Assembly (NCBI RefSeq): GCF_034092465.1
Contig: NZ_CP139303.1
Location: 434,001 to 498,000 of the forward strand
DNA from: Prochlorococcus sp. MIT 1223
GTDB lineage: Bacteria > Cyanobacteriota > Cyanobacteriia > PCC-6307 > Cyanobiaceae
Direction: 5' to 3'
Length of the DNA stretch: 64,000 nucleotides
Made by a program: the position numbers and the translations under genes. Under the pieces are notes generated by a model that did not search any database, was not told the DNA's origin, and saw only the letters and a list, made by a program, of their open reading frames with translations. Positions 1-64,000 of the stretch are shown here, piece by piece. Numbering within the stretch: the first letter of the stretch is position 1; every line of letters starts with the position of its first letter.

Positions 1-125
1 ATAGATTTAAAAAATATTATTATCAATTATAATATTTTAATTAATTATTAAATCCTTTTATTGAATAGAGTACAATATAAATATAACCTAATTTCAGACT
101 TCTGATCAGGTATAGATCTCTACAA

Positions 126-1094
126 ATGAAAATGGAAAAAACAATTAACATAGAGTTTGTTATTCCGACCTATAACGAAGAACTTAATATTGATGATTTA
201 TTTGAACTCTTATTCAGAATAAAGAAAATTATAAATACTAGTTATTTAACCAAAACATTATCTTGGGCAATATTGGTAGCTGATAATGGGAGCACTGACA
301 ATACTATAGAAAGATTAAATTCTTATAAGGACAAACTCGTTAACTTTAAGCTGCTATCCTTCCATAAAAATTATGGTTACGCCTTTTCCACTTCCTATTT
401 GCTTCATAAGTCAACAGGAGATATATGCATCCTTATCCCTGCAGATGGACAAATACCTATTGATGTAATTATCAATGGAATAAAGCAATCTATAAATGAT
501 TTTAGGAATGTTTTATTTGTGAGGTCCCCAGATACACGATCTATGCATATTGGAATAAATATAGTAAATTTATTCAAAAGACTATTCTATTTTATAGTTA
601 ATAGATTCAACGATGATTCACCGATAGGATATTTCGGTATGGGAGTATATCTTGGACATTCACTTCTTCCTATTAGGCAAATGCCAAGAGGTTTTATACC
701 TTTTCAGAATAGATCTATCTTACCTAAAATTTTAAGACAATATAATTTGTTGACATTTAAAGAGTTAGATAGGCGAAAAGGTAAAAGCGGATTTAATTTA
801 TCAAATTATATTTATGAAGCAATTTCAATAATTGCAAGATCTGAATATATCAGTAGATATGGGGTTCAATTAATAATCTCATTAATATTCTTGCTGTTGC
901 TAATCGTAAGCTCAACAGTATTTCTAATAAAACTATTAATTCCAGCCGCTATTATTCCAGGATTTGCTACCATTATACTAGTTGTATTGACATCTACAAT
1001 GTTAAATGTTTTAAGTATTTATTTATTTGCTATAAGAATAGAGAAGATTCTATTAATGCCTTCCAATAATGAGCCTATAATTAAAGATATATAG
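126..1094 (+). CDS. Family 2 glycosyltransferase, membrane-anchored (DPM1/GtrB-like)
   Basis: Likely transfers a sugar from a nucleotide sugar to a lipid or polysaccharide acceptor at the inner membrane face. The GT-A signature FVIPTYNEELN is at residues 11-21, VADNGSTDNT at 51-60, and an acidic PADGQ (DxD-type position) near 105. Two hydrophobic segments near the C-terminus (about 245-270 and 272-302) suit the DPM1/GtrB subgroup, which has C-terminal membrane anchors. The length of 322 aa is normal. ATG at 126 is chosen, though ATG at 132 is also possible. It stands alone in very AT-rich DNA with no partner gene visible, so the acceptor is unknown. The family call is firm; substrate is not inferable. 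Confidence 0.85.
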   Translation: MKMEKTINIEFVIPTYNEELNIDDLFELLFRIKKIINTSYLTKTLSWAILVADNGSTDNTIERLNSYKDKLVNFKLLSFHKNYGYAFSTSYLLHKSTGDICILIPADGQIPIDVIINGIKQSINDFRNVLFVRSPDTRSMHIGINIVNLFKRLFYFIVNRFNDDSPIGYFGMGVYLGHSLLPIRQMPRGFIPFQNRSILPKILRQYNLLTFKELDRRKGKSGFNLSNYIYEAISIIARSEYISRYGVQLIISLIFLLLLIVSSTVFLIKLLIPAAIIPGFATIILVVLTSTMLNVLSIYLFAIRIEKILLMPSNNEPIIKDI

Positions 1095-1187
1095 TATATA
1101 AGATTAAGATGTTTTATCTATAAGCATATAATAAATATATTAAAAGAGAATTATTTATATTAGTAAATACTATAAATAATTGATTAT

Positions 1188-1415
1188 CTAAGCTGCAACT
1201 GAATCTCCGACTTTAGATGCAACCACTCTAAGGCGTTGTTCTAAATGTGGTCCATAGGACTCTATTCCCCAAATTTCTAACTGTGAACCTTCTGGTGCCA
1301 TAGATGAGAAAAGTTCTTGAGGGAAAATAACTCTTTCTAAAAAAAATCCATCTGGTCCAATGCATTTCAAAACAACCATATTGGAAGTTATGTTTTGATA
1401 AGAGAAATCGACCAT
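1188..1415 (-). CDS. DUF1830 family protein
   Basis: A short cyanobacterial protein of unknown function. The block VLKCIGPDGFFLERVIFPQEL, followed by a QLEIW segment, matches my memory of the DUF1830 family, which is common in marine picocyanobacteria. No signal peptide or membrane segment is visible. ATG at 1415 is preferred over an in-frame TTG six bases upstream. It runs opposite to the glycosyltransferase and is separated from it by about 90 bases of AT-rich DNA. Family assignment is moderately sure; no role can be given. Confidence 0.7.
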   Translation of the reverse strand: MVDFSYQNITSNMVVLKCIGPDGFFLERVIFPQELFSSMAPEGSQLEIWGIESYGPHLEQRLRVVASKVGDSVAA

Positions 1416-1463
1416 AAGCAAAATTAATCAAATAAATTAAAACAAACTATTTATAAAATATTT

Positions 1464-1670
1464 GTGATTTCTAATACCAAAATCAACTCTTTAATTCATA
1501 AGAAAAAAGATAGTTGTGAAACAAAGGATTTCCTGGGCTTCTTGTCTGAGGTGCGACTTGATCTTGTCGATCCTGTAAACAAGGCTGCCGCCAAGAGATA
1601 TAACAATCTTATTGCACTAATAACCAAACTCCAAAAGATTTACGAAGGGAATCATCTTAAAAACAAGTAA
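1464..1670 (+). CDS. Small hypothetical protein (68 aa)
   Basis: Not recognised. The protein starts at GTG 1464, is basic with a charged middle (FLSEVRLDLVDPVNKAAAKRY) and looks mostly helical. It has no signal peptide, membrane segment or metal motif. The codon texture from about 1530 onward (gcc, ctt, gtc in place of the flanking poly-A/T) suggests real coding sequence. It stands alone, diverging from the DUF1830 gene. It could be a truncated copy of a longer protein. Confidence 0.45.
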   Translation: MISNTKINSLIHKKKDSCETKDFLGFLSEVRLDLVDPVNKAAAKRYNNLIALITKLQKIYEGNHLKNK

Positions 1671-1853
1671 TGGTGTTGCTACCCTTGCTATCCTATTTTT
1701 TATTAAAGATTTATTAGTTGTTTTTTATTTTCTATTAATTAGTCGACCTAAATTTTGCCTTGAAATTCTTAAAGAACTTTTTCCAGTACTCAATAACAGA
1801 ATCAGGAATGGGTTTGTTAATTGGCATGCTATAGCTTTCAAAAATTTACTGTT

Positions 1854-2150
1854 TTAATGAGTCACATCGCCATCCATGATGGTGATGTTGGTATCTGTTG
1901 AAGTAGCCCAGCGTAACTTGCTTAGTTCTTGATATTCGGAACTGTTATAACAATCAATAGCAGCCTGCTTTGATGGGAATTCAATAATAACTGCTAACTT
2001 TCCACCCTTTCCTTCGACAGTTTGGCCCTCCATATCTTTTGCGAAAACCGAACCACCTACTGATTCAACCCAGGGTTGGAAGGCTTCAACATATTCAGCA
2101 AAAGCTGGATTCGTAACTGTTGTAGTAACGAGCCAAAAACCCTTAGCCAT
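1854..2150 (-). CDS. DUF1330 family protein
   Basis: A protein of 98 aa with the dimeric alpha/beta (ferredoxin-like) pattern of DUF1330. It has an N-terminal KGFWLVTTTVTNP strand, a central GGKLAVIIEFPSKQAAIDCYNS block (the hallmark 'viiefps.eaa..fy.s' segment) and a C-terminal strand region. It is cytoplasmic and its function is unknown. Start ATG 2150 is chosen over the adjacent TTG at 2153. No operon partner is seen. Family call is fairly confident; biochemical role is not known for the family. Confidence 0.75.
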   Translation of the reverse strand: MAKGFWLVTTTVTNPAFAEYVEAFQPWVESVGGSVFAKDMEGQTVEGKGGKLAVIIEFPSKQAAIDCYNSSEYQELSKLRWATSTDTNITIMDGDVTH

Positions 2151-2347
2151 CAAATAAAAATCAATTCAAATGATTTTTGCATACTCCATTAGGTTTTGAT
2201 AGAAATATCAGAGAACTAAATGCTGATCTTTCTCAATGTCGAACGCAAGGCAACCGAGTAAAAGAGCACTTTGGAAAGAGGATGTACTGGTTGTGCGTCT
2301 ACGGCAAATAAATGAAGGAGGTCAGTCCATTTTTATGTAATACCTGA

Positions 2348-2370
2348 TTGAACTAGATCAGCTATAACGG
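2348..2370 (+). repeat. Copy of island intergenic motif (left flank)
   Basis: TTGAACTAGATCAGCTATAA and the following CGG resemble the 3' half of the intergenic motif found four times in E3 (TTGAGCYAGATCAGCTAGAAAGG). It sits about 20 bases before the start of the cupin gene, as the E3 copies sit before genes. The presence of this motif in the left flank hints that this flank shares ancestry with the island. Confidence 0.5.
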
Positions 2371-2390
2371 ACTAGTATTTATATAGCTTT

Positions 2391-2822
2391 ATGCGACGTT
2401 TTTTACTTCTTGCACTAACAGCTGGAATTTCTATCCCAATAGTTGCTTGTAGTCCAAAGAAGCAAACATCCCTTGAACCTGTTGTAGTAAAAACCCTTAT
2501 TAGTGCATCTGAATCGTGGAATGGAGATTCTTTTAGCTATCCAAAAGGGCAAGCAGAAATGAAACTTGAAAAAATAACTGCTCAACCAGGTTTTAAAACA
2601 CCTCTTCATTTACATCCACAGCCTGGGATTATTTATCTACAAAGAGGAACTCTTTATTGTGAAACGAGTGACGGACAATCCCTGACGATAAGAGCTGGTG
2701 AAAGCTTCGCTTCATCCCAGGACACTGCTCATTATTGTCAAAACATTGGTAATGAAGAGATGGTGGTTTTTAGTGCCTCAGCAGGATCTAAAGGTAAGAA
2801 AACAACTGTCCCGACTGAATAA
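2391..2822 (+). CDS. Cupin-domain lipoprotein
   Basis: An exported cupin-fold protein. Residues 1-20 form a lipoprotein signal ending in a lipobox-like IVAC (Cys 20), so it is probably membrane-tethered. The cupin barrel covers about 45-130: motif 1 is GFKTPLHLHPQPGIIYLQRGTL, with HLH metal-ligand histidines and a downstream glycine-rich turn, and motif 2 is GESFASSQDTAHYCQN with a further His. Such small cupins bind a metal ion; the ligand and activity here are unknown. ATG 2391 is the only good start. The gene is alone on the plus strand, with a repeat-like motif just upstream. Confidence 0.8.
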   Translation: MRRFLLLALTAGISIPIVACSPKKQTSLEPVVVKTLISASESWNGDSFSYPKGQAEMKLEKITAQPGFKTPLHLHPQPGIIYLQRGTLYCETSDGQSLTIRAGESFASSQDTAHYCQNIGNEEMVVFSASAGSKGKKTTVPTE

Positions 2823-2984
2823 ATAAATGCTTTCTGATTAAATAAAGAAGGTTGACTGCCGATTGCTATCGGAACCAGTGGCGCTCACTTAGATCAGTCC
2901 TTTTTTATGTGATCAACTTGAAATTCTAAATGACTATTCAATGGAGAAGAATCATATTCCTTAGTCATTTGCCATGATGTTCAA

Positions 2985-3170
2985 ATGAACTTCGCTGATA
3001 ACTGGGCAAGGGTTTTTGTTGTGATTACGTTTCTGACTTTTGGAGAAGCTCAGATCATTGGTGGAATCGTTCCCAATCTGATTGCTTTTAGCTTATTTCT
3101 TGGAGCGATTGGATATTTTGCTGCAACAGGAAAAATGGCTGAGATGTTCGGCTGGAAAAACAAGAAATAA
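2985..3170 (+). CDS. Small conserved membrane protein (61 aa), copy 1
   Basis: Hydrophobic protein with two predicted helices: ARVFVVITFLTF, then IIGGIVPNLIAFSLFLGAIGYF, with a basic tail ending GWKNKK. It is a near-identical duplicate (59 of 61 residues) of the gene at 32839-33024. The DNA after both stop codons also matches through an arm-like repeat and a tRNA-Pro att copy, so gene plus attachment end form one duplicated block. It is either the native neighbour of tRNA-Pro later copied by E3, or the right end of an older element. Function unknown; membrane location is inferred from hydrophobicity. Confidence 0.75.
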   Translation: MNFADNWARVFVVITFLTFGEAQIIGGIVPNLIAFSLFLGAIGYFAATGKMAEMFGWKNKK

Positions 3171-3192
3171 AGCTATTACTAGCAAGTTAATA

Positions 3193-3217
3193 CTCAGGAA
3201 CTCCCACTGAGATCCCA
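3193..3217 (+). repeat. E3-type arm motif, diverged copy in left flank
   Basis: This 25-nt stretch matches the E3 arm motif (16972-16996 and 33047-33071) at about 21 of 25 positions, keeping the CTCAGGA...CTGAGATCCC framework. It lies between the duplicated 61-aa gene and the first att copy, exactly where the E3 arm lies at the right end of E3. Confidence 0.6.
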
Positions 3218-3233
3218 GTCTCACTTTCCCATT

Positions 3234-3259
3234 AAAAAAGACAGGTTGGGAAACCTGTC
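3234..3259 (-). terminator. Rho-independent terminator of displaced tRNA-Pro end
   Basis: On the minus strand an 8-bp stem GACAGGTT/AACCTGTC with a 4-nt loop is followed by six T. It lies 10 bases past the tRNA-Pro 3' fragment and would have terminated tRNA transcription. The same structure at 14575-14600 has a compensatory pair change (T-A to C-G), which supports a functional hairpin. Confidence 0.75.
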
Positions 3260-3269
3260 TCTTACTGAT

Positions 3270-3310
3270 CGGGGCGACAGGATTCGAACCTGCGACCTAG
3301 TGCTCCCAAA
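3270..3310 (-). repeat. att copy 1: tRNA-Pro 3' fragment (left end of E1)
   Basis: These 41 nt are identical to the intact tRNA-Pro(UGG) at 33102-33142, from the anticodon loop (TTTGGGA) to the 3' end. The match stops right after the anticodon loop. It is the displaced tRNA end left by integration and marks the outer left end of the island. Confidence 0.9.
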
Positions 3311-3417
3311 TCACTTGGTCTCTCCTAAGTAATTGCTGGGCTCTCAGTCATAAAGCCAGTTATAGAAATAATTAGCCATCCAGCATTGTCCAGAAAAAGC
3401 CATCAAAACTTGATTCT

Positions 3418-3437
3418 TTCCCACGAGGTTCCCACAA
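3418..3437 (+). repeat. E1 arm-type repeat, left
   Basis: TTCCCACGAGGTTCCCACAA contains two direct TTCCCAC units. Its partner, 19 of 20 identical, is near the right end of E1 at 14542-14561. A nearby CCAGCATT is also shared (3380-3387 and 14521-14528). Position and pairing suggest arm-type binding sites of the E1 recombinase. Confidence 0.7.
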
Positions 3438-3447
3438 TAAAACCAAT

Positions 3448-3462
3448 CAGCGACCAAGTGCT
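3448..3462 (+). repeat. Core-like att remnant in E1 left end
   Basis: CAGCGACCAAGTGCT matches the tRNA-Pro att sequence CTGCGACCTAGTGCT at 13 of 15 positions. A similar remnant follows the E2 left arm at 14803-14817. It may be a secondary core site or the trace of an earlier junction. Confidence 0.4.
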
Positions 3463-3465
3463 CCT

Positions 3466-3684
3466 TTGACTGACAAATGGAAACCGACTCAAGATCAACA
3501 GGCAGGTGTCATTTCTGGAGTCAATGAGTTTATTACTGATGAACTGAACGAATTGCAGGAAGCATTGGATTGTCCAGATGAATTTATTTATGACTTCTTA
3601 GAAGAAATTAGAAATCGTTGGTCACCTGATAGTTGCCACTCCAAAGCAAGGCAACACAAAAGGGATAATCCAGATGCCTATTAA
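3466..3684 (+). CDS. Small acidic protein coupled to E1 recombinase
   Basis: 72 aa from TTG 3466. The protein is helical and acidic in the middle (ITDELNELQEALDCPDEFIYDFLEEIRNRW) with a basic C-terminus. Its end overlaps the start of the recombinase (ATG 3674) by 11 nt, so the two are probably translated together. Genes at this place in integrative elements are often recombination directionality or regulatory factors, but no helix-turn-helix is evident here. The start codon overlaps the core-like att remnant. Function is unassigned; it may also be a non-coding overlap. Confidence 0.45.
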   Translation: MTDKWKPTQDQQAGVISGVNEFITDELNELQEALDCPDEFIYDFLEEIRNRWSPDSCHSKARQHKRDNPDAY

Positions 3685-4927
3685 AAAAGAAACTGAGCCT
3701 TGGGTTATTAATTTCAGGCAACTTCTCAAAGCCTCGTTGCATCCTGGTGCTCAATGGTTTGTATCCAATAGCCGAGGGCAAATGCGCTTGGAGATCAAAG
3801 AAGGCGGTGCAAAACAATCTAGAATCCTTCCCTTTGAATGGAATCAAAAGGCCGCTGCCTCTGCTCTACCTAGGCTTCAGCAAATTTATAAGAACTACAT
3901 CAAGTCCAAAGGTCAAAAAACACTTGCTCAAGCTTGTGCTCTAACTGAAGTATCTAGTTCAAAGCATCAAGTGGATTGGGATGACTTAATAAGTCAATAC
4001 AGAAAATTTGTTCCTAATGCCAGTGATAAGACTTGGACCAAAAGTTATTTACCTGTTTTAAGAAAAGCAGGTTCATTAATGAGACAAGCAAAAAGCAAAC
4101 CACTTGATGGAGAGCATCTAATGATGAAAGCTCTTAATCAATGGCAACAAGGTAGTCGTTCACGACAAATCGCTCGACGTAGTCTTAAAGGCTTTCTTGA
4201 TTGGGCTGTTCTAAGAGGGAATTTAATTGCCGCATATGCTCCACCAGCACATATCCCAGAGACAAGAACACCCAAGCAAATAGGGTATGCAATTTCAGAT
4301 GAGCAGATTCTCTATTTACTTGAATCAATCCCCAAAGGAAGGCATCCAGCAGAAGTAGAAACTTATAACTCATGGAAATTTGCGATTCAGTTATGTACTG
4401 TTTATGGCTTAAGACCAGAAGAACTCAGGCATCTTTATGTTGAAGAAGGCCCTGAAGGTAAAGAGCTATGGACGTCTTATCAGAAAAGTAAAGGCGGTAC
4501 AAAAGGAAATAGAACAGAACCCAGGAAATTACATCCTTTATTTGTACGAACTCCTAAAGGACCAATTGATTGGCAATTGTTAAACAGGTTTGAGATAGAA
4601 GAAAAGCTTCCACCTCTAGGTCAAGAAGGCAAAGGTGGAGAAGCCTTAGGTACTTTTCTAAAACGTCGCAAATATTGGAGTGATTTAAAAATATGGATCA
4701 AGAAAAAAAAGATTAAACAAGTTTTAAAGCCTTATACATTTAGACATCGCTATGCCAAAGAGTCTCATGCGGCTGGATTCCCAATAGCAAATATCTGCAA
4801 AGCAATGGGACATTCCATCGAAGTTCACTTAGGCAACTATGCGAGATTCACCCCTGATGGGACGGCTGATCTTTACGCCAAAAGAAATAAAGCTGCTAAG
4901 GCTGCATGTAAAACAAAGGTCTTTTAA
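3674..4927 (+). CDS. Tyrosine recombinase (integrase) of E1
   Basis: Site-specific recombinase expected to integrate and excise E1 at tRNA-Pro. Length 417 aa. Catalytic residues visible: Arg247 in YGLRPEELRH, a Lys in the beta-hairpin KSKGGTKGNR (about 271-280), Arg357-His358 in PYTFRHRYA (the usual first His of HxxR is Tyr), His380 in MGHS, and nucleophile Tyr389 in GNYARF. The N-terminal half holds arm/core-binding domains and a GSRSRQI block (160-166) also present in the E3 recombinase. ATG 3674 overlaps the upstream ORF. The gene lies next to att copy 1 and points into the element. The deep divergence from phage integrases fits the tycheposon recombinases, but the subfamily needs a phylogeny. 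Confidence 0.92.
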   Translation: MPIKKETEPWVINFRQLLKASLHPGAQWFVSNSRGQMRLEIKEGGAKQSRILPFEWNQKAAASALPRLQQIYKNYIKSKGQKTLAQACALTEVSSSKHQVDWDDLISQYRKFVPNASDKTWTKSYLPVLRKAGSLMRQAKSKPLDGEHLMMKALNQWQQGSRSRQIARRSLKGFLDWAVLRGNLIAAYAPPAHIPETRTPKQIGYAISDEQILYLLESIPKGRHPAEVETYNSWKFAIQLCTVYGLRPEELRHLYVEEGPEGKELWTSYQKSKGGTKGNRTEPRKLHPLFVRTPKGPIDWQLLNRFEIEEKLPPLGQEGKGGEALGTFLKRRKYWSDLKIWIKKKKIKQVLKPYTFRHRYAKESHAAGFPIANICKAMGHSIEVHLGNYARFTPDGTADLYAKRNKAAKAACKTKVF

Positions 4928-4977
4928 TTCTTATGCAAGTTAAAAGATGGATCTACTAATGAAGATAAGATAGACAA

Positions 4978-6207
4978 ATGAAGAGCATCCCTATCAGCTG
5001 TCAAAGATGTGGAGCACCTATAAAGTGGAAAGAGAATGCTACTCAAACAACATGTGAGTTTTGTGGGCAACTTAATAGTTTAACTCCGGTTTTTGTAGAG
5101 AAGAGAAGTAAAGCAAATTTATTAGATAAAACTATAGTCCCAATAAAAAATGAACTAAAGAATAATATAAAAGCATTAATTAAAAAGCAAAACATCTTAT
5201 CTGATAAACAGGTTGATAAAATAGGTAAGATAATAAGTACTAAAATCTTTAAAGTTACTCTAGTTGCTATACCTATTGCTTTAATTGCTAATTCAATTAT
5301 TAATGATCCTGTTAGACCTTATAAAGATGAAATAGCACAGGGATGTAATAGAATAGCAACAAATCAAAATACCAGTTTTAATGCCCGAAAAGTATACGGT
5401 GATTGCAGGAAAGAGATTAAAGAAATTATTAGGTCCTTACATAAGATAACAAATGGAAATCCAATTAAAATTTCAGACAAATTAGATGATTTAAGCAAAC
5501 ACTTAGAAAACAAAAAAGGGAACTTAAGTTCTATATCTTATGACGAGACTAGGTATATAGACAAAGATATTTCGATTCGCTATAAGATTAGTGGTTATGA
5601 TAGAACAGTGAGTTTATACATTGTTCCAGAGAGATTAATAAAAAAGATAGAAATATCAATAGAAACAGAAATTAAAAAGATCGATAATATAATAAAAACC
5701 AATCCAAACAATGACAAGGCTTATTTTAAAAGAGCTAGAAGACATTATATTCTACGTAACTATACAGAAGCATATAAAGATTTTGCAGAAGCTGTTCGTA
5801 TTAAACCTCAGAATAAAGATTATTTATATTATGCGGGAAGTGCGAGCGCCAAATCTTATCGGGGAGACGACAATAAACCTTGTGAATACTGGCAGAGAGC
5901 AATTAATTTAGGGGATGAACGTTCTGCTAAGTTATACAAAGATTATTCATGGGTAGAAACAACATATTATAAAACTAAACATAAGGCACCTTTCAGCCAT
6001 CTGCTCAAGCCTGAAGATAATTGGAAAATAATAAGTCGTCCAATCCAAACAAACAAGTCTTGCCCATATATAAGCTTTGAGAAAGTTTCAGAAAATAAGC
6101 CTACAAAGTCTTTCAAGGAATATTCTTCATTATTGATATATTTTGGAGTTTCGTTTATATCAATAGGAATAATAATAAGTTTTTATAATGTTTGGAGAAA
6201 GAGATAA
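4978..6207 (+). CDS. Zinc-ribbon, membrane and TPR protein
   Basis: 409 aa, unrecognised as a whole. The N-terminus has a CxxC...CxxC zinc ribbon (CQRCGAP at 8-14 and CEFCGQ near 27-32). A hydrophobic segment follows (VTLVAIPIALIANSII, about 92-107). TPR-like repeats occur at about 245-320 (NDKAYFKRARRHYILRNYTEAYKDFAEAV). A C-terminal membrane helix (LLIYFGVSFISIGIIISFY, about 382-402) ends the protein. This suggests a membrane-anchored scaffold with a cytosolic metal-binding head. It follows the recombinase by 50 bases on the same strand. Its 3' end overlaps the degraded ORF at 6188. TPR proteins are also the main cargo of E3. Confidence 0.7.
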   Translation: MKSIPISCQRCGAPIKWKENATQTTCEFCGQLNSLTPVFVEKRSKANLLDKTIVPIKNELKNNIKALIKKQNILSDKQVDKIGKIISTKIFKVTLVAIPIALIANSIINDPVRPYKDEIAQGCNRIATNQNTSFNARKVYGDCRKEIKEIIRSLHKITNGNPIKISDKLDDLSKHLENKKGNLSSISYDETRYIDKDISIRYKISGYDRTVSLYIVPERLIKKIEISIETEIKKIDNIIKTNPNNDKAYFKRARRHYILRNYTEAYKDFAEAVRIKPQNKDYLYYAGSASAKSYRGDDNKPCEYWQRAINLGDERSAKLYKDYSWVETTYYKTKHKAPFSHLLKPEDNWKIISRPIQTNKSCPYISFEKVSENKPTKSFKEYSSLLIYFGVSFISIGIIISFYNVWRKR

Positions 6208-6601
6208 TGATTTAGAAGGTGCTTGTTTAGACTACAAAAAAGCTCTTCAGATCTATAGTTCCAAAAGTTTAAGCGATACTATGCAGTCACAGGTGAAGTA
6301 TGTGAAAAGTAAAATTAGAATAAATTGTAGCAATATAAAAGAAGAATTATCACCATCCAAATCGATTGACAATCAGTCTAGCGAAGCAAAATTATAACCA
6401 TTTGGATATCAATCATTTATTCAAGAGGTAAAAGAATATAAAATTGTTAGGGTATTAATTACTCCAAATAATGGGACAGCGGAAGTGATAAGAGTTAACG
6501 GAACAAAGTATAAAGTAAGACTAAAAAAAAATAAAAATCTATTGCAATTACTTACGCGTCAAAAGGTAGATATTGGAGTTCAACCTTCTTCCTCTAAATA
6601 A
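6188..6601 (+). pseudogene. Broken TPR protein with FtsH N-domain-like C-terminus
   Basis: An ORF of 69 aa (6188-6397) begins with a TPR-like segment (DLEGACLDYKKALQI) and stops at TAA 6395-6397. Reading on in the same frame gives 67 more codons to a stop at 6599-6601. These codons spell the FtsH extracellular-domain pattern: YQSFIQEV, TPNNGTAEV, GTKYKV and LLQLLTRQKVDIGVQP. The simplest view is one gene of TPR plus FtsH_ext type, now broken by a stop codon. An alternative is a short ORF followed by an unrelated remnant, but the shared frame argues for one former gene. Confidence 0.6.
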
Positions 6602-6845
6602 CTGAGAAAGTAATTTCTTTACTTAGTTAACTCACATAGAATGGAGTGTTTCATGAGTAATAACGTTCAGCCATTTCTTTAAGCATCTTTCTGATGTGCT
6701 TATCTTGAGCATTGTTTTATTTACAAGCGAATGGATGGGTCCTTGCTAGGGCTTTCCAGTTCTTTAAACCACTTTTAAAAGAAGCAAAGAAGAATGGTGA
6801 ATTAAGAAGTTGGCTAAAGTGGAAATTAAGTATTAACAGGGTGAA
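6602..6845 (+). other. Intergenic stretch with coding remnants
   Basis: No intact gene is seen. A short frame ending at 6848 reads GWVLARAFQFFKPLLKEA and continues into a Lys/Trp-rich tail, which looks like the 3' remnant of a lost gene. A 9-codon frame from ATG 6653 ends quickly. Confidence 0.3.
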
Positions 6846-7085
6846 ATGAAACGCTTACTACTTCCCTTAATCGCTGCTCTTGCTTTACCTACAGCGGCTA
6901 GTGCTGAGAGTTATAAACTACTTGTGAAGGTGGATGAATTTGGAAAGATCTCTACTTCTGTTCTGACAATGTCTAGCAAAGAAGCATGTGAAGCTGGAAA
7001 GAAGAGAGTACTGCAAAAGTCTCAATGGGAAGGATATAAAGCACCTAATTTTGGTGTGGCTGCAATTTGTATAAAGAGTGAATAA
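6846..7085 (+). CDS. Small secreted protein, MKRLLLP-leader family, copy 1
   Basis: 79 aa with a clear Sec signal peptide (MKRLLLPLIAALALPTAASA, cleavage after ASA). The mature part is about 59 aa with two Cys. Function unknown; export to the periplasm or outside is expected. The leader-coding DNA is nearly identical to that of the next gene and of the gene at 7825, though the mature parts differ. It is directly followed by the next gene (TAA then ATG with no gap), so the group is one transcript. Confidence 0.65.
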   Translation: MKRLLLPLIAALALPTAASAESYKLLVKVDEFGKISTSVLTMSSKEACEAGKKRVLQKSQWEGYKAPNFGVAAICIKSE

Positions 7086-7319
7086 ATGAAACGCTTACTA
7101 CTTCCCCTACTCGCTGCTTTCGCATTACCTACCGCTGCTAGTGCTGAAAGTTATTGGTTGCTACTTACGCACTCAAAATACGAAACATTTGAAAAAATTG
7201 AAATGGGTTCTTTGGATCAATGTGAAGAAATGGGAGCTTTATTTGTTAGTAGTAAGCGTTTAAATATGCCTATAGCACCTGCATGGAAGCCAGGTTTTGA
7301 ATGCTTTGAAGGCAAATGA
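7086..7319 (+). CDS. Small secreted protein, MKRLLLP-leader family, copy 2
   Basis: 77 aa with the signal peptide MKRLLLPLLAAFALPTAASA. The ESY at the start of the mature part is shared with copy 1, and there are two Cys in the mature region (DQCEEMG and FECFEGK). The rest is weakly related: both mature parts follow a strand, 'acidic/charged, xxxCE, P-rich, C' layout. The stop overlaps the next ATG by four bases (ATGA), which indicates translational coupling. No known function. Confidence 0.65.
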   Translation: MKRLLLPLLAAFALPTAASAESYWLLLTHSKYETFEKIEMGSLDQCEEMGALFVSSKRLNMPIAPAWKPGFECFEGK

Positions 7320-7825
7320 AAAGATTTCTCTTAATATTTGCTTTGATTAGCTGTACTTCTTTTAGCCCTAAAGCCAAAGCTGATTTTGGCGACGCTGATT
7401 TCCCTGTTGGGATGTTTGACGATGGGCCAAAAAGTTATCACGATGCATGGTGTAGAAAAATTAAAAATAAATGTCGCATTCGATTTCAAGGACCTTCAAT
7501 GTGGGTTGAAGGACAAGGAGGTATTCAAACTTCTCAGTATGTGAGATACAGGTATGACAAAGACGGTGAAGAGTATTACAACTACATCACTTATAAATCG
7601 GGTGATGGCCAAGAAAGAGAAGCTCTTTTCTTATTTACGAACTTCTATGCTCAAAGGAATTTTACAAAGGCTCTTCATCTTTGGAGGAAGCAAAACTCAA
7701 AACCGTTCCCCAACCTCCGTCTACCAGCAAGCCAAGGTCCACAAGATACACAAGGTAGAGACAAAGGAAATAACCCTTACGACAATCCAGCAATTACTGA
7801 TTGGAATAAGAAAACCACTGATTAA
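7316..7825 (+). CDS. Secreted hypothetical protein (169 aa)
   Basis: N-terminal signal MKRFLLIFALISCTSF then AKA, probably cleaved near residue 22. The inner Cys could alternatively be a lipobox, though the context is imperfect. The mature part is rich in Tyr, Arg and Asp (YVRYRYDKDGEEYYNYITY) with a hydrophilic, Asn/Gln-rich C-terminus. Two Cys near 46-53 (WCRKIKNKCRIRF) could form a disulfide. It is coupled to its neighbours by ATGA at its start and TAATG at its end. Unrecognised. Confidence 0.6.
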   Translation: MKRFLLIFALISCTSFSPKAKADFGDADFPVGMFDDGPKSYHDAWCRKIKNKCRIRFQGPSMWVEGQGGIQTSQYVRYRYDKDGEEYYNYITYKSGDGQEREALFLFTNFYAQRNFTKALHLWRKQNSKPFPNLRLPASQGPQDTQGRDKGNNPYDNPAITDWNKKTTD

Positions 7826-8169
7826 TGAAACGCTTACTACTTTCGCTAATCGCTGCTCTTGTATTACCAGCATGTACAACTGAAGTCGTATATGAAACTC
7901 GGGAGCTTGCTTGGAACGAATGCAGAAGTTGGATGAAGGAAGGAGGTGAGTTTTATATCCAAGAAGGAAGTGACTACAACATGGTTACTAGGTGGTTGCC
8001 TAGAAGATTCTGTTTCTACAACGAAGACAAGATGGAAATGGTTGGGCAAGAACTAATTCAAATAAAAGAAGGAGACAAGTTCTTAGCTGAGAATTTTCCT
8101 GATATAGGGGAAGGTATCGCCACTCCTGTTAATCAAAAAACTTTTAAATTTCAAAAACCTATTCCATAA
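7825..8169 (+). CDS. Small lipoprotein, MKRLLLP-leader family
   Basis: 114 aa. The leader DNA is again nearly the same as at 6846 and 7086, but here it ends in the lipobox LPAC (Cys 17), so this copy is predicted to be lipid-anchored. The mature part has an acidic helix-rich region with two more Cys (WNECRSW, RRFCFYN). It starts inside the stop codon of the preceding gene (TAATG). Last of four tightly packed exported-protein genes. Function unknown. Confidence 0.65.
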   Translation: MKRLLLSLIAALVLPACTTEVVYETRELAWNECRSWMKEGGEFYIQEGSDYNMVTRWLPRRFCFYNEDKMEMVGQELIQIKEGDKFLAENFPDIGEGIATPVNQKTFKFQKPIP

Positions 8170-8228
8170 TAAAGAAGACACACTATGGTTGATCTGGAAG
8201 AAACCACTGTGGAGGGGCATAAGAAACG

Positions 8229-8555
8229 ATGATTCCTAAAAATAATAAGAAAGATCGTGAGCGAGACGAGGAATATTATTCAAAATTGCGTGAAGTAATA
8301 GATCGAACAAGAATTGTTGACCCACCCCTAAAGCCAGATATTGATTCAAAAGGTCTTCTTGAAAGACTTAAAAAAAATCTTGGCACAATAAAAAAATTTC
8401 GTTTGATACTTTCACGTAACCCTGGTTTATTTGAGACAGAAGAAGACAGAGAAAAACGTCTTGCAGCTCAGAAACTTAAAGCAAAAAAAATAAGACGGTA
8501 TCTATATGTAGCTTTGATAATTATTGGAGCTATTCTTGTGATCTTGATAGGTTAA
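8229..8555 (+). CDS. Tail-anchored membrane protein (108 aa)
   Basis: Highly charged N-terminal region of about 80 residues (KKDRERDEEYYSKLREV...), then a basic stretch (KAKKIRRYLY) and one C-terminal membrane helix (VALIIIGAILVILIG). It is therefore probably tail-anchored with a cytosolic domain. The stop TAA is immediately followed by the ATG of the next gene, so both are one unit. Unrecognised. Confidence 0.55.
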   Translation: MIPKNNKKDRERDEEYYSKLREVIDRTRIVDPPLKPDIDSKGLLERLKKNLGTIKKFRLILSRNPGLFETEEDREKRLAAQKLKAKKIRRYLYVALIIIGAILVILIG

Positions 8556-9194
8556 ATGATACCTGATAAATTGCCTAGATTAATACTTTCCTCACTTTTA
8601 TTAGTCGTTGGACTGCAGACCTCAATGAATGCAATGCCTTGGGGAAATGATTTAATACTCAAATCAAAATTAGGCGAGAAATATATAATTAAGAAATCCA
8701 CTCTTAAGTTTTACAAAAAAGGCTATGAAAACCTAGGTATGGCAATGAGAAGAGAGATAGGTGATAACAAATGGTTGGCAAAAGATTATCAAAAGAAGAT
8801 TGATAATGAAGGAGAAAGAGATGAATGTATGGCAAGGGAGAGATGTTTAGGATATAAGTCCTATGATCCTGCTTGGACAAAGAATGTAAAAAAATATACT
8901 GAAAAGGCAGAAGAAGCAGAAGCTTTTTATAATAAAAATAAAAATTTCTTAAACCTTTATAGAGGCCCGAAAATCCATTTAATTAGCATTAATTACACCC
9001 CTATTTTTCAAGATATAAATGGAATAAAAACTATAAAAGAAGAGAAAAATGTAAGTTGCTTAAATCCAAGACTAAGTAGCAAAGCTAAAGAACTTTGGGA
9101 AGGAGTTATTGCTTATAGATCTTTAACTTCTTATGATAAATATAATGATCCTCCCTTGCACTCAGCAGTATGCAAAAAGTTCGCCAAGTTTTAA
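8556..9194 (+). CDS. Secreted hypothetical protein (212 aa)
   Basis: Signal peptide at residues 1-26 (LILSSLLLVVGLQTSMNA) followed by a lysine-rich, mainly helical mature protein. A Cys pair (DECMARERC, about 89-97) and two further Cys near the C-terminus could form disulfides. No domain recognised. It begins directly after the stop of the 108-aa membrane protein, so an exported complex of the two is possible but unproven. Confidence 0.55.
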   Translation: MIPDKLPRLILSSLLLVVGLQTSMNAMPWGNDLILKSKLGEKYIIKKSTLKFYKKGYENLGMAMRREIGDNKWLAKDYQKKIDNEGERDECMARERCLGYKSYDPAWTKNVKKYTEKAEEAEAFYNKNKNFLNLYRGPKIHLISINYTPIFQDINGIKTIKEEKNVSCLNPRLSSKAKELWEGVIAYRSLTSYDKYNDPPLHSAVCKKFAKF

Positions 9195-9282
9195 TAGGTA
9201 CTTCTGAAGGATTTTTGCTGTGGGTCATCCGAAGGCTCGAAATCTTCCTAGCGACAACCTCTCAAACTTGTAGACAATTAAC

Positions 9283-9516
9283 TTACGCGTCCATATAGTT
9301 CATCTTTCTAGTGGGATTACTTGGTCGCCATTGGAGGATTCCTTGGAGGTGTACATCTAATGGACAGTGCCCTCTTGGATTTAGATCTAGATATGTTTTC
9401 CCTTCAATACTGACTTCGTAAGGCTTTAACCAACCATCACGTCTGACTTTATATAAAGTACTTCGACTGGAATATCCAAGGATGCGAGCAGTTTCTGAAT
9501 AGGTGCAATAAGGCAT
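9283..9516 (-). CDS. Small helix-turn-helix protein (MerR/AlpA-like fold)
   Basis: 77 aa. The N-terminal YSETARILGYSSRSTLYKVRRDGWLKPY is a winged helix-turn-helix of the HTH_17/AlpA kind: a Ser/Thr-x-x-x-A-x-x-LG helix, then a recognition helix with R and a 'wing'. Such proteins act as excisionases or repressors in integrative elements. It is the second of two such proteins in E1 (the other is at 13679) and stands alone on the minus strand. The C-terminal third is unrelated to known domains. Target site unknown. Confidence 0.6.
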   Translation of the reverse strand: MPYCTYSETARILGYSSRSTLYKVRRDGWLKPYEVSIEGKTYLDLNPRGHCPLDVHLQGILQWRPSNPTRKMNYMDA

Positions 9517-9637
9517 GGACTTAATTTTGTAGACAGTCAGTGGCTTTCCTGACCATTACTCTTATACCCCTAAAACACCTTTTATTAACAAGAAGTGTCC
9601 ATGCTTTTAGAACTAGAGCCTAGAAAAGGAAATTGCG

Positions 9638-9769
9638 TTAACCAAGGTTCTGTCTGACAGGTCTCATCATTCCTCCATCGTCATCATCATCTCCAAATCC
9701 AAAGAACAGCCATGTAATAGCAAACACTGCAATTGAGCCAGAAAGGGTAAGTACTTCTAATTCGTTCAA
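9638..9769 (-). CDS. Tiny membrane protein with poly-Asp tail (43 aa)
   Basis: A short gene starting at TTG 9769. It has one membrane helix (SGSIAVFAITWLFFGFG), then DDDDD and GGMMRPV. Tiny proteins of the form 'ITWLxFGF-DDDD-GGMM-PV' are, to my memory, a recurring Prochlorococcus type of unknown function. The initiation codon is weak and no clear ribosome binding site is seen, so the coordinates are tentative. Confidence 0.5.
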   Translation of the reverse strand: MNELEVLTLSGSIAVFAITWLFFGFGDDDDDGGMMRPVRQNLG

Positions 9770-10170
9770 AACGTACCCAATGCAATTTCAAGAACACTAG
9801 CTGTTATTTCTAATTTTGCTTGGATAGATAAGTGGGATTTATAGGACCTATGAGAGTTCTGAAACTTACTGGCGATGAGTTGCTTGATTCGTTATCTTTT
9901 TAGAAATCAGTCCCACCTGTCTGAGCAATGACAAAAGAGGTCTACGAAGCAGTACTTGAAGCATCAAAGAATGGTGAGCTGTGGGGCGTAAACAGAGTTC
10001 GTTGTTAATTTTATTTGGTTCGTTATTTTCTGATGAGATAGAAACAAAAGATAAAGATTGCAACTCGGAAATTCCCTCTGTAAACAGATTTAGTAAGTAA
10101 CCATCGTTTTTACTTAGAATTGCAAGAAAGTTTCTGCTTTCTGTAAAAGGAAGGGGCCTAAAATTTTTTG
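9770..10170. other. Intergenic region with short coding remnants
   Basis: No convincing gene. Two short plus-strand frames look like remnants: ATG 9850 reading MRVLKLTGDELLDSLSF then stop, and ATG 9928 reading MTKEVYEAVLEASKNGELWG then a few more codons. The minus-strand frame through here overlaps the ParA start and has a composition unlike a real protein. Probably degraded cargo upstream of the ParA operon. Confidence 0.35.
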
Positions 10171-11595
10171 ATGATAAGTTCCACTGCCAAAAAAGAATTA
10201 ATAAGTCAAATAACTCGCCTATGTGAGAATTGGAAGAGGGATAAGAATTTAAGAGATGAGGCAAACGAAGCTGAAGCAGAGCCTTTAGCTAGAAATCTAT
10301 TGCAAATACTAGGAATAACTCAGGAGAGAGTCTTCCCCCAATACAAATGCTCTAGCAATAAGAAAGTTGATTTAGCTGTCAAATTTCAACCATTAGGAGA
10401 CTCAGATAAGTTCACAAAGCCAGATCTAATTGTTGAAATCAAAAGACCTTCCTGGATCTTTTCTGAAGGCGAAGAGAAATATTCTCAAACAGTTTCTCAA
10501 TTACAGTCTTATCTTTCGGGAGAGAGGTGCAAATCCGTAAAGTATGGAATCATTTTTAATGGGTGCCAAATTCAACTTTTTAGAAAACATGGAATGCTTT
10601 CTTACCCAATTAGTTCAATATTGTCGTTGGACAAAGAGAATATAGATTTAACTATTGCCTACTTGGTGGAACATATAATGCAAGATAGTGATCTAAGAGG
10701 AACAATTCTTACTGTTTGGAACAATAAAGGAGGTGTTGGTAAAACAACCATTGCTCAGAGTCTGGCAATTCTATTAAGTGAGAAAATCTCTTTTGGTAAG
10801 AAAGAGAAGAATAAAATTCTTTTAATTGATTTTGACCATAACCAAGGAGATCTAACTGCAAATTGCAAAATGGAAAGAAGTGAAGGAGAGACAAAAAAAC
10901 TTTTAGACGATGACTATCAAAATAATTTGTCTAATGAAGGGATCATTAGGTCGCTTAAGTCATTCACGAATATTCCCAAGAAAGGGAGAAAACCACGCTT
11001 CCCTTTTGATATAAAAGTCCTAAGAGCTGACTCAGCATTAAGCAGAGCAAGTATTAGCTATATGAAAAATTTTGATGCAAAGGATAGGTTGCCTTTAAGA
11101 AAACTAAGCCTAAACCTATCAAAGTCATTCGATTACATAATTATCGATGCGCCTCCTAATTATGAACAAAGTATATTTTCACAAGAAGCCGTAAGTGCAG
11201 CTGACTGTATCCTTCCAATTGCTCTATTCCAAAATAGTAATTCAATCAGAAATTATGCTAATGCCATCTTTGATTACTTAAAACCAGCTCAAATAAAACG
11301 TGCCGATGGTGGGCCTTTTAGTTTAGGAATTTGGTTTAATCGATGGAGAACAACTTGGACTTCAACACCAACTAGTTCTTCTGTCTCTAAGCAAATTAAA
11401 GATGCTGAGAAGGCAGAAGAACGTATGGAACTTAAACGCATCTTTTATAAACCCAATACTCGTCAGTTAAGAAAAATAGATGAGACTGCTGACATAGCAA
11501 GATCAATTATGGATGCCAAAGGTTTGCCAGGTGTTGTTCGCTATATGAGAGCAAGAAATACTTTTGACTCTTTAGTTAAAGAGTTCTCTGATTAA
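10171..11595 (+). CDS. PD-(D/E)XK nuclease-like domain fused to ParA ATPase
   Basis: 474 aa from ATG 10171 (an in-frame TTG precedes it by one codon). Counting residues from that TTG, residues 30-170 resemble the N-terminal nuclease-like domain of type I restriction HsdR subunits: KVDLAV (Asp68), then KPDLIVEIKRP giving Asp86 and E90-x-K92. Residues 180-470 are a ParA/MinD ATPase: deviant Walker A KGGVGKTT (187-194), LLIDFDHNQGD, and Walker B DYIIIDAPPNYEQ. ParA proteins segregate replicons by moving on DNA with a ParB partner, and a ParB-like gene follows 2 bases downstream. The fusion is unusual and could couple DNA sensing or cutting to partition, or stabilise the excised element. Confidence 0.8.
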   Translation: MISSTAKKELISQITRLCENWKRDKNLRDEANEAEAEPLARNLLQILGITQERVFPQYKCSSNKKVDLAVKFQPLGDSDKFTKPDLIVEIKRPSWIFSEGEEKYSQTVSQLQSYLSGERCKSVKYGIIFNGCQIQLFRKHGMLSYPISSILSLDKENIDLTIAYLVEHIMQDSDLRGTILTVWNNKGGVGKTTIAQSLAILLSEKISFGKKEKNKILLIDFDHNQGDLTANCKMERSEGETKKLLDDDYQNNLSNEGIIRSLKSFTNIPKKGRKPRFPFDIKVLRADSALSRASISYMKNFDAKDRLPLRKLSLNLSKSFDYIIIDAPPNYEQSIFSQEAVSAADCILPIALFQNSNSIRNYANAIFDYLKPAQIKRADGGPFSLGIWFNRWRTTWTSTPTSSSVSKQIKDAEKAEERMELKRIFYKPNTRQLRKIDETADIARSIMDAKGLPGVVRYMRARNTFDSLVKEFSD

Positions 11596-11597
11596 TC

Positions 11598-12536
11598 ATG
11601 TCCCAATCTTCAATTGATTTAATTCGGATTCCGGTTAAGGATATTTTCACAGAGAATGATCCTGATATTGATGTAATTAAAGTTCTTGGGCTTTCCAAAA
11701 AATACCTTAAGAGTAAAGACTCTTTAAATTTTGTGCCTATGACTGTTGTCGCTGAGAGAGGAGGTAATTATCGACTTATCCAGGGGCATGATATTTTCCA
11801 TGCACTCGTTCAAGCAGGAAAAGAATGGGCGATAGCGCTAAGGATTAAAGAAGATACAGGGTCTAGCGACCAATGGAGATATGAACTTGATCTATCAACA
11901 ACTCAATTAAATATATGTAACTTAGATGCCAATGAATTTGAGCGTGCATTGGATTATTTCCAGACAACGATCAAGAAATTCGCAAAATTAAAGGTAGACA
12001 AACTAGTGTCAGATTTTGCAAATGACCCAACAAGAAAATACTGGTCAACTCTAGAAATACTTGTTGAAGCTAAATGTGGTATCACAAAAGGAAATCTGCC
12101 CTTACTAGAAAAGTATCTTTATGCCTCTCCAGATCTCTCAGAATTAAAGCCAATAACACCTATCAACATTAATCGTTCCTCCGAAGAGGATATTTTAGAT
12201 CAACTACAGCGATTAAAGATTGAACCCAAAGCAGGCAAATTAAGGAAAATCGATTCTGTTGCTACAGCCAGAGCAATCGTTGCAGATGATGATCGAATCT
12301 ATTGGTCTTTAAGTAAGCATCTTGTAAAAGCCAAAACTGGTATAACTACTCCGTTATGGCCACTGATTAAAGCTGGATTTTTCTTTGAACCAGCGCCAAC
12401 CCCCGTACCTAATAAATCTAAGTTTTTGTTGAACCAACAAACTCCTGCGAATTTAAGAATAGAAGCAAAATCAAGAAACCTTGACCCAACAGGGCTTCTT
12501 AAGCCTGCTCTAGTAGAGCTTTTAAGCTCTACTTAA
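11598..12536 (+). CDS. ParB-like protein with C-terminal SAP-like motif
   Basis: 312 aa. The N-terminal IRIPVKDIF, then VPMTVVAERGGNYRLIQGHDIFHALVQAG, follows the ParB/Srx N-domain pattern, but the usual GHRR is GHDI, so CTP or DNA binding may differ. The middle is helical. The last ~40 residues (TPANLRIEAKSRNLDPTGLLKPALVELL) resemble a SAP/Rho-N DNA-binding motif. It follows the ParA fusion by 2 bases, giving a parAB-like operon in an integrated element. Probably binds a centromere-like site; no clear parS is seen. Confidence 0.65.
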   Translation: MSQSSIDLIRIPVKDIFTENDPDIDVIKVLGLSKKYLKSKDSLNFVPMTVVAERGGNYRLIQGHDIFHALVQAGKEWAIALRIKEDTGSSDQWRYELDLSTTQLNICNLDANEFERALDYFQTTIKKFAKLKVDKLVSDFANDPTRKYWSTLEILVEAKCGITKGNLPLLEKYLYASPDLSELKPITPININRSSEEDILDQLQRLKIEPKAGKLRKIDSVATARAIVADDDRIYWSLSKHLVKAKTGITTPLWPLIKAGFFFEPAPTPVPNKSKFLLNQQTPANLRIEAKSRNLDPTGLLKPALVELLSST

Positions 12537-12574
12537 GTCAATGCGTTTATGTATCAAATCTAAAGGCGCTATGA

Positions 12575-13675
12575 CTAAGTAGGAAAAGTCGCGTACTCAT
12601 ATCTAGAACGACCATGATTAACAAGTACTTTCCTGCGTTGAATTAATCCTTCTGAATACATTTCTGCTAAATAACGCCTTACTACTTCCTCTTCACTTGC
12701 TGGAGACAGGCCCATAGCAATCGATCGAGGATGACAATAATCACTAGTCTCCTTTAGATAATCGCTAATTCTTTCTCTTAACTTCTTACGCTTAGTAGGT
12801 AATAAATTATTTTCACCTACCTTGACTAGTTCAAAAGAATAATCCTCATCACTTCCTTGTAATTCCCATAGCGTATTGATCCTGCAATTCCTCTTTCCCA
12901 GACAGATTAGGCGAAACTGATCCTGCTTTTGAGGAACTCTTACGAGACCCCATATATCACTAATGGCATTACCGATTGTAGAAAGCCCCGCTATATCATG
13001 CGCTGTAATTGTTTGCCTCTCTTTCTTATCGATCGGTTGATTTAAATGAGTAGTAATAATTGCGCTGACCTTTGCCTTTGCAAACATTGAGCGGATCTTA
13101 TAAAGCTTCCTCGTAAATCCTGTATCTGTCACTTCACAATTATCAGAAGCAAGTCCTTTTGTTGCGCTATCAATGATGATTAATTGATAGATGTTCTCAT
13201 CGATTTTTTGTTGTAAACAGGTCAAATCGAGAGTGTTTTCAAGCCATGCAACATCACATAAACCATCAGGCAAACCCATCAACCGCAATTTGATTTCAGT
13301 ATCTTCTTGAGGTTCATCGCATTGAATCAGTAATACCTTTAGTTTTCTTGTTTGCAGTTCATTCAAAAAAAAGCTTCCCTTGCTAACCGCTTCAATCAAA
13401 CGCAGCAATAAAGCCGTTTTCCCAGAACCTTTTTCAGCCGCCAAAAGCAAAACTGCTCCTAAAGCAAGAAACTGATCCACTACCCAGACCCTTTTTCCTA
13501 CTGAGTCACCCCCTCTTAATGTTTTGATCTGAATTGAATTTGATTGAGCTGAAGTCAATCTTCTTCCTACTTTTTTCTCTTCTGCTATTAGCTGGCGATC
13601 TTGCTCTTCCTGCCATGCCTGTTCCTCTTCTTTGGAATCAGGTATAGGAACAGCGCCAAAATCTCGTAAGTCCAT
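12575..13675 (-). CDS. RepA-type AAA helicase (RecA fold)
   Basis: 366 aa. RecA-like ATPase: Walker A AAEKGSGKTALLL (about 79-91), Walker B LIIIDSATKGLA (mid-protein), and a conserved TTHLNQPID segment. It matches hexameric RepA/AAA_25 replication helicases of plasmids and integrative elements. The C-terminal region resembles a winged helix (SPASEEEVVRRYLAEMYSEGLIQRR). It probably unwinds the element's origin after excision. The gene follows the AlpA-like gene by 3 bases in a minus-strand operon of three genes that reads away from the right end of E1. Confidence 0.8.
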   Translation of the reverse strand: MDLRDFGAVPIPDSKEEEQAWQEEQDRQLIAEEKKVGRRLTSAQSNSIQIKTLRGGDSVGKRVWVVDQFLALGAVLLLAAEKGSGKTALLLRLIEAVSKGSFFLNELQTRKLKVLLIQCDEPQEDTEIKLRLMGLPDGLCDVAWLENTLDLTCLQQKIDENIYQLIIIDSATKGLASDNCEVTDTGFTRKLYKIRSMFAKAKVSAIITTHLNQPIDKKERQTITAHDIAGLSTIGNAISDIWGLVRVPQKQDQFRLICLGKRNCRINTLWELQGSDEDYSFELVKVGENNLLPTKRKKLRERISDYLKETSDYCHPRSIAMGLSPASEEEVVRRYLAEMYSEGLIQRRKVLVNHGRSRYEYATFPT

Positions 13676-13678
13676 TAC

Positions 13679-13939
13679 TCATACTCCCATCGATGAGAAA
13701 TCCTCTATTTCAAATGCAGCCTTTTCTGGGGCTGCAACTATGCGGCGAGATTGTTCAATCCTCCATTGATTGATTGATTCAATAGACCAACCAATCGGAC
13801 CAGATCTCCTACCAGTTAAATAAACCCAATGGGTTCCTACTTTTAATTCATCTGATGCCTTCAATTCCATCAGACGAGAACGTCCTATACCAAGAAGCTC
13901 AACAGCCTCCTCAGTAGAGACAAATTTTTTAGTTTGCAT
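13679..13939 (-). CDS. AlpA/excisionase-like DNA-binding protein
   Basis: 86 aa. FVSTEEAVELLGIGRSRLMELKASDEL forms an HTH_17-type helix-turn-helix, followed by a wing (GTHWVYLTGRRSGPIGW) and a helix SIESINQWR, which is the AlpA layout. AlpA proteins control excision or replication genes in prophages and islands. It lies between the 94-aa gene (11-nt overlap) and the helicase gene. It shares its fold and position beside a helicase with the AlpA-like gene of E3 at 19686, so this is a conserved element module. Confidence 0.75.
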   Translation of the reverse strand: MQTKKFVSTEEAVELLGIGRSRLMELKASDELKVGTHWVYLTGRRSGPIGWSIESINQWRIEQSRRIVAAPEKAAFEIEDFSSMGV

Positions 13940-14213
13940 TAATGCGTGAGGATCTAAGACGCTTTGCCCGTACTAATTGCTTAAGCCTTTTGATAGTTGG
14001 TTCTTTTTTATAGAACACATGCCCTGTTCGATTCTCATACTCAAAAACTGCGTCATTGAATAAACGAGCTTCTTGAGCTTCATCTCTAACCCCTTGGTAA
14101 TGACCTCGGCGATGAGAGTTGTCAGTAATAGGTTTTCGAACAGGAAATCCGATGTCTTGCCCATTAACTCGGGTAATTTTCTGGGCCTTATCTGAATACT
14201 GATCTCTAGGCAT
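13929..14213 (-). CDS. Small basic protein leading the E1 replication operon
   Basis: 94 aa, rich in Arg/Lys with a basic C-terminus (IKRLKQLVRAKRLRSSRI). The middle (DEAQEARLFNDAVFEYENRTGHVFY) is helical. No known domain. It is the first gene of the minus-strand unit and overlaps the AlpA-like gene by 11 nt. The basic tail suggests nucleic-acid binding. The promoter region upstream contains a short hairpin (14226-14242). Confidence 0.55.
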   Translation of the reverse strand: MPRDQYSDKAQKITRVNGQDIGFPVRKPITDNSHRRGHYQGVRDEAQEARLFNDAVFEYENRTGHVFYKKEPTIKRLKQLVRAKRLRSSRINAN

Positions 14214-14541
14214 AAGAAGTTACGTCAAAGCAGGTTGCTTTGCCTTATGACCTGACCATCAGCATCCAAACTCCAAAACTGGGAGAAGGTTACGGACCGA
14301 ACCTAAAAAGGACTCTTTAGGCGGCAGTTTTGCCTAGCTATCGAAGAGGAAACCAATCTTCAGAAAAATTGGGCTTATTTACTCCTGCTCGAATAGTTCG
14401 TCAAAACATCCAGGGGAAACCAGAACTATGTCTGATGCACTAATGATAGTGAACAAATCCAATCTGCAACAACAGAATCCATTCAAGTAGTGGGAAAAAA
14501 TAGCTTAGCCATAGAAAACCCCAGCATTCATCCAAGAATTA
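14214..14541. other. Control region upstream of the E1 replication operon
   Basis: Gene-free stretch. It holds a perfect 7-bp inverted repeat, CAAAGCA-GGT-TGCTTTG at 14226-14242, just before the 94-aa gene, and a second weak palindrome near 14303-14322 (CCTAAAAAGGACTCTTTAGG). These are candidates for an operator or origin. The remainder shows nothing recognisable until the E1 right arm repeat. Confidence 0.4.
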
Positions 14542-14561
14542 TTCCCACAAGGTTCCCACAA
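14542..14561 (+). repeat. E1 arm-type repeat, right
   Basis: TTCCCACAAGGTTCCCACAA differs from the left copy (3418-3437) at one of 20 positions and lies about 50 bases inside att copy 2. The motif was not noticed elsewhere in the window. Confidence 0.7.
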
Positions 14562-14574
14562 ATGTTTTCCCATT

Positions 14575-14600
14575 AAAAAAGACAGGCTGGGAAGCCTGTC
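14575..14600 (-). terminator. Terminator beside att copy 2
   Basis: On the minus strand, stem GACAGGCT/AGCCTGTC with a 4-nt loop is followed by six T. It is the same structure as at 3234-3259, with one stem pair changed on both sides (C-G in place of T-A). When E1 was the newest insertion, this would have been the terminator of the restored tRNA. Confidence 0.75.
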
Positions 14601-14610
14601 TCTGACTGAT

Positions 14611-14652
14611 CGGGGCGACAGGATTCGAACCTGCGACCTAGTGCTCCCAAAG
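14611..14652 (-). repeat. att copy 2: tRNA-Pro 3' fragment (E1/E2 junction)
   Basis: Identical to the 3' part of tRNA-Pro from the 3' end through the anticodon loop and one base beyond, then diverging (GGACGAGG). Marks the junction between E1 and E2. Confidence 0.9.
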
Positions 14653-14781
14653 GACGAGGTCGTAAAAGGTGAGAATCATTAAAAAGCCTTGATATCAAAG
14701 GGCTAGAAGACGTGATGCAAATTGATTTGAGACTCAATATTGCAAGAAATTAGAACATATTTAAAGGGGTTCTAATCACTC

Positions 14782-14802
14782 AGCTACCCCTACAGCTACC
14801 CC
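14782..14802 (+). repeat. E2 arm-type repeat, left
   Basis: AGCTACCCCTACAGCTACCC, two direct GCTACCC units. Its partner at 16757-16777 near the right end matches at 18 of 21 positions. Distinct from the E1 and E3 arms. Confidence 0.6.
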
Positions 14803-14817
14803 CAGCGACCTAGTGCT
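14803..14817 (+). repeat. Core-like att remnant in E2 left end
   Basis: CAGCGACCTAGTGCT matches the att sequence CTGCGACCTAGTGCT at 14 of 15 positions. It is followed by TTTGGGA, which is the anticodon-loop heptamer TCCCAAA in reversed orientation. Directly adjoins the left E2 arm, as the E1 remnant follows the E1 arm. Confidence 0.4.
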
Positions 14818-14894
14818 TTGGGAGAACCAGACAGCCGAAAATGCAACTTCTTTTTGTTTATTTAGATTAAATAAATAAACATATCTAATTCACC

Positions 14895-15821
14895 TTGGTC
14901 GACATTCCAAAATGGCATCAATTTATGAGACCTCTTTTGCTGGTCCTTAAAGAGAGTGGGGAAATGTACCGCCACGATGCAATTGAAGCTGTCGTTAAAA
15001 AAGAACGTCTTACAGATGAACAGCTTGCAATTTTGCAAGAAAGCAATGGGAAATGTGTTGCGAAGGAACGAATTGGCTGGGCTTCTTCTTACTTGCGTGT
15101 CGCTGGTGCTCTTGTTGGCCCAAAACGTGGATATTTCGCCTTAGGACCTAATTCTACGCAGTTATTAAATCTTGAACGAGCAATAACTAAAAGTGATCTA
15201 AAAGGAATTCCTGAATACCAAAATCATCAGGCAAAGAATGCTAGGACACGTGCTCAAGGGCTAGAAGATTCTGATAGTGATGATTTAGAAGATGACACAC
15301 CTCAAGACTTAATCGATAGAGGAATTAAAAGATTGAGATCGCAATTGGTTGATGATCTTCTTGAACAAATTAAAAGTATTTCGCCAGCAGCATTTGAAAA
15401 TCTGATTTTGCAAGTTCTTGCAAAAATGGGATATGGAGGTGGCGACCCAAGGAGAATTCAAGGTGTGCCTAGAGGAAAAGATGGTGGAATTGATGGAACT
15501 ATTGATGAGGATAAGCTTGGTCTTGATCAAATTTATATCCAAGCGAAAAGATATTCAGACAATTCAGTAGGACGTCCAACGATCCAAAGTTTTGTTGGGG
15601 CAATGAGTGGAGGTGGTTGTAAAAAAGGTGTTTTCGTTACTAGTAGTGTTTTTACTTCTGAGGCAAAAGAATTTGCTAATGGTCTTAAAGATGTTCGTCT
15701 AGTTCTAATCGATGGAGTTGGCTTAGCAAAGCTAATGATCGAGCATTGTGTAGGCGTTCAAGTAAAAGAGACAATCCAAGTTGCAAGGCTCGACCAAGAC
15801 TTCTTTAATGGCGAAGATTAA
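14895..15821 (+). CDS. mrr: Mrr-type restriction endonuclease
   Basis: 308 aa, similar in length to E. coli Mrr (about 304). The N-terminal winged-helix Mrr_N domain starts IPKWHQFMRPLLLVL, aligning with the start of Mrr and supporting TTG 14895 over ATG 14925. The catalytic domain has the PD-(D/E)XK-like series SPAAFENLILQVLAKMGYGG, then GKDGGIDGTI (Asp) and IYIQAKRYS (QxK form of ExK, as in Mrr), then a helical end. Type IV enzymes of this family cut modified DNA and serve defence against phages. It overlaps the next gene by 14 nt. Good confidence in family; target modification unknown. Confidence 0.85.
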   Translation: MVDIPKWHQFMRPLLLVLKESGEMYRHDAIEAVVKKERLTDEQLAILQESNGKCVAKERIGWASSYLRVAGALVGPKRGYFALGPNSTQLLNLERAITKSDLKGIPEYQNHQAKNARTRAQGLEDSDSDDLEDDTPQDLIDRGIKRLRSQLVDDLLEQIKSISPAAFENLILQVLAKMGYGGGDPRRIQGVPRGKDGGIDGTIDEDKLGLDQIYIQAKRYSDNSVGRPTIQSFVGAMSGGGCKKGVFVTSSVFTSEAKEFANGLKDVRLVLIDGVGLAKLMIEHCVGVQVKETIQVARLDQDFFNGED

Positions 15822-16140
15822 ATTAATACCTAATGAGGATCTTGATTTAGCGAAGATCCCTAACCCAGAAGATCAATCCTATGACTATCAAGAGGTGTGG
15901 GGGCTATTTGCTCTAGCAATGAATGGCTATGAAGTATGTGGCGATTTTGAAGCTTGCCATGAATTAATGAGGAAGGTTTTAAATGAGCCATTAAATGCAT
16001 CTTTAACCGAACTTCGATGTACATTATTTGCCTTGCAACGTCACCATCGGTGGAATGAATATTTAGACCCTGAAGATGACAAAGTCGTTCAAATCCTCAA
16101 ATTAATTAGGGACAAAGTAGAGAAAGGGGAATTGGAGTGA
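15808..16140 (+). CDS. Small acidic protein coupled to mrr
   Basis: 110 aa from ATG 15808, which overlaps the 3' end of mrr by 14 nt. The protein is helical and acidic (YQEVWGLFALAMNGYEVCGDFEACHELMRK..). No known domain; the middle could be a short helical repeat. The tight overlap suggests a partner, regulator or immunity factor of Mrr. The stop TGA (16138-16140) is also the first bases of a copy of the island intergenic motif. Confidence 0.55.
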   Translation: MAKIKLIPNEDLDLAKIPNPEDQSYDYQEVWGLFALAMNGYEVCGDFEACHELMRKVLNEPLNASLTELRCTLFALQRHHRWNEYLDPEDDKVVQILKLIRDKVEKGELE

Positions 16141-16158
16141 ACTAGATGAGCTAGAAAG
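16138..16158 (+). repeat. Copy of island intergenic motif in E2
   Basis: TGAACTAGATGAGCTAGAAA matches the 3' half of the E3 intergenic motif. Its TGA is the stop codon of the preceding gene, and it lies about 20 bases before the next start. Confidence 0.45.
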
Positions 16159-16179
16159 AGAAATAAGTATTCGAAATTT

Positions 16180-16671
16180 ATGGCTTTTTTGCTTCTGATT
16201 GTCATTGCTTTGATAACAGCATGTTTAGCCTCATCAATTGCTGAAGATAAAGGTCATAGTGCTGCAGCATGGGGGCTATGTGGATTTTTGTTTGGTCCAC
16301 TGGGATTAATTGCCGCGGCTGGACTATCAGACCGAAAACTTCGGAGATACATTAGACAAATTGGAGAAAAACAAGAGGCTATAAAAGCAGAGGTATTGCC
16401 AAAGACTTTAGAAGAGACAAGAAAAGAAAAAATTATTGGAACCTTTGTATTACTCAAAACGGCAGAGGAGGATGCTGTTTTGGAGAAGATTCTCAGCTTT
16501 CTTGGCTCTGATATTGCAGATAAAGTGGATCGATCAAAATCTTACTTAAACGAACCTCTTTTTGGAGGGACAGAGTTTGTAGTAAATGATTCAAAAGGTA
16601 ATTGTCTTGCAATTGCATTTCGAAATGAAGGTTTGATGAATGAATATCAGTGGGAAGTCTCTTTGCAGTGA
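16180..16671 (+). CDS. Membrane protein with GLIAAAGL-DR motif
   Basis: 163 aa. Two N-terminal hydrophobic segments (AFLLLIVIALITACLASSI and WGLCGFLFGPLGLIAAAGL, about 2-20 and 32-50) are followed by a charged cytosolic region. The block from DKGHSAAAW to GLIAAAGLSDRKLRRYI is clearly related to the E3 protein at 21210-21476 (NKGYSPWRW, GLIAAAGLPDRLLRNQL). It is therefore a small membrane-protein family spread among these elements. The C-terminal 100 residues are unique. Function unknown. Confidence 0.6.
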   Translation: MAFLLLIVIALITACLASSIAEDKGHSAAAWGLCGFLFGPLGLIAAAGLSDRKLRRYIRQIGEKQEAIKAEVLPKTLEETRKEKIIGTFVLLKTAEEDAVLEKILSFLGSDIADKVDRSKSYLNEPLFGGTEFVVNDSKGNCLAIAFRNEGLMNEYQWEVSLQ

Positions 16672-16756
16672 CTTAGGTCAGTCCTTTTTATTTAGAGGTG
16701 GGGTGGTCGCTGGCAAACTCTGAAAACCCTTCTGAATAGACCTATTGCAATAATCT

Positions 16757-16777
16757 AGCTACCCCTAGGGCTACCCT
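16757..16777 (+). repeat. E2 arm-type repeat, right
   Basis: AGCTACCCCTAGGGCTACCC plus one base; partner of 14782-14802 (18 of 21). Lies 30 bases inside att copy 3. Confidence 0.6.
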
Positions 16778-16806
16778 TTCTCACCTTGAGATTCTAAAAA
16801 ACCAGT

Positions 16807-16850
16807 CGGGGCGACAGGATTCGAACCTGCGACCTAGTGCTCCCAAAGCA
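16807..16850 (-). repeat. att copy 3: tRNA-Pro 3' fragment (E2/E3 junction)
   Basis: 44 nt identical to the intact tRNA-Pro end, three bases longer than copy 1, then diverging (ATCGG). The left flank AACCAGT resembles the flank of the intact tRNA (AACCCAGT), unlike copies 1 and 2, which share the terminator hairpin flank. Confidence 0.9.
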
Positions 16851-16971
16851 ATCGGTTGTACACATGAGACTGAAATAAAAATCCAATCTCTGACTAAAAA
16901 TATCCTAGCTATTGTAATGAGTTTGAGACTAACAATTGAAATGAATATCTATTTGTTTTAACTTGTATTTA

Positions 16972-16996
16972 CTCAGGAGATCCCGCTGAGATCCCG
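16972..16996 (+). repeat. E3 arm-type repeat, left
   Basis: 25 nt containing GATCCCGCT and GATCCCG as direct repeats after CTCAGGA. An exact 25 of 25 copy lies at 33047-33071. The recombinase gene begins 20 bases downstream. Confidence 0.75.
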
Positions 16997-17016
16997 CTTT
17001 AAAGTCCTCATCCTTA

Positions 17017-18387
17017 ATGAAAGCTCGTTCAGAAGCGCCAGATTGGGTTCAAAGCATGAGGATCTTCCTTCGGGGGGAGGTTGGAGCAAACTGGCAGGTG
17101 ACAACGAAAGGCAGGAGAAGGGCTTGTCTTGGCGTGAGGTTTGATGATGGAACGAGAGTTTTCAAGAATCTTCCTGTCTTATGGGAACGGGCACAACAAG
17201 CAAAGATCCAAGAGTTGGTTCTTGAAGTACATGAATTAGTGGTCAAGAAAAAGATATGTGGATTAGATGAGGCAATTGATCGAATCAACAAAGCCAATAC
17301 TGAAGTTCCTAGTGCTGCAGATAGAGCAAACCCAATGCTTCTTCTTGCAGCCTGGGAAAAATACGAACACTACAAGGTCAAACAAAAAGGTGATGTCACG
17401 CAAGCGAGCTGGAATAAAGAGTATGGAGGAAGACCTAATACAAAAATCAATCCACCAAGGCCAAACGACAAAGGGAAAACATATGTAAGGTTTAAGCAGA
17501 TAGTGAAAACAGCGACAAATGCTAATGAGTTATTGATTCAAATCGGTGACTACGAAGACAAGAATAAAAAGCCCGAACCAATTAAGCCCTTAGAAGCTGG
17601 CAGTCGCAGCAGGCAAATCAGAGTTCAACATGTTGCAGCTTTCCTAAGATGGGGAACTTCTAAAAAATCAGGCTATTTACTAAATCCAGAGAATTGGTCT
17701 GCACCACCAAGAAATGCAATCGATGATTATGTAGGAGTCAAGTCTGCCAAGAAGAAGAAAGAGACGTCTAATCCAACAGTTGCAATAGAAGATGATGATC
17801 TAATGGCGCTATTAGGCTCACTGCCAATAGACATCGATAAGGATGAAAAAAAGCATCGATTACGAGACAGAGCAATGGAGTGGGACTTTGCTTTAAAACT
17901 CTCTATTTGCTATGGATTAAGGCCTGAAGAAGTACGTCATGAACATCTAACGATCAAAAAGAATGACAAAGAATATTTATTTTGTACTTACTGCAAAAAG
18001 TCTGGAGGAGGAATAACTAAGCCAAGAAGACTTTGGCCGCTCCATCCCGAATGGGAAGAAAAATGGCATTTATTGGAACGTGTTAAGAAGAGAGATCCTT
18101 TACCAAGAATGAAAGCTGGAGCAGGTGATGCATTTAGAAATTACCTACGATTTAATGAAGTCTGGAAAAAATTGAAATCAGATATAGGAGTGGTGCCATA
18201 TAGCTTTAGACATTCTTATAGCAAGCGAGCGCATCAAATTTATAAGTTAAGTGATACAGAAGTTGCAGCATTTATGGGTCATAGCGTTCCTGTGCATAAT
18301 TCCACCTATGCTCAGTGGAGCAATGAAGCCATGCTTGAAAGTTCGATGGAACGTGCCATCAAATTTAGAGATTTAACGAGTAAGTAG
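17017..18387 (+). CDS. Tyrosine recombinase (integrase) of E3
   Basis: 456 aa recombinase expected to act at tRNA-Pro. Catalytic set: Arg302 (YGLRPEEVRH), Lys in CTYCKKSGGG (about 327), Arg398-His399 (PYSFRHSYS), His422 (MGHS) and nucleophile Tyr431 (NSTYAQW). It shares GSRSRQI and YGLRPEE blocks with the E1 recombinase, so both belong to one family, yet they differ enough to expect different arm-site specificity, in line with the different arm repeats. It lies next to att copy 3 and is followed after 3 bases by the DUF3427/DUF3883 gene, so the two are co-expressed. Confidence 0.92.
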   Translation: MKARSEAPDWVQSMRIFLRGEVGANWQVTTKGRRRACLGVRFDDGTRVFKNLPVLWERAQQAKIQELVLEVHELVVKKKICGLDEAIDRINKANTEVPSAADRANPMLLLAAWEKYEHYKVKQKGDVTQASWNKEYGGRPNTKINPPRPNDKGKTYVRFKQIVKTATNANELLIQIGDYEDKNKKPEPIKPLEAGSRSRQIRVQHVAAFLRWGTSKKSGYLLNPENWSAPPRNAIDDYVGVKSAKKKKETSNPTVAIEDDDLMALLGSLPIDIDKDEKKHRLRDRAMEWDFALKLSICYGLRPEEVRHEHLTIKKNDKEYLFCTYCKKSGGGITKPRRLWPLHPEWEEKWHLLERVKKRDPLPRMKAGAGDAFRNYLRFNEVWKKLKSDIGVVPYSFRHSYSKRAHQIYKLSDTEVAAFMGHSVPVHNSTYAQWSNEAMLESSMERAIKFRDLTSK

Positions 18388-18390
18388 GTA

Positions 18391-19383
18391 ATGGAAAAGG
18401 AAAAAACTATATTCCCTAAAGAAAAGTTTGTTATTGGAGATCCTTATCAAAGAAAAGATATGGATGAAAAGATTGGTGAAACAAAGATAAATAATCGAAG
18501 TGGGTCTGGCGTCTTCTCTTTTAAAAATACCGTAGTTTTATTGGTGACTTTAGAACAAGATCTTACTGAAGAAGAGAACAGCTATGAAGACTTCTTTGAA
18601 TATCCTGAGTTTGTATGGTCAAGTCAAAAGAAAGGGCCATACAGCAAGCCAACTACACCTGTAATGAAAGGGATGCTGGAAAGTGGAGCAGAACTTTTCG
18701 TAAGGCAAAAAGCAAAAAATGCGAGTAAAACAAATCCATATCTTTATTGCGGTTCAGTCGATGCTTTATCGCATGGGAGGCCTCAAGGAGAAGAAAGTCC
18801 TTTTAAAGTTAAATTCCAATTATTAGCGGATATTCAAGGGATTAATAGTGAAGTAGATAATTTAATAACCTGGAAACCGATTAATTATAAAAACACCAAA
18901 GCTTCTTATATTATTTCTTCATTGGATAAGAAAAAGAAGAAAAATAAAAAGAGCTCAAGCACGTCTCAAGGCTATCAAGCAGATAAAGAAATAAGGAATG
19001 CCGTTGAAGATTACGCTATGAAGCTCGCTATTTCACACTATGAATCCAAAGGGCTAAAAGTAAAAGATGTCTCAAAGGAAAAGATTGGCTATGACCTCTC
19101 TTGTGACTCAAAGACCTTTAGTTTTGGAGTTGAAGTTAAAGGTACTCGAAGCGCTGGTTCTAAAGTCATTGTCACTGAAGGTGAGCTGAGAAAAGCAAAG
19201 GAAGCGAAAGTAGAGCTATTTGTCGTATCAATGATTGAAGTTAAATATCAACTTGAGAAGAAAAATATAGTTTGTTCCTCTGGCCATTGGAGCGTAATTT
19301 CACCATGGAAGCCTTTAGCAGAATCACTCAAACCTAAAACGTATGACTATGAACTACCAACTGTTGAGTGGAATGAAATTTAA
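18391..19383 (+). CDS. DUF3427-DUF3883 nuclease-like protein
   Basis: 330 aa. The N-terminal half (about 30-160) follows the DUF3427 pattern seen at the end of restriction-associated helicases: VVLLVTLEQ, FFEYPEFVWSSQKKGPYSKPTTP, ELFVRQKAKNASKTNPYLYCG. A Lys/Ser-rich linker follows near 185-200. The C-terminal part (about 203-300) looks like DUF3883: IRNAVEDYAMKLAISHYESKG, then GYDLSC (Asp) and FGVEVKGTR (E-x-K), a PD-(D/E)XK core. Both domains are linked with restriction or phage-defence systems. A stand-alone fusion beside a recombinase may protect the element or its host. No helicase or methylase partner is nearby. Confidence 0.65.
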   Translation: MEKEKTIFPKEKFVIGDPYQRKDMDEKIGETKINNRSGSGVFSFKNTVVLLVTLEQDLTEEENSYEDFFEYPEFVWSSQKKGPYSKPTTPVMKGMLESGAELFVRQKAKNASKTNPYLYCGSVDALSHGRPQGEESPFKVKFQLLADIQGINSEVDNLITWKPINYKNTKASYIISSLDKKKKKNKKSSSTSQGYQADKEIRNAVEDYAMKLAISHYESKGLKVKDVSKEKIGYDLSCDSKTFSFGVEVKGTRSAGSKVIVTEGELRKAKEAKVELFVVSMIEVKYQLEKKNIVCSSGHWSVISPWKPLAESLKPKTYDYELPTVEWNEI

Positions 19384-19685
19384 AGAACTGCGATGATCTA
19401 TTTAAAGAATAACTATTTTCATTAATTGATTCTTCTAGAATATTACTTTAGTGAGTCACAGACTGGATTTCTTGACTTATAGAAAGAGCTGTATATACTT
19501 GTAGACATATTCTGAAGGGGTATCAACTCACCTCTCAGTCTTACCCAAAGCAATTGACCAAGCCGTGCTTGGTGGCACAACTTTTGCAGAGGCTAACCAA
19601 GCCGTGCTTGGGGATTGTGAGTTGAATCAACGCCAGCCGTCCGTGACGTAGTTGAAGATCAAATAATTCTTTTAAAGCTTCAAAA
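19384..19685. promoter_or_regulatory. Putative replication origin/control region of E3
   Basis: Gene-free. Two copies of a 15-nt palindrome CCAAGCCGTGCTTGG lie at 19558-19572 and 19597-19611, 39 bases apart. They are enclosed by a larger inverted repeat, TCAACTCAC (19523-19531) and GTGAGTTGA (19617-19625). Such nested iterons directly upstream of an AlpA-like protein and a replication helicase suggest an origin or an operator of that operon. Confidence 0.5.
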
Positions 19686-19919
19686 ATGTCTACATCTAAA
19701 GGTGTCGAATGGCTCTCCACTTCTCGTGCTGCTCAAGCTCTTGGCGTACACCCGATCACCCTCAAAAGAAGGCGTGATGAGGGATACCTCAAGAATGGAA
19801 TTCACTTTAGAAAAACAGGAGAATCCAAAAACTCCCAATACATTTGGAATTTCAAGAAATGCCTTGAGGTCTTTGACTTCTGGAAAGCTCCCAGTCAAAA
19901 AATCAAGGAGGAAGCGTAA
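19686..19919 (+). CDS. AlpA/excisionase-like DNA-binding protein of E3
   Basis: 77 aa. EWLSTSRAAQALGVHPITLKRRRDEGYLKNGIHFRKTG is a helix-turn-helix of the HTH_17/AlpA type followed by a wing (SQYIWNF) and a last helix. Its stop TAA shares a base with the ATG of the VirE-type helicase (TAATG), so they form an operon. It mirrors E1, where an AlpA-like gene also sits beside the replication helicase. Probably binds the palindromes just upstream. Confidence 0.75.
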   Translation: MSTSKGVEWLSTSRAAQALGVHPITLKRRRDEGYLKNGIHFRKTGESKNSQYIWNFKKCLEVFDFWKAPSQKIKEEA

Positions 19920-21115
19920 TGTCAGATCTTATAAAATCAATTCCTGATGGATGGGAAATTGAAAAAGAAGGAACTAAAAGATCTTGCCGATTATCATCAG
20001 GTGATTTAGTCAACCTTCTTCTAGACGTTTTTTCTAAGAAACTAAAATGGAATAATTTAACTCTTGAACCAGAATATGAAAATGCATTATTAGATAATAA
20101 TATCCAAGATTATTTTCATATTTTCTTAAATCAAAAAGGCTGGGCGATCGGGAAAGCTGATGCTCAAGATGCCTTAATTTTTGCTGCCAAACAGAATTGT
20201 TATAACCCTATATGGGAATGGTTAGAGGGAATCGAAAACGACTCAAACTTCTATCAAGTCAACATCAACACTATTGCCACCGACTTCCTCGGAACCAATG
20301 ATTCCCTGTACGACAAGATGCTAAAAGCCTTCTTAATAGGAGCAGTATCTAGAGCAGCAGAAAGAGGTTGTAAATTCGACAACATGCTGGTACTTAAAGG
20401 TCCACAAGGGATTTTTAAAAGTTCTTTTTTTAAAGCTTTACTTCCAAATCCAAATTGGTTTTGTGATACCTGGGAACCCAACAGAAAAGATCTTTTTATG
20501 CATCTACAAACATGCTTTATCTATGAGCTTGCAGAGCTTGAGACATTAACGACTAAAAAGGCTGTAGGAGAAGTAAAAGGATTACTATCAAGTTCAATCG
20601 ACACCTTCAGACCACCTTATGGTCGCAATGTTATTAAGGCCCCACGACCAAGTGTGATGGTTGGGACAGTGAATGAAGATTGTTTTCTCAATGACTCAAC
20701 TGGTAGCAGAAGATTCTGGGTTGTTCCTTTACCTCAACTGGAAGGTCAAAAGATCGATATTCAAAAAGTAAAAGAAGAGCGTGAAACTATATGGAAGGCT
20801 GCAATTCTTGCTTGGAGGGCTGGAGAGAAACCCTATCTCACTGACGACGATCAAACAGAATCAAATAGCAAAAATAAACTCTTTGTTCAAGAAAACATCT
20901 TCCATGAACCTCTGAGGATCTGGACCAATAGTCAATCCAAGGATAGATTCTTTACAACAGACGAGGCAATTATCGAATCAGGTATCAAGGAAAGAGAGCA
21001 CATCAAACAATCTGACTTCAAGATGGCAGCAACAGCATTGAAAGGACTGGGATATTTTCAAGAAGAGAAACGAATCAATGGAATTAAAGCTCGATGGTGG
21101 TTTAAGCGAATGTAG
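19919..21115 (+). CDS. VirE-type (superfamily 3-like) replication helicase
   Basis: 398 aa. Matches the 'virulence-associated E' helicase family of phages and islands: Walker A GPQGIFKSS (161-169), Walker B FIYELAELE (200-208), a sensor segment VMVGTVNED (247-255) and TGSRRFWVV (261-269) with the Arg finger. The short C-terminal region resembles a winged helix. No primase domain is visible, so it may use the host primase. Such helicases start replication of satellites and prophages. The start overlaps the AlpA-like gene. The minus-strand membrane protein follows after about 95 bases. Confidence 0.85.
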   Translation: MSDLIKSIPDGWEIEKEGTKRSCRLSSGDLVNLLLDVFSKKLKWNNLTLEPEYENALLDNNIQDYFHIFLNQKGWAIGKADAQDALIFAAKQNCYNPIWEWLEGIENDSNFYQVNINTIATDFLGTNDSLYDKMLKAFLIGAVSRAAERGCKFDNMLVLKGPQGIFKSSFFKALLPNPNWFCDTWEPNRKDLFMHLQTCFIYELAELETLTTKKAVGEVKGLLSSSIDTFRPPYGRNVIKAPRPSVMVGTVNEDCFLNDSTGSRRFWVVPLPQLEGQKIDIQKVKEERETIWKAAILAWRAGEKPYLTDDDQTESNSKNKLFVQENIFHEPLRIWTNSQSKDRFFTTDEAIIESGIKEREHIKQSDFKMAATALKGLGYFQEEKRINGIKARWWFKRM

Positions 21116-21209
21116 GCTGAAGTGTCGCATGTCTCAGGAAAATCCGAAAAAAATTGCTGCGACACCTGCGACATTATTTTTGACAATTACTTAAAAGTTC
21201 TTCTTAAAC

Positions 21210-21476
21210 TCAATTACTTTTAGAAGACCAAGACTTATTTTCTAATACTTCACGTAGCTGGTTTCTCAACAGCCTGTCGGGCAAACCAGCTGCAGCAATT
21301 AGTCCGAGAATATTAAAAAGGACTCCGCCAGCGAACCATCGCCAAGGGCTATAGCCTTTGTTATTTGCCAACGATGCGCAAAGTAATCCACAAGGTACTC
21401 CAAAAATAAACGTAAAAAGGAAGAGGGAACCAATTGAACTGTATGCGCCATAAAAACTTGTCATGTCTAAATTCAT
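21210..21476 (-). CDS. Membrane protein with GLIAAAGL-DR motif (88 aa)
   Basis: Two hydrophobic helices (about 12-35, FLFTFIFGVPCGLLCASLA, and 47-65, FAGGVLFNILGLIAAAGL) and a basic tail (PDRLLRNQLREVL). Related to the N-terminal 60 residues of the E2 protein at 16180. It is the only minus-strand gene in this part of E3, set between the helicase and the terminase-like genes. Function unknown. Confidence 0.6.
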   Translation of the reverse strand: MNLDMTSFYGAYSSIGSLFLFTFIFGVPCGLLCASLANNKGYSPWRWFAGGVLFNILGLIAAAGLPDRLLRNQLREVLENKSWSSKSN

Positions 21477-21570
21477 TACCTATTGATTACTATCTTGCTC
21501 GACTTTGAACTAAATGGAACTTTTTAAGACTTAAAAAACCTAAAATAACTACAGGAAAAAGATTGGCTCA

Positions 21571-21732
21571 ATGAGACTAGGAAAAGAAATTGAACGTCTA
21601 CGTCAACGTGTACATAATCTATCTATAGAGAAAGATCCACCGACTCTTCGTATGGTGATCGTTAAAGATAATGAGACTCCACAAGAGGTATCAGCATGGG
21701 ATCTACGAGTGACAGTGGAGAAAAAGAAATGA
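21571..21732 (+). CDS. Small charged protein (53 aa)
   Basis: ATG 21571 opens a 53-codon frame reading MRLGKEIERLRQRVHNLSIE, then a conserved-looking PPTLRMVIVKDNETPQEVSAW. It ends TGA at 21730-21732. The ATG of the next gene overlaps this stop (ATGA at 21729), which supports both starts and shows translational coupling. The N-terminus could be a short coiled coil. Unrecognised. Confidence 0.55.
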   Translation: MRLGKEIERLRQRVHNLSIEKDPPTLRMVIVKDNETPQEVSAWDLRVTVEKKK

Positions 21733-22175
21733 ATATGACAGATATCAAAGAGAAAAGGAACGGGAGGCCCACAATCAAGGAGATTCCACTGCCTCCTCAC
21801 GTACAACGAGCACTCGTTATTAGAAGTAATGGATCCACATGGAAAGTCGCTGCTGAATCAGTAGGAATGGATTATCGAACACTTAGGAAATATGTACGAG
21901 AGCATCCTGACGCGAATAAGTTCCTGGAACGTCAAACACAAGACGCATTAGATCAAAGCCATAGCAAACTCATTGCAGCGGCACCTGCAGCGGCACAAAG
22001 ACTAATCGATGTTATTAATGACGAGAACAATAGAGGATATGTTGTCGTTCAAGCTGTTGAGAGTTTATTTAGGATTATTGATCGAGGTATTACTGATCGA
22101 GAGAACGCTGAGCATATAAAAGAAATCAAAGAATCTTTATTTGCATTAGAAGGTGGGCGTGTATTGGATATTTGA
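21729..22175 (+). CDS. HTH protein resembling phage small terminase subunits
   Basis: 148 aa from ATG 21729 (a longer frame opens at 21696 inside the previous gene). The N-terminal helix-turn-helix is HVQRALVIRSNGSTWKVAAESVGMDYRTLRKYVREHPD. A helical region follows: SHSKLIAAAPAAAQRLIDVINDENNRGYVVVQAVESLFRIIDRG. This HTH plus 'vrl.Aa..ll' layout is typical of small terminase subunits, which recognise packaging sites in phages, and of related HTH proteins in mobile elements. In a satellite it could redirect packaging. A plain regulator is the alternative. Confidence 0.5.
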   Translation: MNMTDIKEKRNGRPTIKEIPLPPHVQRALVIRSNGSTWKVAAESVGMDYRTLRKYVREHPDANKFLERQTQDALDQSHSKLIAAAPAAAQRLIDVINDENNRGYVVVQAVESLFRIIDRGITDRENAEHIKEIKESLFALEGGRVLDI

Positions 22176-23026
22176 TAGTTAAGACTGTGATGATTACTGA
22201 AGTCGATCAGCTAAAAAGGAATAAGAGAGGAAGACTAATGACTGCAGTGCCAAATGATACTGAGGAATTTCTTAGTTCTCCTTTAGGGAAAGCCTTTGCA
22301 CGACTTAATAAGGAAGGTATTCGGGCGCATGGAAAGTGCGGAGAGACTCAAAGTGAAGCGGCTTATTTAATTACGGCTGATGGATATGAAGGCCCATGGC
22401 TATGTTTTACCTCACAGGATCAAGTCGATCTATTGCAAACTGTTGGAAAGAAAGGAACTTTTATTTGTTGTGGAACAGAACCTTCTCCAGAAGATGATGC
22501 AACAAATTTACAGCTGTATAACCGCGTCATCAAAATCTTAGAAGAAGAAGAAGGCATAACTTGTACATGGGATGGTGATTTAAATAAGAGAATCTATATT
22601 GAAGTGAACTACAACCATAATGTATATTTAAGCTTTTTCGATTTATTTACTGCTGCCTGTTTTGATGATGCCAACTACTACATGCTTTCATGTATATATG
22701 AGTCAATAGATGAAAATTTGGAGTGGTTTGATAGTGATGAAGAGTGTCTTAAAGGTTTTAATTTTATATTTAATAGCTCAAAGGAAGAGCTAAAGAAAGA
22801 TTTTATTGATGATTTTAAGTGTAATGATTTCTTTAACCTCGGTATACCAGAAGGCGAATATTCATCTGAGGAAGAATTTCTAGAAGAACTGGATTGGGAT
22901 GGAATCTTTGAAGCTATACATGAGTACTGTGATGAAGAAACAATCAAAGAAAAATTAGCTAAATATCTTAAGAAAAATATTCAGGAAATTGACTTTAAAA
23001 AGACTGTAAAAGTTAAAGAAGACTAA
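22172..23026 (+). CDS. Acidic protein with shared C-terminal W-module
   Basis: 284 aa. TTG 22172 gives a four-base overlap with the upstream stop; ATG 22190 is the alternative. The N-terminal ~100 residues are mixed alpha/beta (GPWLCFTSQDQVDLLQTVGKKGTFICCG), the rest strongly acidic. Near the end SSEEEFLEELDWDGIFEAIHEY matches a module also at the C-termini of the proteins at 24301 and 31064 (pattern E-x-F-x-x-D-x-x-W-x-x-x-F/V). The domain is not one I recognise. It overlaps the next gene by one base (TAATG). Confidence 0.6.
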   Translation: MIVKTVMITEVDQLKRNKRGRLMTAVPNDTEEFLSSPLGKAFARLNKEGIRAHGKCGETQSEAAYLITADGYEGPWLCFTSQDQVDLLQTVGKKGTFICCGTEPSPEDDATNLQLYNRVIKILEEEEGITCTWDGDLNKRIYIEVNYNHNVYLSFFDLFTAACFDDANYYMLSCIYESIDENLEWFDSDEECLKGFNFIFNSSKEELKKDFIDDFKCNDFFNLGIPEGEYSSEEEFLEELDWDGIFEAIHEYCDEETIKEKLAKYLKKNIQEIDFKKTVKVKED

Positions 23027-23346
23027 TGACTCAAAAAATCAGATTTGAGCTTATCCATAAGGAACACGCCTTAGAACAAGCAGAAAAATACAATTACGAA
23101 TTCAATGAGATTGAGGGATCGGTAGTTGACATTATTGTTGATGATATTGATATAGATACCCCAGGTGTTCCCTTTGATTTTGAAGATACATGCCTTTATT
23201 TTCACTTAGAACCAATGTATGTTTTTCGCTATGAAGCATTTGATAGTGAGGAAGATTATGAGCGTTTTTCAGAAGAAATAAGAGAAGAAACTAAAGATGA
23301 TGATGAATTATGGGCAGAAGATCCAGAGGATGAGGAGGAAAACTAA
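23026..23346 (+). CDS. Very acidic small protein (106 aa)
   Basis: About 37 of 106 residues are Asp or Glu against about 8 Lys or Arg. No signal or membrane segment. It is translationally coupled to the preceding gene (TAATG). Such charge is typical of DNA-mimic anti-restriction proteins, but also of many island proteins in this genus, so function stays open. The stop is followed by the first copy of the intergenic motif. Confidence 0.55.
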   Translation: MTQKIRFELIHKEHALEQAEKYNYEFNEIEGSVVDIIVDDIDIDTPGVPFDFEDTCLYFHLEPMYVFRYEAFDSEEDYERFSEEIREETKDDDELWAEDPEDEEEN

Positions 23347-23384
23347 TGACTCGGCGTCAAAGTAACTTGGCCGCCTCATCTCGC

Positions 23385-23431
23385 CCTGCCTCCTTGCAGG
23401 ATGAAGACTTGAGCCAGATCAGCTAGAAAGG
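23385..23431 (+). repeat. Island intergenic motif, copy A
   Basis: CCTGCCTCCTTGCAGGATGA, then AGACTTGAGCCAGATCAGCT and AGAAAGG. CCTGC/GCAGG forms a small hairpin. It sits about 30 bases before the gene at 23460. Copies B (30993), C (32057) and D (32577) have the same order and strand. Confidence 0.7.
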
Positions 23432-23459
23432 GGGTAAGAAGAAAAACTTGATTTCAATA

Positions 23460-24281
23460 ATGTCTAGCCTTCTACCTATAACTGAAGAACTAATCGAAAA
23501 GGCTAAAAAGCTAGTCGAGGAGAGTCTCAAAGAGAAAGAACAATTTTTAAAAGAGAATCTTGGCGATTCACTCTCTCATAAAGGAATCTCTGAGGAAGGT
23601 GTCCAACATCTCGCGGAATCGCTTTACGGAAACAAGACTAACTATGACTGGGTTTTAAAATCACTAAGATATTTACCAACTCCTCCATCAAAGATTGAGG
23701 CTCAATTCCCAGACGAAGAATACTTCATTGAATTCATTGATAAGCGACCTGATGATTTAGAAGAAGAGAGCTTAGATAACGCCTCACAAGAAGAAAAAGT
23801 AGCCTTCATAAAAGGATTATTTGAACCATACATAGAAGAGTTTGCAGAACCAGACGAAGAGGATCCATTCCCAGGGATATTTAATTTTGGAAATAACCAA
23901 TTATATTCTCGTGATTATGAACATATGGAATCAATTATTGCTCCTAAGAATATTGCTGAAAAATATTTTCCATATGGTGAATATAAAGAGGTTGAGGATG
24001 AAGAACTTGAGAGAAATCTTTCTTACTTTAAAGATAGTGAGGAGTGGAGTGTCTATTATTTGAATCTTTTAGAACTAAATAAAAGTCCTGATACTCGAAT
24101 TATGAAATATGAGTTCCCTGGGCTAGTTTTAATAGACCATTTTTCCGATCAAGATCCTGATCGTAAAGTTCTATCTTTTAAAGATTTAATTGAATTCAAT
24201 GAGGTTGATCCGGAATTCGCCGTATATTGGGACAATGAAAATGATTGTTATAAACCTGCTCTCCTAAAACAAAAATCATAA
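23460..24281 (+). CDS. Acidic protein, paralogue of the protein at 31064
   Basis: 273 aa from ATG 23460 (TTG 23448 is an alternative). The N-terminus MSSLLPITEELIEKAKKLVE then LKEKEQF and VQHLAESLYGNKTN aligns with MSTWLPVTDEIKKKANEIL, LKEKEQY and IQFLADGVFDNKTN of the gene at 31064; both follow a copy of the intergenic motif. The rest is acidic with many Phe/Tyr. No known domain, signal or membrane segment. A duplicated element-specific family of unknown function. Confidence 0.6.
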   Translation: MSSLLPITEELIEKAKKLVEESLKEKEQFLKENLGDSLSHKGISEEGVQHLAESLYGNKTNYDWVLKSLRYLPTPPSKIEAQFPDEEYFIEFIDKRPDDLEEESLDNASQEEKVAFIKGLFEPYIEEFAEPDEEDPFPGIFNFGNNQLYSRDYEHMESIIAPKNIAEKYFPYGEYKEVEDEELERNLSYFKDSEEWSVYYLNLLELNKSPDTRIMKYEFPGLVLIDHFSDQDPDRKVLSFKDLIEFNEVDPEFAVYWDNENDCYKPALLKQKS

Positions 24282-24300
24282 GTAAGAAGGATCATTGCGT

Positions 24301-26214
24301 ATGAAACTCAGAAACACTGCGATTGCCTTTGGTATTGGAGCTGCTACCGCTTTGGGTTTGTCTTTACTAAAGGTGGACAAACTAATTATTGTCGGATCAA
24401 CTGTTGTTGTAGCAAGCACAGGATTGATCCTTTCAAGAAGAAAAAAAGAACAGAAAGACATTAAATATCAATTATCGGAAGATGAATGGGAGTACGTAGA
24501 GATTTTGAGAAACTATGATGAGAAGCTAAGCCAAAAAGAATGGCAAGAAAAATATGCTATTAGGACTAAGAAGGATTGGAAGAAACTAGAAAAGGAATTA
24601 AATAAAGAATGGGAAGAGGTGTGGGAGGGACCACCTCGCAGAACACTAAAAAAGACAAACCTAGATATTAGCCTTCCAGAAATAAAAAGTGATCTTCAAC
24701 TAGCCAATTTAGGTATTCCTAGAGTGCAACTACTTTTAGGAGAGGGTTATACAACAGCTAAAGACTTAAGTGGAATGAGTTTTGATGATTTATTAAATAT
24801 TCACCATAATCTCACATGGCAAGGAATATTAAATATTTATATTGCGCTACGTGCAAACAAGCTAATAACCAAGGAACTATTACTAGAACTTGAGGATTCC
24901 CTCCAAGAAGTTGAATATGAATGGACTAAAAAAGAAGTTCCTTATAAGCAGTTAAAATATAAATTGGAACCAGATAATGACCGAGAGTTGTCAACAAAAT
25001 ATTTTAAAGAAGCTTGGTCAAAAGAAAGCTTAGGTAACTACGAAGGTGCAATAATTGATTTTACTAAAGCGATAGAGCTCAACCCATCAAATTATGGTTA
25101 TTTCAAAAGGCGTGCACATGCAAAACATCAATACAAAGATCTCAACGGAGCGATCAAAGATTATAACAATTCAATAGAACTAAACCCTATTCACGCGGAA
25201 ACTTACAAATTAAGAGGTTTCACCAAAGAATTAATAGGTGATATTCAAGGCGCTATAGATGATTATAGCGAATCTATAGAACATCTATCTAAGGAAATCG
25301 CGAGAGGTCAAATTAATGACTTCAGTGTAAAAATAGATGTAGGGGGTAAAGGTAATAGTAAAAATGAAGCCATTGGCTGGTGCTATTGTTATCGGGGCAA
25401 GGCAAAGAAAAAACTAGTTGATTTTAAAGGAGCCTGCCTTGATTGGTGGAAAGCATCAAGATTAGATAATAAAGAGGCAGCTAAATTATTTGAGGAGCAT
25501 TGTGATGGATATTTAGAGATTGAAGATTATGAGATTCTCGAATCTGAAGCTAAAGATCATAGTGAAAAGTATGATCTATTAACAAAAATGATCCAAATCA
25601 AGCCAAATAATGTTGACCTATATTTGAGAAGAGGACACGCTGCAAAAGAAATAGAGTTCCTAAAGGGTAGTTATTTAGATTGGAAGGAAGCAACCAACTT
25701 AGGTAGTGATGAAGCTTCTAAATTATTAGAGGAACATTGCAAAGATTACATTCATTTTTATGCAATCTATGACCAGATCTCAAATCAAAAACCAAGTTCA
25801 GAGATAGCACTGATTGAAGAATTAGATAGATGGGTGAGTCAGCTCATAGAAGAAGCAAAAAACGGAAGAGCTTCATGGGCTGATTCGAGAGTTATCAACG
25901 AATTTGCGCATTATTGTGACACGACTTCTTACGAGCCTATGCTTGAGGAAGAGAAAATAGATTGGTGGGAAGAACAAAGGGGAAACATTGCAGAGTTTTA
26001 TACAGTTAAAGATGCAAAGGAACTTGTAGAAAGGCGGTTAAGCAATTGTGACTATGAAGAAACTGAGTGCTACTGGGGAATTGGAGAAGGAACACATCAT
26101 GAATGTGAGTATCAAGATGAAGAATCCTTTAAGGAGGATATTAATTGGGAACGATTAGTTGAAATAGTCAAGCAGAGTTGGAATAAAGTTTGTGAAATAC
26201 AAGTTAATGAATAA
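24301..26214 (+). CDS. Membrane-anchored TPR protein with C-terminal W-module
   Basis: 637 aa from ATG 24301; a TTG two codons upstream is less likely because the paralogue at 28161 begins the same way (MRLRDTAIALGVG against MKLRNTAIAFGIG). Layout: one or two N-terminal membrane helices (about 7-45); an HhH-like region (IPRVQLLLGEGYTTAKDLSGMS, about 138-165); TPR units from about 230 to 400 and again about 425-470 (GNYEGAIIDFTKAIELNPSNYGYFKRRA); then a C-terminal acidic module ending DEESFKEDINWERLVEIVKQSW. Probably a protein-protein scaffold at the membrane. Partner unknown. Confidence 0.75.
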   Translation: MKLRNTAIAFGIGAATALGLSLLKVDKLIIVGSTVVVASTGLILSRRKKEQKDIKYQLSEDEWEYVEILRNYDEKLSQKEWQEKYAIRTKKDWKKLEKELNKEWEEVWEGPPRRTLKKTNLDISLPEIKSDLQLANLGIPRVQLLLGEGYTTAKDLSGMSFDDLLNIHHNLTWQGILNIYIALRANKLITKELLLELEDSLQEVEYEWTKKEVPYKQLKYKLEPDNDRELSTKYFKEAWSKESLGNYEGAIIDFTKAIELNPSNYGYFKRRAHAKHQYKDLNGAIKDYNNSIELNPIHAETYKLRGFTKELIGDIQGAIDDYSESIEHLSKEIARGQINDFSVKIDVGGKGNSKNEAIGWCYCYRGKAKKKLVDFKGACLDWWKASRLDNKEAAKLFEEHCDGYLEIEDYEILESEAKDHSEKYDLLTKMIQIKPNNVDLYLRRGHAAKEIEFLKGSYLDWKEATNLGSDEASKLLEEHCKDYIHFYAIYDQISNQKPSSEIALIEELDRWVSQLIEEAKNGRASWADSRVINEFAHYCDTTSYEPMLEEEKIDWWEEQRGNIAEFYTVKDAKELVERRLSNCDYEETECYWGIGEGTHHECEYQDEESFKEDINWERLVEIVKQSWNKVCEIQVNE

Positions 26215-26225
26215 AAGATCAAATA

Positions 26226-27194
26226 ATGCCAACTAATAAAAATAACAAATGGACAGATAGATGGTTAGTTAACGATCTGGCAAATGGATTGCTTTGGCTA
26301 TTCAGTGTATTTTCATTCATTGCATTTATGTGGGTTGTAGTACATCTTCCCTGGTTGATTATCATTGCCATATCGATTTATATTTTTAAGCGTTATTTAT
26401 ATAAAGAAGAAAAGCCGAAAATCAAACGAATAGGTCATAATTCTTTCAACAAATCATTAAAAGAACCTCAATATCATTATAAGAAAGAAAAAAGTAAGCC
26501 ATCAAATAATTGTATCTGTGGTTGCAAGGGAATTCCTTTTACTCATCTTCCTATAGGTTCAAAAATTGACTTGAAAAAGCACAAGGTTTGTCCAGCAAGG
26601 TGGCAGCGCAAAAGAACTGGGTTTTATACAAATGCATTAGGGGAAAGGGTCTCCTGGGTCAGTAGCGCTGGACAAAGATCTGGGCAAAGAGCATTAGAGC
26701 GCCAAAAAGAAAGAGAAGAAGCTCAAAGGCAATTGAAAAAGGCTGCCGTAGAGCTACAGATCAAGAAAGAGCTGAGAAAGAAAGAAGCGAAAGAAGCTCG
26801 GCGCAAACGAGAGGAAAATAATGAAGCCGCTCTTTCACGAACTGAGGCGTTAGAGAGAGGATTGACTACCTACATAGGGCATAGCTGCAATGTTGGGCAC
26901 AGCGGCATACGTCATGTTCGAAATAGCGAGTGTGTCGAGTGTCGAAAAAACGACCAAAGACTTAGAGATGCCATGAGAAGGGGTGCCTATCCAAGAGATC
27001 TAACTCAAGAAGAAAAGCTACAAATCACAAAAATTTATAAGGAAGCAAAGTTTTTAACTAAAGCAACTGGTATTGAACATCATGTAGATCACATCAAACC
27101 ACTTGCAGCAGGAGGCGAACATCACCCAGACAACCTTCAAATACTTACTGCAAAAGAGAACCTATCGAAAGGTGCTAAATGGGAAGGGGGGTAA
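26226..27194 (+). CDS. Membrane-anchored HNH endonuclease
   Basis: 322 aa. Membrane helix or hairpin at about 15-57 (LLWLFSVFSFIAFMWVVVHLPWLIIIAISIYIF). A Cys-rich block CICGCKGIPF...CPARW (about 97-122) could bind zinc. A long basic coiled-coil region follows (about 155-205). The C-terminal HNH domain is EHHVDHIKPLAAGGEHHPDNLQILTAKEN (about 283-312), with a CxxC pair (CVECRKN) before it. HNH nucleases cut DNA; a membrane anchor would place this one at the site of DNA entry, as for exclusion systems, though this is inference. It lies 11 bases after the TPR gene. Confidence 0.75.
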   Translation: MPTNKNNKWTDRWLVNDLANGLLWLFSVFSFIAFMWVVVHLPWLIIIAISIYIFKRYLYKEEKPKIKRIGHNSFNKSLKEPQYHYKKEKSKPSNNCICGCKGIPFTHLPIGSKIDLKKHKVCPARWQRKRTGFYTNALGERVSWVSSAGQRSGQRALERQKEREEAQRQLKKAAVELQIKKELRKKEAKEARRKREENNEAALSRTEALERGLTTYIGHSCNVGHSGIRHVRNSECVECRKNDQRLRDAMRRGAYPRDLTQEEKLQITKIYKEAKFLTKATGIEHHVDHIKPLAAGGEHHPDNLQILTAKENLSKGAKWEGG

Positions 27195-27223
27195 GAGAGA
27201 AAAGCTAATAGATTTTCATGCAT

Positions 27224-27964
27224 TTATCGCTCTATAAAATCAAATTCTTGTTTACACATTTGCCAAACGTTATTTGTATCTTCCCAATCAATCTGTTCAG
27301 AGAGAAGATTCTTGTTGCCTTGGCAAACTTTATAAATTGCTTCCAGAGGAGTATCTGGACTTTGATCCCAATATGTAACTATCGCCAGTCGAACTTTAGT
27401 TCTAAAAGTTAATGGAGTATTAAAATTAAAAAGTTTTTGAAGTTGTTTAGGCTTAAAACTATTAACGATAACTTTTATAGCAAAGCAAGATAAGAATCTA
27501 CTGGAAGTAATATTTTCTTGGGTGAGTTGATTATCTAGGAACTGATTTACTCTAGGCTTATTATTCTCGTTCCTAATCCGTTCCATAGATCTATCAAAAT
27601 TAAAACCACCACCAATCAGTCCTAAGAAAAGAGATAAATAAACCCAATTTATAGAAAGATCACCTAGCAAAAGAGCTTTAGGAGATCCCTTACTTAGAAG
27701 AAACAACCCTATGAAAGCAACAAAGAATGATTTACTTGAAGATCTGACTCTATCTTTCCATTTTACTCCCATTGGGTGGAAGGTTGACTCAATTAGACCT
27801 GCTAAACCACCACATAAAAAAGTAAATCCAAACCAAGTCAGAAAACCTGAAGGCAACTCTTTTAATGCAAAAAGGCTTATTAAAGATACTGCAAAAGACC
27901 AAACAATTCTTTTAGAATAAAAGGTTTCTTTGACAAGTTGCTTATAGAGTTTAGATTTGGTCAA
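27224..27964 (-). CDS. Membrane protein (246 aa), unrecognised
   Basis: Four or so hydrophobic segments in the first half (WSFAVSLISLFAL, FLTWFGFTFLCGGLAGLI, FFVAFIGLFLL, WVYLSLFLGLIGGGF), then a basic cytosolic second half with no motif I know. It converges with the HNH gene (30-base gap). It is on the opposite strand from most E3 genes, so it is probably controlled separately. Confidence 0.5.
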   Translation of the reverse strand: MTKSKLYKQLVKETFYSKRIVWSFAVSLISLFALKELPSGFLTWFGFTFLCGGLAGLIESTFHPMGVKWKDRVRSSSKSFFVAFIGLFLLSKGSPKALLLGDLSINWVYLSLFLGLIGGGFNFDRSMERIRNENNKPRVNQFLDNQLTQENITSSRFLSCFAIKVIVNSFKPKQLQKLFNFNTPLTFRTKVRLAIVTYWDQSPDTPLEAIYKVCQGNKNLLSEQIDWEDTNNVWQMCKQEFDFIER

Positions 27965-28160
27965 GATAAGAAATATTGAGATTATTTAAATCAGGCTAAA
28001 TCAAATTTATTAAATAACTTCAATTCGTAAAAATTTTTCGTACAACTCTTGAAAGCCCATCTAGATTCTTGATGGTTCCTGAAAGTCAAAAGATTATGGA
28101 AATATGGTTATCACAGTTTGAAGTGGCTCAAAACCCATCCATATTGCATAGTAATCGAGC

Positions 28161-29975
28161 ATGAGACTTAGGGATACAGCAATTGCTTTAGGTGTTGGCA
28201 CAGCTACTGCACTTGGCCTTTCATTTTTAAAGGTAGAAAAGCCTATTGTAATGGGTTCAACTACGGTAATCTTTATTGCAAGTATTATGATCTCTAGCAA
28301 AGAGGAAGAAGACTTAAATGAAGAATATAATTCTGACCAAGCTTATATAAAAAGAGGAGGGGAAAAACTCTCACAGGGTAACATTAATGAATCTAAAAAT
28401 GATATAGAACTTATAAATCTAGGATTGGCTCAACATAAGCTTGGTAATTTTCAGAATGCACTACTTGCCTACAACAATGCTCTTAAAGTTAATCCATTAT
28501 GTGTAATTGCAATTAATAATAGAGCTTGTTTGAAGATTGAACTTGGTGATTATAAGGGTGCAATTGATGATGCAAATAAAGCAATAGATTTAGACGGAGA
28601 GTTTTCATTGGCTTACCTTAATCGTGCATTTGCGAATTATTTTTTATGTAATTATGATTCTTCTATAGAAGATTACAATCAGACAATAGATCTTGACCCA
28701 GAAAATGCAGACGCCTATTTTAAACGCGCTGTCTCCAAGAGTTCAATTGGAGACACTAAAGGTTCTCTTGATGATTTTATTCAAGCTTTAGAAATCAACC
28801 CTAATTTTAAAGGTGCTTATTACAATATCGGTAATAGATATTATGAACTAGGTGAAGTTGAAAAAGCAATTGATGCATATTCAAAAGAGTTAGATATTAA
28901 TCCAAGCTGTCAACTCTCATATAATAACCGTGGTATCAGAAGGCATGAAATAGGTGATTTTGAAGGAGCTATTGAAGATTACAAAAAAGGACTTTTGATT
29001 GAAAATAAGAATGAAATTGACACTGCAAGTCTTTACCTTAATCTTGGCAATAGTTTACTTTCTTTAGAAAAATATCCTGAAGCAATTGAATCATACAACC
29101 AGTGTATAGAAAACAACGAAAACCTTACTTCTGCTTATTGCAATAGAGCTCTTGCAAATATTGAAATAGAAAACTATGAAGGTGCTAAAGTTGATTCACA
29201 GAAGGCTATTGCTATAAACCCTGATATTGCACTTGCATATACTAATTTAGCACTTCTAAAAAATCTTAAAGATGATTTCTTAGGAGCAATTTCAGACTAT
29301 AATAAGGCAATAGAATTAGATCCTAATAATGGAATTAATTATCGAAATAGAGGCATTTCTAAGCTAGGGATTGAAGATGTAGAAGGTGCTATAAATGATT
29401 TAAATAAATCATTAGAAATAAATCAGTATGATGCTCTTAGCTATCAGAGAAGAGGAGTAGCAAAATGTCTTTCAAAAGATATTGTTAGTGCCTGCGAAGA
29501 CTGGAAGATAGCAATAGAATTAGGAGATACGGAATCTGCTAATTATTTAAATGAAGTTTACAGCAGTGATTATTTTGATAGTGAGGATATAAATTCTGGT
29601 GCTGAAGATAAAAAACTTTTTACTCGTAAAGATGATGATGGCAAAGAGTCTCAAGCAGAATTGAGCAGCGAATGTGATAGCTACACAGCCGAGGATGGTA
29701 CTGAGATATTTCAGATCAACGGGAAGGAATACATTGATGATGAGAACCATACTTGCCCCGTAACTATTAAGAAGTCAGATGCCAAGAAATACCCTGAGTA
29801 CGACTGGGAGGAAGATGAGGAGAACCCAGAACTTGTTTCGGATTCTTTCTTTGAAATCATCCCTTGGAAGGATGGAGAAGAAACCCGTGATTACGACACG
29901 TATGAGCAAGATTTCTGTAGTTACTATGGTCTAGATCCGAAAGACATTGTCGATATAGGACCAGGTGCAGGTTGA
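28161..29975 (+). CDS. TPR protein, paralogue of the protein at 24301
   Basis: 604 aa. N-terminal membrane helices (about 7-40). At least ten TPR-like units from about 80 to 455 follow the G-D/N-x-x-G-A-I-x-D-Y-x-x-A-I-x-L/I-x-P pattern (YKGAIDDANKAIDLDGEFSL, FEGAIEDYKKGLLI). A different acidic C-terminus comes next: one segment is DGTEIFQINGKEYIDDENHTC, and another, YGLDPKDIVDIGPG, resembles YFAIDPDQIIAIK in the gene at 32128. Likely a membrane-linked interaction scaffold. The stop overlaps a further short TPR-end frame (29975), which suggests that the original C-terminus was replaced by recombination. Confidence 0.75.
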   Translation: MRLRDTAIALGVGTATALGLSFLKVEKPIVMGSTTVIFIASIMISSKEEEDLNEEYNSDQAYIKRGGEKLSQGNINESKNDIELINLGLAQHKLGNFQNALLAYNNALKVNPLCVIAINNRACLKIELGDYKGAIDDANKAIDLDGEFSLAYLNRAFANYFLCNYDSSIEDYNQTIDLDPENADAYFKRAVSKSSIGDTKGSLDDFIQALEINPNFKGAYYNIGNRYYELGEVEKAIDAYSKELDINPSCQLSYNNRGIRRHEIGDFEGAIEDYKKGLLIENKNEIDTASLYLNLGNSLLSLEKYPEAIESYNQCIENNENLTSAYCNRALANIEIENYEGAKVDSQKAIAINPDIALAYTNLALLKNLKDDFLGAISDYNKAIELDPNNGINYRNRGISKLGIEDVEGAINDLNKSLEINQYDALSYQRRGVAKCLSKDIVSACEDWKIAIELGDTESANYLNEVYSSDYFDSEDINSGAEDKKLFTRKDDDGKESQAELSSECDSYTAEDGTEIFQINGKEYIDDENHTCPVTIKKSDAKKYPEYDWEEDEENPELVSDSFFEIIPWKDGEETRDYDTYEQDFCSYYGLDPKDIVDIGPGAG

Positions 29976-30070
29976 TGATCGACCTCAAAGGTGCCTGTGA
30001 AGATTGGAAGAAAGCAGCAGAATTAGGCGATGAAGATGCTGCGAAATTATTGAAGGAGCATTGCGAATAG
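29975..30070 (+). pseudogene. TPR protein C-terminal remnant
   Basis: A 31-codon frame reading MIDLKGACEDWKKAAELGDE then DAAKLLKEHCE. It is the usual last unit of the TPR proteins here (compare LKGACLDWWKAS and AAKLFEEHC in the gene at 24301). It begins on the stop of the 604-aa gene and looks like a displaced former C-terminus. Confidence 0.5.
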
Positions 30071-30081
30071 GAGGAAGACTA

Positions 30082-30591
30082 ATGAAATTTCACGAATGGG
30101 GACTAGAAGGAAATCATTTAACTAAAGCATTTGCTGATATTGGTAGTGAAGTAAGTAAAGAAGAGTTTGCAGAAATGTCTGGGTACAAATCTGTTGATGA
30201 TTTAGATAAAGCTTTAGAGCAAGCGGAAAAAGCAGAAGAGGAGGAAATTAAAAATAAAACCATGTCCACACCTAACGATTCAAAATCCTCCTATAACTAC
30301 TTCGTCATTAATGACTGTTTAGCCCAAACCATCTATAGATGGCAAACGGCTTACATGACAGTTGAGTGCTTCAATAAAAATTACAGAGATCTTGATGAAG
30401 ATTGGGAAGATTGTTGGGAAGAAGTAGAAGACGAAGATGAAATGGAAGAGTTTGATGAACCAATGATGAAATGGGATATTCCTTTATTGATGTATGTAGA
30501 TGGAGAGCCTGTAGAAACTGATGATATTTTGGAGCTACATGAAATAAAAAAACAACACTTAGACCCTGACTCTCCATTTCTTAACTTCTAA
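30082..30591 (+). CDS. Acidic protein (169 aa)
   Basis: Starts at ATG 30082 after a good ribosome binding site (AGGAGG at 30070-30075); the longer frame from TTG 30061 is unlikely. The N-terminal region is helical (KEEFAEMSGYKSVDDLDKALEQAEKAEEEE). The middle is rich in Asp, Glu and Trp (RDLDEDWEDCWEEVEDEDEME), and the end is a Pro/Leu segment. No domain recognised. It stands in the run of acidic genes sharing the intergenic motif. Confidence 0.55.
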   Translation: MKFHEWGLEGNHLTKAFADIGSEVSKEEFAEMSGYKSVDDLDKALEQAEKAEEEEIKNKTMSTPNDSKSSYNYFVINDCLAQTIYRWQTAYMTVECFNKNYRDLDEDWEDCWEEVEDEDEMEEFDEPMMKWDIPLLMYVDGEPVETDDILELHEIKKQHLDPDSPFLNF

Positions 30592-30602
30592 GAGTAAGAC
30601 TA

Positions 30603-30974
30603 ATGACTGGAAAAAGAGATGTTTACTACCAAAAGTATTTTCCTGATGGAAAAGGAATAAAGGCGAGCGAGGAACACATGCTCAATATTTGGTTGGATGA
30701 TGATGCTGTAACCAGAGATGACTTGCTAAAAGCAGGATTAGTGGAAGGTAAAGATGAAGATGATGATGAATGCGATTTTTATCTAGATGACGAGGACCTT
30801 TTATGTGTTCCTCCTCTTGCCGTTCCAATGAATGGAGATGTAGGAATAGAGCAAGAGGACTTAGATGAAGGTTTACCAGGAATAGAAGTATTGCCTGATG
30901 ATTGGGAGGAAGGTGTTCCTGAACTGATTGGGTTTAAACCTGAATGGGTTGATGGAGTATCTATGGATGGTTAA
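30603..30974 (+). CDS. Very acidic protein (123 aa)
   Basis: About 36 of 123 residues are Asp or Glu. Starts MTGKRDVYYQKYFPDGKGIK, followed by acidic runs (KDEDDDECDFYLDDEDLL) and a Pro/Gly-rich end (EGVPELIGFKPEWVDGV). No known domain. It lies 11 bases after the previous gene; intergenic motif copy B follows its stop. May be a DNA mimic or a metal/partner-binding protein; neither is shown. Confidence 0.5.
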   Translation: MTGKRDVYYQKYFPDGKGIKASEEHMLNIWLDDDAVTRDDLLKAGLVEGKDEDDDECDFYLDDEDLLCVPPLAVPMNGDVGIEQEDLDEGLPGIEVLPDDWEEGVPELIGFKPEWVDGVSMDG

Positions 30975-30992
30975 AAGGTTGCCCTCCCTCAC

Positions 30993-31039
30993 CCTGCCTC
31001 CTAACAGCATGAAGACCTGAGCCAGATCAGCTAGAAAGG
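30993..31039 (+). repeat. Island intergenic motif, copy B
   Basis: CCTGCCTCCTAACAGCATGA, then AGACCTGAGCCAGATCAGCT and AGAAAGG. Nearly identical to copy A at 23385 and placed 25 bases before the gene at 31064, the paralogue of the gene that follows copy A. Confidence 0.7.
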
Positions 31040-31063
31040 TTATAGCTAGAAAATAATTCACAT

Positions 31064-32083
31064 ATGTCCACTTGGTTGCCAGTTACGGATGAAATTAAGA
31101 AAAAAGCGAATGAGATCCTTGTAGAGAATCTCAAGGAAAAAGAGCAGTATATGGAGGAGAAAAGAGGCGGTTCAATTTCAGAGGAAAATATTCAATTTCT
31201 TGCAGATGGAGTGTTTGACAACAAAACTAATCTCGACAACATTATTCGGTCATTAACTTTTCAACCTTGGGATTCATCTGAACTAACTGATGAGCAGGTT
31301 TTACAGCTTTTTAATAGCAACCCCAAATTTAAGAAGTTTTTTTATAGGCAAGAAGAGGTAGAAGAAGCCATGGTTAGTGCGATTGACTGGGACTACGTTG
31401 AAAATAAATACAGCAAAAAAGAAATAGACGAATATGACCACTGGTGGGATTTTGGATCAGAAGAAAAAGAAGATCTATTTTGGATAAGACATATGAGAGG
31501 TTGGATTGCCTATCATTGCCAAGACTTGGATCTTGTTAATTCATTTTCAGACTTAATTGAACCTATTTCTGAAGTTCGAGATCCTGAAGATGGTCTAGGT
31601 GTATATGACGATGACGATGTGGAAATTATTGAGAAATCTACTGTCGATAAAACTTTTTCTGGTCACATCTTTTCTGCTTGCAGCACAGCGGAGGATATTG
31701 TTAGTAATGATTTTTATGGTAACAAAATAACTCGAGCCACTGCTGACGCTGCTTACTATCACATCCCATCAATAGAAGGTTCTGATGGTCCTGAAGATAA
31801 ATTCTTCAAAAAGTTTTTTGCCAAAACTATTTCGGATTTAAAAGAAGATTTAAAATGTGAATTTGATGATCTTCTTGGAGAATTTGAAAATGATGAGGAA
31901 GGATTGAAAGATCACTTCGAAAGTTATGGAATAGGTTCAAATTGTCGTTATAAAGATATTGAAGATTTCCTAAAAGATGTTGATTGGAATTATGTTTTCA
32001 AAATGACTATTGAGATGGAATGGAATGGGATAAACAAAACAAAAATCAGTAATAGTCCTCCTCCTAGCGGGATGAAGAATTGA
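31064..32083 (+). CDS. Acidic protein with W-module, paralogue of the protein at 23460
   Basis: 339 aa. Its N-terminus is like the protein at 23460. Near the end ESYGIGSNCRYKDIEDFLKDVDWNYVFKM carries the W-module seen at the ends of the proteins at 22172 and 24301, so this protein links both families. The last residues (SPPPSGMKN) are encoded by intergenic motif copy C, whose TGA is the stop codon; the older stop has apparently been lost. No known domain; probably cytosolic. Confidence 0.6.
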   Translation: MSTWLPVTDEIKKKANEILVENLKEKEQYMEEKRGGSISEENIQFLADGVFDNKTNLDNIIRSLTFQPWDSSELTDEQVLQLFNSNPKFKKFFYRQEEVEEAMVSAIDWDYVENKYSKKEIDEYDHWWDFGSEEKEDLFWIRHMRGWIAYHCQDLDLVNSFSDLIEPISEVRDPEDGLGVYDDDDVEIIEKSTVDKTFSGHIFSACSTAEDIVSNDFYGNKITRATADAAYYHIPSIEGSDGPEDKFFKKFFAKTISDLKEDLKCEFDDLLGEFENDEEGLKDHFESYGIGSNCRYKDIEDFLKDVDWNYVFKMTIEMEWNGINKTKISNSPPPSGMKN

Positions 32084-32102
32084 GCTAGATCAGCTAGAAA
32101 GG
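32057..32102 (+). repeat. Island intergenic motif, copy C
   Basis: CCTCCTCCTAGCGGGATGAA, then GAATTGAGCTAGATCAGCTA and GAAAGG. Overlaps the 3' end and stop codon of the gene at 31064 and precedes the gene at 32128. Confidence 0.65.
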
Positions 32103-32127
32103 GATAAGAGATAGTTGAGCAAACCTA

Positions 32128-32568
32128 ATGACTGAATACGCCTCTCTAAAGATTTTCTGCAAGCTTTCTTTAGTCAAGAATCTAAAAAAAACAAAGATTA
32201 ATAAGGCTAGAGGAGATTGGTCTTACACCAGTCTTTTTACCGATAAAGAGCTTTGCCTAACTATGGACTACGTGGATGGTAGTGATGAAGAAATAGCGGA
32301 ATATTTTGCTATAGACCCTGATCAAATAATTGCTATTAAACGAGTAAAACCAAAGACAAGATGGAGCCAAATTCATGTTCATATAAAAGAGTCTTATGAT
32401 GATGAACTTGAGGATCTGGAAGTGCCTTTTACTTATGGTGACGGTGAATTAGATGTCTTTTTAGATAAACTCAAAGGCAAAACTAATGAAGAAATTATTG
32501 AAGAGAAAGGCATTGACCTTGAATATGTCACGCAAGTGGAAGATGCAGGAACTTTAGTAGAAGACTAA
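32128..32568 (+). CDS. Acidic protein (146 aa)
   Basis: Unrecognised. The segment YFAIDPDQIIAIKRVKPK resembles YYGLDPKDIVDIGPG at the C-terminus of the TPR protein at 28161. The rest alternates strands and acidic helices (VPFTYGDGELDVFLDKLKGKTNEEIIEEKG). ATG 32128 is clear. It lies between motif copies C and D. Confidence 0.5.
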   Translation: MTEYASLKIFCKLSLVKNLKKTKINKARGDWSYTSLFTDKELCLTMDYVDGSDEEIAEYFAIDPDQIIAIKRVKPKTRWSQIHVHIKESYDDELEDLEVPFTYGDGELDVFLDKLKGKTNEEIIEEKGIDLEYVTQVEDAGTLVED

Positions 32569-32576
32569 TCTTCTCG

Positions 32577-32625
32577 CTCTAGCTCCTAGCAGGAATGTCT
32601 AGTTGAGCTAAATCAGCTAGAAAAA
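32577..32625 (+). repeat. Island intergenic motif, copy D
   Basis: The most diverged copy: CTCTAGCTCCTAGCAGGAAT, a short gap, then TTGAGCTAAATCAGCTAGAA and AAAG. Lies about 28 bases before the gene at 32653. Confidence 0.6.
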
Positions 32626-32652
32626 GAATAGTTTTTGATTGATCAAAATAAG

Positions 32653-32838
32653 ATGTCAGAAAAAAATGAACAAAGAGGATTTCTCAAGAAATTTGGCAAA
32701 TGGGCACCAATTATTGGTGGTGCTTGGATCGTTTTGAACATTGTTCTGCCTTTAGCCTTATTACGTATTCCTGCAGTTCAGAAATTCCTTGTAGCAGCAT
32801 CAGAAAAGCTTCCTTTTGATATTCCTGGAAATGGTTAA
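32653..32838 (+). CDS. Small single-span membrane protein (61 aa)
   Basis: ATG 32653 is preferred over TTG 32635. A charged N-terminus (SEKNEQRGFLKKFGKW) is followed by one helix (APIIGGAWIVLNIVLPLALL) and an amphipathic end with KLPFDIPG. It looks like a conserved picocyanobacterial small protein. Its stop TAA is directly followed by the ATG of the 61-aa gene, making a two-gene unit at the right end of E3. Only the second gene of this pair is duplicated at 2985. Confidence 0.65.
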   Translation: MSEKNEQRGFLKKFGKWAPIIGGAWIVLNIVLPLALLRIPAVQKFLVAASEKLPFDIPGNG

Positions 32839-33024
32839 ATGAATTTTGCTGATAATTGGGCCAGGATTTTTGTTGTGATTACGTTTCTTACTTTTGGAGA
32901 AGCTCAGATTATTGGGGGCATCGTTCCTAATCTGATTGCTTTTAGCTTGTTTCTTGGAGCGATTGGATATTTTGCATTAACTGGAAAAATGGCTGAGATG
33001 TTCGGCTGGAAGAACAAGAAATAA
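32839..33024 (+). CDS. Small conserved membrane protein (61 aa), copy 2
   Basis: Differs from copy 1 (2985-3170) at 2 of 61 residues (Val/Ile at 10 and Ala/Leu at 47). Two hydrophobic helices and a basic tail. It lies next to the E3 right arm and the intact tRNA-Pro, just as copy 1 lies next to an arm-like motif and att copy 1. Functional role unknown; the near identity suggests a recent duplication by element activity or ongoing gene conversion. Confidence 0.75.
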   Translation: MNFADNWARIFVVITFLTFGEAQIIGGIVPNLIAFSLFLGAIGYFALTGKMAEMFGWKNKK

Positions 33025-33046
33025 AGCTATCACTAGCGAGTAAATA

Positions 33047-33071
33047 CTCAGGAGATCCCGCTGAGATCCCG
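33047..33071 (+). repeat. E3 arm-type repeat, right
   Basis: Exact copy of 16972-16996 (25 of 25), 30 bases inside the intact tRNA-Pro end. Confidence 0.75.
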
Positions 33072-33100
33072 TTCTTATTTTGAGACTCTTCAAAACCCAG

Positions 33101-33174
33101 TCGGGGCGACAGGATTCGAACCTGCGACCTAGTGCTCCCAAAGCACCCGCGCTACCAAGCTGCGCCACGCCCCG
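33101..33174 (-). tRNA. tRNA-Pro(UGG), intact; integration target
   Basis: Complete cloverleaf on the minus strand. Acceptor CGGGGCG/CGCCCCG, D arm GCGCAGCTTGGTAGCGC, anticodon stem GGTGC/GCACT with loop TTTGGGA (anticodon TGG), T arm GCAGG-TTCGAAT-CCTGT, discriminator A, no encoded CCA. Its last 41-44 nt are repeated three times to the left. The anticodon stem forms an inverted repeat around a 7-nt loop, the usual core layout of tyrosine-recombinase sites, so the crossover is probably in the anticodon loop. Confidence 0.97.
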
Positions 33175-33384
33175 TCAAATCAAATAATAAACCGATAAAC
33201 GCCATATAAGAAAGTTTTGATAATGAAAAGCAAGTAAACCTATTTCTTAAAGTCATACACATTTATTAAAATTCAATCTTTTGATTAAACAAATCAAGAA
33301 TGGAGCTTAAGAAAAAATAAATTTATTTACCTTAATCAAATAAAAGAATCCAGAACCATGAGATTATTCAAGACTTTAATCTAA

Positions 33385-33549
33385 TTAAATTTTATACCAT
33401 TTGTCTTGGAAAGGTAATTTATAATCCTCTTGGTTCATGGGGATCCAACTCCAATCACAACAAATAGTTACTTGATAACCTATTACATAAATAGCTAAAA
33501 TCATGTTAAATAGGTTTACATGTGCCAGTGGGGACAAGCTAGGTTCCAA
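33385..33549 (-). CDS. Small membrane protein, CDWxWIP family, copy 1
   Basis: 54 aa if started at TTG 33549; 39 aa if started at ATG 33504. Homology to the next gene extends upstream of the ATG (LAHVNLFNMILAIYVIGYQV against LENPFIILTWHILVGYLITV), which favours the longer form. One membrane helix is followed by CCDWSWIPM. The C-terminus is shorter than in its paralogues and lacks the RGxS...IF segment. One of three tandem minus-strand copies. Confidence 0.55.
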   Translation of the reverse strand: MEPSLSPLAHVNLFNMILAIYVIGYQVTICCDWSWIPMNQEDYKLPFQDKWYKI

Positions 33550-33663
33550 CTTAAATTTATCATCTTAAACAATTATATAAGAATCATCCTTGTTGCGTGG
33601 TTCAAATAATAAATCCATAAGAAAGGTTTATCGAAAAGATTATTAGCTTATTATTAGCTTAAT

Positions 33664-33867
33664 TTAATCTTTGAAGTCTTTTTTCCAACCTTTTATAAAA
33701 CCATCTAAATCAAATATCTCTGACCTTATCTGATCTATAGACCTTCCCCTTTTTCTTTCTTCAGGTGTAAGAGGTATCCAATTCCAATCGCAAGTAACAG
33801 TAATTAAATATCCAACTAGTATATGCCAAGTTAAAATAATAAAAGGATTTTCCAAATGAGGTGCCAA
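33664..33867 (-). CDS. Small membrane protein, CDWxWIP family, copy 2
   Basis: 67 aa. One membrane helix (FIILTWHILVGYLITVT), then CDWNWIPLTPEERKRGRSIDQIRSEIFD, which aligns well with CDWDWIPISDSDRSRGLSLDLLKKQIFS of copy 3. A Cys-Asp-Trp end of helix with a cytosolic helix suggests a conserved interaction surface. Function unknown. Confidence 0.65.
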   Translation of the reverse strand: MAPHLENPFIILTWHILVGYLITVTCDWNWIPLTPEERKRGRSIDQIRSEIFDLDGFIKGWKKDFKD

Positions 33868-33920
33868 AGCTTTTCCTTGATAATTATTTAGAATAACTAA
33901 TTAGGAGAGAAATATACAAG

Positions 33921-34109
33921 TTATTCAGAAAAGATTTGCTTCTTTAAAAGATCAAGAGACAGGCCTCTTGATCTATCTGAGTCTGATATGGGGATCCAAT
34001 CCCAATCACAAAAGAGAGTAATTCCTATTCCAAGCATAAGAAGACCTAAGAATAGACCTGCAAAATCAAGAAAAGTAAGAGAAGACTGATCCACTAAGAG
34101 TAATCTCAA
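33921..34109 (-). CDS. Small membrane protein, CDWxWIP family, copy 3
   Basis: 62 aa. Membrane helix FAGLFLGLLMLGIGITLF then CDWDWIPISDSDRSRGLSLDL. Paralogue of the two genes downstream on the same strand. Found just outside the island on the 5' side of tRNA-Pro, so it belongs to the host chromosome. Function unknown. Confidence 0.65.
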   Translation of the reverse strand: MRLLLVDQSSLTFLDFAGLFLGLLMLGIGITLFCDWDWIPISDSDRSRGLSLDLLKKQIFSE

Positions 34110-34260
34110 GATGCGTAATTATACTTAATAGACTTAATGAAAATATTGCCAGACCGGTAGATATAACGCTAAATCCTGTCACAGACACGGTTTTCGGTCA
34201 TTCAAGAAAACAATAGAAGCAGCAATAGAAATTCATAAAGTTAAATTTAAAAAGAATTAG

Positions 34261-34482
34261 ATGAAAAAAAGCAGAACCATCTTAAAAAATGAGATATCCT
34301 CTGCTGTTAATACATCATTTGCCCCCGTTTTCATGTTTATTCAAACATTTGCCGCTCTAGCGTCATTCAACCAATCAGCAGCTCTTGTTGGGGTTCTGTC
34401 TATGGTTCTTTTTGCAATAGTTGGTGTAGTCGTTGGTCCTGACTACGACGGAATGAATGCTCCTGCAGTAAAAAAAGACTAA
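34261..34482 (+). CDS. Small membrane protein (73 aa)
   Basis: Basic N-terminus (KKSRTILKNEISSAVN) and two hydrophobic segments (SFAPVFMFIQTFAALASF and LVGVLSMVLFAIVGVVVG), ending in a hydrophilic tail. Unrecognised. A strong terminator follows (34514-34545), so it is transcribed on its own and probably expressed well. Confidence 0.6.
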   Translation: MKKSRTILKNEISSAVNTSFAPVFMFIQTFAALASFNQSAALVGVLSMVLFAIVGVVVGPDYDGMNAPAVKKD

Positions 34483-34513
34483 GTATTTAAAATACTAAGA
34501 TTTTAACCGTAGG

Positions 34514-34545
34514 AAAAAGGACGGCAATAAGAAGCTGTCCTTTTT
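34514..34545 (+). terminator. Rho-independent terminator
   Basis: Stem AAAAAGGACGGC / GCTGTCCTTTTT (one G-U pair) with an 8-nt loop and a T-run on the plus strand, 31 bases after the 73-aa gene. The A-run on the other side may allow it to work on both strands. Confidence 0.8.
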
Positions 34546-34778
34546 CTATGGTTGCACTAATTTTCCTGCAAGTCTTTTCTACTAAAAGAATTCACCTGCA
34601 AACCTATTTCAAAGAGCGATGTAATACCAGCAATACATTTGAGACTTACTTGTGTAAAAGTTTTTTCTGATTAAATATACTAACTAAGAAATTAAATTTA
34701 ACTCGAACAGCAATTGTAATTTCTACTAGATAAAAATGAATTTAATATATAATGAATAGTAATAAATGATTATTTCAC

Positions 34779-35522
34779 TTGGATACTTCATTTAATATTC
34801 ATGGTAAATCTTTGCCTAATGGAACTACTTTATTAATAGTAGAAGATGACCAAAACATTTTATCGATTTTAGAAAGAACTTTAGAGACAGAAGGCTATCT
34901 CGTTAAATCATGCAAAAATGGAGAAGAAGCAAAAGATTTATTATATTCTAATAAAGGGAAATCAATAAGCTTAATAATTATGGACGTAGTATTACCTGGA
35001 ATAAATGGATTAGAACTTTGCCACGAATTACGCAAAAACGGTAATCAAGTGCCAATTCTAATTATTAGTGGAAGAGATAGCGAAATAGATAAAGTATTAG
35101 CTTTAGAATCTGGAGCTGATGATTATCTTGTAAAACCATTTGGACTTAGAGAGTTAGTAGCCAGATGTAATTCTCATATAAGGAGAACCTTATTCAGAGA
35201 TACGTATAAACTTGCCGAGGTCAGGGGGCCCTATAAGCATTCAAATATTTGTTTATACCCACAAGAGTATAGAGCGACTATAAAAGAAATAGAATTAGAA
35301 TTATCTCCCAAAGAGTATAAACTACTTGAATTATTTATCCAAAGTCCCAAAAAAGTATGGAGCAGAGATAAGATTTTAGAAAAGATCTGGGGTATTAATT
35401 TTACTGGAGATAGAAAAACAGTTGATGTACATATCAGATGGCTAAGAAAAAAAATAGAGGATGATCCTTCAGACCCAAAACTAATTCAAACTGTAAGAGG
35501 GTTTGGCTACAGATTTACTTAA
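34779..35522 (+). CDS. phoB: Phosphate response regulator PhoB (OmpR family)
   Basis: 247 aa from TTG 34779. Receiver domain: acidic pair VEDD (22-24), phospho-acceptor Asp69 in IIMDVVLPG, and KPFG near 133. The winged-helix DNA-binding domain (about 165-247) has LSPKEYKLLELFIQSP, VWSRDKIL and TVDVHIRWLRKKIEDDP..TVRGFGYRF, typical of PhoB. Directly upstream of pstS in the same direction, which supports PhoB over other OmpR-type regulators. The usual sensor gene phoR is missing between them: only 132 bases separate phoB from pstS. The kinase may be elsewhere or lost. Confidence 0.85.
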   Translation: MDTSFNIHGKSLPNGTTLLIVEDDQNILSILERTLETEGYLVKSCKNGEEAKDLLYSNKGKSISLIIMDVVLPGINGLELCHELRKNGNQVPILIISGRDSEIDKVLALESGADDYLVKPFGLRELVARCNSHIRRTLFRDTYKLAEVRGPYKHSNICLYPQEYRATIKEIELELSPKEYKLLELFIQSPKKVWSRDKILEKIWGINFTGDRKTVDVHIRWLRKKIEDDPSDPKLIQTVRGFGYRFT

Positions 35523-35574
35523 TGGCAGATGAACTGGTTTTCTATAACAATTGGCTGAAAATTTATAATCTGAA

Positions 35575-35603
35575 ATTAACCTGAAAAAATTTATTTTAAA
35601 CAT
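35575..35603 (+). promoter_or_regulatory. Possible Pho box before pstS
   Basis: ATTAACCT at 35575-35582 fits the cyanobacterial Pho-box unit (YTTAAYYW). The following bases to TTTTAAAC give only weak further repeats with about 11-base spacing. Placement upstream of pstS is right, but the match is poor. Confidence 0.3.
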
Positions 35604-35654
35604 TTTTGCTTTTTCTTTTATCAATACTACTAATCTAAAAAAAATATCTTTTTA

Positions 35655-36632
35655 ATGAAGATGACCTGCATCAAAAAGGCAATTTCATTTTTTTCATTTT
35701 TTGTGGTTGGGTTAAGCGCTAATGCATTAGCTGGAATGAGGATCAGTGGAGCAGGAGCAACTTTTCCCTCCAAAATTTACACTCGATGGTTTGCCGATCT
35801 ATCCAAGTCTCGAGGCATAAGGGTTAACTACCAAGCGATAGGTTCTGGAGCAGGTCGCAAGGCCTTTATGGATCAAACTGTAAATTTCGGAGCTTCTGAT
35901 GATCCAATGAAAGATGAGGATATAGAAAAGATAACTCGAGGTTTAATCCAAATACCAATGATCGGGGGAACAATTGCTTTTGGCTACAACCATAATTGCG
36001 ACTTACAACTAACACAGAAACAAGCCGTAAATCTTGCTCTAGGAAACATCAAGAATTGGAGCGAACTAAACTGTCCTTCAGGGAAAATACTTTGGGTTCA
36101 TCGTTCTGATGGCTCTGGAACTACCAAAGCATTCACCAGTTCGATGCAATCATTCTCAAAAGACTGGTTTCTTGGTACAGGAAAATCTGTAAAGTGGCCT
36201 TCTGGTATAGGAGCCAAAGGGAACGCTGGGGTTGCTGGAGCTATTAGAAACACACCTGGAGCTATTGGATATCTAAATCAGTCATACATAAGAGGAAATA
36301 TAAAAGCAGCGGCCATAAAAAACCTATCTGGTGAGTTCATAAAACCAACAAGAGAAAGTGGTGCTATAGCACTTAACGAAATATCCCTCGATAAAAACCT
36401 TGCAGGGAGTAATCCTAACCCCAAAGGTAAAGGTGCTTATCCGATTTCAACCTTGACCTGGGTACTGGCTTATGAAACAGGTAATGGAAAAAATAGCAAT
36501 GTATTAAAAGAAGTTTTTTCGACCTTATTAAGCAAAGAATATCAAGACAAGGCTAGCGATCTTGGATACATTCCTTTAGAAGGTAAAATACTCTCTAAAT
36601 CGCTTAACGCAATTAATCGCATTAGCAAATAA
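35655..36632 (+). CDS. pstS: Phosphate ABC transporter substrate-binding protein PstS
   Basis: 325 aa. Signal peptide at 1-26 (ISFFSFFVVGLSANALA). The phosphate-binding protein fold shows ISGAGATFPSKIYTRWF near residue 30, the QAIGSGAGRKAF and FGASDDPM segments, and the phosphate loop HRSDGSGTTKAF near 155. It binds phosphate in the periplasm for the PstCAB importer, whose genes are not in this window. The downstream gene is an ArsC-like protein. Expression is expected under PhoB control given the adjacent gene. ATG 35661 is an alternative start. Confidence 0.93.
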   Translation: MKMTCIKKAISFFSFFVVGLSANALAGMRISGAGATFPSKIYTRWFADLSKSRGIRVNYQAIGSGAGRKAFMDQTVNFGASDDPMKDEDIEKITRGLIQIPMIGGTIAFGYNHNCDLQLTQKQAVNLALGNIKNWSELNCPSGKILWVHRSDGSGTTKAFTSSMQSFSKDWFLGTGKSVKWPSGIGAKGNAGVAGAIRNTPGAIGYLNQSYIRGNIKAAAIKNLSGEFIKPTRESGAIALNEISLDKNLAGSNPNPKGKGAYPISTLTWVLAYETGNGKNSNVLKEVFSTLLSKEYQDKASDLGYIPLEGKILSKSLNAINRISK

Positions 36633-36795
36633 TAGATTAACTATTTTTTAAAATTAAATCTAAAAACAATCTCTACTTATATTACTATTTTAAAGTGTTT
36701 CTATGAATTAACTTCTTATAGATAATTAATTAACGATATTTCATTTACCTCAATTAAAGATATATTATTAGAATAAAGTTCTACATCATTTTAAA

Positions 36796-37152
36796 ATGCC
36801 AGAAAAAATAATACTATATGGATATTCTCGATGTAATACTTGTAGGAAAGCAGAGAAGTGGCTTAAAAAAAATAAAATAAATTTTGACTCAATTGATATT
36901 ATTGATAATCCTCCAGATAAAAAGATGATTTTAAAGGCTATAAGACAGTATGGTCACAAGAAATTCTTATTTAATACTAGTGGACTTAGTTATAGAGCTA
37001 TTGGGGCAAAGAAAATAAAACAATTAAGCGAAGATGAATCTATAGAGGCTCTACTAAATGATCCCAAGTTGATCAAAAGACCTTTAATTATTAATAAGGA
37101 TAAAATTCTAATTGGATTTAAAGAAATTGAATGGGAGGAAGTATTTCTTTAA
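36796..37152 (+). CDS. ArsC/Spx-family thioredoxin-fold protein
   Basis: 118 aa. N-terminal YGYSRCNTCRKAEKWLKK has the CxxC of the ArsC/Spx/YffB family. FNTSGLSYRAIGAKKIKQLS and LLNDPKLIKRPLIINKDKILIGF (the 'RP' catalytic-arginine segment) complete the family pattern. Could be a glutathione-dependent arsenate reductase-like enzyme or a YffB-like redox protein; the sequence does not decide. It follows pstS, and arsenate enters cells through phosphate transport, so a detox role is plausible. Confidence 0.75.
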   Translation: MPEKIILYGYSRCNTCRKAEKWLKKNKINFDSIDIIDNPPDKKMILKAIRQYGHKKFLFNTSGLSYRAIGAKKIKQLSEDESIEALLNDPKLIKRPLIINKDKILIGFKEIEWEEVFL

Positions 37153-37180
37153 GCTACCGATTTACAGACAAATTAACTAT

Positions 37181-37465
37181 TTATTGGAAGTACTTAAACG
37201 GAAAGAAGATAACATCAGGCCCAGCAAGTATGACTGAACAGCCAATGATCAAAGCAATCACCTGAACGCCGAAGTACTGCTTCCAACGGTAACTAAAAGC
37301 ACTGGATTCAGTATCTAGTCCCCAGCCCGCTTGTGGTTCATTTTGAGGAAGTCCATAAAAAAATATTTGAGAAATTTGAAATAAAATCAAACCTCCTGTT
37401 ATGGCTGCCAAAGGATTAAACCCTCCAAAAGCTATTGTTCCAAGAAAATGAGGTGCGAAAAGCAT
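37181..37465 (-). CDS. Hypothetical membrane protein (94 aa)
   Basis: Two membrane helices (FNPLAAITGGLILFQISQIFFY and FGVQVIALIIGCSVILAG) enclosing a polar loop with conserved-looking residues (GLPQNEPQAGWGLDTESSAFSYRW). The loop and size recall small photosynthetic-membrane proteins, but I do not recognise it. It converges with the ArsC-like gene. Confidence 0.6.
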   Translation of the reverse strand: MLFAPHFLGTIAFGGFNPLAAITGGLILFQISQIFFYGLPQNEPQAGWGLDTESSAFSYRWKQYFGVQVIALIIGCSVILAGPDVIFFPFKYFQ

Positions 37466-37721
37466 CTTTTAGTCTTTTGTCATGCCAACCATTAATAGCC
37501 TATATCCCTGAAATAGTTGCAAAAGATCAATGAGACGTTACAAAAACGTATTAATTTATTGTGCCTACAAATATTACAAGAAAAAATCAATGCGGTGAAT
37601 TTAAGAATCCATTGAAAACCAATTCAGTATTTTTTATTAGTCATAGCCTTGATTAAAAAATTGTTCCTTTTATTCACTACAAACAAAATATATCTATATC
37701 AAGCTAACGATTATAGTATTA

Positions 37722-37844
37722 CTAGCTAGTTTTAAAGGCCTTACTCCGTTTGTTAAATCTTTTTTCTGCAAATTTAAAGAGTCCTATGATAAAAGGTATA
37801 TGAGCAATACCTCCTACGGCTACTAGTGTTTGAGTGTAGGCCAT
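37722..37844 (-). CDS. Tiny membrane protein (40 aa)
   Basis: ATG 37844 gives MAYTQTLVAVGGIAHIPFII then a basic tail GLFKFAEKRFNKRSK. One hydrophobic helix with positive residues after it. A typical tiny single-span protein of thylakoid or plasma membranes in this genus. It stands in otherwise non-coding AT-rich DNA, and the codons are well balanced. Function unknown. Confidence 0.5.
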   Translation of the reverse strand: MAYTQTLVAVGGIAHIPFIIGLFKFAEKRFNKRSKAFKTS

Positions 37845-38233
37845 AATCTTTTTATAACTTTATATAGAATATAATTGAGAACAGGGTATATGATGATTTA
37901 TTTTTATTTCGTAATCTATTTTATTAAATAATAAAATCATGGCAAATTTTATTAAATTTAATCTAAAAACTAATATCTAAGAAGATTAAGGTATTTACAG
38001 AACTCTATTAAAAATCTTAGGGGGATCAATTTTATTATTAATGCAAGCTTGCCTTCATTAGGTTTACCTGGTTAAAGCTTTTAAAGTAATTTAGAATGAT
38101 TAGAATATTGAATAATTTCTAAAAAGAGTTAAAACAAGCCACCACAAGGCTCTAGCTTATAAAGTTGATATGGTTAACGTCAAGATTTAAGGAGATTATT
38201 TGACAAAATAAAGAAAATTTAGTATAAAGAATT
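37845..38233. other. Gene-free AT-rich stretch
   Basis: I see no gene: only very short frames (such as 13 codons from 37939). No hairpin with a T-run, no repeat and no RNA structure stands out. It separates the tiny minus-strand gene from two small plus-strand genes. Confidence 0.4.
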
Positions 38234-38395
38234 ATGGAAAATAAAATTAAAAAGAAGTTAGCAAAATTGGACTCTCTTACCAATTTTGAGGAAATTGACC
38301 ACAGATTAGCCTGTGGCTGGCATGTTGAGATAGAAGGTAGCGGGCAAAGGAAAAGATATCTTAGACAATTGAAGCCTGAAAGTAAGGTCGCATAG
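38234..38395 (+). CDS. Small basic protein (53 aa)
   Basis: ATG 38234. Lys-rich start (ENKIKKKLAKLDSLTNFEEI) then DHRLACGWHVEIEGSGQRKRYLRQLKPE, a compact conserved-looking core with Trp, His and Gly. Possibly nucleic-acid binding because of its charge. Unrecognised; short but with good coding texture and a nearby AT-rich promoter region. Confidence 0.5.
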   Translation: MENKIKKKLAKLDSLTNFEEIDHRLACGWHVEIEGSGQRKRYLRQLKPESKVA

Positions 38396-38447
38396 GATCG
38401 AAAAAGGTAGTATTTTATAAAAAATTCTCTTCAAATTTTTACTATAA

Positions 38448-38585
38448 ATGAATTATACCGCCACATTTGGCATATTAGTAATATTTTTTTTATGGGTAAT
38501 TATAGCAACAGTTTGGTGGTCCAGAAAGATGACATCTCTTAATGATCAGGCAGAAGAATTAAGGAGGCGCAAAAAAATCAATTAA
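38448..38585 (+). CDS. Tiny single-span membrane protein (45 aa)
   Basis: ATG 38448. One membrane helix (TATFGILVIFFLWVIIATVWW) followed by a basic/helical cytosolic tail (SRKMTSLNDQAEELRRRKK). The positive tail predicts an N-out, C-in topology. Two small genes (53 aa and 45 aa) lie in series here. Function unknown. Confidence 0.5.
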   Translation: MNYTATFGILVIFFLWVIIATVWWSRKMTSLNDQAEELRRRKKIN

Positions 38586-38588
38586 GAA

Positions 38589-38816
38589 CTAACCAATAAT
38601 CTTCCAGATCCCTCCTTCTGGTATTTCTGGCGGTTGATTTAAATCAGTAGGCTCAGTAGATCGAACTCGCCATTCAGGAACTCGACAAGATACATATGAA
38701 GGGCTCTCAATCAATATCCCAGGCTTCTCGTCTTTAGTACCAGTAAAGCCTCCCTTCCAGTAACCCTGCTCCTTTATAGATCCTTTAAACCAAACCCAGC
38801 AACTCTCTTTTAGCAT
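38589..38816 (-). CDS. Hypothetical protein (75 aa)
   Basis: Contains many Trp, Gly and Pro (CWVWFKGSIKEQGYWKGGFTG, then VPEWRVRS and PPEIPEGGIWKI). No signal or membrane helix. The composition suggests a small beta-rich domain. It converges with the 45-aa gene, three bases away. Unrecognised. Confidence 0.5.
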   Translation of the reverse strand: MLKESCWVWFKGSIKEQGYWKGGFTGTKDEKPGILIESPSYVSCRVPEWRVRSTEPTDLNQPPEIPEGGIWKIIG

Positions 38817-39043
38817 TGAAAATTACTGGTACACAAAGCTAATAATTAGAATACACTATAGAATAAATTATGATATGTATTTAGAGATTAATAAAGCAAT
38901 ATCTTTAATCTCTATAAATAATGATGCCTCCCTAATTTGATAAATTATTTATAAGCTTTTAATAAATTATTCTCAAAGAATAATTAGTATTTAATATCTT
39001 CTAATACTATTTTTAATATCGATTGAATTCTCACTTCTACGCA

Positions 39044-39220
39044 TCAATCTTCATCTTCTTCCTCTGAATTAATAAATGAATCCATGAGTTTTTTATATTC
39101 ATTTTCTTGAGAGCTTTTTGTAAAACCTATTATAAATAAAAGAGATGAACCCACAATTAATGAAATTATAAATGGGTTTAATCCCATTTCATTCATATTC
39201 AAAGCAAAGGTTAAATTCAT
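39044..39220 (-). CDS. Small membrane protein with acidic tail (58 aa)
   Basis: ATG 39220 overlaps the stop of the DUF3303 gene (ATGA), so the two are coupled. One helix (NPFIISLIVGSSLLFIIGF) and a C-terminal acidic tail (SEEEDED). Function unknown; coupling suggests it may work with the DUF3303 protein. Confidence 0.5.
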   Translation of the reverse strand: MNLTFALNMNEMGLNPFIISLIVGSSLLFIIGFTKSSQENEYKKLMDSFINSEEEDED

Positions 39221-39519
39221 TTTCTCATCTCTTTATATACAGAAAGAAATTCCTCTGTCGTTAAACCTGGCTTATATTGCCAAATCATTCCGAATTTCTC
39301 TCGCCATGGCCCAAATACTCTATATAACACAGCTGCATTTTTAGCTTTGCAAATAACTATACCAGTCCCATCCTGGGGAGTGTGGATCCAAGAAATCCTT
39401 TCATAACCATCTGGAGTTTGCTCTGATTCTCCACTTTCTACGTAATCAAGCAATGCATCAAGGGCAAACGTTTGATCTTCTGAAGACTCAAATTTCCATG
39501 TCACGACATAAAGCTGCAT
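39217..39519 (-). CDS. DUF3303 family protein
   Basis: 100 aa. MQLYVVTWKFESSEDQTFALDALLDYVESG, and later GTGIVICKAKNAAVLYRVFGPWREKFGM, follow the DUF3303 pattern (small ferredoxin-like alpha/beta dimer, 'W.f......a...l..y...g'). Cytosolic, role unknown. It overlaps the 58-aa membrane protein gene by four bases. Confidence 0.75.
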   Translation of the reverse strand: MQLYVVTWKFESSEDQTFALDALLDYVESGESEQTPDGYERISWIHTPQDGTGIVICKAKNAAVLYRVFGPWREKFGMIWQYKPGLTTEEFLSVYKEMRK

Positions 39520-39647
39520 GTGAATAATTTAATTAATACTTACTATTTTGATCTCAAGAATCAATGCAAGCAATCTAAAAGTTATAACCCTTACAAAGGA
39601 ACAAGAGATTAAAAGGTAATAAGTAGATGCAAAAGAAATTTTAGATT

Positions 39648-39977
39648 TTATCTGCTTCTTTTCTCTTTAATACGAGGCTCAACTTGTCTAAATAAAACTT
39701 TTGTTCTCAATAGGATTTGTCTACCTGAACTTAAAAAGCTATATCTAAGAGCTTTTCCTGATTTAAACATTGCTTCTCCTATTGCTTTGGCTCTTGTGAT
39801 TTCTATTTTATAAGCACGGGCAATAGCCTTTTCTGCATCAATATTTGCAAGTTTTGCCTGAGCCGCTAATTTTTTTGTTTTTGATTTTGGAATAATTGAA
39901 AGTGTACTTTCAGGCTCCTGCCATTTCCATAACCAACCCTGTCTAGTGGGCGTAATTGATGATTCTTTTTTAGCCAT
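39648..39977 (-). CDS. Basic hypothetical protein (109 aa)
   Basis: Strongly basic with a long Ala/Lys helix (KTKKLAAQAKLANIDAEKAIARAYKIEITRAKAIGEAMF). The N-terminus has a Trp-rich bit (RQGWLWKWQEPE) and the C-terminus a Arg/Lys run. No domain recognised; nucleic-acid binding is possible from charge alone. Confidence 0.5.
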   Translation of the reverse strand: MAKKESSITPTRQGWLWKWQEPESTLSIIPKSKTKKLAAQAKLANIDAEKAIARAYKIEITRAKAIGEAMFKSGKALRYSFLSSGRQILLRTKVLFRQVEPRIKEKRSR

Positions 39978-40375
39978 TTAGATTGAACCAGAGTTACAAA
40001 GCTATAGCCTCTGTCTTAACTTAATGGGTTTATAGGCGATCAAAAACCATTAAGGGAGAAAATATACAGTACGCCTGAAAAGTTTTGATCAAACTGCTTT
40101 TGATGGGCACGTAGATTGGGAGCCCTATCAATCTATATATCAAATCAAAACAACTTGGAAAGCAAGCTCTGAATCTGTGCACGTAAACACTTTTAAAGTG
40201 GGGAGGAATTGGCCAAAGCCCAGAAATAAAGAACAAAATTAGCGCTTATAGCAGCAGCAACAGAAAATTTCTTCACCTTGAAAAGCAAGATATAACAATA
40301 ATCAAACTTAAGAACCAACTATTTAGCGAGCATTTGTTAGCCCTCCAAAACAAATTACTAGATTTGGCAGGCCAT
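39978..40375. other. Region with an uncertain small reading frame
   Basis: A plus-strand frame through 40069-40242 reads like a protein (SFDQTAFDGHVDWEPYQSIY, then KTTWKASSESVHVNTFKVGRN) but has no ATG, GTG or TTG at its start, so it may be a truncated gene. The minus-strand frame over the same bases (40030-40236) looks like its shadow. The rest shows nothing. Confidence 0.35.
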
Positions 40376-40714
40376 CTAAGGAAGGTAAATTAAACCTGAA
40401 TTTCTACACGAATTCAATGCATCCTTAACTTCCAGAATAGCTTTATTAGACCTATATGATTTATCCTTCAGTTGAAAAGGTTCAACAAGGTCTCCTTTCT
40501 TATCTAATCTTATTCGAGAAGAGAACCAAGTTCCTTTCTTGGGAATAGAAGCCCTGCAATAAATCCTGTTTGTCTTTGAATCAATTTTGCGCTCAATAAT
40601 CCATATATTGACTTTGTCCAGATATGAAAATTTATCTAATCCCGCTAAAGCACTTTTGAAAAAAATAGAATAAATAAAGAGCATAAAGAAAAGAATTTTT
40701 TTAGAAACCTTCAT
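40376..40714 (-). CDS. Secreted hypothetical protein (112 aa)
   Basis: Signal peptide at 1-24 (KILFFMLFIYSIFFKSALA). The mature part is basic, with two Cys (YCRAS and NSCRNSG) and beta-strand character. No known domain. It lies next to tRNA-Lys and is alone on the minus strand. Confidence 0.55.
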   Translation of the reverse strand: MKVSKKILFFMLFIYSIFFKSALAGLDKFSYLDKVNIWIIERKIDSKTNRIYCRASIPKKGTWFSSRIRLDKKGDLVEPFQLKDKSYRSNKAILEVKDALNSCRNSGLIYLP

Positions 40715-40753
40715 ATTCTTAAAATTTTCTCAATCTAATTACTTAAAAATGAA

Positions 40754-40825
40754 TGGGTCGCCTGAGATTCGAACTCAGGACCAGCCGGTTAAAAGCCGGA
40801 TGCTCTACCGCTGAGCTAGCGACCC
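40754..40825 (-). tRNA. tRNA-Lys(UUU)
   Basis: Complete cloverleaf on the minus strand. Acceptor GGGTCGC/GCGACCC, D arm GCTCAGCGGTAGAGC, anticodon stem TCCGG/CCGGC region with loop CTTTTAA (anticodon TTT), T arm CTGAG-TTCGAAT-CTCAG, discriminator A, CCA not encoded. No att copy is seen beside it. Confidence 0.96.
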
Positions 40826-40935
40826 TTGATGCATCTTTTCCTCGATGAAGTTATCACGCTACCTATCTTGAAATAAAATAGCTACAAGGACAAATTAATT
40901 TTGTACGCTGAAGCTAACAAAAGTGGTCGAAAAAA

Positions 40936-42348
40936 TTGAATGAAAATAAATCAGTAATAATCATTGGAGGAGGACTCGCTGGGGCTGAAGCAGCTTGGCA
41001 AGCCGCAATTTCAGGTATAGAGGTAATTCTTATCGAAATGAGGCCTATTAATAAATCACCCGCTCATCACACTGATGAATTTGCCGAACTTGTTTGCAGT
41101 AATAGCTTTGGAGCTTTAAGTAGTGATAGAGCAGCAGGCCTTCTTAAACAAGAGTTACGTGAATTAAATTCTCTAGTAATAGAAACTGCTGATAGGCATT
41201 CAGTACCAGCCGGAGGAGCTCTTGCTGTTGATAGAAGTAAATTTAGTGCTGCAATTACTGAAAAGCTCTATTCGCATCCTCATATAACCGTAAAAAGAGA
41301 AGAATTAAAATCCTTACCTTCTGAAAAGCAATTATCCATTATTGCAACTGGCCCTCTTACTGGTGAGTGCTTAGCGAATGACTTGAAAAAATTCACAGGA
41401 GAAGAAGAATGCCATTTTTACGATGCTGCTAGCCCAATTATTTCTGGAGAAAGTATTGACTTTTCAATAGCCTTTCCTGCCAGCAGATATGACAAAGGAG
41501 ATTCAGATTATTTGAACTGTCCTATGAATGAATCTGAATACAAGGAATTCAGGAAAGAATTAATGAAAGCAAATCAGAGCGAATTAAAAGACTTTGAAAA
41601 GGATAGTGCCAAATTTTTTGAAGGATGCCTCCCTATAGAAGAACTCGCCAGAAGAGGTGAAGACACTATGAGATATGGTCCACTTAAACCCATTGGGATA
41701 TGGGATCCTAGATGGGGAGATTTATATGATCCAGATATAAGAAAAGAAAAAAGAGCTTATGCAATTGTCCAATTGAGGAAAGAAGATAAGCAAGGACAAT
41801 TATGGAATCTGGTGGGATTTCAAACCAATCTGAAATGGGAAGAACAAAAAAGAGTTTTCAAAATGATTCCTGGTCTTAAAAATGCCGATTTCATTCGGCT
41901 AGGAGTAATGCATAGAAATACTTTCCTAGAATCGCCAAAGCTTTTAAAACCAACACTTCAATTCAAAAAAAGATTAAATCTTTTAGCTGCTGGACAAATA
42001 ACCGGTACTGAAGGATATGCTACTGCCGTTGCAGGGGGCTGGATTGCTGGTATAAATGCTGCCCTCATAGCAAAAGGAGAGCAACCTATTACTCTCCCAT
42101 CAACTACGATGATGGGAGCATTAACTCATTTTGTTAGTGGTCATGAGGACCTTTATACAAGATCACAAAAGAAAGGTGTTTTTCAACCTATGCCAGCGAA
42201 CTTTGGTATCTTACCAAAACTACCAAAACATCTACCTAATAAAAGAGCTCGTTATAGCGCTTACCGTGATAGAGCCTTAGCAGAAATTTATCAGTTCAAA
42301 AGGAACCTACCTAAATCTCTACTTAAAGATAGATATTCCCCAAAATAA
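40936..42348 (+). CDS. trmFO: tRNA U54 methyltransferase TrmFO (folate/FAD-dependent)
   Basis: 470 aa; TrmFO (Gid) makes ribothymidine at position 54 of tRNA using methylene-tetrahydrofolate and FAD. FAD-binding Rossmann motif [17 protein letters not shown] lies at the start. Conserved TrmFO blocks: EMRP (about 35), [41 protein letters not shown], and near the end [17 protein letters not shown] and TMMGAL. TTG 40936 is the start: no in-frame ATG precedes the dinucleotide-binding motif. Very secure. Confidence 0.95.
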
Positions 42349-42367
42349 ATCCAACTCACTTGATATC

Positions 42368-43936
42368 ATGAAATCATTCACTCAATCCGATACCGATACC
42401 GATACCATTACCTGGGATGCAATAGTAATTGGCTCAGGTATAGGTGGCTTAGTTACAGCAAGTCAATTATCGGCGAAGGGAGCAAAAGTCCTTGTATTAG
42501 AAAGTTATTTAATACCAGGTGGAAGCGGTGGATCATTCAAAAGAAAAGGGTATACATTTGATGTTGGTGCATCTATGATCTTTGGGTTTGGCAACCAAGG
42601 ATATACTAATCTTCTTACAAGGGCTTTATCGGATGTAGGGGAAGAGTGTGAGACAATTCCAGATCCTGTTCAGTTGGCTTATCATTTACCTAACAACTTA
42701 GAAGTAGCTGTTAAAAGAGATTACCAAGAATTCATATCAGACTTATGTTCTTGTTTCCCTCACGAAGAATCTGGAATAAAGAAATTCTACCAAAAGTGCT
42801 GGGATGTATTTAATTGCCTTGATGCAATGCCATTACTTTCAATAGAAGATCCAAAGTACCTAGCAAAAGTTTTTTTCAAGGCACCTTTTTCGTGCCTTGG
42901 ACTTGCAAAGTGGTTACCAGTGAATGTCGGAGAAATAGCCTCTCAATATATTAAAGACCCAGAGTTACTTCGTTTTATCGACATTGAATGTTTTTGCTGG
43001 TCAGTTATGCCAGCAAGCCTGACTCCAATGATCAATGCAGGAATGGTCTTTTCTGATCGACATGCAGGTGGTATTAACTATCCCAAAGGAGGTGTCGGAA
43101 AAATTGCTGAAGGCCTTGTTAAAGGCCTCGAAAAAAATGGTGGTAAAATTAAATACAAATCAAAGGTCAAAAGAGTTCTAGTAAGAAAGAATAAAGCATA
43201 TGGAGTTGAATTATTAAATGGCGAAAAGGTATTTGCAAATATCATAATTTCAAATGCAACACGTTGGAATACCTTTGGAGGAGAAGGAGTCAAAGAGCCT
43301 CTGATAGATCTTGACGACACTCCAAATAACGAGAAAAAATGGAGAAATAGATACAAACCTTCTCCATCCTTTTTGTCACTACATATTGGCGTTAATGATG
43401 TGGCCATTCCTGAGAATATGGACTGCCATCATTTGATCTTAAAAAAATGGGATGAAATGGAAAAAGAGCAAGGAGTTGCCTTTGTCTCAATACCTACTCT
43501 CCTAGATAAATCATTATCTCCAAAAGGATCTCATATAGTTCATGCATTTACTCCTTCATCAATTAATAAATGGGAAAATATAAGCAATAAGGATTACTTA
43601 GCTAAAAAAGAACAAGATTCAAATCAACTCATTAATAAAATTGAAAGTATCTTGCCGAACATAAAAGAAAATATTAATCATATTGAGGTTGGGACCCCTA
43701 AAAGTCATAGGAGATTTCTCGGACGTCATAAAGGTAGTTACGGTCCTATTCCTAATTTCAAACTACCTGGTTTATTACCTATGCCATTTAATAGCACAGG
43801 TATAAAAAACTTCTACTGCGTTGGTGATTCATGCTTCCCAGGGCAAGGTTTAAATGCCGTTGCCTTTAGCGGCTTCGCATGTGCTCATCTAATTGGATCA
43901 AAGTTAGGAATAAACAAATGGTCTCTGCCTAAATAA
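42368..43936 (+). CDS. crtH: Carotenoid isomerase CrtH (CrtISO)
   Basis: 522 aa flavoprotein of the phytoene-desaturase/CrtISO family, which turns poly-cis lycopene into all-trans lycopene for carotenoid synthesis. FAD motif AIVIGSGIGGLVTASQLSAKG (about 19-39), then LESYLIPGGSGGSFKRKGYTFDVGASM typical of CrtISO. The end has FYCVGDSCFPGQGLNAVAFSG. The N-terminus has a small repeat (SDTDTDTIT) from three tandem GATACC units. It follows trmFO by 20 bases and converges with the next gene after 8 bases. Confidence 0.9.
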   Translation: MKSFTQSDTDTDTITWDAIVIGSGIGGLVTASQLSAKGAKVLVLESYLIPGGSGGSFKRKGYTFDVGASMIFGFGNQGYTNLLTRALSDVGEECETIPDPVQLAYHLPNNLEVAVKRDYQEFISDLCSCFPHEESGIKKFYQKCWDVFNCLDAMPLLSIEDPKYLAKVFFKAPFSCLGLAKWLPVNVGEIASQYIKDPELLRFIDIECFCWSVMPASLTPMINAGMVFSDRHAGGINYPKGGVGKIAEGLVKGLEKNGGKIKYKSKVKRVLVRKNKAYGVELLNGEKVFANIIISNATRWNTFGGEGVKEPLIDLDDTPNNEKKWRNRYKPSPSFLSLHIGVNDVAIPENMDCHHLILKKWDEMEKEQGVAFVSIPTLLDKSLSPKGSHIVHAFTPSSINKWENISNKDYLAKKEQDSNQLINKIESILPNIKENINHIEVGTPKSHRRFLGRHKGSYGPIPNFKLPGLLPMPFNSTGIKNFYCVGDSCFPGQGLNAVAFSGFACAHLIGSKLGINKWSLPK

Positions 43937-43944
43937 ATACGAAT

Positions 43945-44706
43945 TTAAGATGGCAATGTATCCAAGCTAAATCTATACCCCTGTTGACGGACAGTGGTAA
44001 TACCACCTCCATCACCAAGGCCTGCTTGTTCAAGCTTCCTGCGAAGAGTTAATACCTGTGTATCCACTGATCGAGGCCCACCACTAAAAGGAGGCCATGC
44101 CATCCTTAAGAGTTCATTACGACTGCGTACCATACCTGGTGGCATTAATAATGCACATAAAAGAGCAAATTCTCTCGGACTCAATTCAACTGGCTTTTCT
44201 CTCAATGTGACTTGACGTAAAAGAAGATGTACTTCAAGTGGTCCGACAGAAACTCTTTCTTGCAGGCCAATTCGACCTCTTTTTAAAAGAGTTCTGCATC
44301 TTGCTGCTAATTCTTCTAACCCAAATGGCTTTCTTAAAACATCGTCTGCACCATCATCAAGTAAGCCAACTAAAGGTTCTACTCCTGATCTAGCTGTTAA
44401 GACAATTACCGAACATCCCAATTGTTGAGCCAAGCGCAGAGCAGAATTCTGCTCTAACAACTCTGCACTTACTAAAAGGTCAGGAGATTGCTCTCTGCAC
44501 AAATCAACAGCCTCGTTAGCGGAACTAACAGCTGCCGCAAGATGTCCATCTTGTCTAAGCCTCTGAACTAAAACAGTCCTAAGGGTTGGATGAGGCTCTA
44601 CAACAAGGACCTTAGATGGACTTTGAGTTGTGGCCTGAATGGATTGAGCCCCAGTAGCGACTGGGCTCTGTTCGTTTGAAAGGAGGTCTGAAGAAATAGA
44701 GGTCAC
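43945..44706 (-). CDS. Atypical OmpR-family response regulator lacking phospho-Asp
   Basis: 253 aa. The receiver-like domain (about 32-140) starts VLVVEPHPTLR, where a normal receiver has an acidic pair; the phospho-acceptor position in PDLLVSAELLEQ is Ala81. Thr104 (VLTAR) and Lys126 (KPFG) remain. The winged-helix output domain (about 155-250) is intact: LSPREFALLCALL, RSVDTQVLTLRRKLE, TVRQQGYRF. Probably a DNA-binding regulator working without phosphorylation, like other cyanobacterial pseudo-receivers. The extended N-terminus (about 30 residues) is polar. Confidence 0.85.
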   Translation of the reverse strand: MTSISSDLLSNEQSPVATGAQSIQATTQSPSKVLVVEPHPTLRTVLVQRLRQDGHLAAAVSSANEAVDLCREQSPDLLVSAELLEQNSALRLAQQLGCSVIVLTARSGVEPLVGLLDDGADDVLRKPFGLEELAARCRTLLKRGRIGLQERVSVGPLEVHLLLRQVTLREKPVELSPREFALLCALLMPPGMVRSRNELLRMAWPPFSGGPRSVDTQVLTLRRKLEQAGLGDGGGITTVRQQGYRFSLDTLPS

Positions 44707-44797
44707 AGGCCTAAAAATGGCTCAATTTGAAAGAGCTTCGTTAAAATAAAGCATCCACAGGACAATCTGTAAATTATGCATGTGGAGATTGCACACT

Positions 44798-45064
44798 ATG
44801 ACATCATTTGATGCTCCAGAAACAATAAGGCACTTCCAATCAATATGTGATGCCTGTCAGGATCTAGTAAGCAAATATCACACTCAATCTGATTTGAGAC
44901 TATACGCAGACGGGTATTTAAACGCTTTACGAAATTGTAGGAATTTGGAAAGAAAAGATCAGGAAAAGCTAGAGAAGGTTATTGAAAAATGGATACTTGA
45001 TCCATCTAGCTTTATTGGACCTGACGGAGATATTCGTAATCTGTTCTTCCAGAAAGAATTTTGA
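44798..45064 (+). CDS. DUF6761 family protein
   Basis: 88 aa from ATG 44798; ATG 44780 six codons upstream is possible. The helical block ETIRHFQSICDACQDLV..DLRLYADGYLNALRNCRNLE...KWILDPSSF matches my memory of a cyanobacterial family of unknown function (DUF6761). Cytosolic. It diverges from the atypical regulator gene and converges with grxD. Confidence 0.7.
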   Translation: MTSFDAPETIRHFQSICDACQDLVSKYHTQSDLRLYADGYLNALRNCRNLERKDQEKLEKVIEKWILDPSSFIGPDGDIRNLFFQKEF

Positions 45065-45072
45065 TCTAAATA

Positions 45073-45396
45073 TCAAGAAGCCAAAGCAATTTCAAGCTTT
45101 TCCAGCAGTTCTCCAGAGTTATACATTTCAATCAAAATATCTGAGCCTCCCATAAATTCTCCTTTCACATACACCTGTGGAATGGTAGGCCAATTAGAAT
45201 AATCCTTTATACCTTCTCTTATTTCCATGTCTGAAAGGACATCAAAGGTATCAAAATTTACGCCAAGAGCGTTAAGGATCTGAACAACATTATTGGAAAA
45301 TCCACATTGAGGCATTAATTTAGTGCCTTTCATGAAAACCAGTATTGGGCTTGAATTGATCAACCCTTCGATTCGATCCTTTGTATTAGTCTCCAT
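45073..45396 (-). CDS. grxD: Monothiol glutaredoxin GrxD (Grx4 family)
   Basis: 107 aa from ATG 45396 (GTG 45402 possible). Active-site CGFS in KLMPQCGFSNNVV, cis-Pro in WPTIPQVYVKGEFMGGSDIL, glutathione-binding GGSD. Monothiol glutaredoxins of this class bind and carry [2Fe-2S] clusters, often in complex with BolA. The bolA gene is 16 bases upstream on the same strand, so the partners form an operon. Very secure. Confidence 0.95.
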   Translation of the reverse strand: METNTKDRIEGLINSSPILVFMKGTKLMPQCGFSNNVVQILNALGVNFDTFDVLSDMEIREGIKDYSNWPTIPQVYVKGEFMGGSDILIEMYNSGELLEKLEIALAS

Positions 45397-45418
45397 AATC
45401 ACAAAATAATTAAATGAA

Positions 45419-45652
45419 TTAATTAGGAGTAGAGGTATTCAAGGCTAAAGCATGAATAGACTCATTAGCCATTTCATTAGAAAGTGCCCCATAAATCATT
45501 TGATGCTGTTTTATTAGAGAAACACCTTCAAATGCAGAAGAAACCACATTCACTTGGAAGTGATCTCCTCCGCCATTGAGATCTTCAACAGTAACTTTTG
45601 CGTCAGGTATCACCCTAATAATCGCAGAAATAACTTCCTCTTGTTTAATCAT
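45419..45652 (-). CDS. bolA: BolA-family protein
   Basis: 77 aa. The BolA pattern is visible: VEDLNGGGDHFQVNVVSSAFEGVSLIKQHQMIYGALSNEMANESIHALALNT, with the conserved His of the ligand loop and the RH/KQHQ segment. It forms [2Fe-2S]-bridged heterodimers with CGFS glutaredoxins such as the one next door, in iron and redox control. ATG 45652. It is the upstream gene of the bolA-grxD unit. Confidence 0.92.
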   Translation of the reverse strand: MIKQEEVISAIIRVIPDAKVTVEDLNGGGDHFQVNVVSSAFEGVSLIKQHQMIYGALSNEMANESIHALALNTSTPN

Positions 45653-45697
45653 AGAAAATTCAAAAATTTGAAATTTTAAGGAAAAAAGAAATATTGA

Positions 45698-46225
45698 TCA
45701 ATTTCTTTGCCTTCCAGCATAAGGAGTTTCAACAAAACCTAGTTCTAAAAGAGACTGATAGGCTTTCTGACCATCTGCCTTGGTAGGTGACATAATTTTC
45801 ACAACTTCTATAAGCAATGGAACTGCTATTTCTGGTTGATTCTGTCTTCTGAATAAAGCCGCTAACCTGAGATTAATTTTAGCTAACAAAGATTGAGCTT
45901 CTCTTCCTTTTGAATCCATTTCTCGAGGAATTCTTGCATCGATCCCACGGAAGGCACCATTAACATCTCTATAAAAGCCTAATAATTGCCTAGTTAAAAG
46001 CCTCGCCTTGTCATAAGACTTTCTTGCCTGAACTAAATCATTTTTGGATATAGCTTTATCACCTTTATCAATAAGGTCTTTAACGGTAAAAAGATTAAGT
46101 CCAGTCTTTTTACTAGCCAATACCTTGTAATCAGAAGAGGCAGGTTGCGCAGATAAAATCGGGATTTGATAGAAAACCAATCCTGCAATAATTAAAAGTG
46201 AGGCTTTAGGAAATCGAAAAACCAT
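45698..46225 (-). CDS. Conserved exported helical protein (175 aa)
   Basis: Signal peptide or N-terminal membrane anchor at 1-27 (ASLLIIAGLVFYQIPILSAQ). The rest is a helical array with TPR character (DLIDKGDKAISKNDLVQARKSYDKARLLTRQLLGFYRDVNGAFRGIDARIPREMDSKG..LLAKINLRLAALFRRQ). To my memory this is a conserved cyanobacterial lumenal or periplasmic protein with unknown role. Lies between bolA and plsC on the same strand. Confidence 0.65.
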   Translation of the reverse strand: MVFRFPKASLLIIAGLVFYQIPILSAQPASSDYKVLASKKTGLNLFTVKDLIDKGDKAISKNDLVQARKSYDKARLLTRQLLGFYRDVNGAFRGIDARIPREMDSKGREAQSLLAKINLRLAALFRRQNQPEIAVPLLIEVVKIMSPTKADGQKAYQSLLELGFVETPYAGRQRN

Positions 46226-46267
46226 CTATTGGTAAAAGTACAATATACAGAGACTTTAGATCCCCTG

Positions 46268-46963
46268 TTATTTTCGGCCAACTGCTTTAAGGGACATTTC
46301 TTCCGCTAAATGCATTTTCTCAGATAAAATAACGTTAAAATTTTTTGCTCCAATCTTTTCAAAATCAGAGATTTTCAAAGGGTTAGCAAAGCAGATTGCA
46401 GCCAAACCAAGTGGATTAGGAATTATTTCGCTGTAACTTATCCCTATTGGTAAAACGTTAATCTCAACTCCCTGCTTATGCGCAAGTTGTGCAATACGAA
46501 ATAATCCCTCCTTAAGTCTTTTAGGATTACTACTTCGTCTAATTCTCCCTTCAGGAAATACAACCAACTGTTCTCCTTGAACCAATAAGTCAACCGAATA
46601 TCTCAAGCTAAGCAAAGAAGGGCAATATTGATCTATAGAGAAACATCCAAGTCGATTCAAAAACCAACCTTGCAAACCTTTCATTTCAGATTGAGTAACC
46701 ATAAATCTACAATCTCTATTTGTAACCCTCCTCCCTGCAGCCATTGTTAGCATCAAAGCATCCCAACGAGATCGATGAGTAGGTGCCAGTACCACTGATC
46801 CTTTTAGTGGCAAGTTTTCCTGACCTAAGATTATTCTTTTACTGAAAAAATATCGTAATGCAAAATCCTGCGTAACTCCCATAGCAATACGGCTTAGGAG
46901 TGGGTCAATCCCTAGACATGCCTTTTTCTCGCGATCAACTAGGGACAAGTGCTCCTTCACCAA
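46268..46963 (-). CDS. plsC: 1-acyl-glycerol-3-phosphate acyltransferase (PlsC family)
   Basis: 231 aa. Makes phosphatidic acid from lysophosphatidic acid for membrane lipids. The HX4D motif is APTHRSRWDALML; the second block is VVFPEGRIRRSSNPKRLKEGLFRIA. A hydrophobic segment sits near the N-terminus. It could act on another acyl acceptor, since the family is broad, but it is the usual type in cyanobacteria. TTG 46963 or GTG 46960 are the likely starts. It heads a minus-strand series with the next gene. Confidence 0.85.
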   Translation of the reverse strand: MVKEHLSLVDREKKACLGIDPLLSRIAMGVTQDFALRYFFSKRIILGQENLPLKGSVVLAPTHRSRWDALMLTMAAGRRVTNRDCRFMVTQSEMKGLQGWFLNRLGCFSIDQYCPSLLSLRYSVDLLVQGEQLVVFPEGRIRRSSNPKRLKEGLFRIAQLAHKQGVEINVLPIGISYSEIIPNPLGLAAICFANPLKISDFEKIGAKNFNVILSEKMHLAEEMSLKAVGRK

Positions 46964-47438
46964 ATGTTTATTTAGTCCTAAATTTAACTAGAAATGTATT
47001 CCTAATTCAATAAAAAGGGCAGTTGCATTAGCGTCTAGGCTGAGAATGGTTTGGCCATAAAGAAGAAAATGGGCTTATTAAGCTATAAATTCTGGGTATA
47101 ATTTCTTCTATGTATCAAAAAAGAAAGAATTTGATAGTCAAATATGAATCAAAAGCCTTTATAAAAGCTAAATTTAATATGCTGTATATATCTTTCTAAA
47201 GATTTTTTATCTCTATGAATAATATTAATAAATTGATCTAAGCAAAAAATATTAAGCAAATTAATTGAAAATAGAAAATAAATATATTAAAATATTTTCA
47301 AATAAAATCATCTATTACTCGTCTTATTTAAATTCTATACTTACAGAAATAAATATAATAATAATTAAAAATTTACTTAAATTCAGCCACTAAATAACTA
47401 TGCAATTAATATGAGCAGGACTTGTACCCAGAGAAGAA
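46964..47438. other. Gene-free region between plsC and pdxJ
   Basis: 475 AT-rich bases. A TATAAT-like box is at 47097-47102 (GGTATAATTTC) pointing to the plus strand, and a 29-codon frame starts at ATG 47110, but its composition looks random. No strong hairpins or repeats. Probably holds divergent promoters. Confidence 0.4.
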
Positions 47439-48179
47439 ATGCCAAATCTTGGGGTTAATATCGATCACATTGCGAATGTGAGACAGGCTCGAAGAGCAAA
47501 CGAACCGAACCCAGTTTCCTTAGCGTTTTTAGCTGAACTAGGAGGTGCTGATGGAATAACTGTCCACCTAAGAGAAGATAGAAGGCACATTCAGGATAAA
47601 GATTTAGAGTTACTAAGAAAAACAATATCGACAAGATTGAACCTAGAAATGGCTGCTACTCAGGAGATGCTTGACATAGCGATTAGGACCAAGCCATACA
47701 TGGTAACTCTAGTACCTGAAAAACGAGAAGAAGTGACAACAGAAGGAGGATTAAATGTTATTAGTCAAAAAGAATACTTAAAAGAATTTACAAGAGAGCT
47801 GCAGTCAAAGGATATACCAGTAAGTTTGTTTATTGATCCAAGCTTAACGCAAATTGATGCCTCGAATGAAATAAATTGCAAGTGGATAGAATTACATACA
47901 GGTAAATATGCAAGTGCAACTAATACAACACAATTAAGTGAGCTGTCTATAATTAAAGAAGCTACAATTTATGCAACCAGTCTTGGACTGAGAGTAAATG
48001 CAGGGCATGGTCTCACCTATCAAAACGTAGAGCCCATAGCATCAATAAAGGGTATTGAAGAACTAAATATTGGTCATACTATAATATCAAGATCAATTGC
48101 CACAGGACTTAAAGAAGCTGTTAGAGAAATGAAATTACTTATTTTAAACCCACGTGAAGATCGCTTAATTAATAGTTAA
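47439..48179 (+). CDS. pdxJ: Pyridoxine 5'-phosphate synthase PdxJ
   Basis: 246 aa. Last ring-forming enzyme of the DXP-dependent vitamin B6 pathway: joins 1-deoxy-xylulose 5-phosphate and 3-amino-1-hydroxyacetone phosphate. Signature [17 protein letters not shown] at the start; [42 protein letters not shown] and [15 protein letters not shown] are all typical. TIM-barrel length is normal. Start ATG 47439. Confidence 0.95.
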
Positions 48180-48316
48180 CTTTTAGAGAAGACTAAAAGC
48201 AATCAACAATTCCTCCAATGGAATATTAATTATAGAAAGAAATTTCTAGTAAAGAAAAGCCATAATCAATAATATAGAGATACAGTTAAAAATAAAAGTT
48301 TTCCTTCTTAAGAAAA

Positions 48317-51300
48317 TTGCTAACCATATATCGCAGTAACAGAGCTGAATGGTTAGCAAAGTTGTTAGCCGAACAACTTCGTCTCGCACCACCTAATGTT
48401 TGCAGGACAGTAGAAGTCATGGTTAACACATGGCCAACTAGCAGATGGTTAGGGGAACAAATAGCTTTAACTAATGGCATAAACTCTCAAACAAAATTTC
48501 CATTCCCTGGTTCATGCATTAGAAGCCTTGTATATAAGGTATTAGAAGTAAAAGCTGAAGAAATCGATCGTTGGAGTACCCATCAACTAATTTGGCCATT
48601 ACTAGAAGAATTGCCGAATCTTGTTAAATATGAAGAAGCTAGTGATCTAAAGGATTGGATAGACAATAAAAAAATAAACCTGGATGAACTGAATATTGAG
48701 ACATGGAAACTTGCAAAAAGTATTGCTGAAGTTTTTGATGACTACATTCTTTATAGGCCTGACTTAATTCAATCATGGCTGAATTTGGAAACACAACATG
48801 AGAGAACCCCTTTAACCCTTACTTGCAATGAAAAGTGGCAACAAACCTTGTTTAGATTAATAAGTAAGAAAATTGGTAGTAAGCCCCTTTGTATTCATAT
48901 CAAAAGAGCTATCGAAATACTTAAAGTCAACAATATTTCCGACAAAGGGCTTCCTAATGAAATTCATCTATTTGGAATAACAACTCTTGCTCCCATCCAA
49001 ATTGAATTTTTACAGGCTCTTTCTGGTTCAATCGATATTCAAATCTTCCTACTCACTCCTTGCAAAGACCTTTGGCAGAGATTTAAGCAACGTAGAGACA
49101 TTCTTAGTAGTAAATGGAATGAGCAACTTGATGAATTATGGCTCCTAAAATCTCCCCGATTAGAGGCGACATTTGGCCGAATGGGAGCAGAGTTTCAACA
49201 ATTACTTGAAGGCACAGGTGAAAGTCAATTAGGAGAGATACAAGAAGAAGATCTTTTTGCGCTACCTGCTCAAATATCAAGGAACAATTTCAAGAAAGCA
49301 TCACTTCTAGAGCAATTGCAAGAAAGACTCGTAAGTGAAGAAAACAAGATAAAGCTAAAACGAGATAAAACAGACGAATCAATACTCTTCATAGAAGCAC
49401 CAGGACTAAGAAGACAAGTACAACTAGTACGTGATCAAATCATTAGATGGCTTGCAAAAGATGAAACTCTACAGCCAAGAGACATTATAATAATGACCCC
49501 TCAGGTAAATCGTTTCTCTCCATTAATCAATTCGATATTTAATGATGTTAATGCTACAGGTATCGATATACCTTGGAGAATAACTGATCGAAGCCAAGAA
49601 GATAATCCAGGGCTAATTCATTACATGATCCAACTTCTAGAGATATCAGAGGGTCGCATAACGGCTTCTGCATTGGACAGTTTACTCTCAAATCTAACTC
49701 TACAAAAACAAAATAAGTTTAGCCAGGAAGACCTTATAAACATAACGACATGCCTTCAAGAGACAGGATTCAGATGGGGAATTGATGCATCGGAGCGTGA
49801 TGGTGACGAGACTCATAGTCTCAATTGGTGTCTTGATAGGTGGTTAATGGGATTAATACTTCCAAGTTTGAGAGGTCTTCCTCCAAATGGAATCGCCCCA
49901 TTTTCGGAAGGAATGGAGACTGATGAGATAATCAAATGGTGGCATCTCTTATCAGACTTGTCTAACCAAATCTCCGAAATTCGTAAGTCAAGAACAGCTA
50001 CGGAATGGGTAGATCTCTTAAAGAATATAGTTGATCAATCTTTTGGGAACAAAGGTGATTGGGCCTGGGAATATCAAAGTTTCGTCTCAGAAATTGAAAG
50101 TTTTCATGATGCCGCTAAAAACTTCAAGAAGAGAATCCCCTGTTCAGTTATCAAGGATATGCTCAAGGAAAAACTATCTAAGAGCGCCACTCGTTTTGGG
50201 CACAGAACTGGGAAAGTAACTATCAGTGCGCTAGAGCCAATGAGAGCAATTCCCCATCGAATAATAATTCTAATGGGGCTTGATGAGAACATCTTCCCTC
50301 GTAAAGATATCAGGCCAAGTTTTCATTTATTTGATCACACATATAGTTTAGGGGACAAGAAGACAAGTGACCAAGATCGTTATGTACTTTTAGAAGCTCT
50401 AATCTCCTGCAGGCAGCACCTACTCCTAACATGGAATAGTCGAGATGAGAGAACTGGCGACAGAATAGAGCCATCATGCCCTGTTCAACAGTTACTTGAA
50501 TTTATTAACAACGAATTAGGTAAAGAGTATGAAGGCGTATTAAGAAAGCCTCCTTGTAACCCACTTGATAAAGAAAATTTCAAAGGGCCTTCACTTAGTT
50601 GTGATAAAAGGGATTTAGGAGCATGCTTATTGCTTAATGAACATCAAAAAAGGAACTCAATAGGAATTGGTATGCCCCTTGAGTGGGACCTAAATAAAAC
50701 AACTCAAACCAATATACTTTCAAATAAAAAGCTTAAAGAGTGGCTGATTGCTCCACAATTAACCTGGCTAGCGCAAAATCAACTTAGGCCAAAAGAATGG
50801 GAAAAGCCTATACAAGATCTTGAATCACTAAGCTTAGATAACTTGCAACGCTATAAGCTCATGGAGAGACGTCTTATTGAGCTGTATAGTAAATCCGATA
50901 TAGAACCAGAAGATCTAGAACAAGTCTCAGCAAAAAATTTCTGGAAAGATCTCTTAATGGGGAAAGGCGTCTTACCACCAAAAGCCGCAGGAGACATAGA
51001 AATAGCATTACTAGAGACCCGATGGCAGAACATCTATAAAATAATTAATGAGATCGGAGAAATAAGAAATCAACAACTTCTCATAGACGATGATGTAAAT
51101 ACTTACCAAATGATAGGAGATGTCGTTCTTACAATTGAGGTAGGAAGACTTAAGAGTAAAAATGTTATGAGCAGCTGGTTAAACCATCTGTTAATCTCAG
51201 CAAATGGTATGGAAATCGAAGGTAGTCTTATTATCGCGAGAAAGTCAAAAGAAGAATATGGAGTCCTTTTGAAACTAACTCCAACTCCTCAAGACGAAGC

Positions 51301-51607
51301 GATTTCAATCCTGACTCAACTAAGATCTTTAGCAAATCAAGGTCTTGAAAGATGTTGGCCCGTCCCACCTGAAAGTGGGTGGGCTTTTGCTAAAGCAAAA
51401 CAAGATTCTCCGGAAAAAGCAATTAAAAGTTTTAAAGAAAAATGGAATGGGGCCTTTAAAATGGAAGGAGAACGAAAAAATGCGGAAATGCAGCTTTGCT
51501 TTGGCTCAGAAACTGATCCATCCATATTCCTAGAGAGTATGGTTTATCAACAGGCTATACCACTTATGTACGACTCCCTAATCAAAAATTTATCATTCAA
51601 AAATTAA
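48317..51607 (+). CDS. recC: Exodeoxyribonuclease V subunit RecC
   Basis: 1096 aa. RecC, the Chi-recognising subunit of RecBCD, which processes double-strand breaks. The N-terminal UvrD-like part (YRSNRAEWLAKLLAEQL, NTWPTSRWLGEQIA) and later PGLRRQVQLVRDQI, GFRWGID, GKVTISALEPMRAIPHRIIILMGLDENIFPR are typical RecC. The C-terminal part is the inactive nuclease-like domain. TTG 48317 is the start. It is the first gene in a unit with a methyltransferase-like gene, recB and recD. Confidence 0.93.
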   Translation: MLTIYRSNRAEWLAKLLAEQLRLAPPNVCRTVEVMVNTWPTSRWLGEQIALTNGINSQTKFPFPGSCIRSLVYKVLEVKAEEIDRWSTHQLIWPLLEELPNLVKYEEASDLKDWIDNKKINLDELNIETWKLAKSIAEVFDDYILYRPDLIQSWLNLETQHERTPLTLTCNEKWQQTLFRLISKKIGSKPLCIHIKRAIEILKVNNISDKGLPNEIHLFGITTLAPIQIEFLQALSGSIDIQIFLLTPCKDLWQRFKQRRDILSSKWNEQLDELWLLKSPRLEATFGRMGAEFQQLLEGTGESQLGEIQEEDLFALPAQISRNNFKKASLLEQLQERLVSEENKIKLKRDKTDESILFIEAPGLRRQVQLVRDQIIRWLAKDETLQPRDIIIMTPQVNRFSPLINSIFNDVNATGIDIPWRITDRSQEDNPGLIHYMIQLLEISEGRITASALDSLLSNLTLQKQNKFSQEDLINITTCLQETGFRWGIDASERDGDETHSLNWCLDRWLMGLILPSLRGLPPNGIAPFSEGMETDEIIKWWHLLSDLSNQISEIRKSRTATEWVDLLKNIVDQSFGNKGDWAWEYQSFVSEIESFHDAAKNFKKRIPCSVIKDMLKEKLSKSATRFGHRTGKVTISALEPMRAIPHRIIILMGLDENIFPRKDIRPSFHLFDHTYSLGDKKTSDQDRYVLLEALISCRQHLLLTWNSRDERTGDRIEPSCPVQQLLEFINNELGKEYEGVLRKPPCNPLDKENFKGPSLSCDKRDLGACLLLNEHQKRNSIGIGMPLEWDLNKTTQTNILSNKKLKEWLIAPQLTWLAQNQLRPKEWEKPIQDLESLSLDNLQRYKLMERRLIELYSKSDIEPEDLEQVSAKNFWKDLLMGKGVLPPKAAGDIEIALLETRWQNIYKIINEIGEIRNQQLLIDDDVNTYQMIGDVVLTIEVGRLKSKNVMSSWLNHLLISANGMEIEGSLIIARKSKEEYGVLLKLTPTPQDEAISILTQLRSLANQGLERCWPVPPESGWAFAKAKQDSPEKAIKSFKEKWNGAFKMEGERKNAEMQLCFGSETDPSIFLESMVYQQAIPLMYDSLIKNLSFKN

Positions 51608-51611
51608 TATT

Positions 51612-52169
51612 ATGAATAAATCAAAAACAAAACTATATCGCCTCAAGAAAGCATTCTCAGGATGGGGAGTCACTTGGTCTGGACTAATAAGAAATAGTGA
51701 TGGAGAATGGTTGCTAATAGGACAGTTGTTAATTTTATCTCTACACCTGCTTCCTGCGTGGCCCAAGCTAATATCCCTAAATAATACTGCTAGAGGAATA
51801 CATGAGACAGTTGGCATTGGGATAATTATATTAGGTATGTTGCTTTGCTTAAAATCATTATTTTCTTTAGGCACTAATCTATCACCTATTCCCAAGCCAA
51901 AATTCAACTCATCTTTAGTTACATCGAATTCATATAGGTATTATAGGCATCCATTATATAGAGCACTCATAATTAGTTCTATTGGATTTGTATTATATAA
52001 ACTTAGCTTAGTACACCTTATACTACTTATCTCCTTAATCAAGATATTGATAAGTAAGGCTAAGAGAGAAGAACAATACCTTCAACTAAAATTTTCTTCT
52101 TATAGAAAGTATATGGTACTTACTCCTGCAATCTTTAAGAATTTTAGATACCTGGATTGGCGTAAATAA
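51612..52169 (+). CDS. Isoprenylcysteine/phospholipid methyltransferase-family membrane protein
   Basis: 185 aa with about four hydrophobic segments (LLIGQLLILSLHLLPAWP, HETVGIGIIILGMLLCLKSL, ALIISSIGFVLYKLS, LVHLILLISLIKILI). The family signature is RYYRHPLYRALII then REEQYLQLKFSSYRKYM, close to the ICMT/PEMT 'RHP.Y' and 'EE..L...fg..Y..Y' pattern. Substrate unknown. It is lodged between recC and recB with 4- and 2-base gaps, an unexpected partner in a DNA-repair operon. Confidence 0.7.
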   Translation: MNKSKTKLYRLKKAFSGWGVTWSGLIRNSDGEWLLIGQLLILSLHLLPAWPKLISLNNTARGIHETVGIGIIILGMLLCLKSLFSLGTNLSPIPKPKFNSSLVTSNSYRYYRHPLYRALIISSIGFVLYKLSLVHLILLISLIKILISKAKREEQYLQLKFSSYRKYMVLTPAIFKNFRYLDWRK

Positions 52170-52171
52170 TA

Positions 52172-55100
52172 ATGGCTTCAGAGCAAAATAATAGAAATTA
52201 TATATTCAATGCAAACAAATATCCGTTAAATAGTGGAATACAATTAATTGAAGCTAGTGCGGGTACCGGAAAAACATTCTCGTTGTCACATTTAGTTCTT
52301 AGACTCCTAACGGAGAAAAGGATATCTATTCAAGAAATACTAGTAGTAAGCTTTACGAGAGCAACTGCGTCAGAAATAAAAGCAAATATAGTAAAAAGAA
52401 TTATTTCTGCATTGAAGTTGCTTGAGTCAAATCCCCATAAGGATTATGATAATAATAATGACAAAGTTCTTCTTGATTGGTTTAACTTAACGGCAGGGAA
52501 TGAAGGCAAGAAGAAGGAATGGATTAGTCTATTACTTAAAGCATTGGATAAGGTTGACCAGGCTGACATAACAACTATTCATGGCTTTTGTAGTAGGACA
52601 TTAAAAAGAGAGGCAATCGATTTAGGAACAAGTATTCAGCCAGAAATAAAAGATGATCAAAAAGACTTAGTAGAAGAAGTTGTTCATAGTTATTGGAAAG
52701 AAAATATACTAGACATTGAAATCAAACATATTAAAGGTCTTGAGAAAGCAGGACTTACAACAAAAACTCTAGAAGGAAGCCTACATAAGATTGAGAGCGA
52801 TCCAAGTCTTAAATTCAGAGGTTATGCTGACTGTACAGAGATGTTTTCAGGGAAAGAACTAAGAGTTCAATTTAATGATTTATATCTTAAATATTGGCTT
52901 AACTTTCTTAGGCTCTGGTCTGAAGAATCTTTAGAATTAGATAAATTATTAAGAGATTATGCTGCTCAACTAAGAGAGTTAGGGATAAAAGATACAAAGC
53001 CCTTCAGTCCGAAACCTAAAAAAAGTAGACTTGACATAATGAATGCTTGGATTGAGACTTTTCAATTAGAGAAATATTCTTCAGTTGATGAGATTGCTCC
53101 ATTTTATGATGAAATATTAAACGATAAGAACCATTTACTTAATTATTATCATCCAAAAAATTTATACTCTTTAGAGAAAAAATTTTGCTTGAATAATAAT
53201 ATAGAGTTCACTCCTCGATTACAAAAAGCCATTTCACTATTAACTGAAGGGCCTGGAGAATTTGTATGGGCACATGCATTATTGAGAACATCAAATGCTT
53301 TAAAGGAAAAAAGAGAGAAAAGAGGTTTTCTAAGTAATGGTGATCTTTTAAAGGTGTTAGACCCAAGCAATAATGAAATTAAAATAGATAAAAAGAAAAA
53401 TATTTTCAAGAAATTACGTATGCGCTATAAGGCTGCCTTCATTGATGAATTCCAAGACACTGATCCACTGCAATGGAGAATACTGGAGGAAATTTTTGGG
53501 AGTAGTGAAGAGCACCTCTTAATCATGGTAGGGGATCCCAAGCAAGCTATTTATAGATTTAGAGGTGGAAACATCAATACCTATATAAAAGCCAAAAAAC
53601 AAGCTAAAAGAATTGACATCTTATTAGAAAACTTTAGGACAACCCCATTGCTAATGGATTCATTAAATAAATTAATGTCAAGAGGTCTTATACGCTCAGG
53701 ACTATGTACCTCTAAATTAATACCCAAGTCTATCGAAATACCTTATACAAATATAAAAAGTAAACATCCACTACATCTACTATGTGTGAGGGAAAGATCT
53801 AAGGGTGATGACTCAAGAAAGAAAAGTTTAATGAGCAAAACGGAACTAGAAGAAAAAATTCCAAATATTATTTCCAATTACCTACTAACGCAAATAGATT
53901 TGAAATCCTCAGAAATTAAATTATCCGATATCTGTATTCTTGTAAATAATCATTATCAAGCAGAGAAAGTCAGAATATCCCTTTCAAAGGCACGGCTTCC
54001 AACTCGACTCGTCACGCAAGGAGATATCTTTAAAAGTGAGGCTGCTGATCTTTTACAAAGATTCTTAGATTGTCTTGCGTCTCCTGGCCATTCTGAAAAG
54101 ATAAAACTTTTAGCCTGTTCAACATTAATTCAATGGTCAGCGGCAAAATTAATAGTAGCTGAAGAAGATGGTGAATTTGATAAATTGGCTTCAAAACTCA
54201 AATACTGGGCAGAAAGTATAGAAACATTAGGGCTTCCAGGTTGCTTATTTGAACTACTGGAAGCTCGTAATCTTGCTAATATTGCCTTTAGAGGAAGGCT
54301 ACTTAGTGATTTAAATCAATGCTCTCAACTTGTTCAAGAGGAAATACATAAACAAGGTTTTAACACTTTAAGGGCCGCGAGATGGCTAAAGCAACAACGT
54401 CTAAAATCATCCTCTTCAATCCCAGAAGATAGACAACCAAATAGTGACTCAAACGAAAATGCTATTAATATAATAACTATTCATCGCAGCAAGGGACTCC
54501 AATTCAAAATAGTAATATGTCCATTCTTGTGGCAATGTCCACCAATTGAAGATGGTCCACTATGGAGAATAGATAGATCTGAAAATTGGCTACTAGCTAA
54601 TAGTAGTAGCTGGAAAGAAGGAGTCGAAGCTCAGGAAGATTCTAAGAAAGATACCTTACAAGAATATGAAAGGCTTGCATATGTCGCACTTACAAGAGCA
54701 CAAAAGCATTTAACTATTATTTGGGGAAGAGCTTCAAAGCAAGAAGGAAATCCTTTAACAAGTCTTTTATTTGGTCCTTCTGAGATTAATTCAAAGATAG
54801 AAGACCTTTCTCAAACAAAATTAATAGAATGGCTCTCAGGAAACAATGTCCCAATTACTATTGACTGCATAAGCTGTGATCCAATAGACAATAGCTGGCA
54901 ACCTAATCATACGAATGAAGTCTTAAAAGTCGGAGAATCACCAAAACGTTTTTTAGATTCATCTTGGGGTAGATATAGTTACTCATCCTGGATCAAAAAT
55001 AAAAACTCTAAAATTGTCAAGCTCGTTAATTACCCCGCATTAGAAGAAGGTCGCGATACCGATATTGAAGACAGTGATTATGTCCTTCAAGATAAGAGTT

Positions 55101-55975
55101 CTATAAACAACTCATTAGATAATCTTGAAAATATAATCTCCGAAGAAAGTCCATTATCAAACTTTCCTCGTGGATCAACTGCAGGAGATTGCCTACACAA
55201 GATTCTTGAAAAGATTGACTTTCAAGTTCCTTTTGATTCCAGCCAATCAGAAAAAATAATATTAGAGGAGCTAAGGAAATCTGGCTTTTCAAAAAAGCTT
55301 CTTCCAATTACCCAAAAAGCTCTCGATAGATTAATTAAGACTCCTCTTGGGAAAGAACTAGATAACCTAAAACTTCATCAAGTAAGTTCCAAAAATAGAA
55401 TTCACGAAATGAGCTTTGACTTACCTATTGCAATAAATGGAAAACCAATTAAAGCACTTGATCTTTCTAAAACTTTTGAAAAAGATAACGCATCAAGATT
55501 CAGTATTGATTACAGCAAAAAGATAAATGATCTAACCATTTGTAGCAAAGGCTTTTTGACTGGTTCAATTGATCTAGTATTTCCAGACAAAGAAAATCAT
55601 TCCACTGCGAAATGGTGGGTTGTTGATTGGAAATCAAATTGGTTAGGAGTCAATGACGAAGATGGTGTCGCAAAGTGCCGACCTAAGGACTACGGCAAGG
55701 AATCCATGGAAAAAGAAATGATTCTTCACCATTACCCTCTACAAGCACACCTGTATTTAGTTGCTTTACACAGATTACTTAAATGGAGATTACCTAATTA
55801 TTCACCTTCAAAAAATCTAGGAGGATATATATATATATTCATAAGAGGTCTTCCAGAACAAGATAATATATTCAATAAAAGCAATGAAGAGTATACACCG
55901 GGAATTATTACAGAAAAGGCTCCTATTAACCGCATTATCGAAATAGATAATCTTATGAAAAGAGGTGGACAATGA
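52172..55975 (+). CDS. recB: Exodeoxyribonuclease V subunit RecB
   Basis: 1267 aa. UvrD-type helicase and nuclease of RecBCD. Walker A ASAGTGKTFSLSHL (about 28-41), FTRATASEIK, DEFQDTDPLQWRIL (Walker B), QAIYRFRGG, NIITIHRSKGLQFKIV and AYVALTRAQKHL mark the helicase. The C-terminal nuclease has STAGDCLHKILE, GSIDLVF and WVVDWKSNWLG (Asp...DxK). Overlaps recD by four bases. Complete and typical. Confidence 0.95.
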   Translation: MASEQNNRNYIFNANKYPLNSGIQLIEASAGTGKTFSLSHLVLRLLTEKRISIQEILVVSFTRATASEIKANIVKRIISALKLLESNPHKDYDNNNDKVLLDWFNLTAGNEGKKKEWISLLLKALDKVDQADITTIHGFCSRTLKREAIDLGTSIQPEIKDDQKDLVEEVVHSYWKENILDIEIKHIKGLEKAGLTTKTLEGSLHKIESDPSLKFRGYADCTEMFSGKELRVQFNDLYLKYWLNFLRLWSEESLELDKLLRDYAAQLRELGIKDTKPFSPKPKKSRLDIMNAWIETFQLEKYSSVDEIAPFYDEILNDKNHLLNYYHPKNLYSLEKKFCLNNNIEFTPRLQKAISLLTEGPGEFVWAHALLRTSNALKEKREKRGFLSNGDLLKVLDPSNNEIKIDKKKNIFKKLRMRYKAAFIDEFQDTDPLQWRILEEIFGSSEEHLLIMVGDPKQAIYRFRGGNINTYIKAKKQAKRIDILLENFRTTPLLMDSLNKLMSRGLIRSGLCTSKLIPKSIEIPYTNIKSKHPLHLLCVRERSKGDDSRKKSLMSKTELEEKIPNIISNYLLTQIDLKSSEIKLSDICILVNNHYQAEKVRISLSKARLPTRLVTQGDIFKSEAADLLQRFLDCLASPGHSEKIKLLACSTLIQWSAAKLIVAEEDGEFDKLASKLKYWAESIETLGLPGCLFELLEARNLANIAFRGRLLSDLNQCSQLVQEEIHKQGFNTLRAARWLKQQRLKSSSSIPEDRQPNSDSNENAINIITIHRSKGLQFKIVICPFLWQCPPIEDGPLWRIDRSENWLLANSSSWKEGVEAQEDSKKDTLQEYERLAYVALTRAQKHLTIIWGRASKQEGNPLTSLLFGPSEINSKIEDLSQTKLIEWLSGNNVPITIDCISCDPIDNSWQPNHTNEVLKVGESPKRFLDSSWGRYSYSSWIKNKNSKIVKLVNYPALEEGRDTDIEDSDYVLQDKSSINNSLDNLENIISEESPLSNFPRGSTAGDCLHKILEKIDFQVPFDSSQSEKIILEELRKSGFSKKLLPITQKALDRLIKTPLGKELDNLKLHQVSSKNRIHEMSFDLPIAINGKPIKALDLSKTFEKDNASRFSIDYSKKINDLTICSKGFLTGSIDLVFPDKENHSTAKWWVVDWKSNWLGVNDEDGVAKCRPKDYGKESMEKEMILHHYPLQAHLYLVALHRLLKWRLPNYSPSKNLGGYIYIFIRGLPEQDNIFNKSNEEYTPGIITEKAPINRIIEIDNLMKRGGQ

Positions 55976-57711
55976 AATCTGAAGATAGTCATAGGACAAC
56001 AATCATGGCAAAGTCAACACTAAAATTACTTGCATCTTATATCCCAAATAATACACAGTTAAGTTATCTAGAAGATATATTCTTTCTACTTTTTGACTCC
56101 TTATCAAGGGGAGATTTATTTGTTCACTTAGACAATCAAACATCTACTCATACTCTAAAGAACAAAGGGTGGCCAATAGATCATATTAATGCATTATTAG
56201 AGACTGATTTAACTAAAGGTGAGAACTCTCCTATTGCAATTAATGACAACTATATAAGTTGGCGAAGGTGGAATAATGAGCTAAAGGAAGTTATTCAATT
56301 ACTTTTAAATAAAACAAAACTATTTTCCGCTTCAAGTAATTCGTTCCAAATCAATGAAAAAGTCCTGGACATTGTCTCCGTAAATAAAGAGCAACTACTC
56401 GCTATCAAGAAAATCATTCAATGTGGTCTTGTTTTAATGAGTGGTGGTCCTGGGACAGGTAAAACCATGACCATTATTCATATGGTTAATCAAGTCCTTT
56501 GTAATGATCCTTTAGCTAAAATCACTCTTTCTGCACCAACAGGTAAAGCGACTAGACGCCTCCAAGAATCTCTACAAGCTAACATTTCAACGTCTATAAG
56601 TTCTTCAAAAGAAAGGCTTCTAAATATACCCTGCATAACTCTCCATAGCTTACTGCAGGCAAGGCCAGGAGGTTTCGGGAAAAACCAAAAATCGCTTTTA
56701 GATCTTGATCTTTTAGTTATTGATGAAATGTCTATGGTTAATCTTGCTTTAATGCAAGCTGTCCTAAATGCACTGCCTAATAAATGTAAGTTAATTCTTG
56801 TCGGGGATCCCGATCAGTTACCACCAATTAGTACTGGAGCCATATGGCAAGAACTACAGAAACCAAGAACAATTGATAAATTTGATGACTCAGCAATTCA
56901 TCTAAGAAAGCTTTACCGAAATCGAGGAGCAATAGCAGAGCTTTCAACGGTAATTCGTGATGAAGGACTAGAAGCTTTTTGGACAACACTATCCACTTTA
57001 GATAGCTCCTCAAATGTCCAACTCATAAGATCAAAGCTAAATGTTCTCCCCAAAAAAGTAATCTCTATAATGAAGCAACAAAAACAAGAGTTGGAAACCC
57101 TAACTCGCCAATTCAAGAAAGACATCTCATACGAGACAGAATTCTCAAATATTCAAAAAACTCAACCTATTGAACTAAGCAATAAGGTATTCAGATGCCT
57201 TGATAGGCTTATAGTTTTATGCCCTCAGAAGAATGGTCTTTGGGGAGTGAGGGATATACACCAAAAACTATTAGGGAATTCACTTCTTGAGGGATTGATG
57301 AGTTGGCCTGAAGGTACTCCTGTTATCTGCTCAACAAATCAACCCGAACTAGGCCTATCTAATGGTGACATTGGAATAATTATTGGAAACTCAGAAACAA
57401 GACGTATCTTATTCAGAGTATTTACAATTGAGCAGAAGCTTGTTTCCTCTATAGTTCATCCTGCAAGAATAAAAAAACTTGAACCAGCTTTTGCCCTAAC
57501 AATTCACAAAGCACAAGGTAGTGAAGCAAATAATGTAATACTTATGTGGCCAGAAACTATCAGTGATTCAAATGCCAAGAGCATTGCTCCGACAAAAGAT
57601 GAGTCATATAATCAAAAATTGTTATATACAGCAATAACTCGTGCCAAGCAAAACTTAATTATAAATATCACTTACTTTGATGCGTTTAAAGATAAAAACT
57701 CTCAAATATGA
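55972..57711 (+). CDS. recD: Exodeoxyribonuclease V subunit RecD
   Basis: 579 aa. The 5'-3' SF1B helicase of RecBCD. Walker A SGGPGTGKTMTIIH (about 158-170), DLLVIDEMSMVNLALM, LVGDPDQLPPISTGA, LRKLYRNRGAI, then FALTIHKAQGSEANNVIL and LYTAITRAKQNLII. ATG 55972 overlaps the recB stop (ATGA), so translation is coupled. A ~190-residue N-terminal domain fits RecD rather than RecD2. Confidence 0.93.
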   Translation: MKSEDSHRTTIMAKSTLKLLASYIPNNTQLSYLEDIFFLLFDSLSRGDLFVHLDNQTSTHTLKNKGWPIDHINALLETDLTKGENSPIAINDNYISWRRWNNELKEVIQLLLNKTKLFSASSNSFQINEKVLDIVSVNKEQLLAIKKIIQCGLVLMSGGPGTGKTMTIIHMVNQVLCNDPLAKITLSAPTGKATRRLQESLQANISTSISSSKERLLNIPCITLHSLLQARPGGFGKNQKSLLDLDLLVIDEMSMVNLALMQAVLNALPNKCKLILVGDPDQLPPISTGAIWQELQKPRTIDKFDDSAIHLRKLYRNRGAIAELSTVIRDEGLEAFWTTLSTLDSSSNVQLIRSKLNVLPKKVISIMKQQKQELETLTRQFKKDISYETEFSNIQKTQPIELSNKVFRCLDRLIVLCPQKNGLWGVRDIHQKLLGNSLLEGLMSWPEGTPVICSTNQPELGLSNGDIGIIIGNSETRRILFRVFTIEQKLVSSIVHPARIKKLEPAFALTIHKAQGSEANNVILMWPETISDSNAKSIAPTKDESYNQKLLYTAITRAKQNLIINITYFDAFKDKNSQI

Positions 57712-57840
57712 AAATAAAACTTCTCAAGATGATAAGTTAATAGGAGACTTTAAATAGGCGAGTCAACAGAGCGCGGTTAAATTCCGATTGGACGTTGTCT
57801 GCCTGAATTGAAGCATCCAGCAGGCTAACACTTAAATTAA

Positions 57841-59667
57841 ATGTCAAAGTCAAAAGAAATAGAAGGATCTGAGCTCTCACTTGAATCAGCATCTAAAGAA
57901 CTCCCCTCTTCTGTGGAAAATAATGATAGGGCTGAGAAAATCCCGGCCACACCAATAGATTCAACCGTAAAAGACGATCAGACTATTGAGGGGCAACAGA
58001 TAAATGGTTTTGAAGGTTTTGGTTTTAACGAAAAATTAATAACAACACTCAGGAATAAAGGGTACAACGAACCTACTCCGATACAAAAAGCAGCCTTCCC
58101 AGAGCTAATGCTTAGTAGGGATCTAGTGGGCCAAGCTCAAACAGGAACGGGGAAAACAGCTGCATTTGCTTTACCAATAATTGAAAAGCTAGAAAAGCCA
58201 GGTGGTCCACCTCAAGTACTAGTCCTCACTCCAACACGTGAATTAGCTATTCAAGTTGCTGAATCATTTCGTTCATATGCTATTGACCAACCTGGATTAA
58301 AAATACTTGCTGTATATGGTGGAGCAGACTTCAGAGGGCAAATAAATGCTCTAAAAAGAGGAGTTGCCATTGTTGTTGGTACCCCTGGAAGAGTTATGGA
58401 TCATCTAAGACAAGGAACAATCAATAAAAGTGAATTAAAGTGTCTAGTTCTAGATGAAGCGGATGAGATGTTAAGGATGGGTTTTATAGATGATGTCGAA
58501 TGGGTTCTTGAGCAATTGCCGAACGAACGTCAAATGATTTTATTCTCGGCAACTATGCCTTCTGAAATCAGAAGAATCTCCAAACAATATCTCAATGATC
58601 CTGCAGAAATAACAATTAAAGCAACTAAACAGAAAACAAGTCTAATAAGGCAGAGGCATCTTATTGTACAAAATAGTTATAAGATTGATGCTCTTAAAAG
58701 GGTTCTTGAAGCAATTTCAGAAGAAGGTGTAATTATATTTACTCGAACAAAAGCAATAACACTTACGGTTGCCGAAAAGCTCGAAGCTTCTGGTCATAGT
58801 GTAGCAATATTAAATGGAGACGTTCCCCAGAACCAGAGAGAAAGGACAATTGAACGACTACGAAAGGGTACAGTAGATATACTCGTTGCCACCGATGTAG
58901 CCGCTCGTGGACTAGATGTCGATAGAATCGGATTGGTAATTAATTTTGATATGCCCTTCGACAAAGAAGCCTACATCCATAGGATAGGTCGTACTGGCAG
59001 AGCTGGAAGAAGTGGTGAAGCTATCCTTTTTGCGAGCCCTAGGGAGAGAGGTTTCATAAACAATCTAGAAAGAGCAGTAGGGCAACCGATAGACAAAATG
59101 GAAATACCTAATAATGAAACCATAAACAAAAATAGAATTAATAAATTACAAAAGAACCTTGTCAAAGCCTCTGAAACGGGAAGAGATCATGAAAAAGAAA
59201 CTGTACTCCTAAAAGAATTAATAGATAAGATTGGGAAAGAACTAAAGATAGATGCCAATGAAATCGCACTTGCTGCAATAAATTTGGCCTTAGGGCCTTC
59301 TCCATTATTAAGTCAAGAAGATGAAAGCTGGATAAAACAAACTGATCAAAGAAGGTACAGGAATGACCGGAGAGAAGAAAGAGGAGGGAGGAGAAGTAGA
59401 AGAACTGATTTCGATCAAAGCTCTATGGATAACAATATGGAGAGATTTAGAGTAGAGGTGGGGCATCGAGACAGGGTCAAACCAGGAAATTTAGTTGGAG
59501 CAATTGCAAATGAAACAGGCTTAAAAGGGAGAATGATCGGTAAGATCCAAATCTTTGAAACACACAGTTTTATAGACCTTCCAAAACAAATGCCATCAGA
59601 TATCTTTAATAACTTGAAAAGAGTTAAGGTTATGAACCGTGAATTACAAATCAATCGAAGTGCCTAA
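57841..59667 (+). CDS. deaD: DEAD-box RNA helicase (DeaD/CsdA-type)
   Basis: 608 aa. Remodels RNA in ribosome assembly, decay or cold response. Q-motif FGFNEKLITTLRNKGYNEPTPIQ; Walker A AQTGTGKTAA (about 101); PTRELAIQ; DEADEML; SAT; then ARGLD and HRIGRTGRAGR. The C-terminal region has a charged, Arg-rich stretch (RRYRNDRREERGGRRSRR) and a DbpA-type RNA-binding domain (GNLVGAIANETGLKGRMIGKIQIFETHSFIDLP). The polar N-terminal 60 residues are low in complexity. Alone, with 129 bases upstream for its promoter. Confidence 0.92.
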   Translation: MSKSKEIEGSELSLESASKELPSSVENNDRAEKIPATPIDSTVKDDQTIEGQQINGFEGFGFNEKLITTLRNKGYNEPTPIQKAAFPELMLSRDLVGQAQTGTGKTAAFALPIIEKLEKPGGPPQVLVLTPTRELAIQVAESFRSYAIDQPGLKILAVYGGADFRGQINALKRGVAIVVGTPGRVMDHLRQGTINKSELKCLVLDEADEMLRMGFIDDVEWVLEQLPNERQMILFSATMPSEIRRISKQYLNDPAEITIKATKQKTSLIRQRHLIVQNSYKIDALKRVLEAISEEGVIIFTRTKAITLTVAEKLEASGHSVAILNGDVPQNQRERTIERLRKGTVDILVATDVAARGLDVDRIGLVINFDMPFDKEAYIHRIGRTGRAGRSGEAILFASPRERGFINNLERAVGQPIDKMEIPNNETINKNRINKLQKNLVKASETGRDHEKETVLLKELIDKIGKELKIDANEIALAAINLALGPSPLLSQEDESWIKQTDQRRYRNDRREERGGRRSRRTDFDQSSMDNNMERFRVEVGHRDRVKPGNLVGAIANETGLKGRMIGKIQIFETHSFIDLPKQMPSDIFNNLKRVKVMNRELQINRSA

Positions 59668-59682
59668 AGAGTTAGATTAATA

Positions 59683-59964
59683 ATGAAAAAACATAAATTA
59701 TTAACATATATTCTAATTACGTGGGTAATGACATTACAAGTTTCCTTTGCGAAAGAAAAAACAGAGAAGAAAGAAGATTCACTTTTAAAAAGTATGTGCA
59801 TTATTGGATTTAATTATGAAATGGAGCTGGCAAATAAAGTTCCACCAAAGGGAATGAGTGATTTTACCTGTGATTGTTTCCTCGATGAGTTTAACTTAGG
59901 GACAAACCTTGATAAAGCTCAAGAAAAATGCAAAGATAAAGCTTCTTCAATATTTGATTTATAA
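59683..59964 (+). CDS. Small secreted Cys-rich protein (93 aa)
   Basis: Signal peptide (LLTYILITWVMTLQVSFA). Mature part with four Cys (SMCIIGFNYE, FTCDCFLDEF, EKCKDKAS) that could form two disulfides. Prochlorococcus-type small exported protein with no known role. It follows the helicase by 15 bases. Confidence 0.6.
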   Translation: MKKHKLLTYILITWVMTLQVSFAKEKTEKKEDSLLKSMCIIGFNYEMELANKVPPKGMSDFTCDCFLDEFNLGTNLDKAQEKCKDKASSIFDL

Positions 59965-60004
59965 ATATAGGTTCAATCTAAAAGGCAAGATTATTCGTTA
60001 TTCC

Positions 60005-61795
60005 ATGAAAAAACATTTAAAAGAAAATAAGAAAACTGCATTACACCGATTATTCGAATTTCTAGAAAATAAGCAATTGTTAATTTGGGCTGCAATAAGC
60101 TGTTCAGTCATTAATAAGATATTGGATCTTGCTCCGCCAGTTTTAATAGGACTTTCAGTAGATGTAATTGCAAGGGAAAATGCTTCATGGATAGGAAGCC
60201 TTGGTTTTTACAGTGTCCCAAGTCAATTAGGCGTTATTGCGTTTATGTCCTGCTTGATTTGGAGTGCAGAATCATTTTTTGAATATCTTTATGGACTACT
60301 TTGGCGTAACCTTGCTCAAACTACTCAACATAAACTTCGTATTAATGCATATAGCCATCTTCAAAAACTTGAAATGGCTTTTTTTGAATCAGATAATTCT
60401 GGTCGATTGCTATCTGTACTCAATGATGATATTAACCAACTTGAAAGATTTCTGGATCAAGGAGCAAACCAAATACTTCAATTAATAATTACTGTCTTTT
60501 TAGTTGGAGGAGCAATGGCTTTTTTAGCTCCAGGAGTAGCATTCTTTGCATTTATTCCAATACCTATAATTCTTTGGGGATCGATAAGATTTCAAAGAAA
60601 CCTTGCTCCTAGATACAAAGAGGTAAGAGAAAGGGCAGGAGATATTGCCGCAAGACTAAATAATAATTTAGGAGGAATAGTTACAATCAAAAGTTTTGCG
60701 ACCGAAGATTGGGAAGTAGAAAGATTAACATTAGAAAGCAAGTCATACCAAAGAAGCAATAGTAAAGCGATAAAACTTTCAGCAGCTTTTATTCCACTAA
60801 TAAGGTTTGCAATATTATTTGCTTTCCTTGCAATATTATTATTTGGTGGACTTCAAGCATGGTCTGGAGAAATAGCTATAGGTACATATAGCTTTCTAGT
60901 ATTTATTACTCAGAGACTGCTCTGGCCTTTAACAACACTTGGACATATTCTTGATGATTATCAAAGATCAATGGCCTCAACAAATAGAGTATTAAATCTA
61001 ATTGATACACCTATAAAAATTTCCAGTGGAAGTTATTCTCTTAGAGATAAGGAAATAAAAGGTGAGATCAGCTTTGAGAAAGTTTCATTTAAATATGAAA
61101 ATGGACTAGATATAATCAAAGACCTGGATTTAACCATAAAGGCTGGTAAGACAATTGGAATTGTAGGACCAACTGGTTCAGGTAAAAGCACATTAGTAAA
61201 ACTACTTTTAAGACTATATTCGATAGATTCAGGCGAAATTAAAATTGATAATAGATTAATTGAATCATATAATTTAAAAGATTTGAGAAGGTCAATAGCT
61301 TTAGTTAGCCAAGAAGTTTATCTATTTCATGGGACAATTGAAGAAAATATTACTTATGGTACAAATAACCCATCTAAACATGAAATTATTAAAGCTGCAG
61401 AGCTATCTGAATCTTCAGAGTTCATAAATCAATTACCTCACTCCTATAAAACATTAGTAGGGGAGAGAGGACAAAAGTTATCTGGTGGTCAAAGGCAAAG
61501 GATTGCATTAGCCAGGGCAATCCTTAAAGATGCACCTATACTTATTCTTGATGAAGCAACTGCCTCAGTAGACAACGAAACAGAAGCCGCTATTCAAAGG
61601 TCTTTAGCCAAAATAACAAAAAATAGAACTACTGTTGTCATTGCTCATAGATTAAGCACAGTAAGGAATGCTGATGAGATAATAGTATTAGATAAAGGTT
61701 CTATTATTGAATCTGGTACACACGAAGAACTAATAAAAAATGATAATCTTTACTCGGCTTTGTGGAAAGTTCAGGCTGGTATTCTAGAAGTCTGA
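60005..61795 (+). CDS. ABC transporter, fused permease-ATPase (exporter)
   Basis: 596 aa from ATG 60005. The frame also reads upstream to 59909 but overlaps the preceding gene and has no good start. Six membrane helices in the first 320 residues, then an ATPase: Walker A IVGPTGSGKSTLVKLLL, Q-loop SQEVYLFHGT, signature LSGGQRQRIALARA, Walker B ILILDEATASVD, and His in VVIAHRLST. Half-transporter of the MsbA/lipid or peptide exporter class working as a dimer. Substrate unknown. Confidence 0.9.
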   Translation: MKKHLKENKKTALHRLFEFLENKQLLIWAAISCSVINKILDLAPPVLIGLSVDVIARENASWIGSLGFYSVPSQLGVIAFMSCLIWSAESFFEYLYGLLWRNLAQTTQHKLRINAYSHLQKLEMAFFESDNSGRLLSVLNDDINQLERFLDQGANQILQLIITVFLVGGAMAFLAPGVAFFAFIPIPIILWGSIRFQRNLAPRYKEVRERAGDIAARLNNNLGGIVTIKSFATEDWEVERLTLESKSYQRSNSKAIKLSAAFIPLIRFAILFAFLAILLFGGLQAWSGEIAIGTYSFLVFITQRLLWPLTTLGHILDDYQRSMASTNRVLNLIDTPIKISSGSYSLRDKEIKGEISFEKVSFKYENGLDIIKDLDLTIKAGKTIGIVGPTGSGKSTLVKLLLRLYSIDSGEIKIDNRLIESYNLKDLRRSIALVSQEVYLFHGTIEENITYGTNNPSKHEIIKAAELSESSEFINQLPHSYKTLVGERGQKLSGGQRQRIALARAILKDAPILILDEATASVDNETEAAIQRSLAKITKNRTTVVIAHRLSTVRNADEIIVLDKGSIIESGTHEELIKNDNLYSALWKVQAGILEV

Positions 61796-61800
61796 TCTAA

Positions 61801-62358
61801 TTAAATTAATAAAGTAAATGAGTCTACTACTCTTTGAAATATTGAATTAACTTTAGGCCATCTAACCTCATCAGTTCCAGCCGCAAACGTATATAAAGTC
61901 CCTCTATCAATAACAACAGTAGCCAACTCATGTCTAGTAGAGCTTGGATAAGTTACCTTATATTCCAAGTCGTAGAAAATGTGTCCAGAACTCTCTCTTT
62001 CTTCTGAATCAATCAACTCAATCAAACGACTCTGATCGTCAGGAGAAATCAATTGTTTAATTAACCTATCCCCAACCTCTTCAGGAGTCCCAAGATTTTC
62101 AAGGTCAATATCATTATTTATTTTAGAGATAACGAGACTAAGAGTTTCGTCACTGTTAATTAGGTCATGAAAAACGACCGCTGGCCCATTAGGAACAGAG
62201 ACTCTTGTCCAGCCAGTGGGATACAAGAATCCATATCGGCCATCAGTACTTTGAAAAGGTTCTAAACCAGCAGAGGGATTAGCACTACATGCTCCAATCA
62301 AAGCAATAAGAACAAAACTCAAAAGCACACGTGCTGAAGAACGGAGCATTTGAATCAT
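61801..62358 (-). CDS. psbP: PsbP-family lumenal lipoprotein (CyanoP)
   Basis: 185 aa from ATG 62358 (ATG 62349 and TTG 62364 are alternatives). Lipobox LIGACS near residue 24 anchors it in the lumen. PsbP-fold pattern: EPFQSTDGRYGFLYPTGWTRVSVPNGPAVVFHDLINSDETLSLVISKI, then TPEEVGDRLIKQ and YDLEYKVTYPSSTRHELATVVIDRGTLYTFAAG. CyanoP associates with photosystem II assembly intermediates. It converges with the ABC transporter gene and diverges from recR. Confidence 0.92.
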   Translation of the reverse strand: MIQMLRSSARVLLSFVLIALIGACSANPSAGLEPFQSTDGRYGFLYPTGWTRVSVPNGPAVVFHDLINSDETLSLVISKINNDIDLENLGTPEEVGDRLIKQLISPDDQSRLIELIDSEERESSGHIFYDLEYKVTYPSSTRHELATVVIDRGTLYTFAAGTDEVRWPKVNSIFQRVVDSFTLLI

Positions 62359-62479
62359 TAACAAAACCTATAACCTGTTATCCATTCTGCCTGAAACATC
62401 ACCAAACTGAAAGAAGAGTTAGAAAAATAATGTTCAAACCAGATAAGTTGATTAAATTCAGAGTAACTGCATTCGACTC

Positions 62480-63079
62480 CTGAGCGGCTTTACCAGACCT
62501 CTTGCACGTCTAATAGACCAATTCGAGCAATTGCCTGGCATCGGGCCTAGAACAGCTCAAAGGCTTGCCTTGTTTCTATTAAGACAACCTGAAGAAAAAA
62601 TCAAAACTTTCTCAAACGCATTACTTAATGCTCGAAGCCAAATAGGTCAATGCAAAAAATGTTTTCATCTAACATCTGAGGAAATTTGTGAAATCTGTTC
62701 AAGTTCCAATAGAGATCAGCAGCTTTTATGCGTTGTTTCTGACTCTAGAGACTTGCTAGCACTAGAGAGAACAAGAGAATATAAGGGGTTCTACCATGTC
62801 CTAGGTGGCTTAATCTCCCCAATGGATGGAATTGGCCCCGAAATGCTTCAAGTAACAACTCTAGTGGAAAGAGTAAATCAACTCAATATTGATGAAGTAA
62901 TACTTGCTCTAACACCAAGTGTAGAAGGCGATACTACTAGTCTATACCTTGCAAGACTTATAAAACCTTTCGCTAAAGTAACACGTATTGCCTATGGTCT
63001 ACCAATGGGGAGTGAGCTCGAATATGCAGACGAAGTAACGCTAAGTCGAGCCCTAGAAGGCCGAACAAATATTGAATAA
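62480..63079 (+). CDS. recR: Recombination protein RecR (start codon uncertain)
   Basis: RecR loads RecA with RecFO at gaps. Conserved N-terminal [20 protein letters not shown], Hh[17 protein letters not shown], four-Cys zinc finger [16 protein letters not shown], and the Toprim domain with [31 protein letters not shown] and [16 protein letters not shown]. Homology clearly extends upstream of the first standard start (TTG 62531) to about 62480, where the frame has CTG and, before it, ATT but no ATG, GTG or TTG before the stop at 62453-62470. CTG 62480 is my best start. A sequence error is also possible. Confidence 0.9.
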
Positions 63080-63096
63080 ATAAATTTCTAAGTACT

Positions 63097-64000
63097 ATGA
63101 CAACAAAACAGAGACAATCTAAATACAGCTCTATCGCTCCAAAAGAGCGACTTCCTAAATGGATTAAACCCTCTATCGGCAAAGCCTCTGAATTAGAAAA
63201 AGTGCAGACACTTGTTAAAAGATATCAACTAAATACAATTTGCGAGGAAGGCCGCTGTCCAAACAGAGGAGAATGTTATGCCGCTGGCACTGCAACATTC
63301 TTGCTTGGAGGTTCAGTTTGCACAAGAAGTTGCGCATTTTGCCAAGTAGACAAAGGCAAAGCTCCTGAATCAATCACCAATCAAGAAGCTCAAAAAGTTG
63401 CCAATGCTGTTTTCATATTAGGACTTCGCTATGTAGTCTTAACTTCCGTAGCAAGAGATGACTTACCTGATCATGGAGCGAGTCTATTTACAAATACTAT
63501 CAATGAAATAAGGAAGCTGATACCAACTATCTCAATTGAAGTGTTAACACCTGATTTTTGGGGAAGCAACTCTAATACGAAAGATCCTATAAAGGCACAA
63601 AAGGAACGCCTCACAACAGTTCTTAATTCAAAGCCTGTCTGTTTTAATCACAATTTGGAAACAGTGAAACGACTACAAAAAGAAGTTCGACTTGGTGCTA
63701 CCTACGAACATTCTCTTAATCTATTAAGACTCGCTAGAGACATCGCAAATGATATACCAACAAAGTCAGGTATAATGCTAGGGTTAGGAGAGAAGAAAGA
63801 AGAGGTCATCGAAACACTTCATGACCTTAGATCCGTAGACTGTCAACAAATTACAATCGGTCAATATTTACGTCCATCTCTAGCACATATTCCAGTACAA
63901 CATTATTGGAGACCTAAAGACTTTGATGATTTTGCAGAGATTGCTAAAGACCTTGGATTCAAAAAGATAAATAGTGGGCCATTAGTTCGTAGTAGCTACC
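63097..64000 (+). CDS. lipA: Lipoyl synthase LipA (runs off the window end)
   Basis: Partial: 301 codons visible from ATG 63097, open at the window end; a full LipA is about 290-320 aa, so little is missing. Radical SAM enzyme inserting sulfur into octanoyl groups. Auxiliary cluster Cys49, Cys54, Cys60 ([12 protein letters not shown]) and the radical SAM motif Cys75-x3-Cys79-x2-Cys82 (CTRSCAFC). Later blocks [27 protein letters not shown]-type [19 protein letters not shown] and QYLRPS are typical. It follows recR by 17 bases. Confidence 0.95.

What the first reader, a model, noticed from the sequence alone, without database searches (positions are those of the whole stretch)
10171..12536. Nuclease-like domain fused to ParA, with a ParB-like/SAP partner, in an integrated element
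HsdR_N-like PD-(D/E)XK residues (Asp86, E90-x-K92) precede a full ParA ATPase; the next gene is ParB-like but has GHDI where GHRR is usual. Partition genes are unexpected in a chromosomally integrated element, and the nuclease fusion is more so. Options: stable inheritance of an excised form, plasmid interference (as in systems that sense and cut competing DNA), or phage defence.
Basis: partly seen in the sequence, partly recalled or inferred. Interest (0 to 1): 0.7.

Follow-up and report, generated by a model that had tools for sequence, protein, structure and literature searches.

The report
Nuclease–ParA fusion with ParB-like partner
A two-gene unit, a DNA-cutting enzyme joined to a ParA-type ATPase plus a DNA-binding ParB-like partner, is real and recurs across about one in nine cyanobacterial species, mostly in chromosomes; it looks like an undescribed DNA-interference system rather than ordinary plasmid partition, but nobody has tested what it does.

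Summary
The pair at 10171-12536 is real and is not a local oddity. An HsdR_N-type PD-(D/E)XK domain fused to a full ParA ATPase, followed by a ParB/Srx-fold partner, is a conserved two-gene operon: the partner is adjacent in 107 of 116 loci, and the fused gene occurs in 43 of 386 cyanobacterial species sampled. The active site is D67, E89, K91 and Q110. The partner's GHRR-type nucleotide motif is lost across the family; a ComEA/GspK-like helix-hairpin-helix region (weak match) and, in most members, a SAP/Rho_N domain follow.

The pair is mostly chromosomal (19 of 21 near-complete genomes). Nostoc plasmids that carry it also carry canonical ParA or ParA/ParB, so ordinary partition is unlikely. 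Synechococcus-type relatives add an N-terminal HEPN_Swt1 domain, a conflict-system hallmark. In the window it lies in an 11.3 kb element with its own integrase, the first of three elements arrayed at tRNA-Pro.

Best explanation: a ParA-gated nuclease that the partner directs to DNA, acting in interference with foreign or competing DNA (confidence 0.45). No matching family, defence model or paper was found. Function is inferred only.

The parts
10171..11595 (+). Fused nuclease-ParA protein (474 aa from ATG; a TTG at 10168 gives 475)
   Evidence: ORF; Pfam; 71-row alignment; model pLDDT 82.2, pTM 0.85
10171..10686 (+). HsdR_N-type PD-(D/E)XK domain, residues 1-172
   Evidence: HSDR_N_2 match; secondary-structure order
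10369..10443 (+). Active-site stretch: D67 (codon 10369-10371), E89 (10435-10437), K91 (10441-10443)
   Evidence: D 70/71, E 71/71, K 71/71
10498..10500 (+). Q110 codon, helix after the ExK strand (RecB/HsdR-type Q motif)
   Evidence: Q in 71/71
10687..11592 (+). ParA ATPase, residues 173-474; deviant Walker A KGGVGKTT with signature K186
   Evidence: Z 23.6 to H. pylori Soj, 250 residues, 3.0 A; K186 and K191 71/71
11598..12536 (+). Partner protein, 312 aa
   Evidence: adjacent in 107 of 116 non-redundant loci, usually overlapping by 4 bases
11598..11894 (+). Partner ParB/Srx-fold domain (residues 1-99), GHDI in place of GERR/GHRR
   Evidence: Z 11.0 PadC, 10.9 ParB; ParB_N in 52 of 69 aligned partners, best E 1.5e-5, sub-threshold in the single proteins shown
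11895..12395 (+). Two successive helical, ComEA/GspK-like helix-hairpin-helix regions (residues 100-180 and about 190-266)
   Evidence: weak: residues 100-180 Z 5.2-5.7 to ComEA and XcpVWX; HHH profile hits in the L173 partner; the window partner scores twice over this part of the family model
12399..12533 (+). SAP / Rho_N-like DNA-binding tail (residues 268-312)
   Evidence: Tho1 SAP Z 5.3, 0.9 A over 37 residues; Rho_N in 51 of 69 aligned partners, best E 1.5e-10
3271..3310 (+). att-like repeat (3' end of tRNA-Pro), left border of the element that carries the pair
14612..14651 (+). att-like repeat, right border of the element that carries the pair
3674..4927 (+). Tyrosine recombinase of the element; a homologue lies near the pair in G010 (L038:15260-16450)
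   Evidence: phrog_1 integrase E 1.6e-15; L038 ORFs
12575..13675 (-). AAA_25 (RepA/DnaB-like) ATPase of the same element
   Evidence: Pfam AAA_25 E 6.3e-15
13679..13939 (-). Small HTH_17 protein, excisionase-like
   Evidence: weak: HTH_17 E 0.0027, phrog_4691 excisionase E 0.023

Best explanation
The pair is a member of an undescribed cyanobacterial family of ParA-gated nucleases that most likely act in interference with foreign or competing DNA (plasmid, phage or rival element). Proposed steps: (1) shown by sequence: the fused protein keeps both a complete PD-(D/E)XK active site (D67, E89, K91, Q110) and a complete ParA nucleotide site with the signature lysine. (2) Inferred from known ParA proteins: ATP makes it dimerise through the ParA part and bind DNA non-specifically, which brings two nuclease domains together. 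(3) Inferred: the partner, a ParB/Srx-fold protein without the usual nucleotide motif and with DNA-binding-type domains, is the adaptor that contacts ParA and marks the DNA to be cut, or stimulates ATP hydrolysis and release so that resident DNA is spared. (4) Inferred: in the Synechococcus-type form a HEPN domain adds an RNA-cutting effector. In the window the unit is cargo of an 11.3 kb integrated element and could help it exclude competitors.
For: Catalytic residues invariant or nearly so: D 70/71, E, K and Q 71/71; nuclease and ParA parts about equally conserved. Operon with a co-evolving partner (107 of 116 loci; Mantel r 0.88, p 0.001, though shared descent also contributes). Patchy presence: 43 of 386 species with the window protein as query, 59 of 386 with the nuclease profile, which also picks up other architectures. 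Found on chromosomes, plasmids and an integrated element. HEPN_Swt1 fused N-terminally (Pfam E 1.6e-27 and 1.5e-25 in L040 and L039, with an RNKWAH motif; L041 is a close homologue of L040); Swt1/Abi2-type HEPN domains are described in R-M and defence contexts (PMC3710099). The Nostoc plasmids also carry canonical ParA or ParA/ParB, so partition is probably already provided. Three related co-resident Nostoc plasmids carry divergent versions (two are 53%/58% identical while backbone proteins are 92-97%).
Against: No functional data. No defence-gene enrichment was evident among 126 neighbouring genes, with no control set. No PADLOC model covers it; only mad2 over the HsdR_N-like part. No fast-evolving sensor domain: the partner is more conserved than the enzyme. 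The gene tree largely follows host orders (18 changes, minimum 10, shuffled 31), more than expected of a rapidly exchanged defence gene. Housekeeping-type genes often lie nearby.
Confidence: 0.45

Rival explanations
1. Stable-inheritance module: an unusual ParA/ParB-type system that positions or segregates the excised element or plasmid; the nuclease domain resolves entangled copies or serves as a DNA-binding domain.
For: Gene order and folds are those of parA-parB. Co-resident related plasmids carry divergent versions, as incompatibility determinants do. Pseudanabaena plasmid ABRG53g (12.6 kb) has a divergent fused gene as its only annotated ParA-like gene. The window element has an AAA_25 RepA/DnaB-like gene, so an excised replicating form is plausible.
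Against: Chromosomal in 19 of 21 near-complete genomes, with few integrases among the sampled neighbours. The plasmids with the main type also carry canonical ParA or ParA/ParB. No shared non-HIP1 motif around 105 operons that could serve as a common site, and no iterons in the window. The ParB nucleotide motif is lost. Invariant nuclease residues are unexplained.
Confidence: 0.25
2. Resident chromosomal function in DNA maintenance (for example repair, copy-number control or segregation in polyploid cells), recruited onto some mobile elements.
For: Chromosomal, often among housekeeping-type genes; tree follows host orders more than chance; the partner's DNA-binding region is the most conserved part.
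Against: Present in only about 11% of species by the window-protein search, no conserved neighbour, truncated copies exist, carried by plasmids and an integrated element, HEPN fusion.
Confidence: 0.17
3. Toxin-antitoxin-like addiction pair: the nuclease fusion is the toxin and the partner the antitoxin, stabilising elements by killing cells that lose them.
For: Tight two-gene operon, often overlapping by 4 bases; a HEPN toxin paired with a ParA/Soj ATPase has been proposed as TA (PMC3710099).
Against: Six genomes (G488, G568, G623, G728, G646, G667) have the fused gene but no partner at E 1e-5 anywhere in the genome; the intact solo genes seen keep D, E and K (L044, L075, L076). The partner is a multi-domain DNA binder, and the fused protein is larger than typical toxins.
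Confidence: 0.13

Closest known systems
ParABS partition systems (Soj/Spo0J, plasmid ParA/ParB)
   Same: ParA fold with deviant Walker A and signature lysine (Z about 23 to Soj and ParA); downstream partner with a ParB/Srx-fold N-domain (Z about 11); parA-parB gene order.
   Different: Nuclease domain at the ParA N-terminus; partner lacks the CTP motif and has HhH-like plus SAP/Rho_N domains; no centromere found; mostly chromosomal, and on Nostoc plasmids additional to canonical ParA or ParA/ParB.
HSDR_N / HSDR_N_2 (type I restriction R-subunit N-terminal nuclease)
   Same: Sequence profile match, D...ExK...Q residues, alpha-beta-beta-beta-alpha-beta order.
   Different: No helicase motor in the protein and no recurrent modification or specificity gene beside it; fused to ParA.
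ParB/Srx proteins outside segregation, such as orphan ParB-fold proteins (PMC12704722) and GmrSD or DndB-type ParB domains (PMC12839542)
   Same: ParB/Srx fold used outside classical segregation, with lineage-specific domain fusions.
   Different: The partners examined singly fall below the PF02195 curated cut-off that the PNAS survey used, so members of this kind would have been missed; an HhH-SAP tail or a nuclease-ParA neighbour is not mentioned in the passages read from those papers.
HEPN (MAE_18760) with ParA/Soj ATPase dyad, and Swt1/Abi2 HEPN-AAA+ fusions in R-M systems (PMC3710099)
   Same: HEPN nuclease linked to a ParA-type or other P-loop ATPase; Synechococcus-type relatives here carry HEPN_Swt1.
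   Different: HEPN is only an accessory in one small clade; the constant core is PD-(D/E)XK-ParA plus the ParB-like partner.
Wadjet/MksBEFG plasmid interference (PMC10123090, listed, not read)
   Same: Proposed outcome: ATPase-controlled nuclease acting on foreign DNA.
   Different: SMC motor and a different nuclease (own knowledge); no shared components recognised here.

Membership tests
PD-(D/E)XK nuclease (HSDR_N_2, PF13588) | Profile match above the curated cut-off (25 bits) | tested here: not met
   Window protein 19.6 bits. Family: 61 of 71 at E<=0.01, best 1.9e-8; L172 36.8 bits passes.
PD-(D/E)XK nuclease (HSDR_N_2, PF13588) | Catalytic D, E-x-K and Q conserved | tested here: met
   D67 70/71, E89, K91 and Q110 71/71.
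PD-(D/E)XK nuclease (HSDR_N_2, PF13588) | Core fold | tested here: inconclusive
   Secondary-structure order fits; the fold search was filled by ParA matches and did not test this domain.
PD-(D/E)XK nuclease (HSDR_N_2, PF13588) | Nuclease activity | not testable with these tools
   Needs purified protein.
ParA/MinD ATPases | Deviant Walker A with signature lysine, Walker A' and Walker B | tested here: met
   K186, K191, D220, D222 and D326 invariant.
ParA/MinD ATPases | ParA fold | tested here: met
   Z 23.6 to 6iub (Soj), 250 residues, 3.0 A.
ParB proteins | ParB/Srx N-domain fold | tested here: met
   Z 11.0 to 6ryk (PadC), 91 residues, 2.5 A; 10.9 to 7bnk (ParB).
ParB proteins | CTP-binding GERR/GHRR-type motif | tested here: not met
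   GHDI in the window; N-[SHAT]-F-[IV] in the family.
ParB proteins | Central HTH and C-terminal dimerisation domain | tested here: inconclusive
   The model shows helical ComEA/GspK-like regions and a SAP tail instead; low-confidence matches.
ParABS partition system | Centromere-like repeats next to the operon | tested here: inconclusive
   No repeats beyond chance-like pairs in the window; the only widely shared motif around 105 operons is HIP1; some loci have local repeats in their flanks.
ParABS partition system | Serves as the partition system of its replicon | tested here: inconclusive
   Mostly chromosomal; Nostoc plasmids carry further ParA or ParA/ParB, but ABRG53g has no other annotated ParA-like gene.
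Known anti-phage defence systems (PADLOC 2023) | Match over most of a defence-protein model | tested here: not met
   Only mad2 over residues 33-140 (E 6e-7) and a weak AriA match.
Toxin-antitoxin pair | Toxin not found without antitoxin | tested here: not met
   Six genomes with the fused gene but no partner at E<=1e-5.
Tycheposon (integrated element) | Tyrosine recombinase and tRNA-derived borders | tested here: met
   Recombinase 3674-4927; 40-bp tRNA-Pro repeats at 3271 and 14612.
Tycheposon (integrated element) | Other criteria of the original description | not tested
   The original paper did not come up in the library; only a citing paper was read.

The most novel reading that the evidence does not exclude
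A new class of DNA-interference system in which a ParA switch, rather than a helicase or SMC motor, gates a restriction-type nuclease, with a ParB-fold adaptor that has lost the usual nucleotide motif and tells resident from foreign DNA; widespread in cyanobacterial chromosomes, with several diverged clades and a HEPN-armed form.
Probability: 0.3. Interest if true: 0.88.

Novelty: new variant of a known kind. Interest (0 to 1): 0.64.

Why it matters
If it is a ParA-gated nuclease, DNA positioning and DNA destruction are combined in one protein, a mechanism for which no precedent was found in the searches made here. It would be a defence or element-competition system present in roughly one in nine cyanobacterial species, including many Nostoc and other filamentous groups, and relevant to why some cyanobacteria resist plasmids and phages. 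The invariant active site and signature lysine make the hypothesis directly testable with two point mutants.

Tried and rejected
Single-protein pattern scans of genome and viral contigs found nothing; the nuclease-domain profile A3 worked. Phage records: no match to the fused protein, the nuclease domain or the element DNA. The window partner alone against plasmids: none. Profile search of PDB sequences with the nuclease domain gave only a chance excisionase match; with the partner, weak Noc matches (E 0.05-0.15). Six literature searches for a ParA-nuclease fusion or this operon found no description; a seventh, on tycheposons, was for context. Asp86 as catalytic Asp: rejected. Ordinary plasmid partition: judged unlikely. 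Defence-island linkage: not seen. Own genome has no PF02195 ParB. A paper on ParB/Srx nucleases in plasmid conflict (PMC4241021) was not held.

Full report
WHAT IS THERE. The ORF at 10168/10171-11595 encodes a 474-aa protein (ATG numbering used here). Pfam finds a ParA ATPase (AAA_31, E 1.6e-17) and a sub-threshold HSDR_N_2 match at residues 61-138 (19.6 bits, cut-off 25). The next ORF, 11598-12536, encodes 312 aa with only a very weak SAP match. PADLOC sees only the HsdR_N-like part (mad2) and a weak AriA match.

IT IS A CONSERVED FAMILY. tblastn against plasmids found full-length relatives on two Nostoc sp. UHCC 0870 plasmids, each followed by a 'Rho termination factor N-terminal' protein similar to the window partner. 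Genome searches found the fused gene in 6 of 399 genomes of the order and 43 of 386 of the phylum at E 1e-15. A nuclease-domain profile scan of GTDB contigs gave 94 relatives, of which the 80 kept all carry cyanobacterial names, and one IMG/VR contig. Over 116 non-redundant loci the nuclease is fused to ParA in all but a few damaged or divergent copies, and the partner is adjacent in 107, most often overlapping by 4 bases. No other gene family recurs in more than 18 loci. This is a stand-alone two-gene unit. The profile scan used a short peptide pattern, so restriction to cyanobacteria is suggested, not proven.

ACTIVE SITES. In 71 aligned proteins D67 is conserved in 70 and E89, K91 and Q110 in all; ParA K186, K191, D220 and D326 are invariant. 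In the separate 31-row set one natural variant, L072, has lost both the Asp and the Lys. The predicted model (pLDDT 82, pTM 0.85) orders residues 33-140 as helix, three strands, helix, strands, with D67 in strand 2, E89 in strand 3 and K91 just after it. The ParA part matches Soj and ParA at Z about 23. Pfam HSDR_N_2 is matched by 61 of 71, and a protein of a related clade passes the cut-off at 36.8 bits.

THE PARTNER. Its model places residues 3-99 in the ParB/Srx fold (Z 11.0 PadC, 10.9 ParB), 100-180 near ComEA/GspK-type helix-hairpin-helix domains (Z 5.2-5.7, weak), and 275-312 on a SAP domain (Z 5.3, 0.9 A). ParB_N is matched at E<=0.01 by 52 of 69 aligned partners and Rho_N by 51; single examples stay below the curated cut-offs. 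The nucleotide motif is gone: GHDI in the window, N-[SHAT]-F-[IV] elsewhere. A PNAS 2025 survey of the ParB fold used PF02195 at its curated cut-off (PMC12704722), which the partners examined singly do not pass.

DIVERGENT CLADES. More distant relatives with the same layout exist. One clade on plasmids and chromosomes (L166-L168, L170, L171, L175, L183) has Walker A KGGV(A/S)K and partners of about 135-185 aa. Another (L172, L176-L179, L182) has KGGVGK and partners of about 236-307 aa. In three Synechococcus-type relatives the fused protein is about 670-740 aa: L040 and L039 carry an extra N-terminal HEPN_Swt1 domain (E 1.6e-27 and 1.5e-25) with an RNKWAH motif, and L041 is a close homologue. 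Six genomes have the fused gene without any detectable partner.

WHERE IT LIVES. Of 21 genomes with at most 10 contigs that carry the gene, 19 have it on contigs of 1.7 Mb or more and one (G441) on plasmids; the size of the contig in G539 was not checked. The plasmid unnamed4 that carries it has ParM and two canonical ParA/ParB pairs, unnamed9 has ParM and a canonical ParA, and unnamed10, with a divergent-clade pair, a canonical ParA/ParB. The unnamed4 and unnamed9 copies differ (53% and 58% identity) while the surrounding backbone proteins are 92-97% identical. A 12.6 kb Pseudanabaena plasmid has a divergent copy as its only annotated ParA-like gene, so a partition-like role for that clade is not excluded. 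The gene tree clusters by host order but not perfectly (18 changes, minimum 10, shuffled mean 31; 'quick' tree, LG+G4), and the two main-type Nostoc plasmid copies nest among contigs of other Nostocales.

THE WINDOW ELEMENT. The 3' end of tRNA-Pro (33100-33174, minus strand) is repeated exactly at 3271, 14612, 16808 and 33103, four copies in the whole genome. The pair lies in the first of three tandem elements, 11.3 kb, with a tyrosine recombinase, an AAA_25 ATPase and a small HTH protein. In G010 the pair (64% and 72% identical) again lies near a homologous recombinase. This fits the tycheposon description as quoted in PMC10872708; the original paper was not available. The organism looks like Prochlorococcus or a near relative (1.80 Mb, low G+C); that is my inference.

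HOW IT PROBABLY WORKS. Shown: both active sites are strongly conserved, the two genes travel together, and their divergence is correlated (Mantel r 0.88; shared ancestry contributes). Inferred: ATP-dependent ParA dimerisation on DNA couples two nuclease domains, with the partner as targeting or release factor. The patchy distribution, the HEPN fusion and the co-occurrence with true partition genes favour a role in DNA conflict. Points against: no defence-gene neighbours stood out, no rapidly evolving sensor region exists, and the tree is rather host-like. Partition, resident DNA maintenance and addiction remain as rivals at 0.25, 0.17 and 0.13.

NOVELTY. Six literature searches found no description of this fusion or operon. 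The closest published ideas are the HEPN-ParA/Soj dyad and Swt1/Abi2 HEPN fusions (PMC3710099). Most subscription papers and all bioRxiv preprints were not searchable, so prior mention cannot be excluded. Each domain is known; the stable combination, its spread and its divergence into clades appear undescribed.

Noticed in passing
window 3271, 14612, 16808, 33103: Four exact 40-bp copies of the tRNA-Pro 3' end mark three tandem integrated elements (11.3, 2.2 and 16.3 kb); the tRNA gene lies at the far right end.
   Followed up: yes
window 14895-15821: The 2.2 kb middle element carries an Mrr-type type IV restriction enzyme (PADLOC mREase_IV E 9e-71).
   Followed up: no
window 17017-21115: The third element has its own recombinase-like gene, a DUF3883/NOV_C protein (18391-19383) and a VapE-like helicase (19919-21115).
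   Followed up: no
L002/L003/L167 (Nostoc sp. UHCC 0870 plasmids unnamed4, 9, 10): Three related co-resident plasmids each carry a different version of the nuclease-ParA cassette; in two of them (L002, L003) it lies on opposite sides of a near-identical small integrase.
   Followed up: partly
L039:8781-11003, L040:10812-12824, L041:11622-13688: Longer fused proteins; L039 and L040 carry an N-terminal HEPN_Swt1 domain, and L041 is a close homologue of L040.
   Followed up: partly
L184:3947-5401, L076:9604-11010, L075:9389-10789: Solo fused genes without a detectable partner anywhere in the genome, in two genera of one family (f19).
   Followed up: partly
L157 (IMGVR_UViG_3300009787_000008, 58 kb): The only viral-collection contig with the pair; whether it is truly viral was not checked.
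   Followed up: no
L180, L181, L186: About 660-aa proteins with a related HsdR_N-like N-terminal domain but no ParA Walker A motif; a relative of the nuclease domain in another architecture.
   Followed up: no
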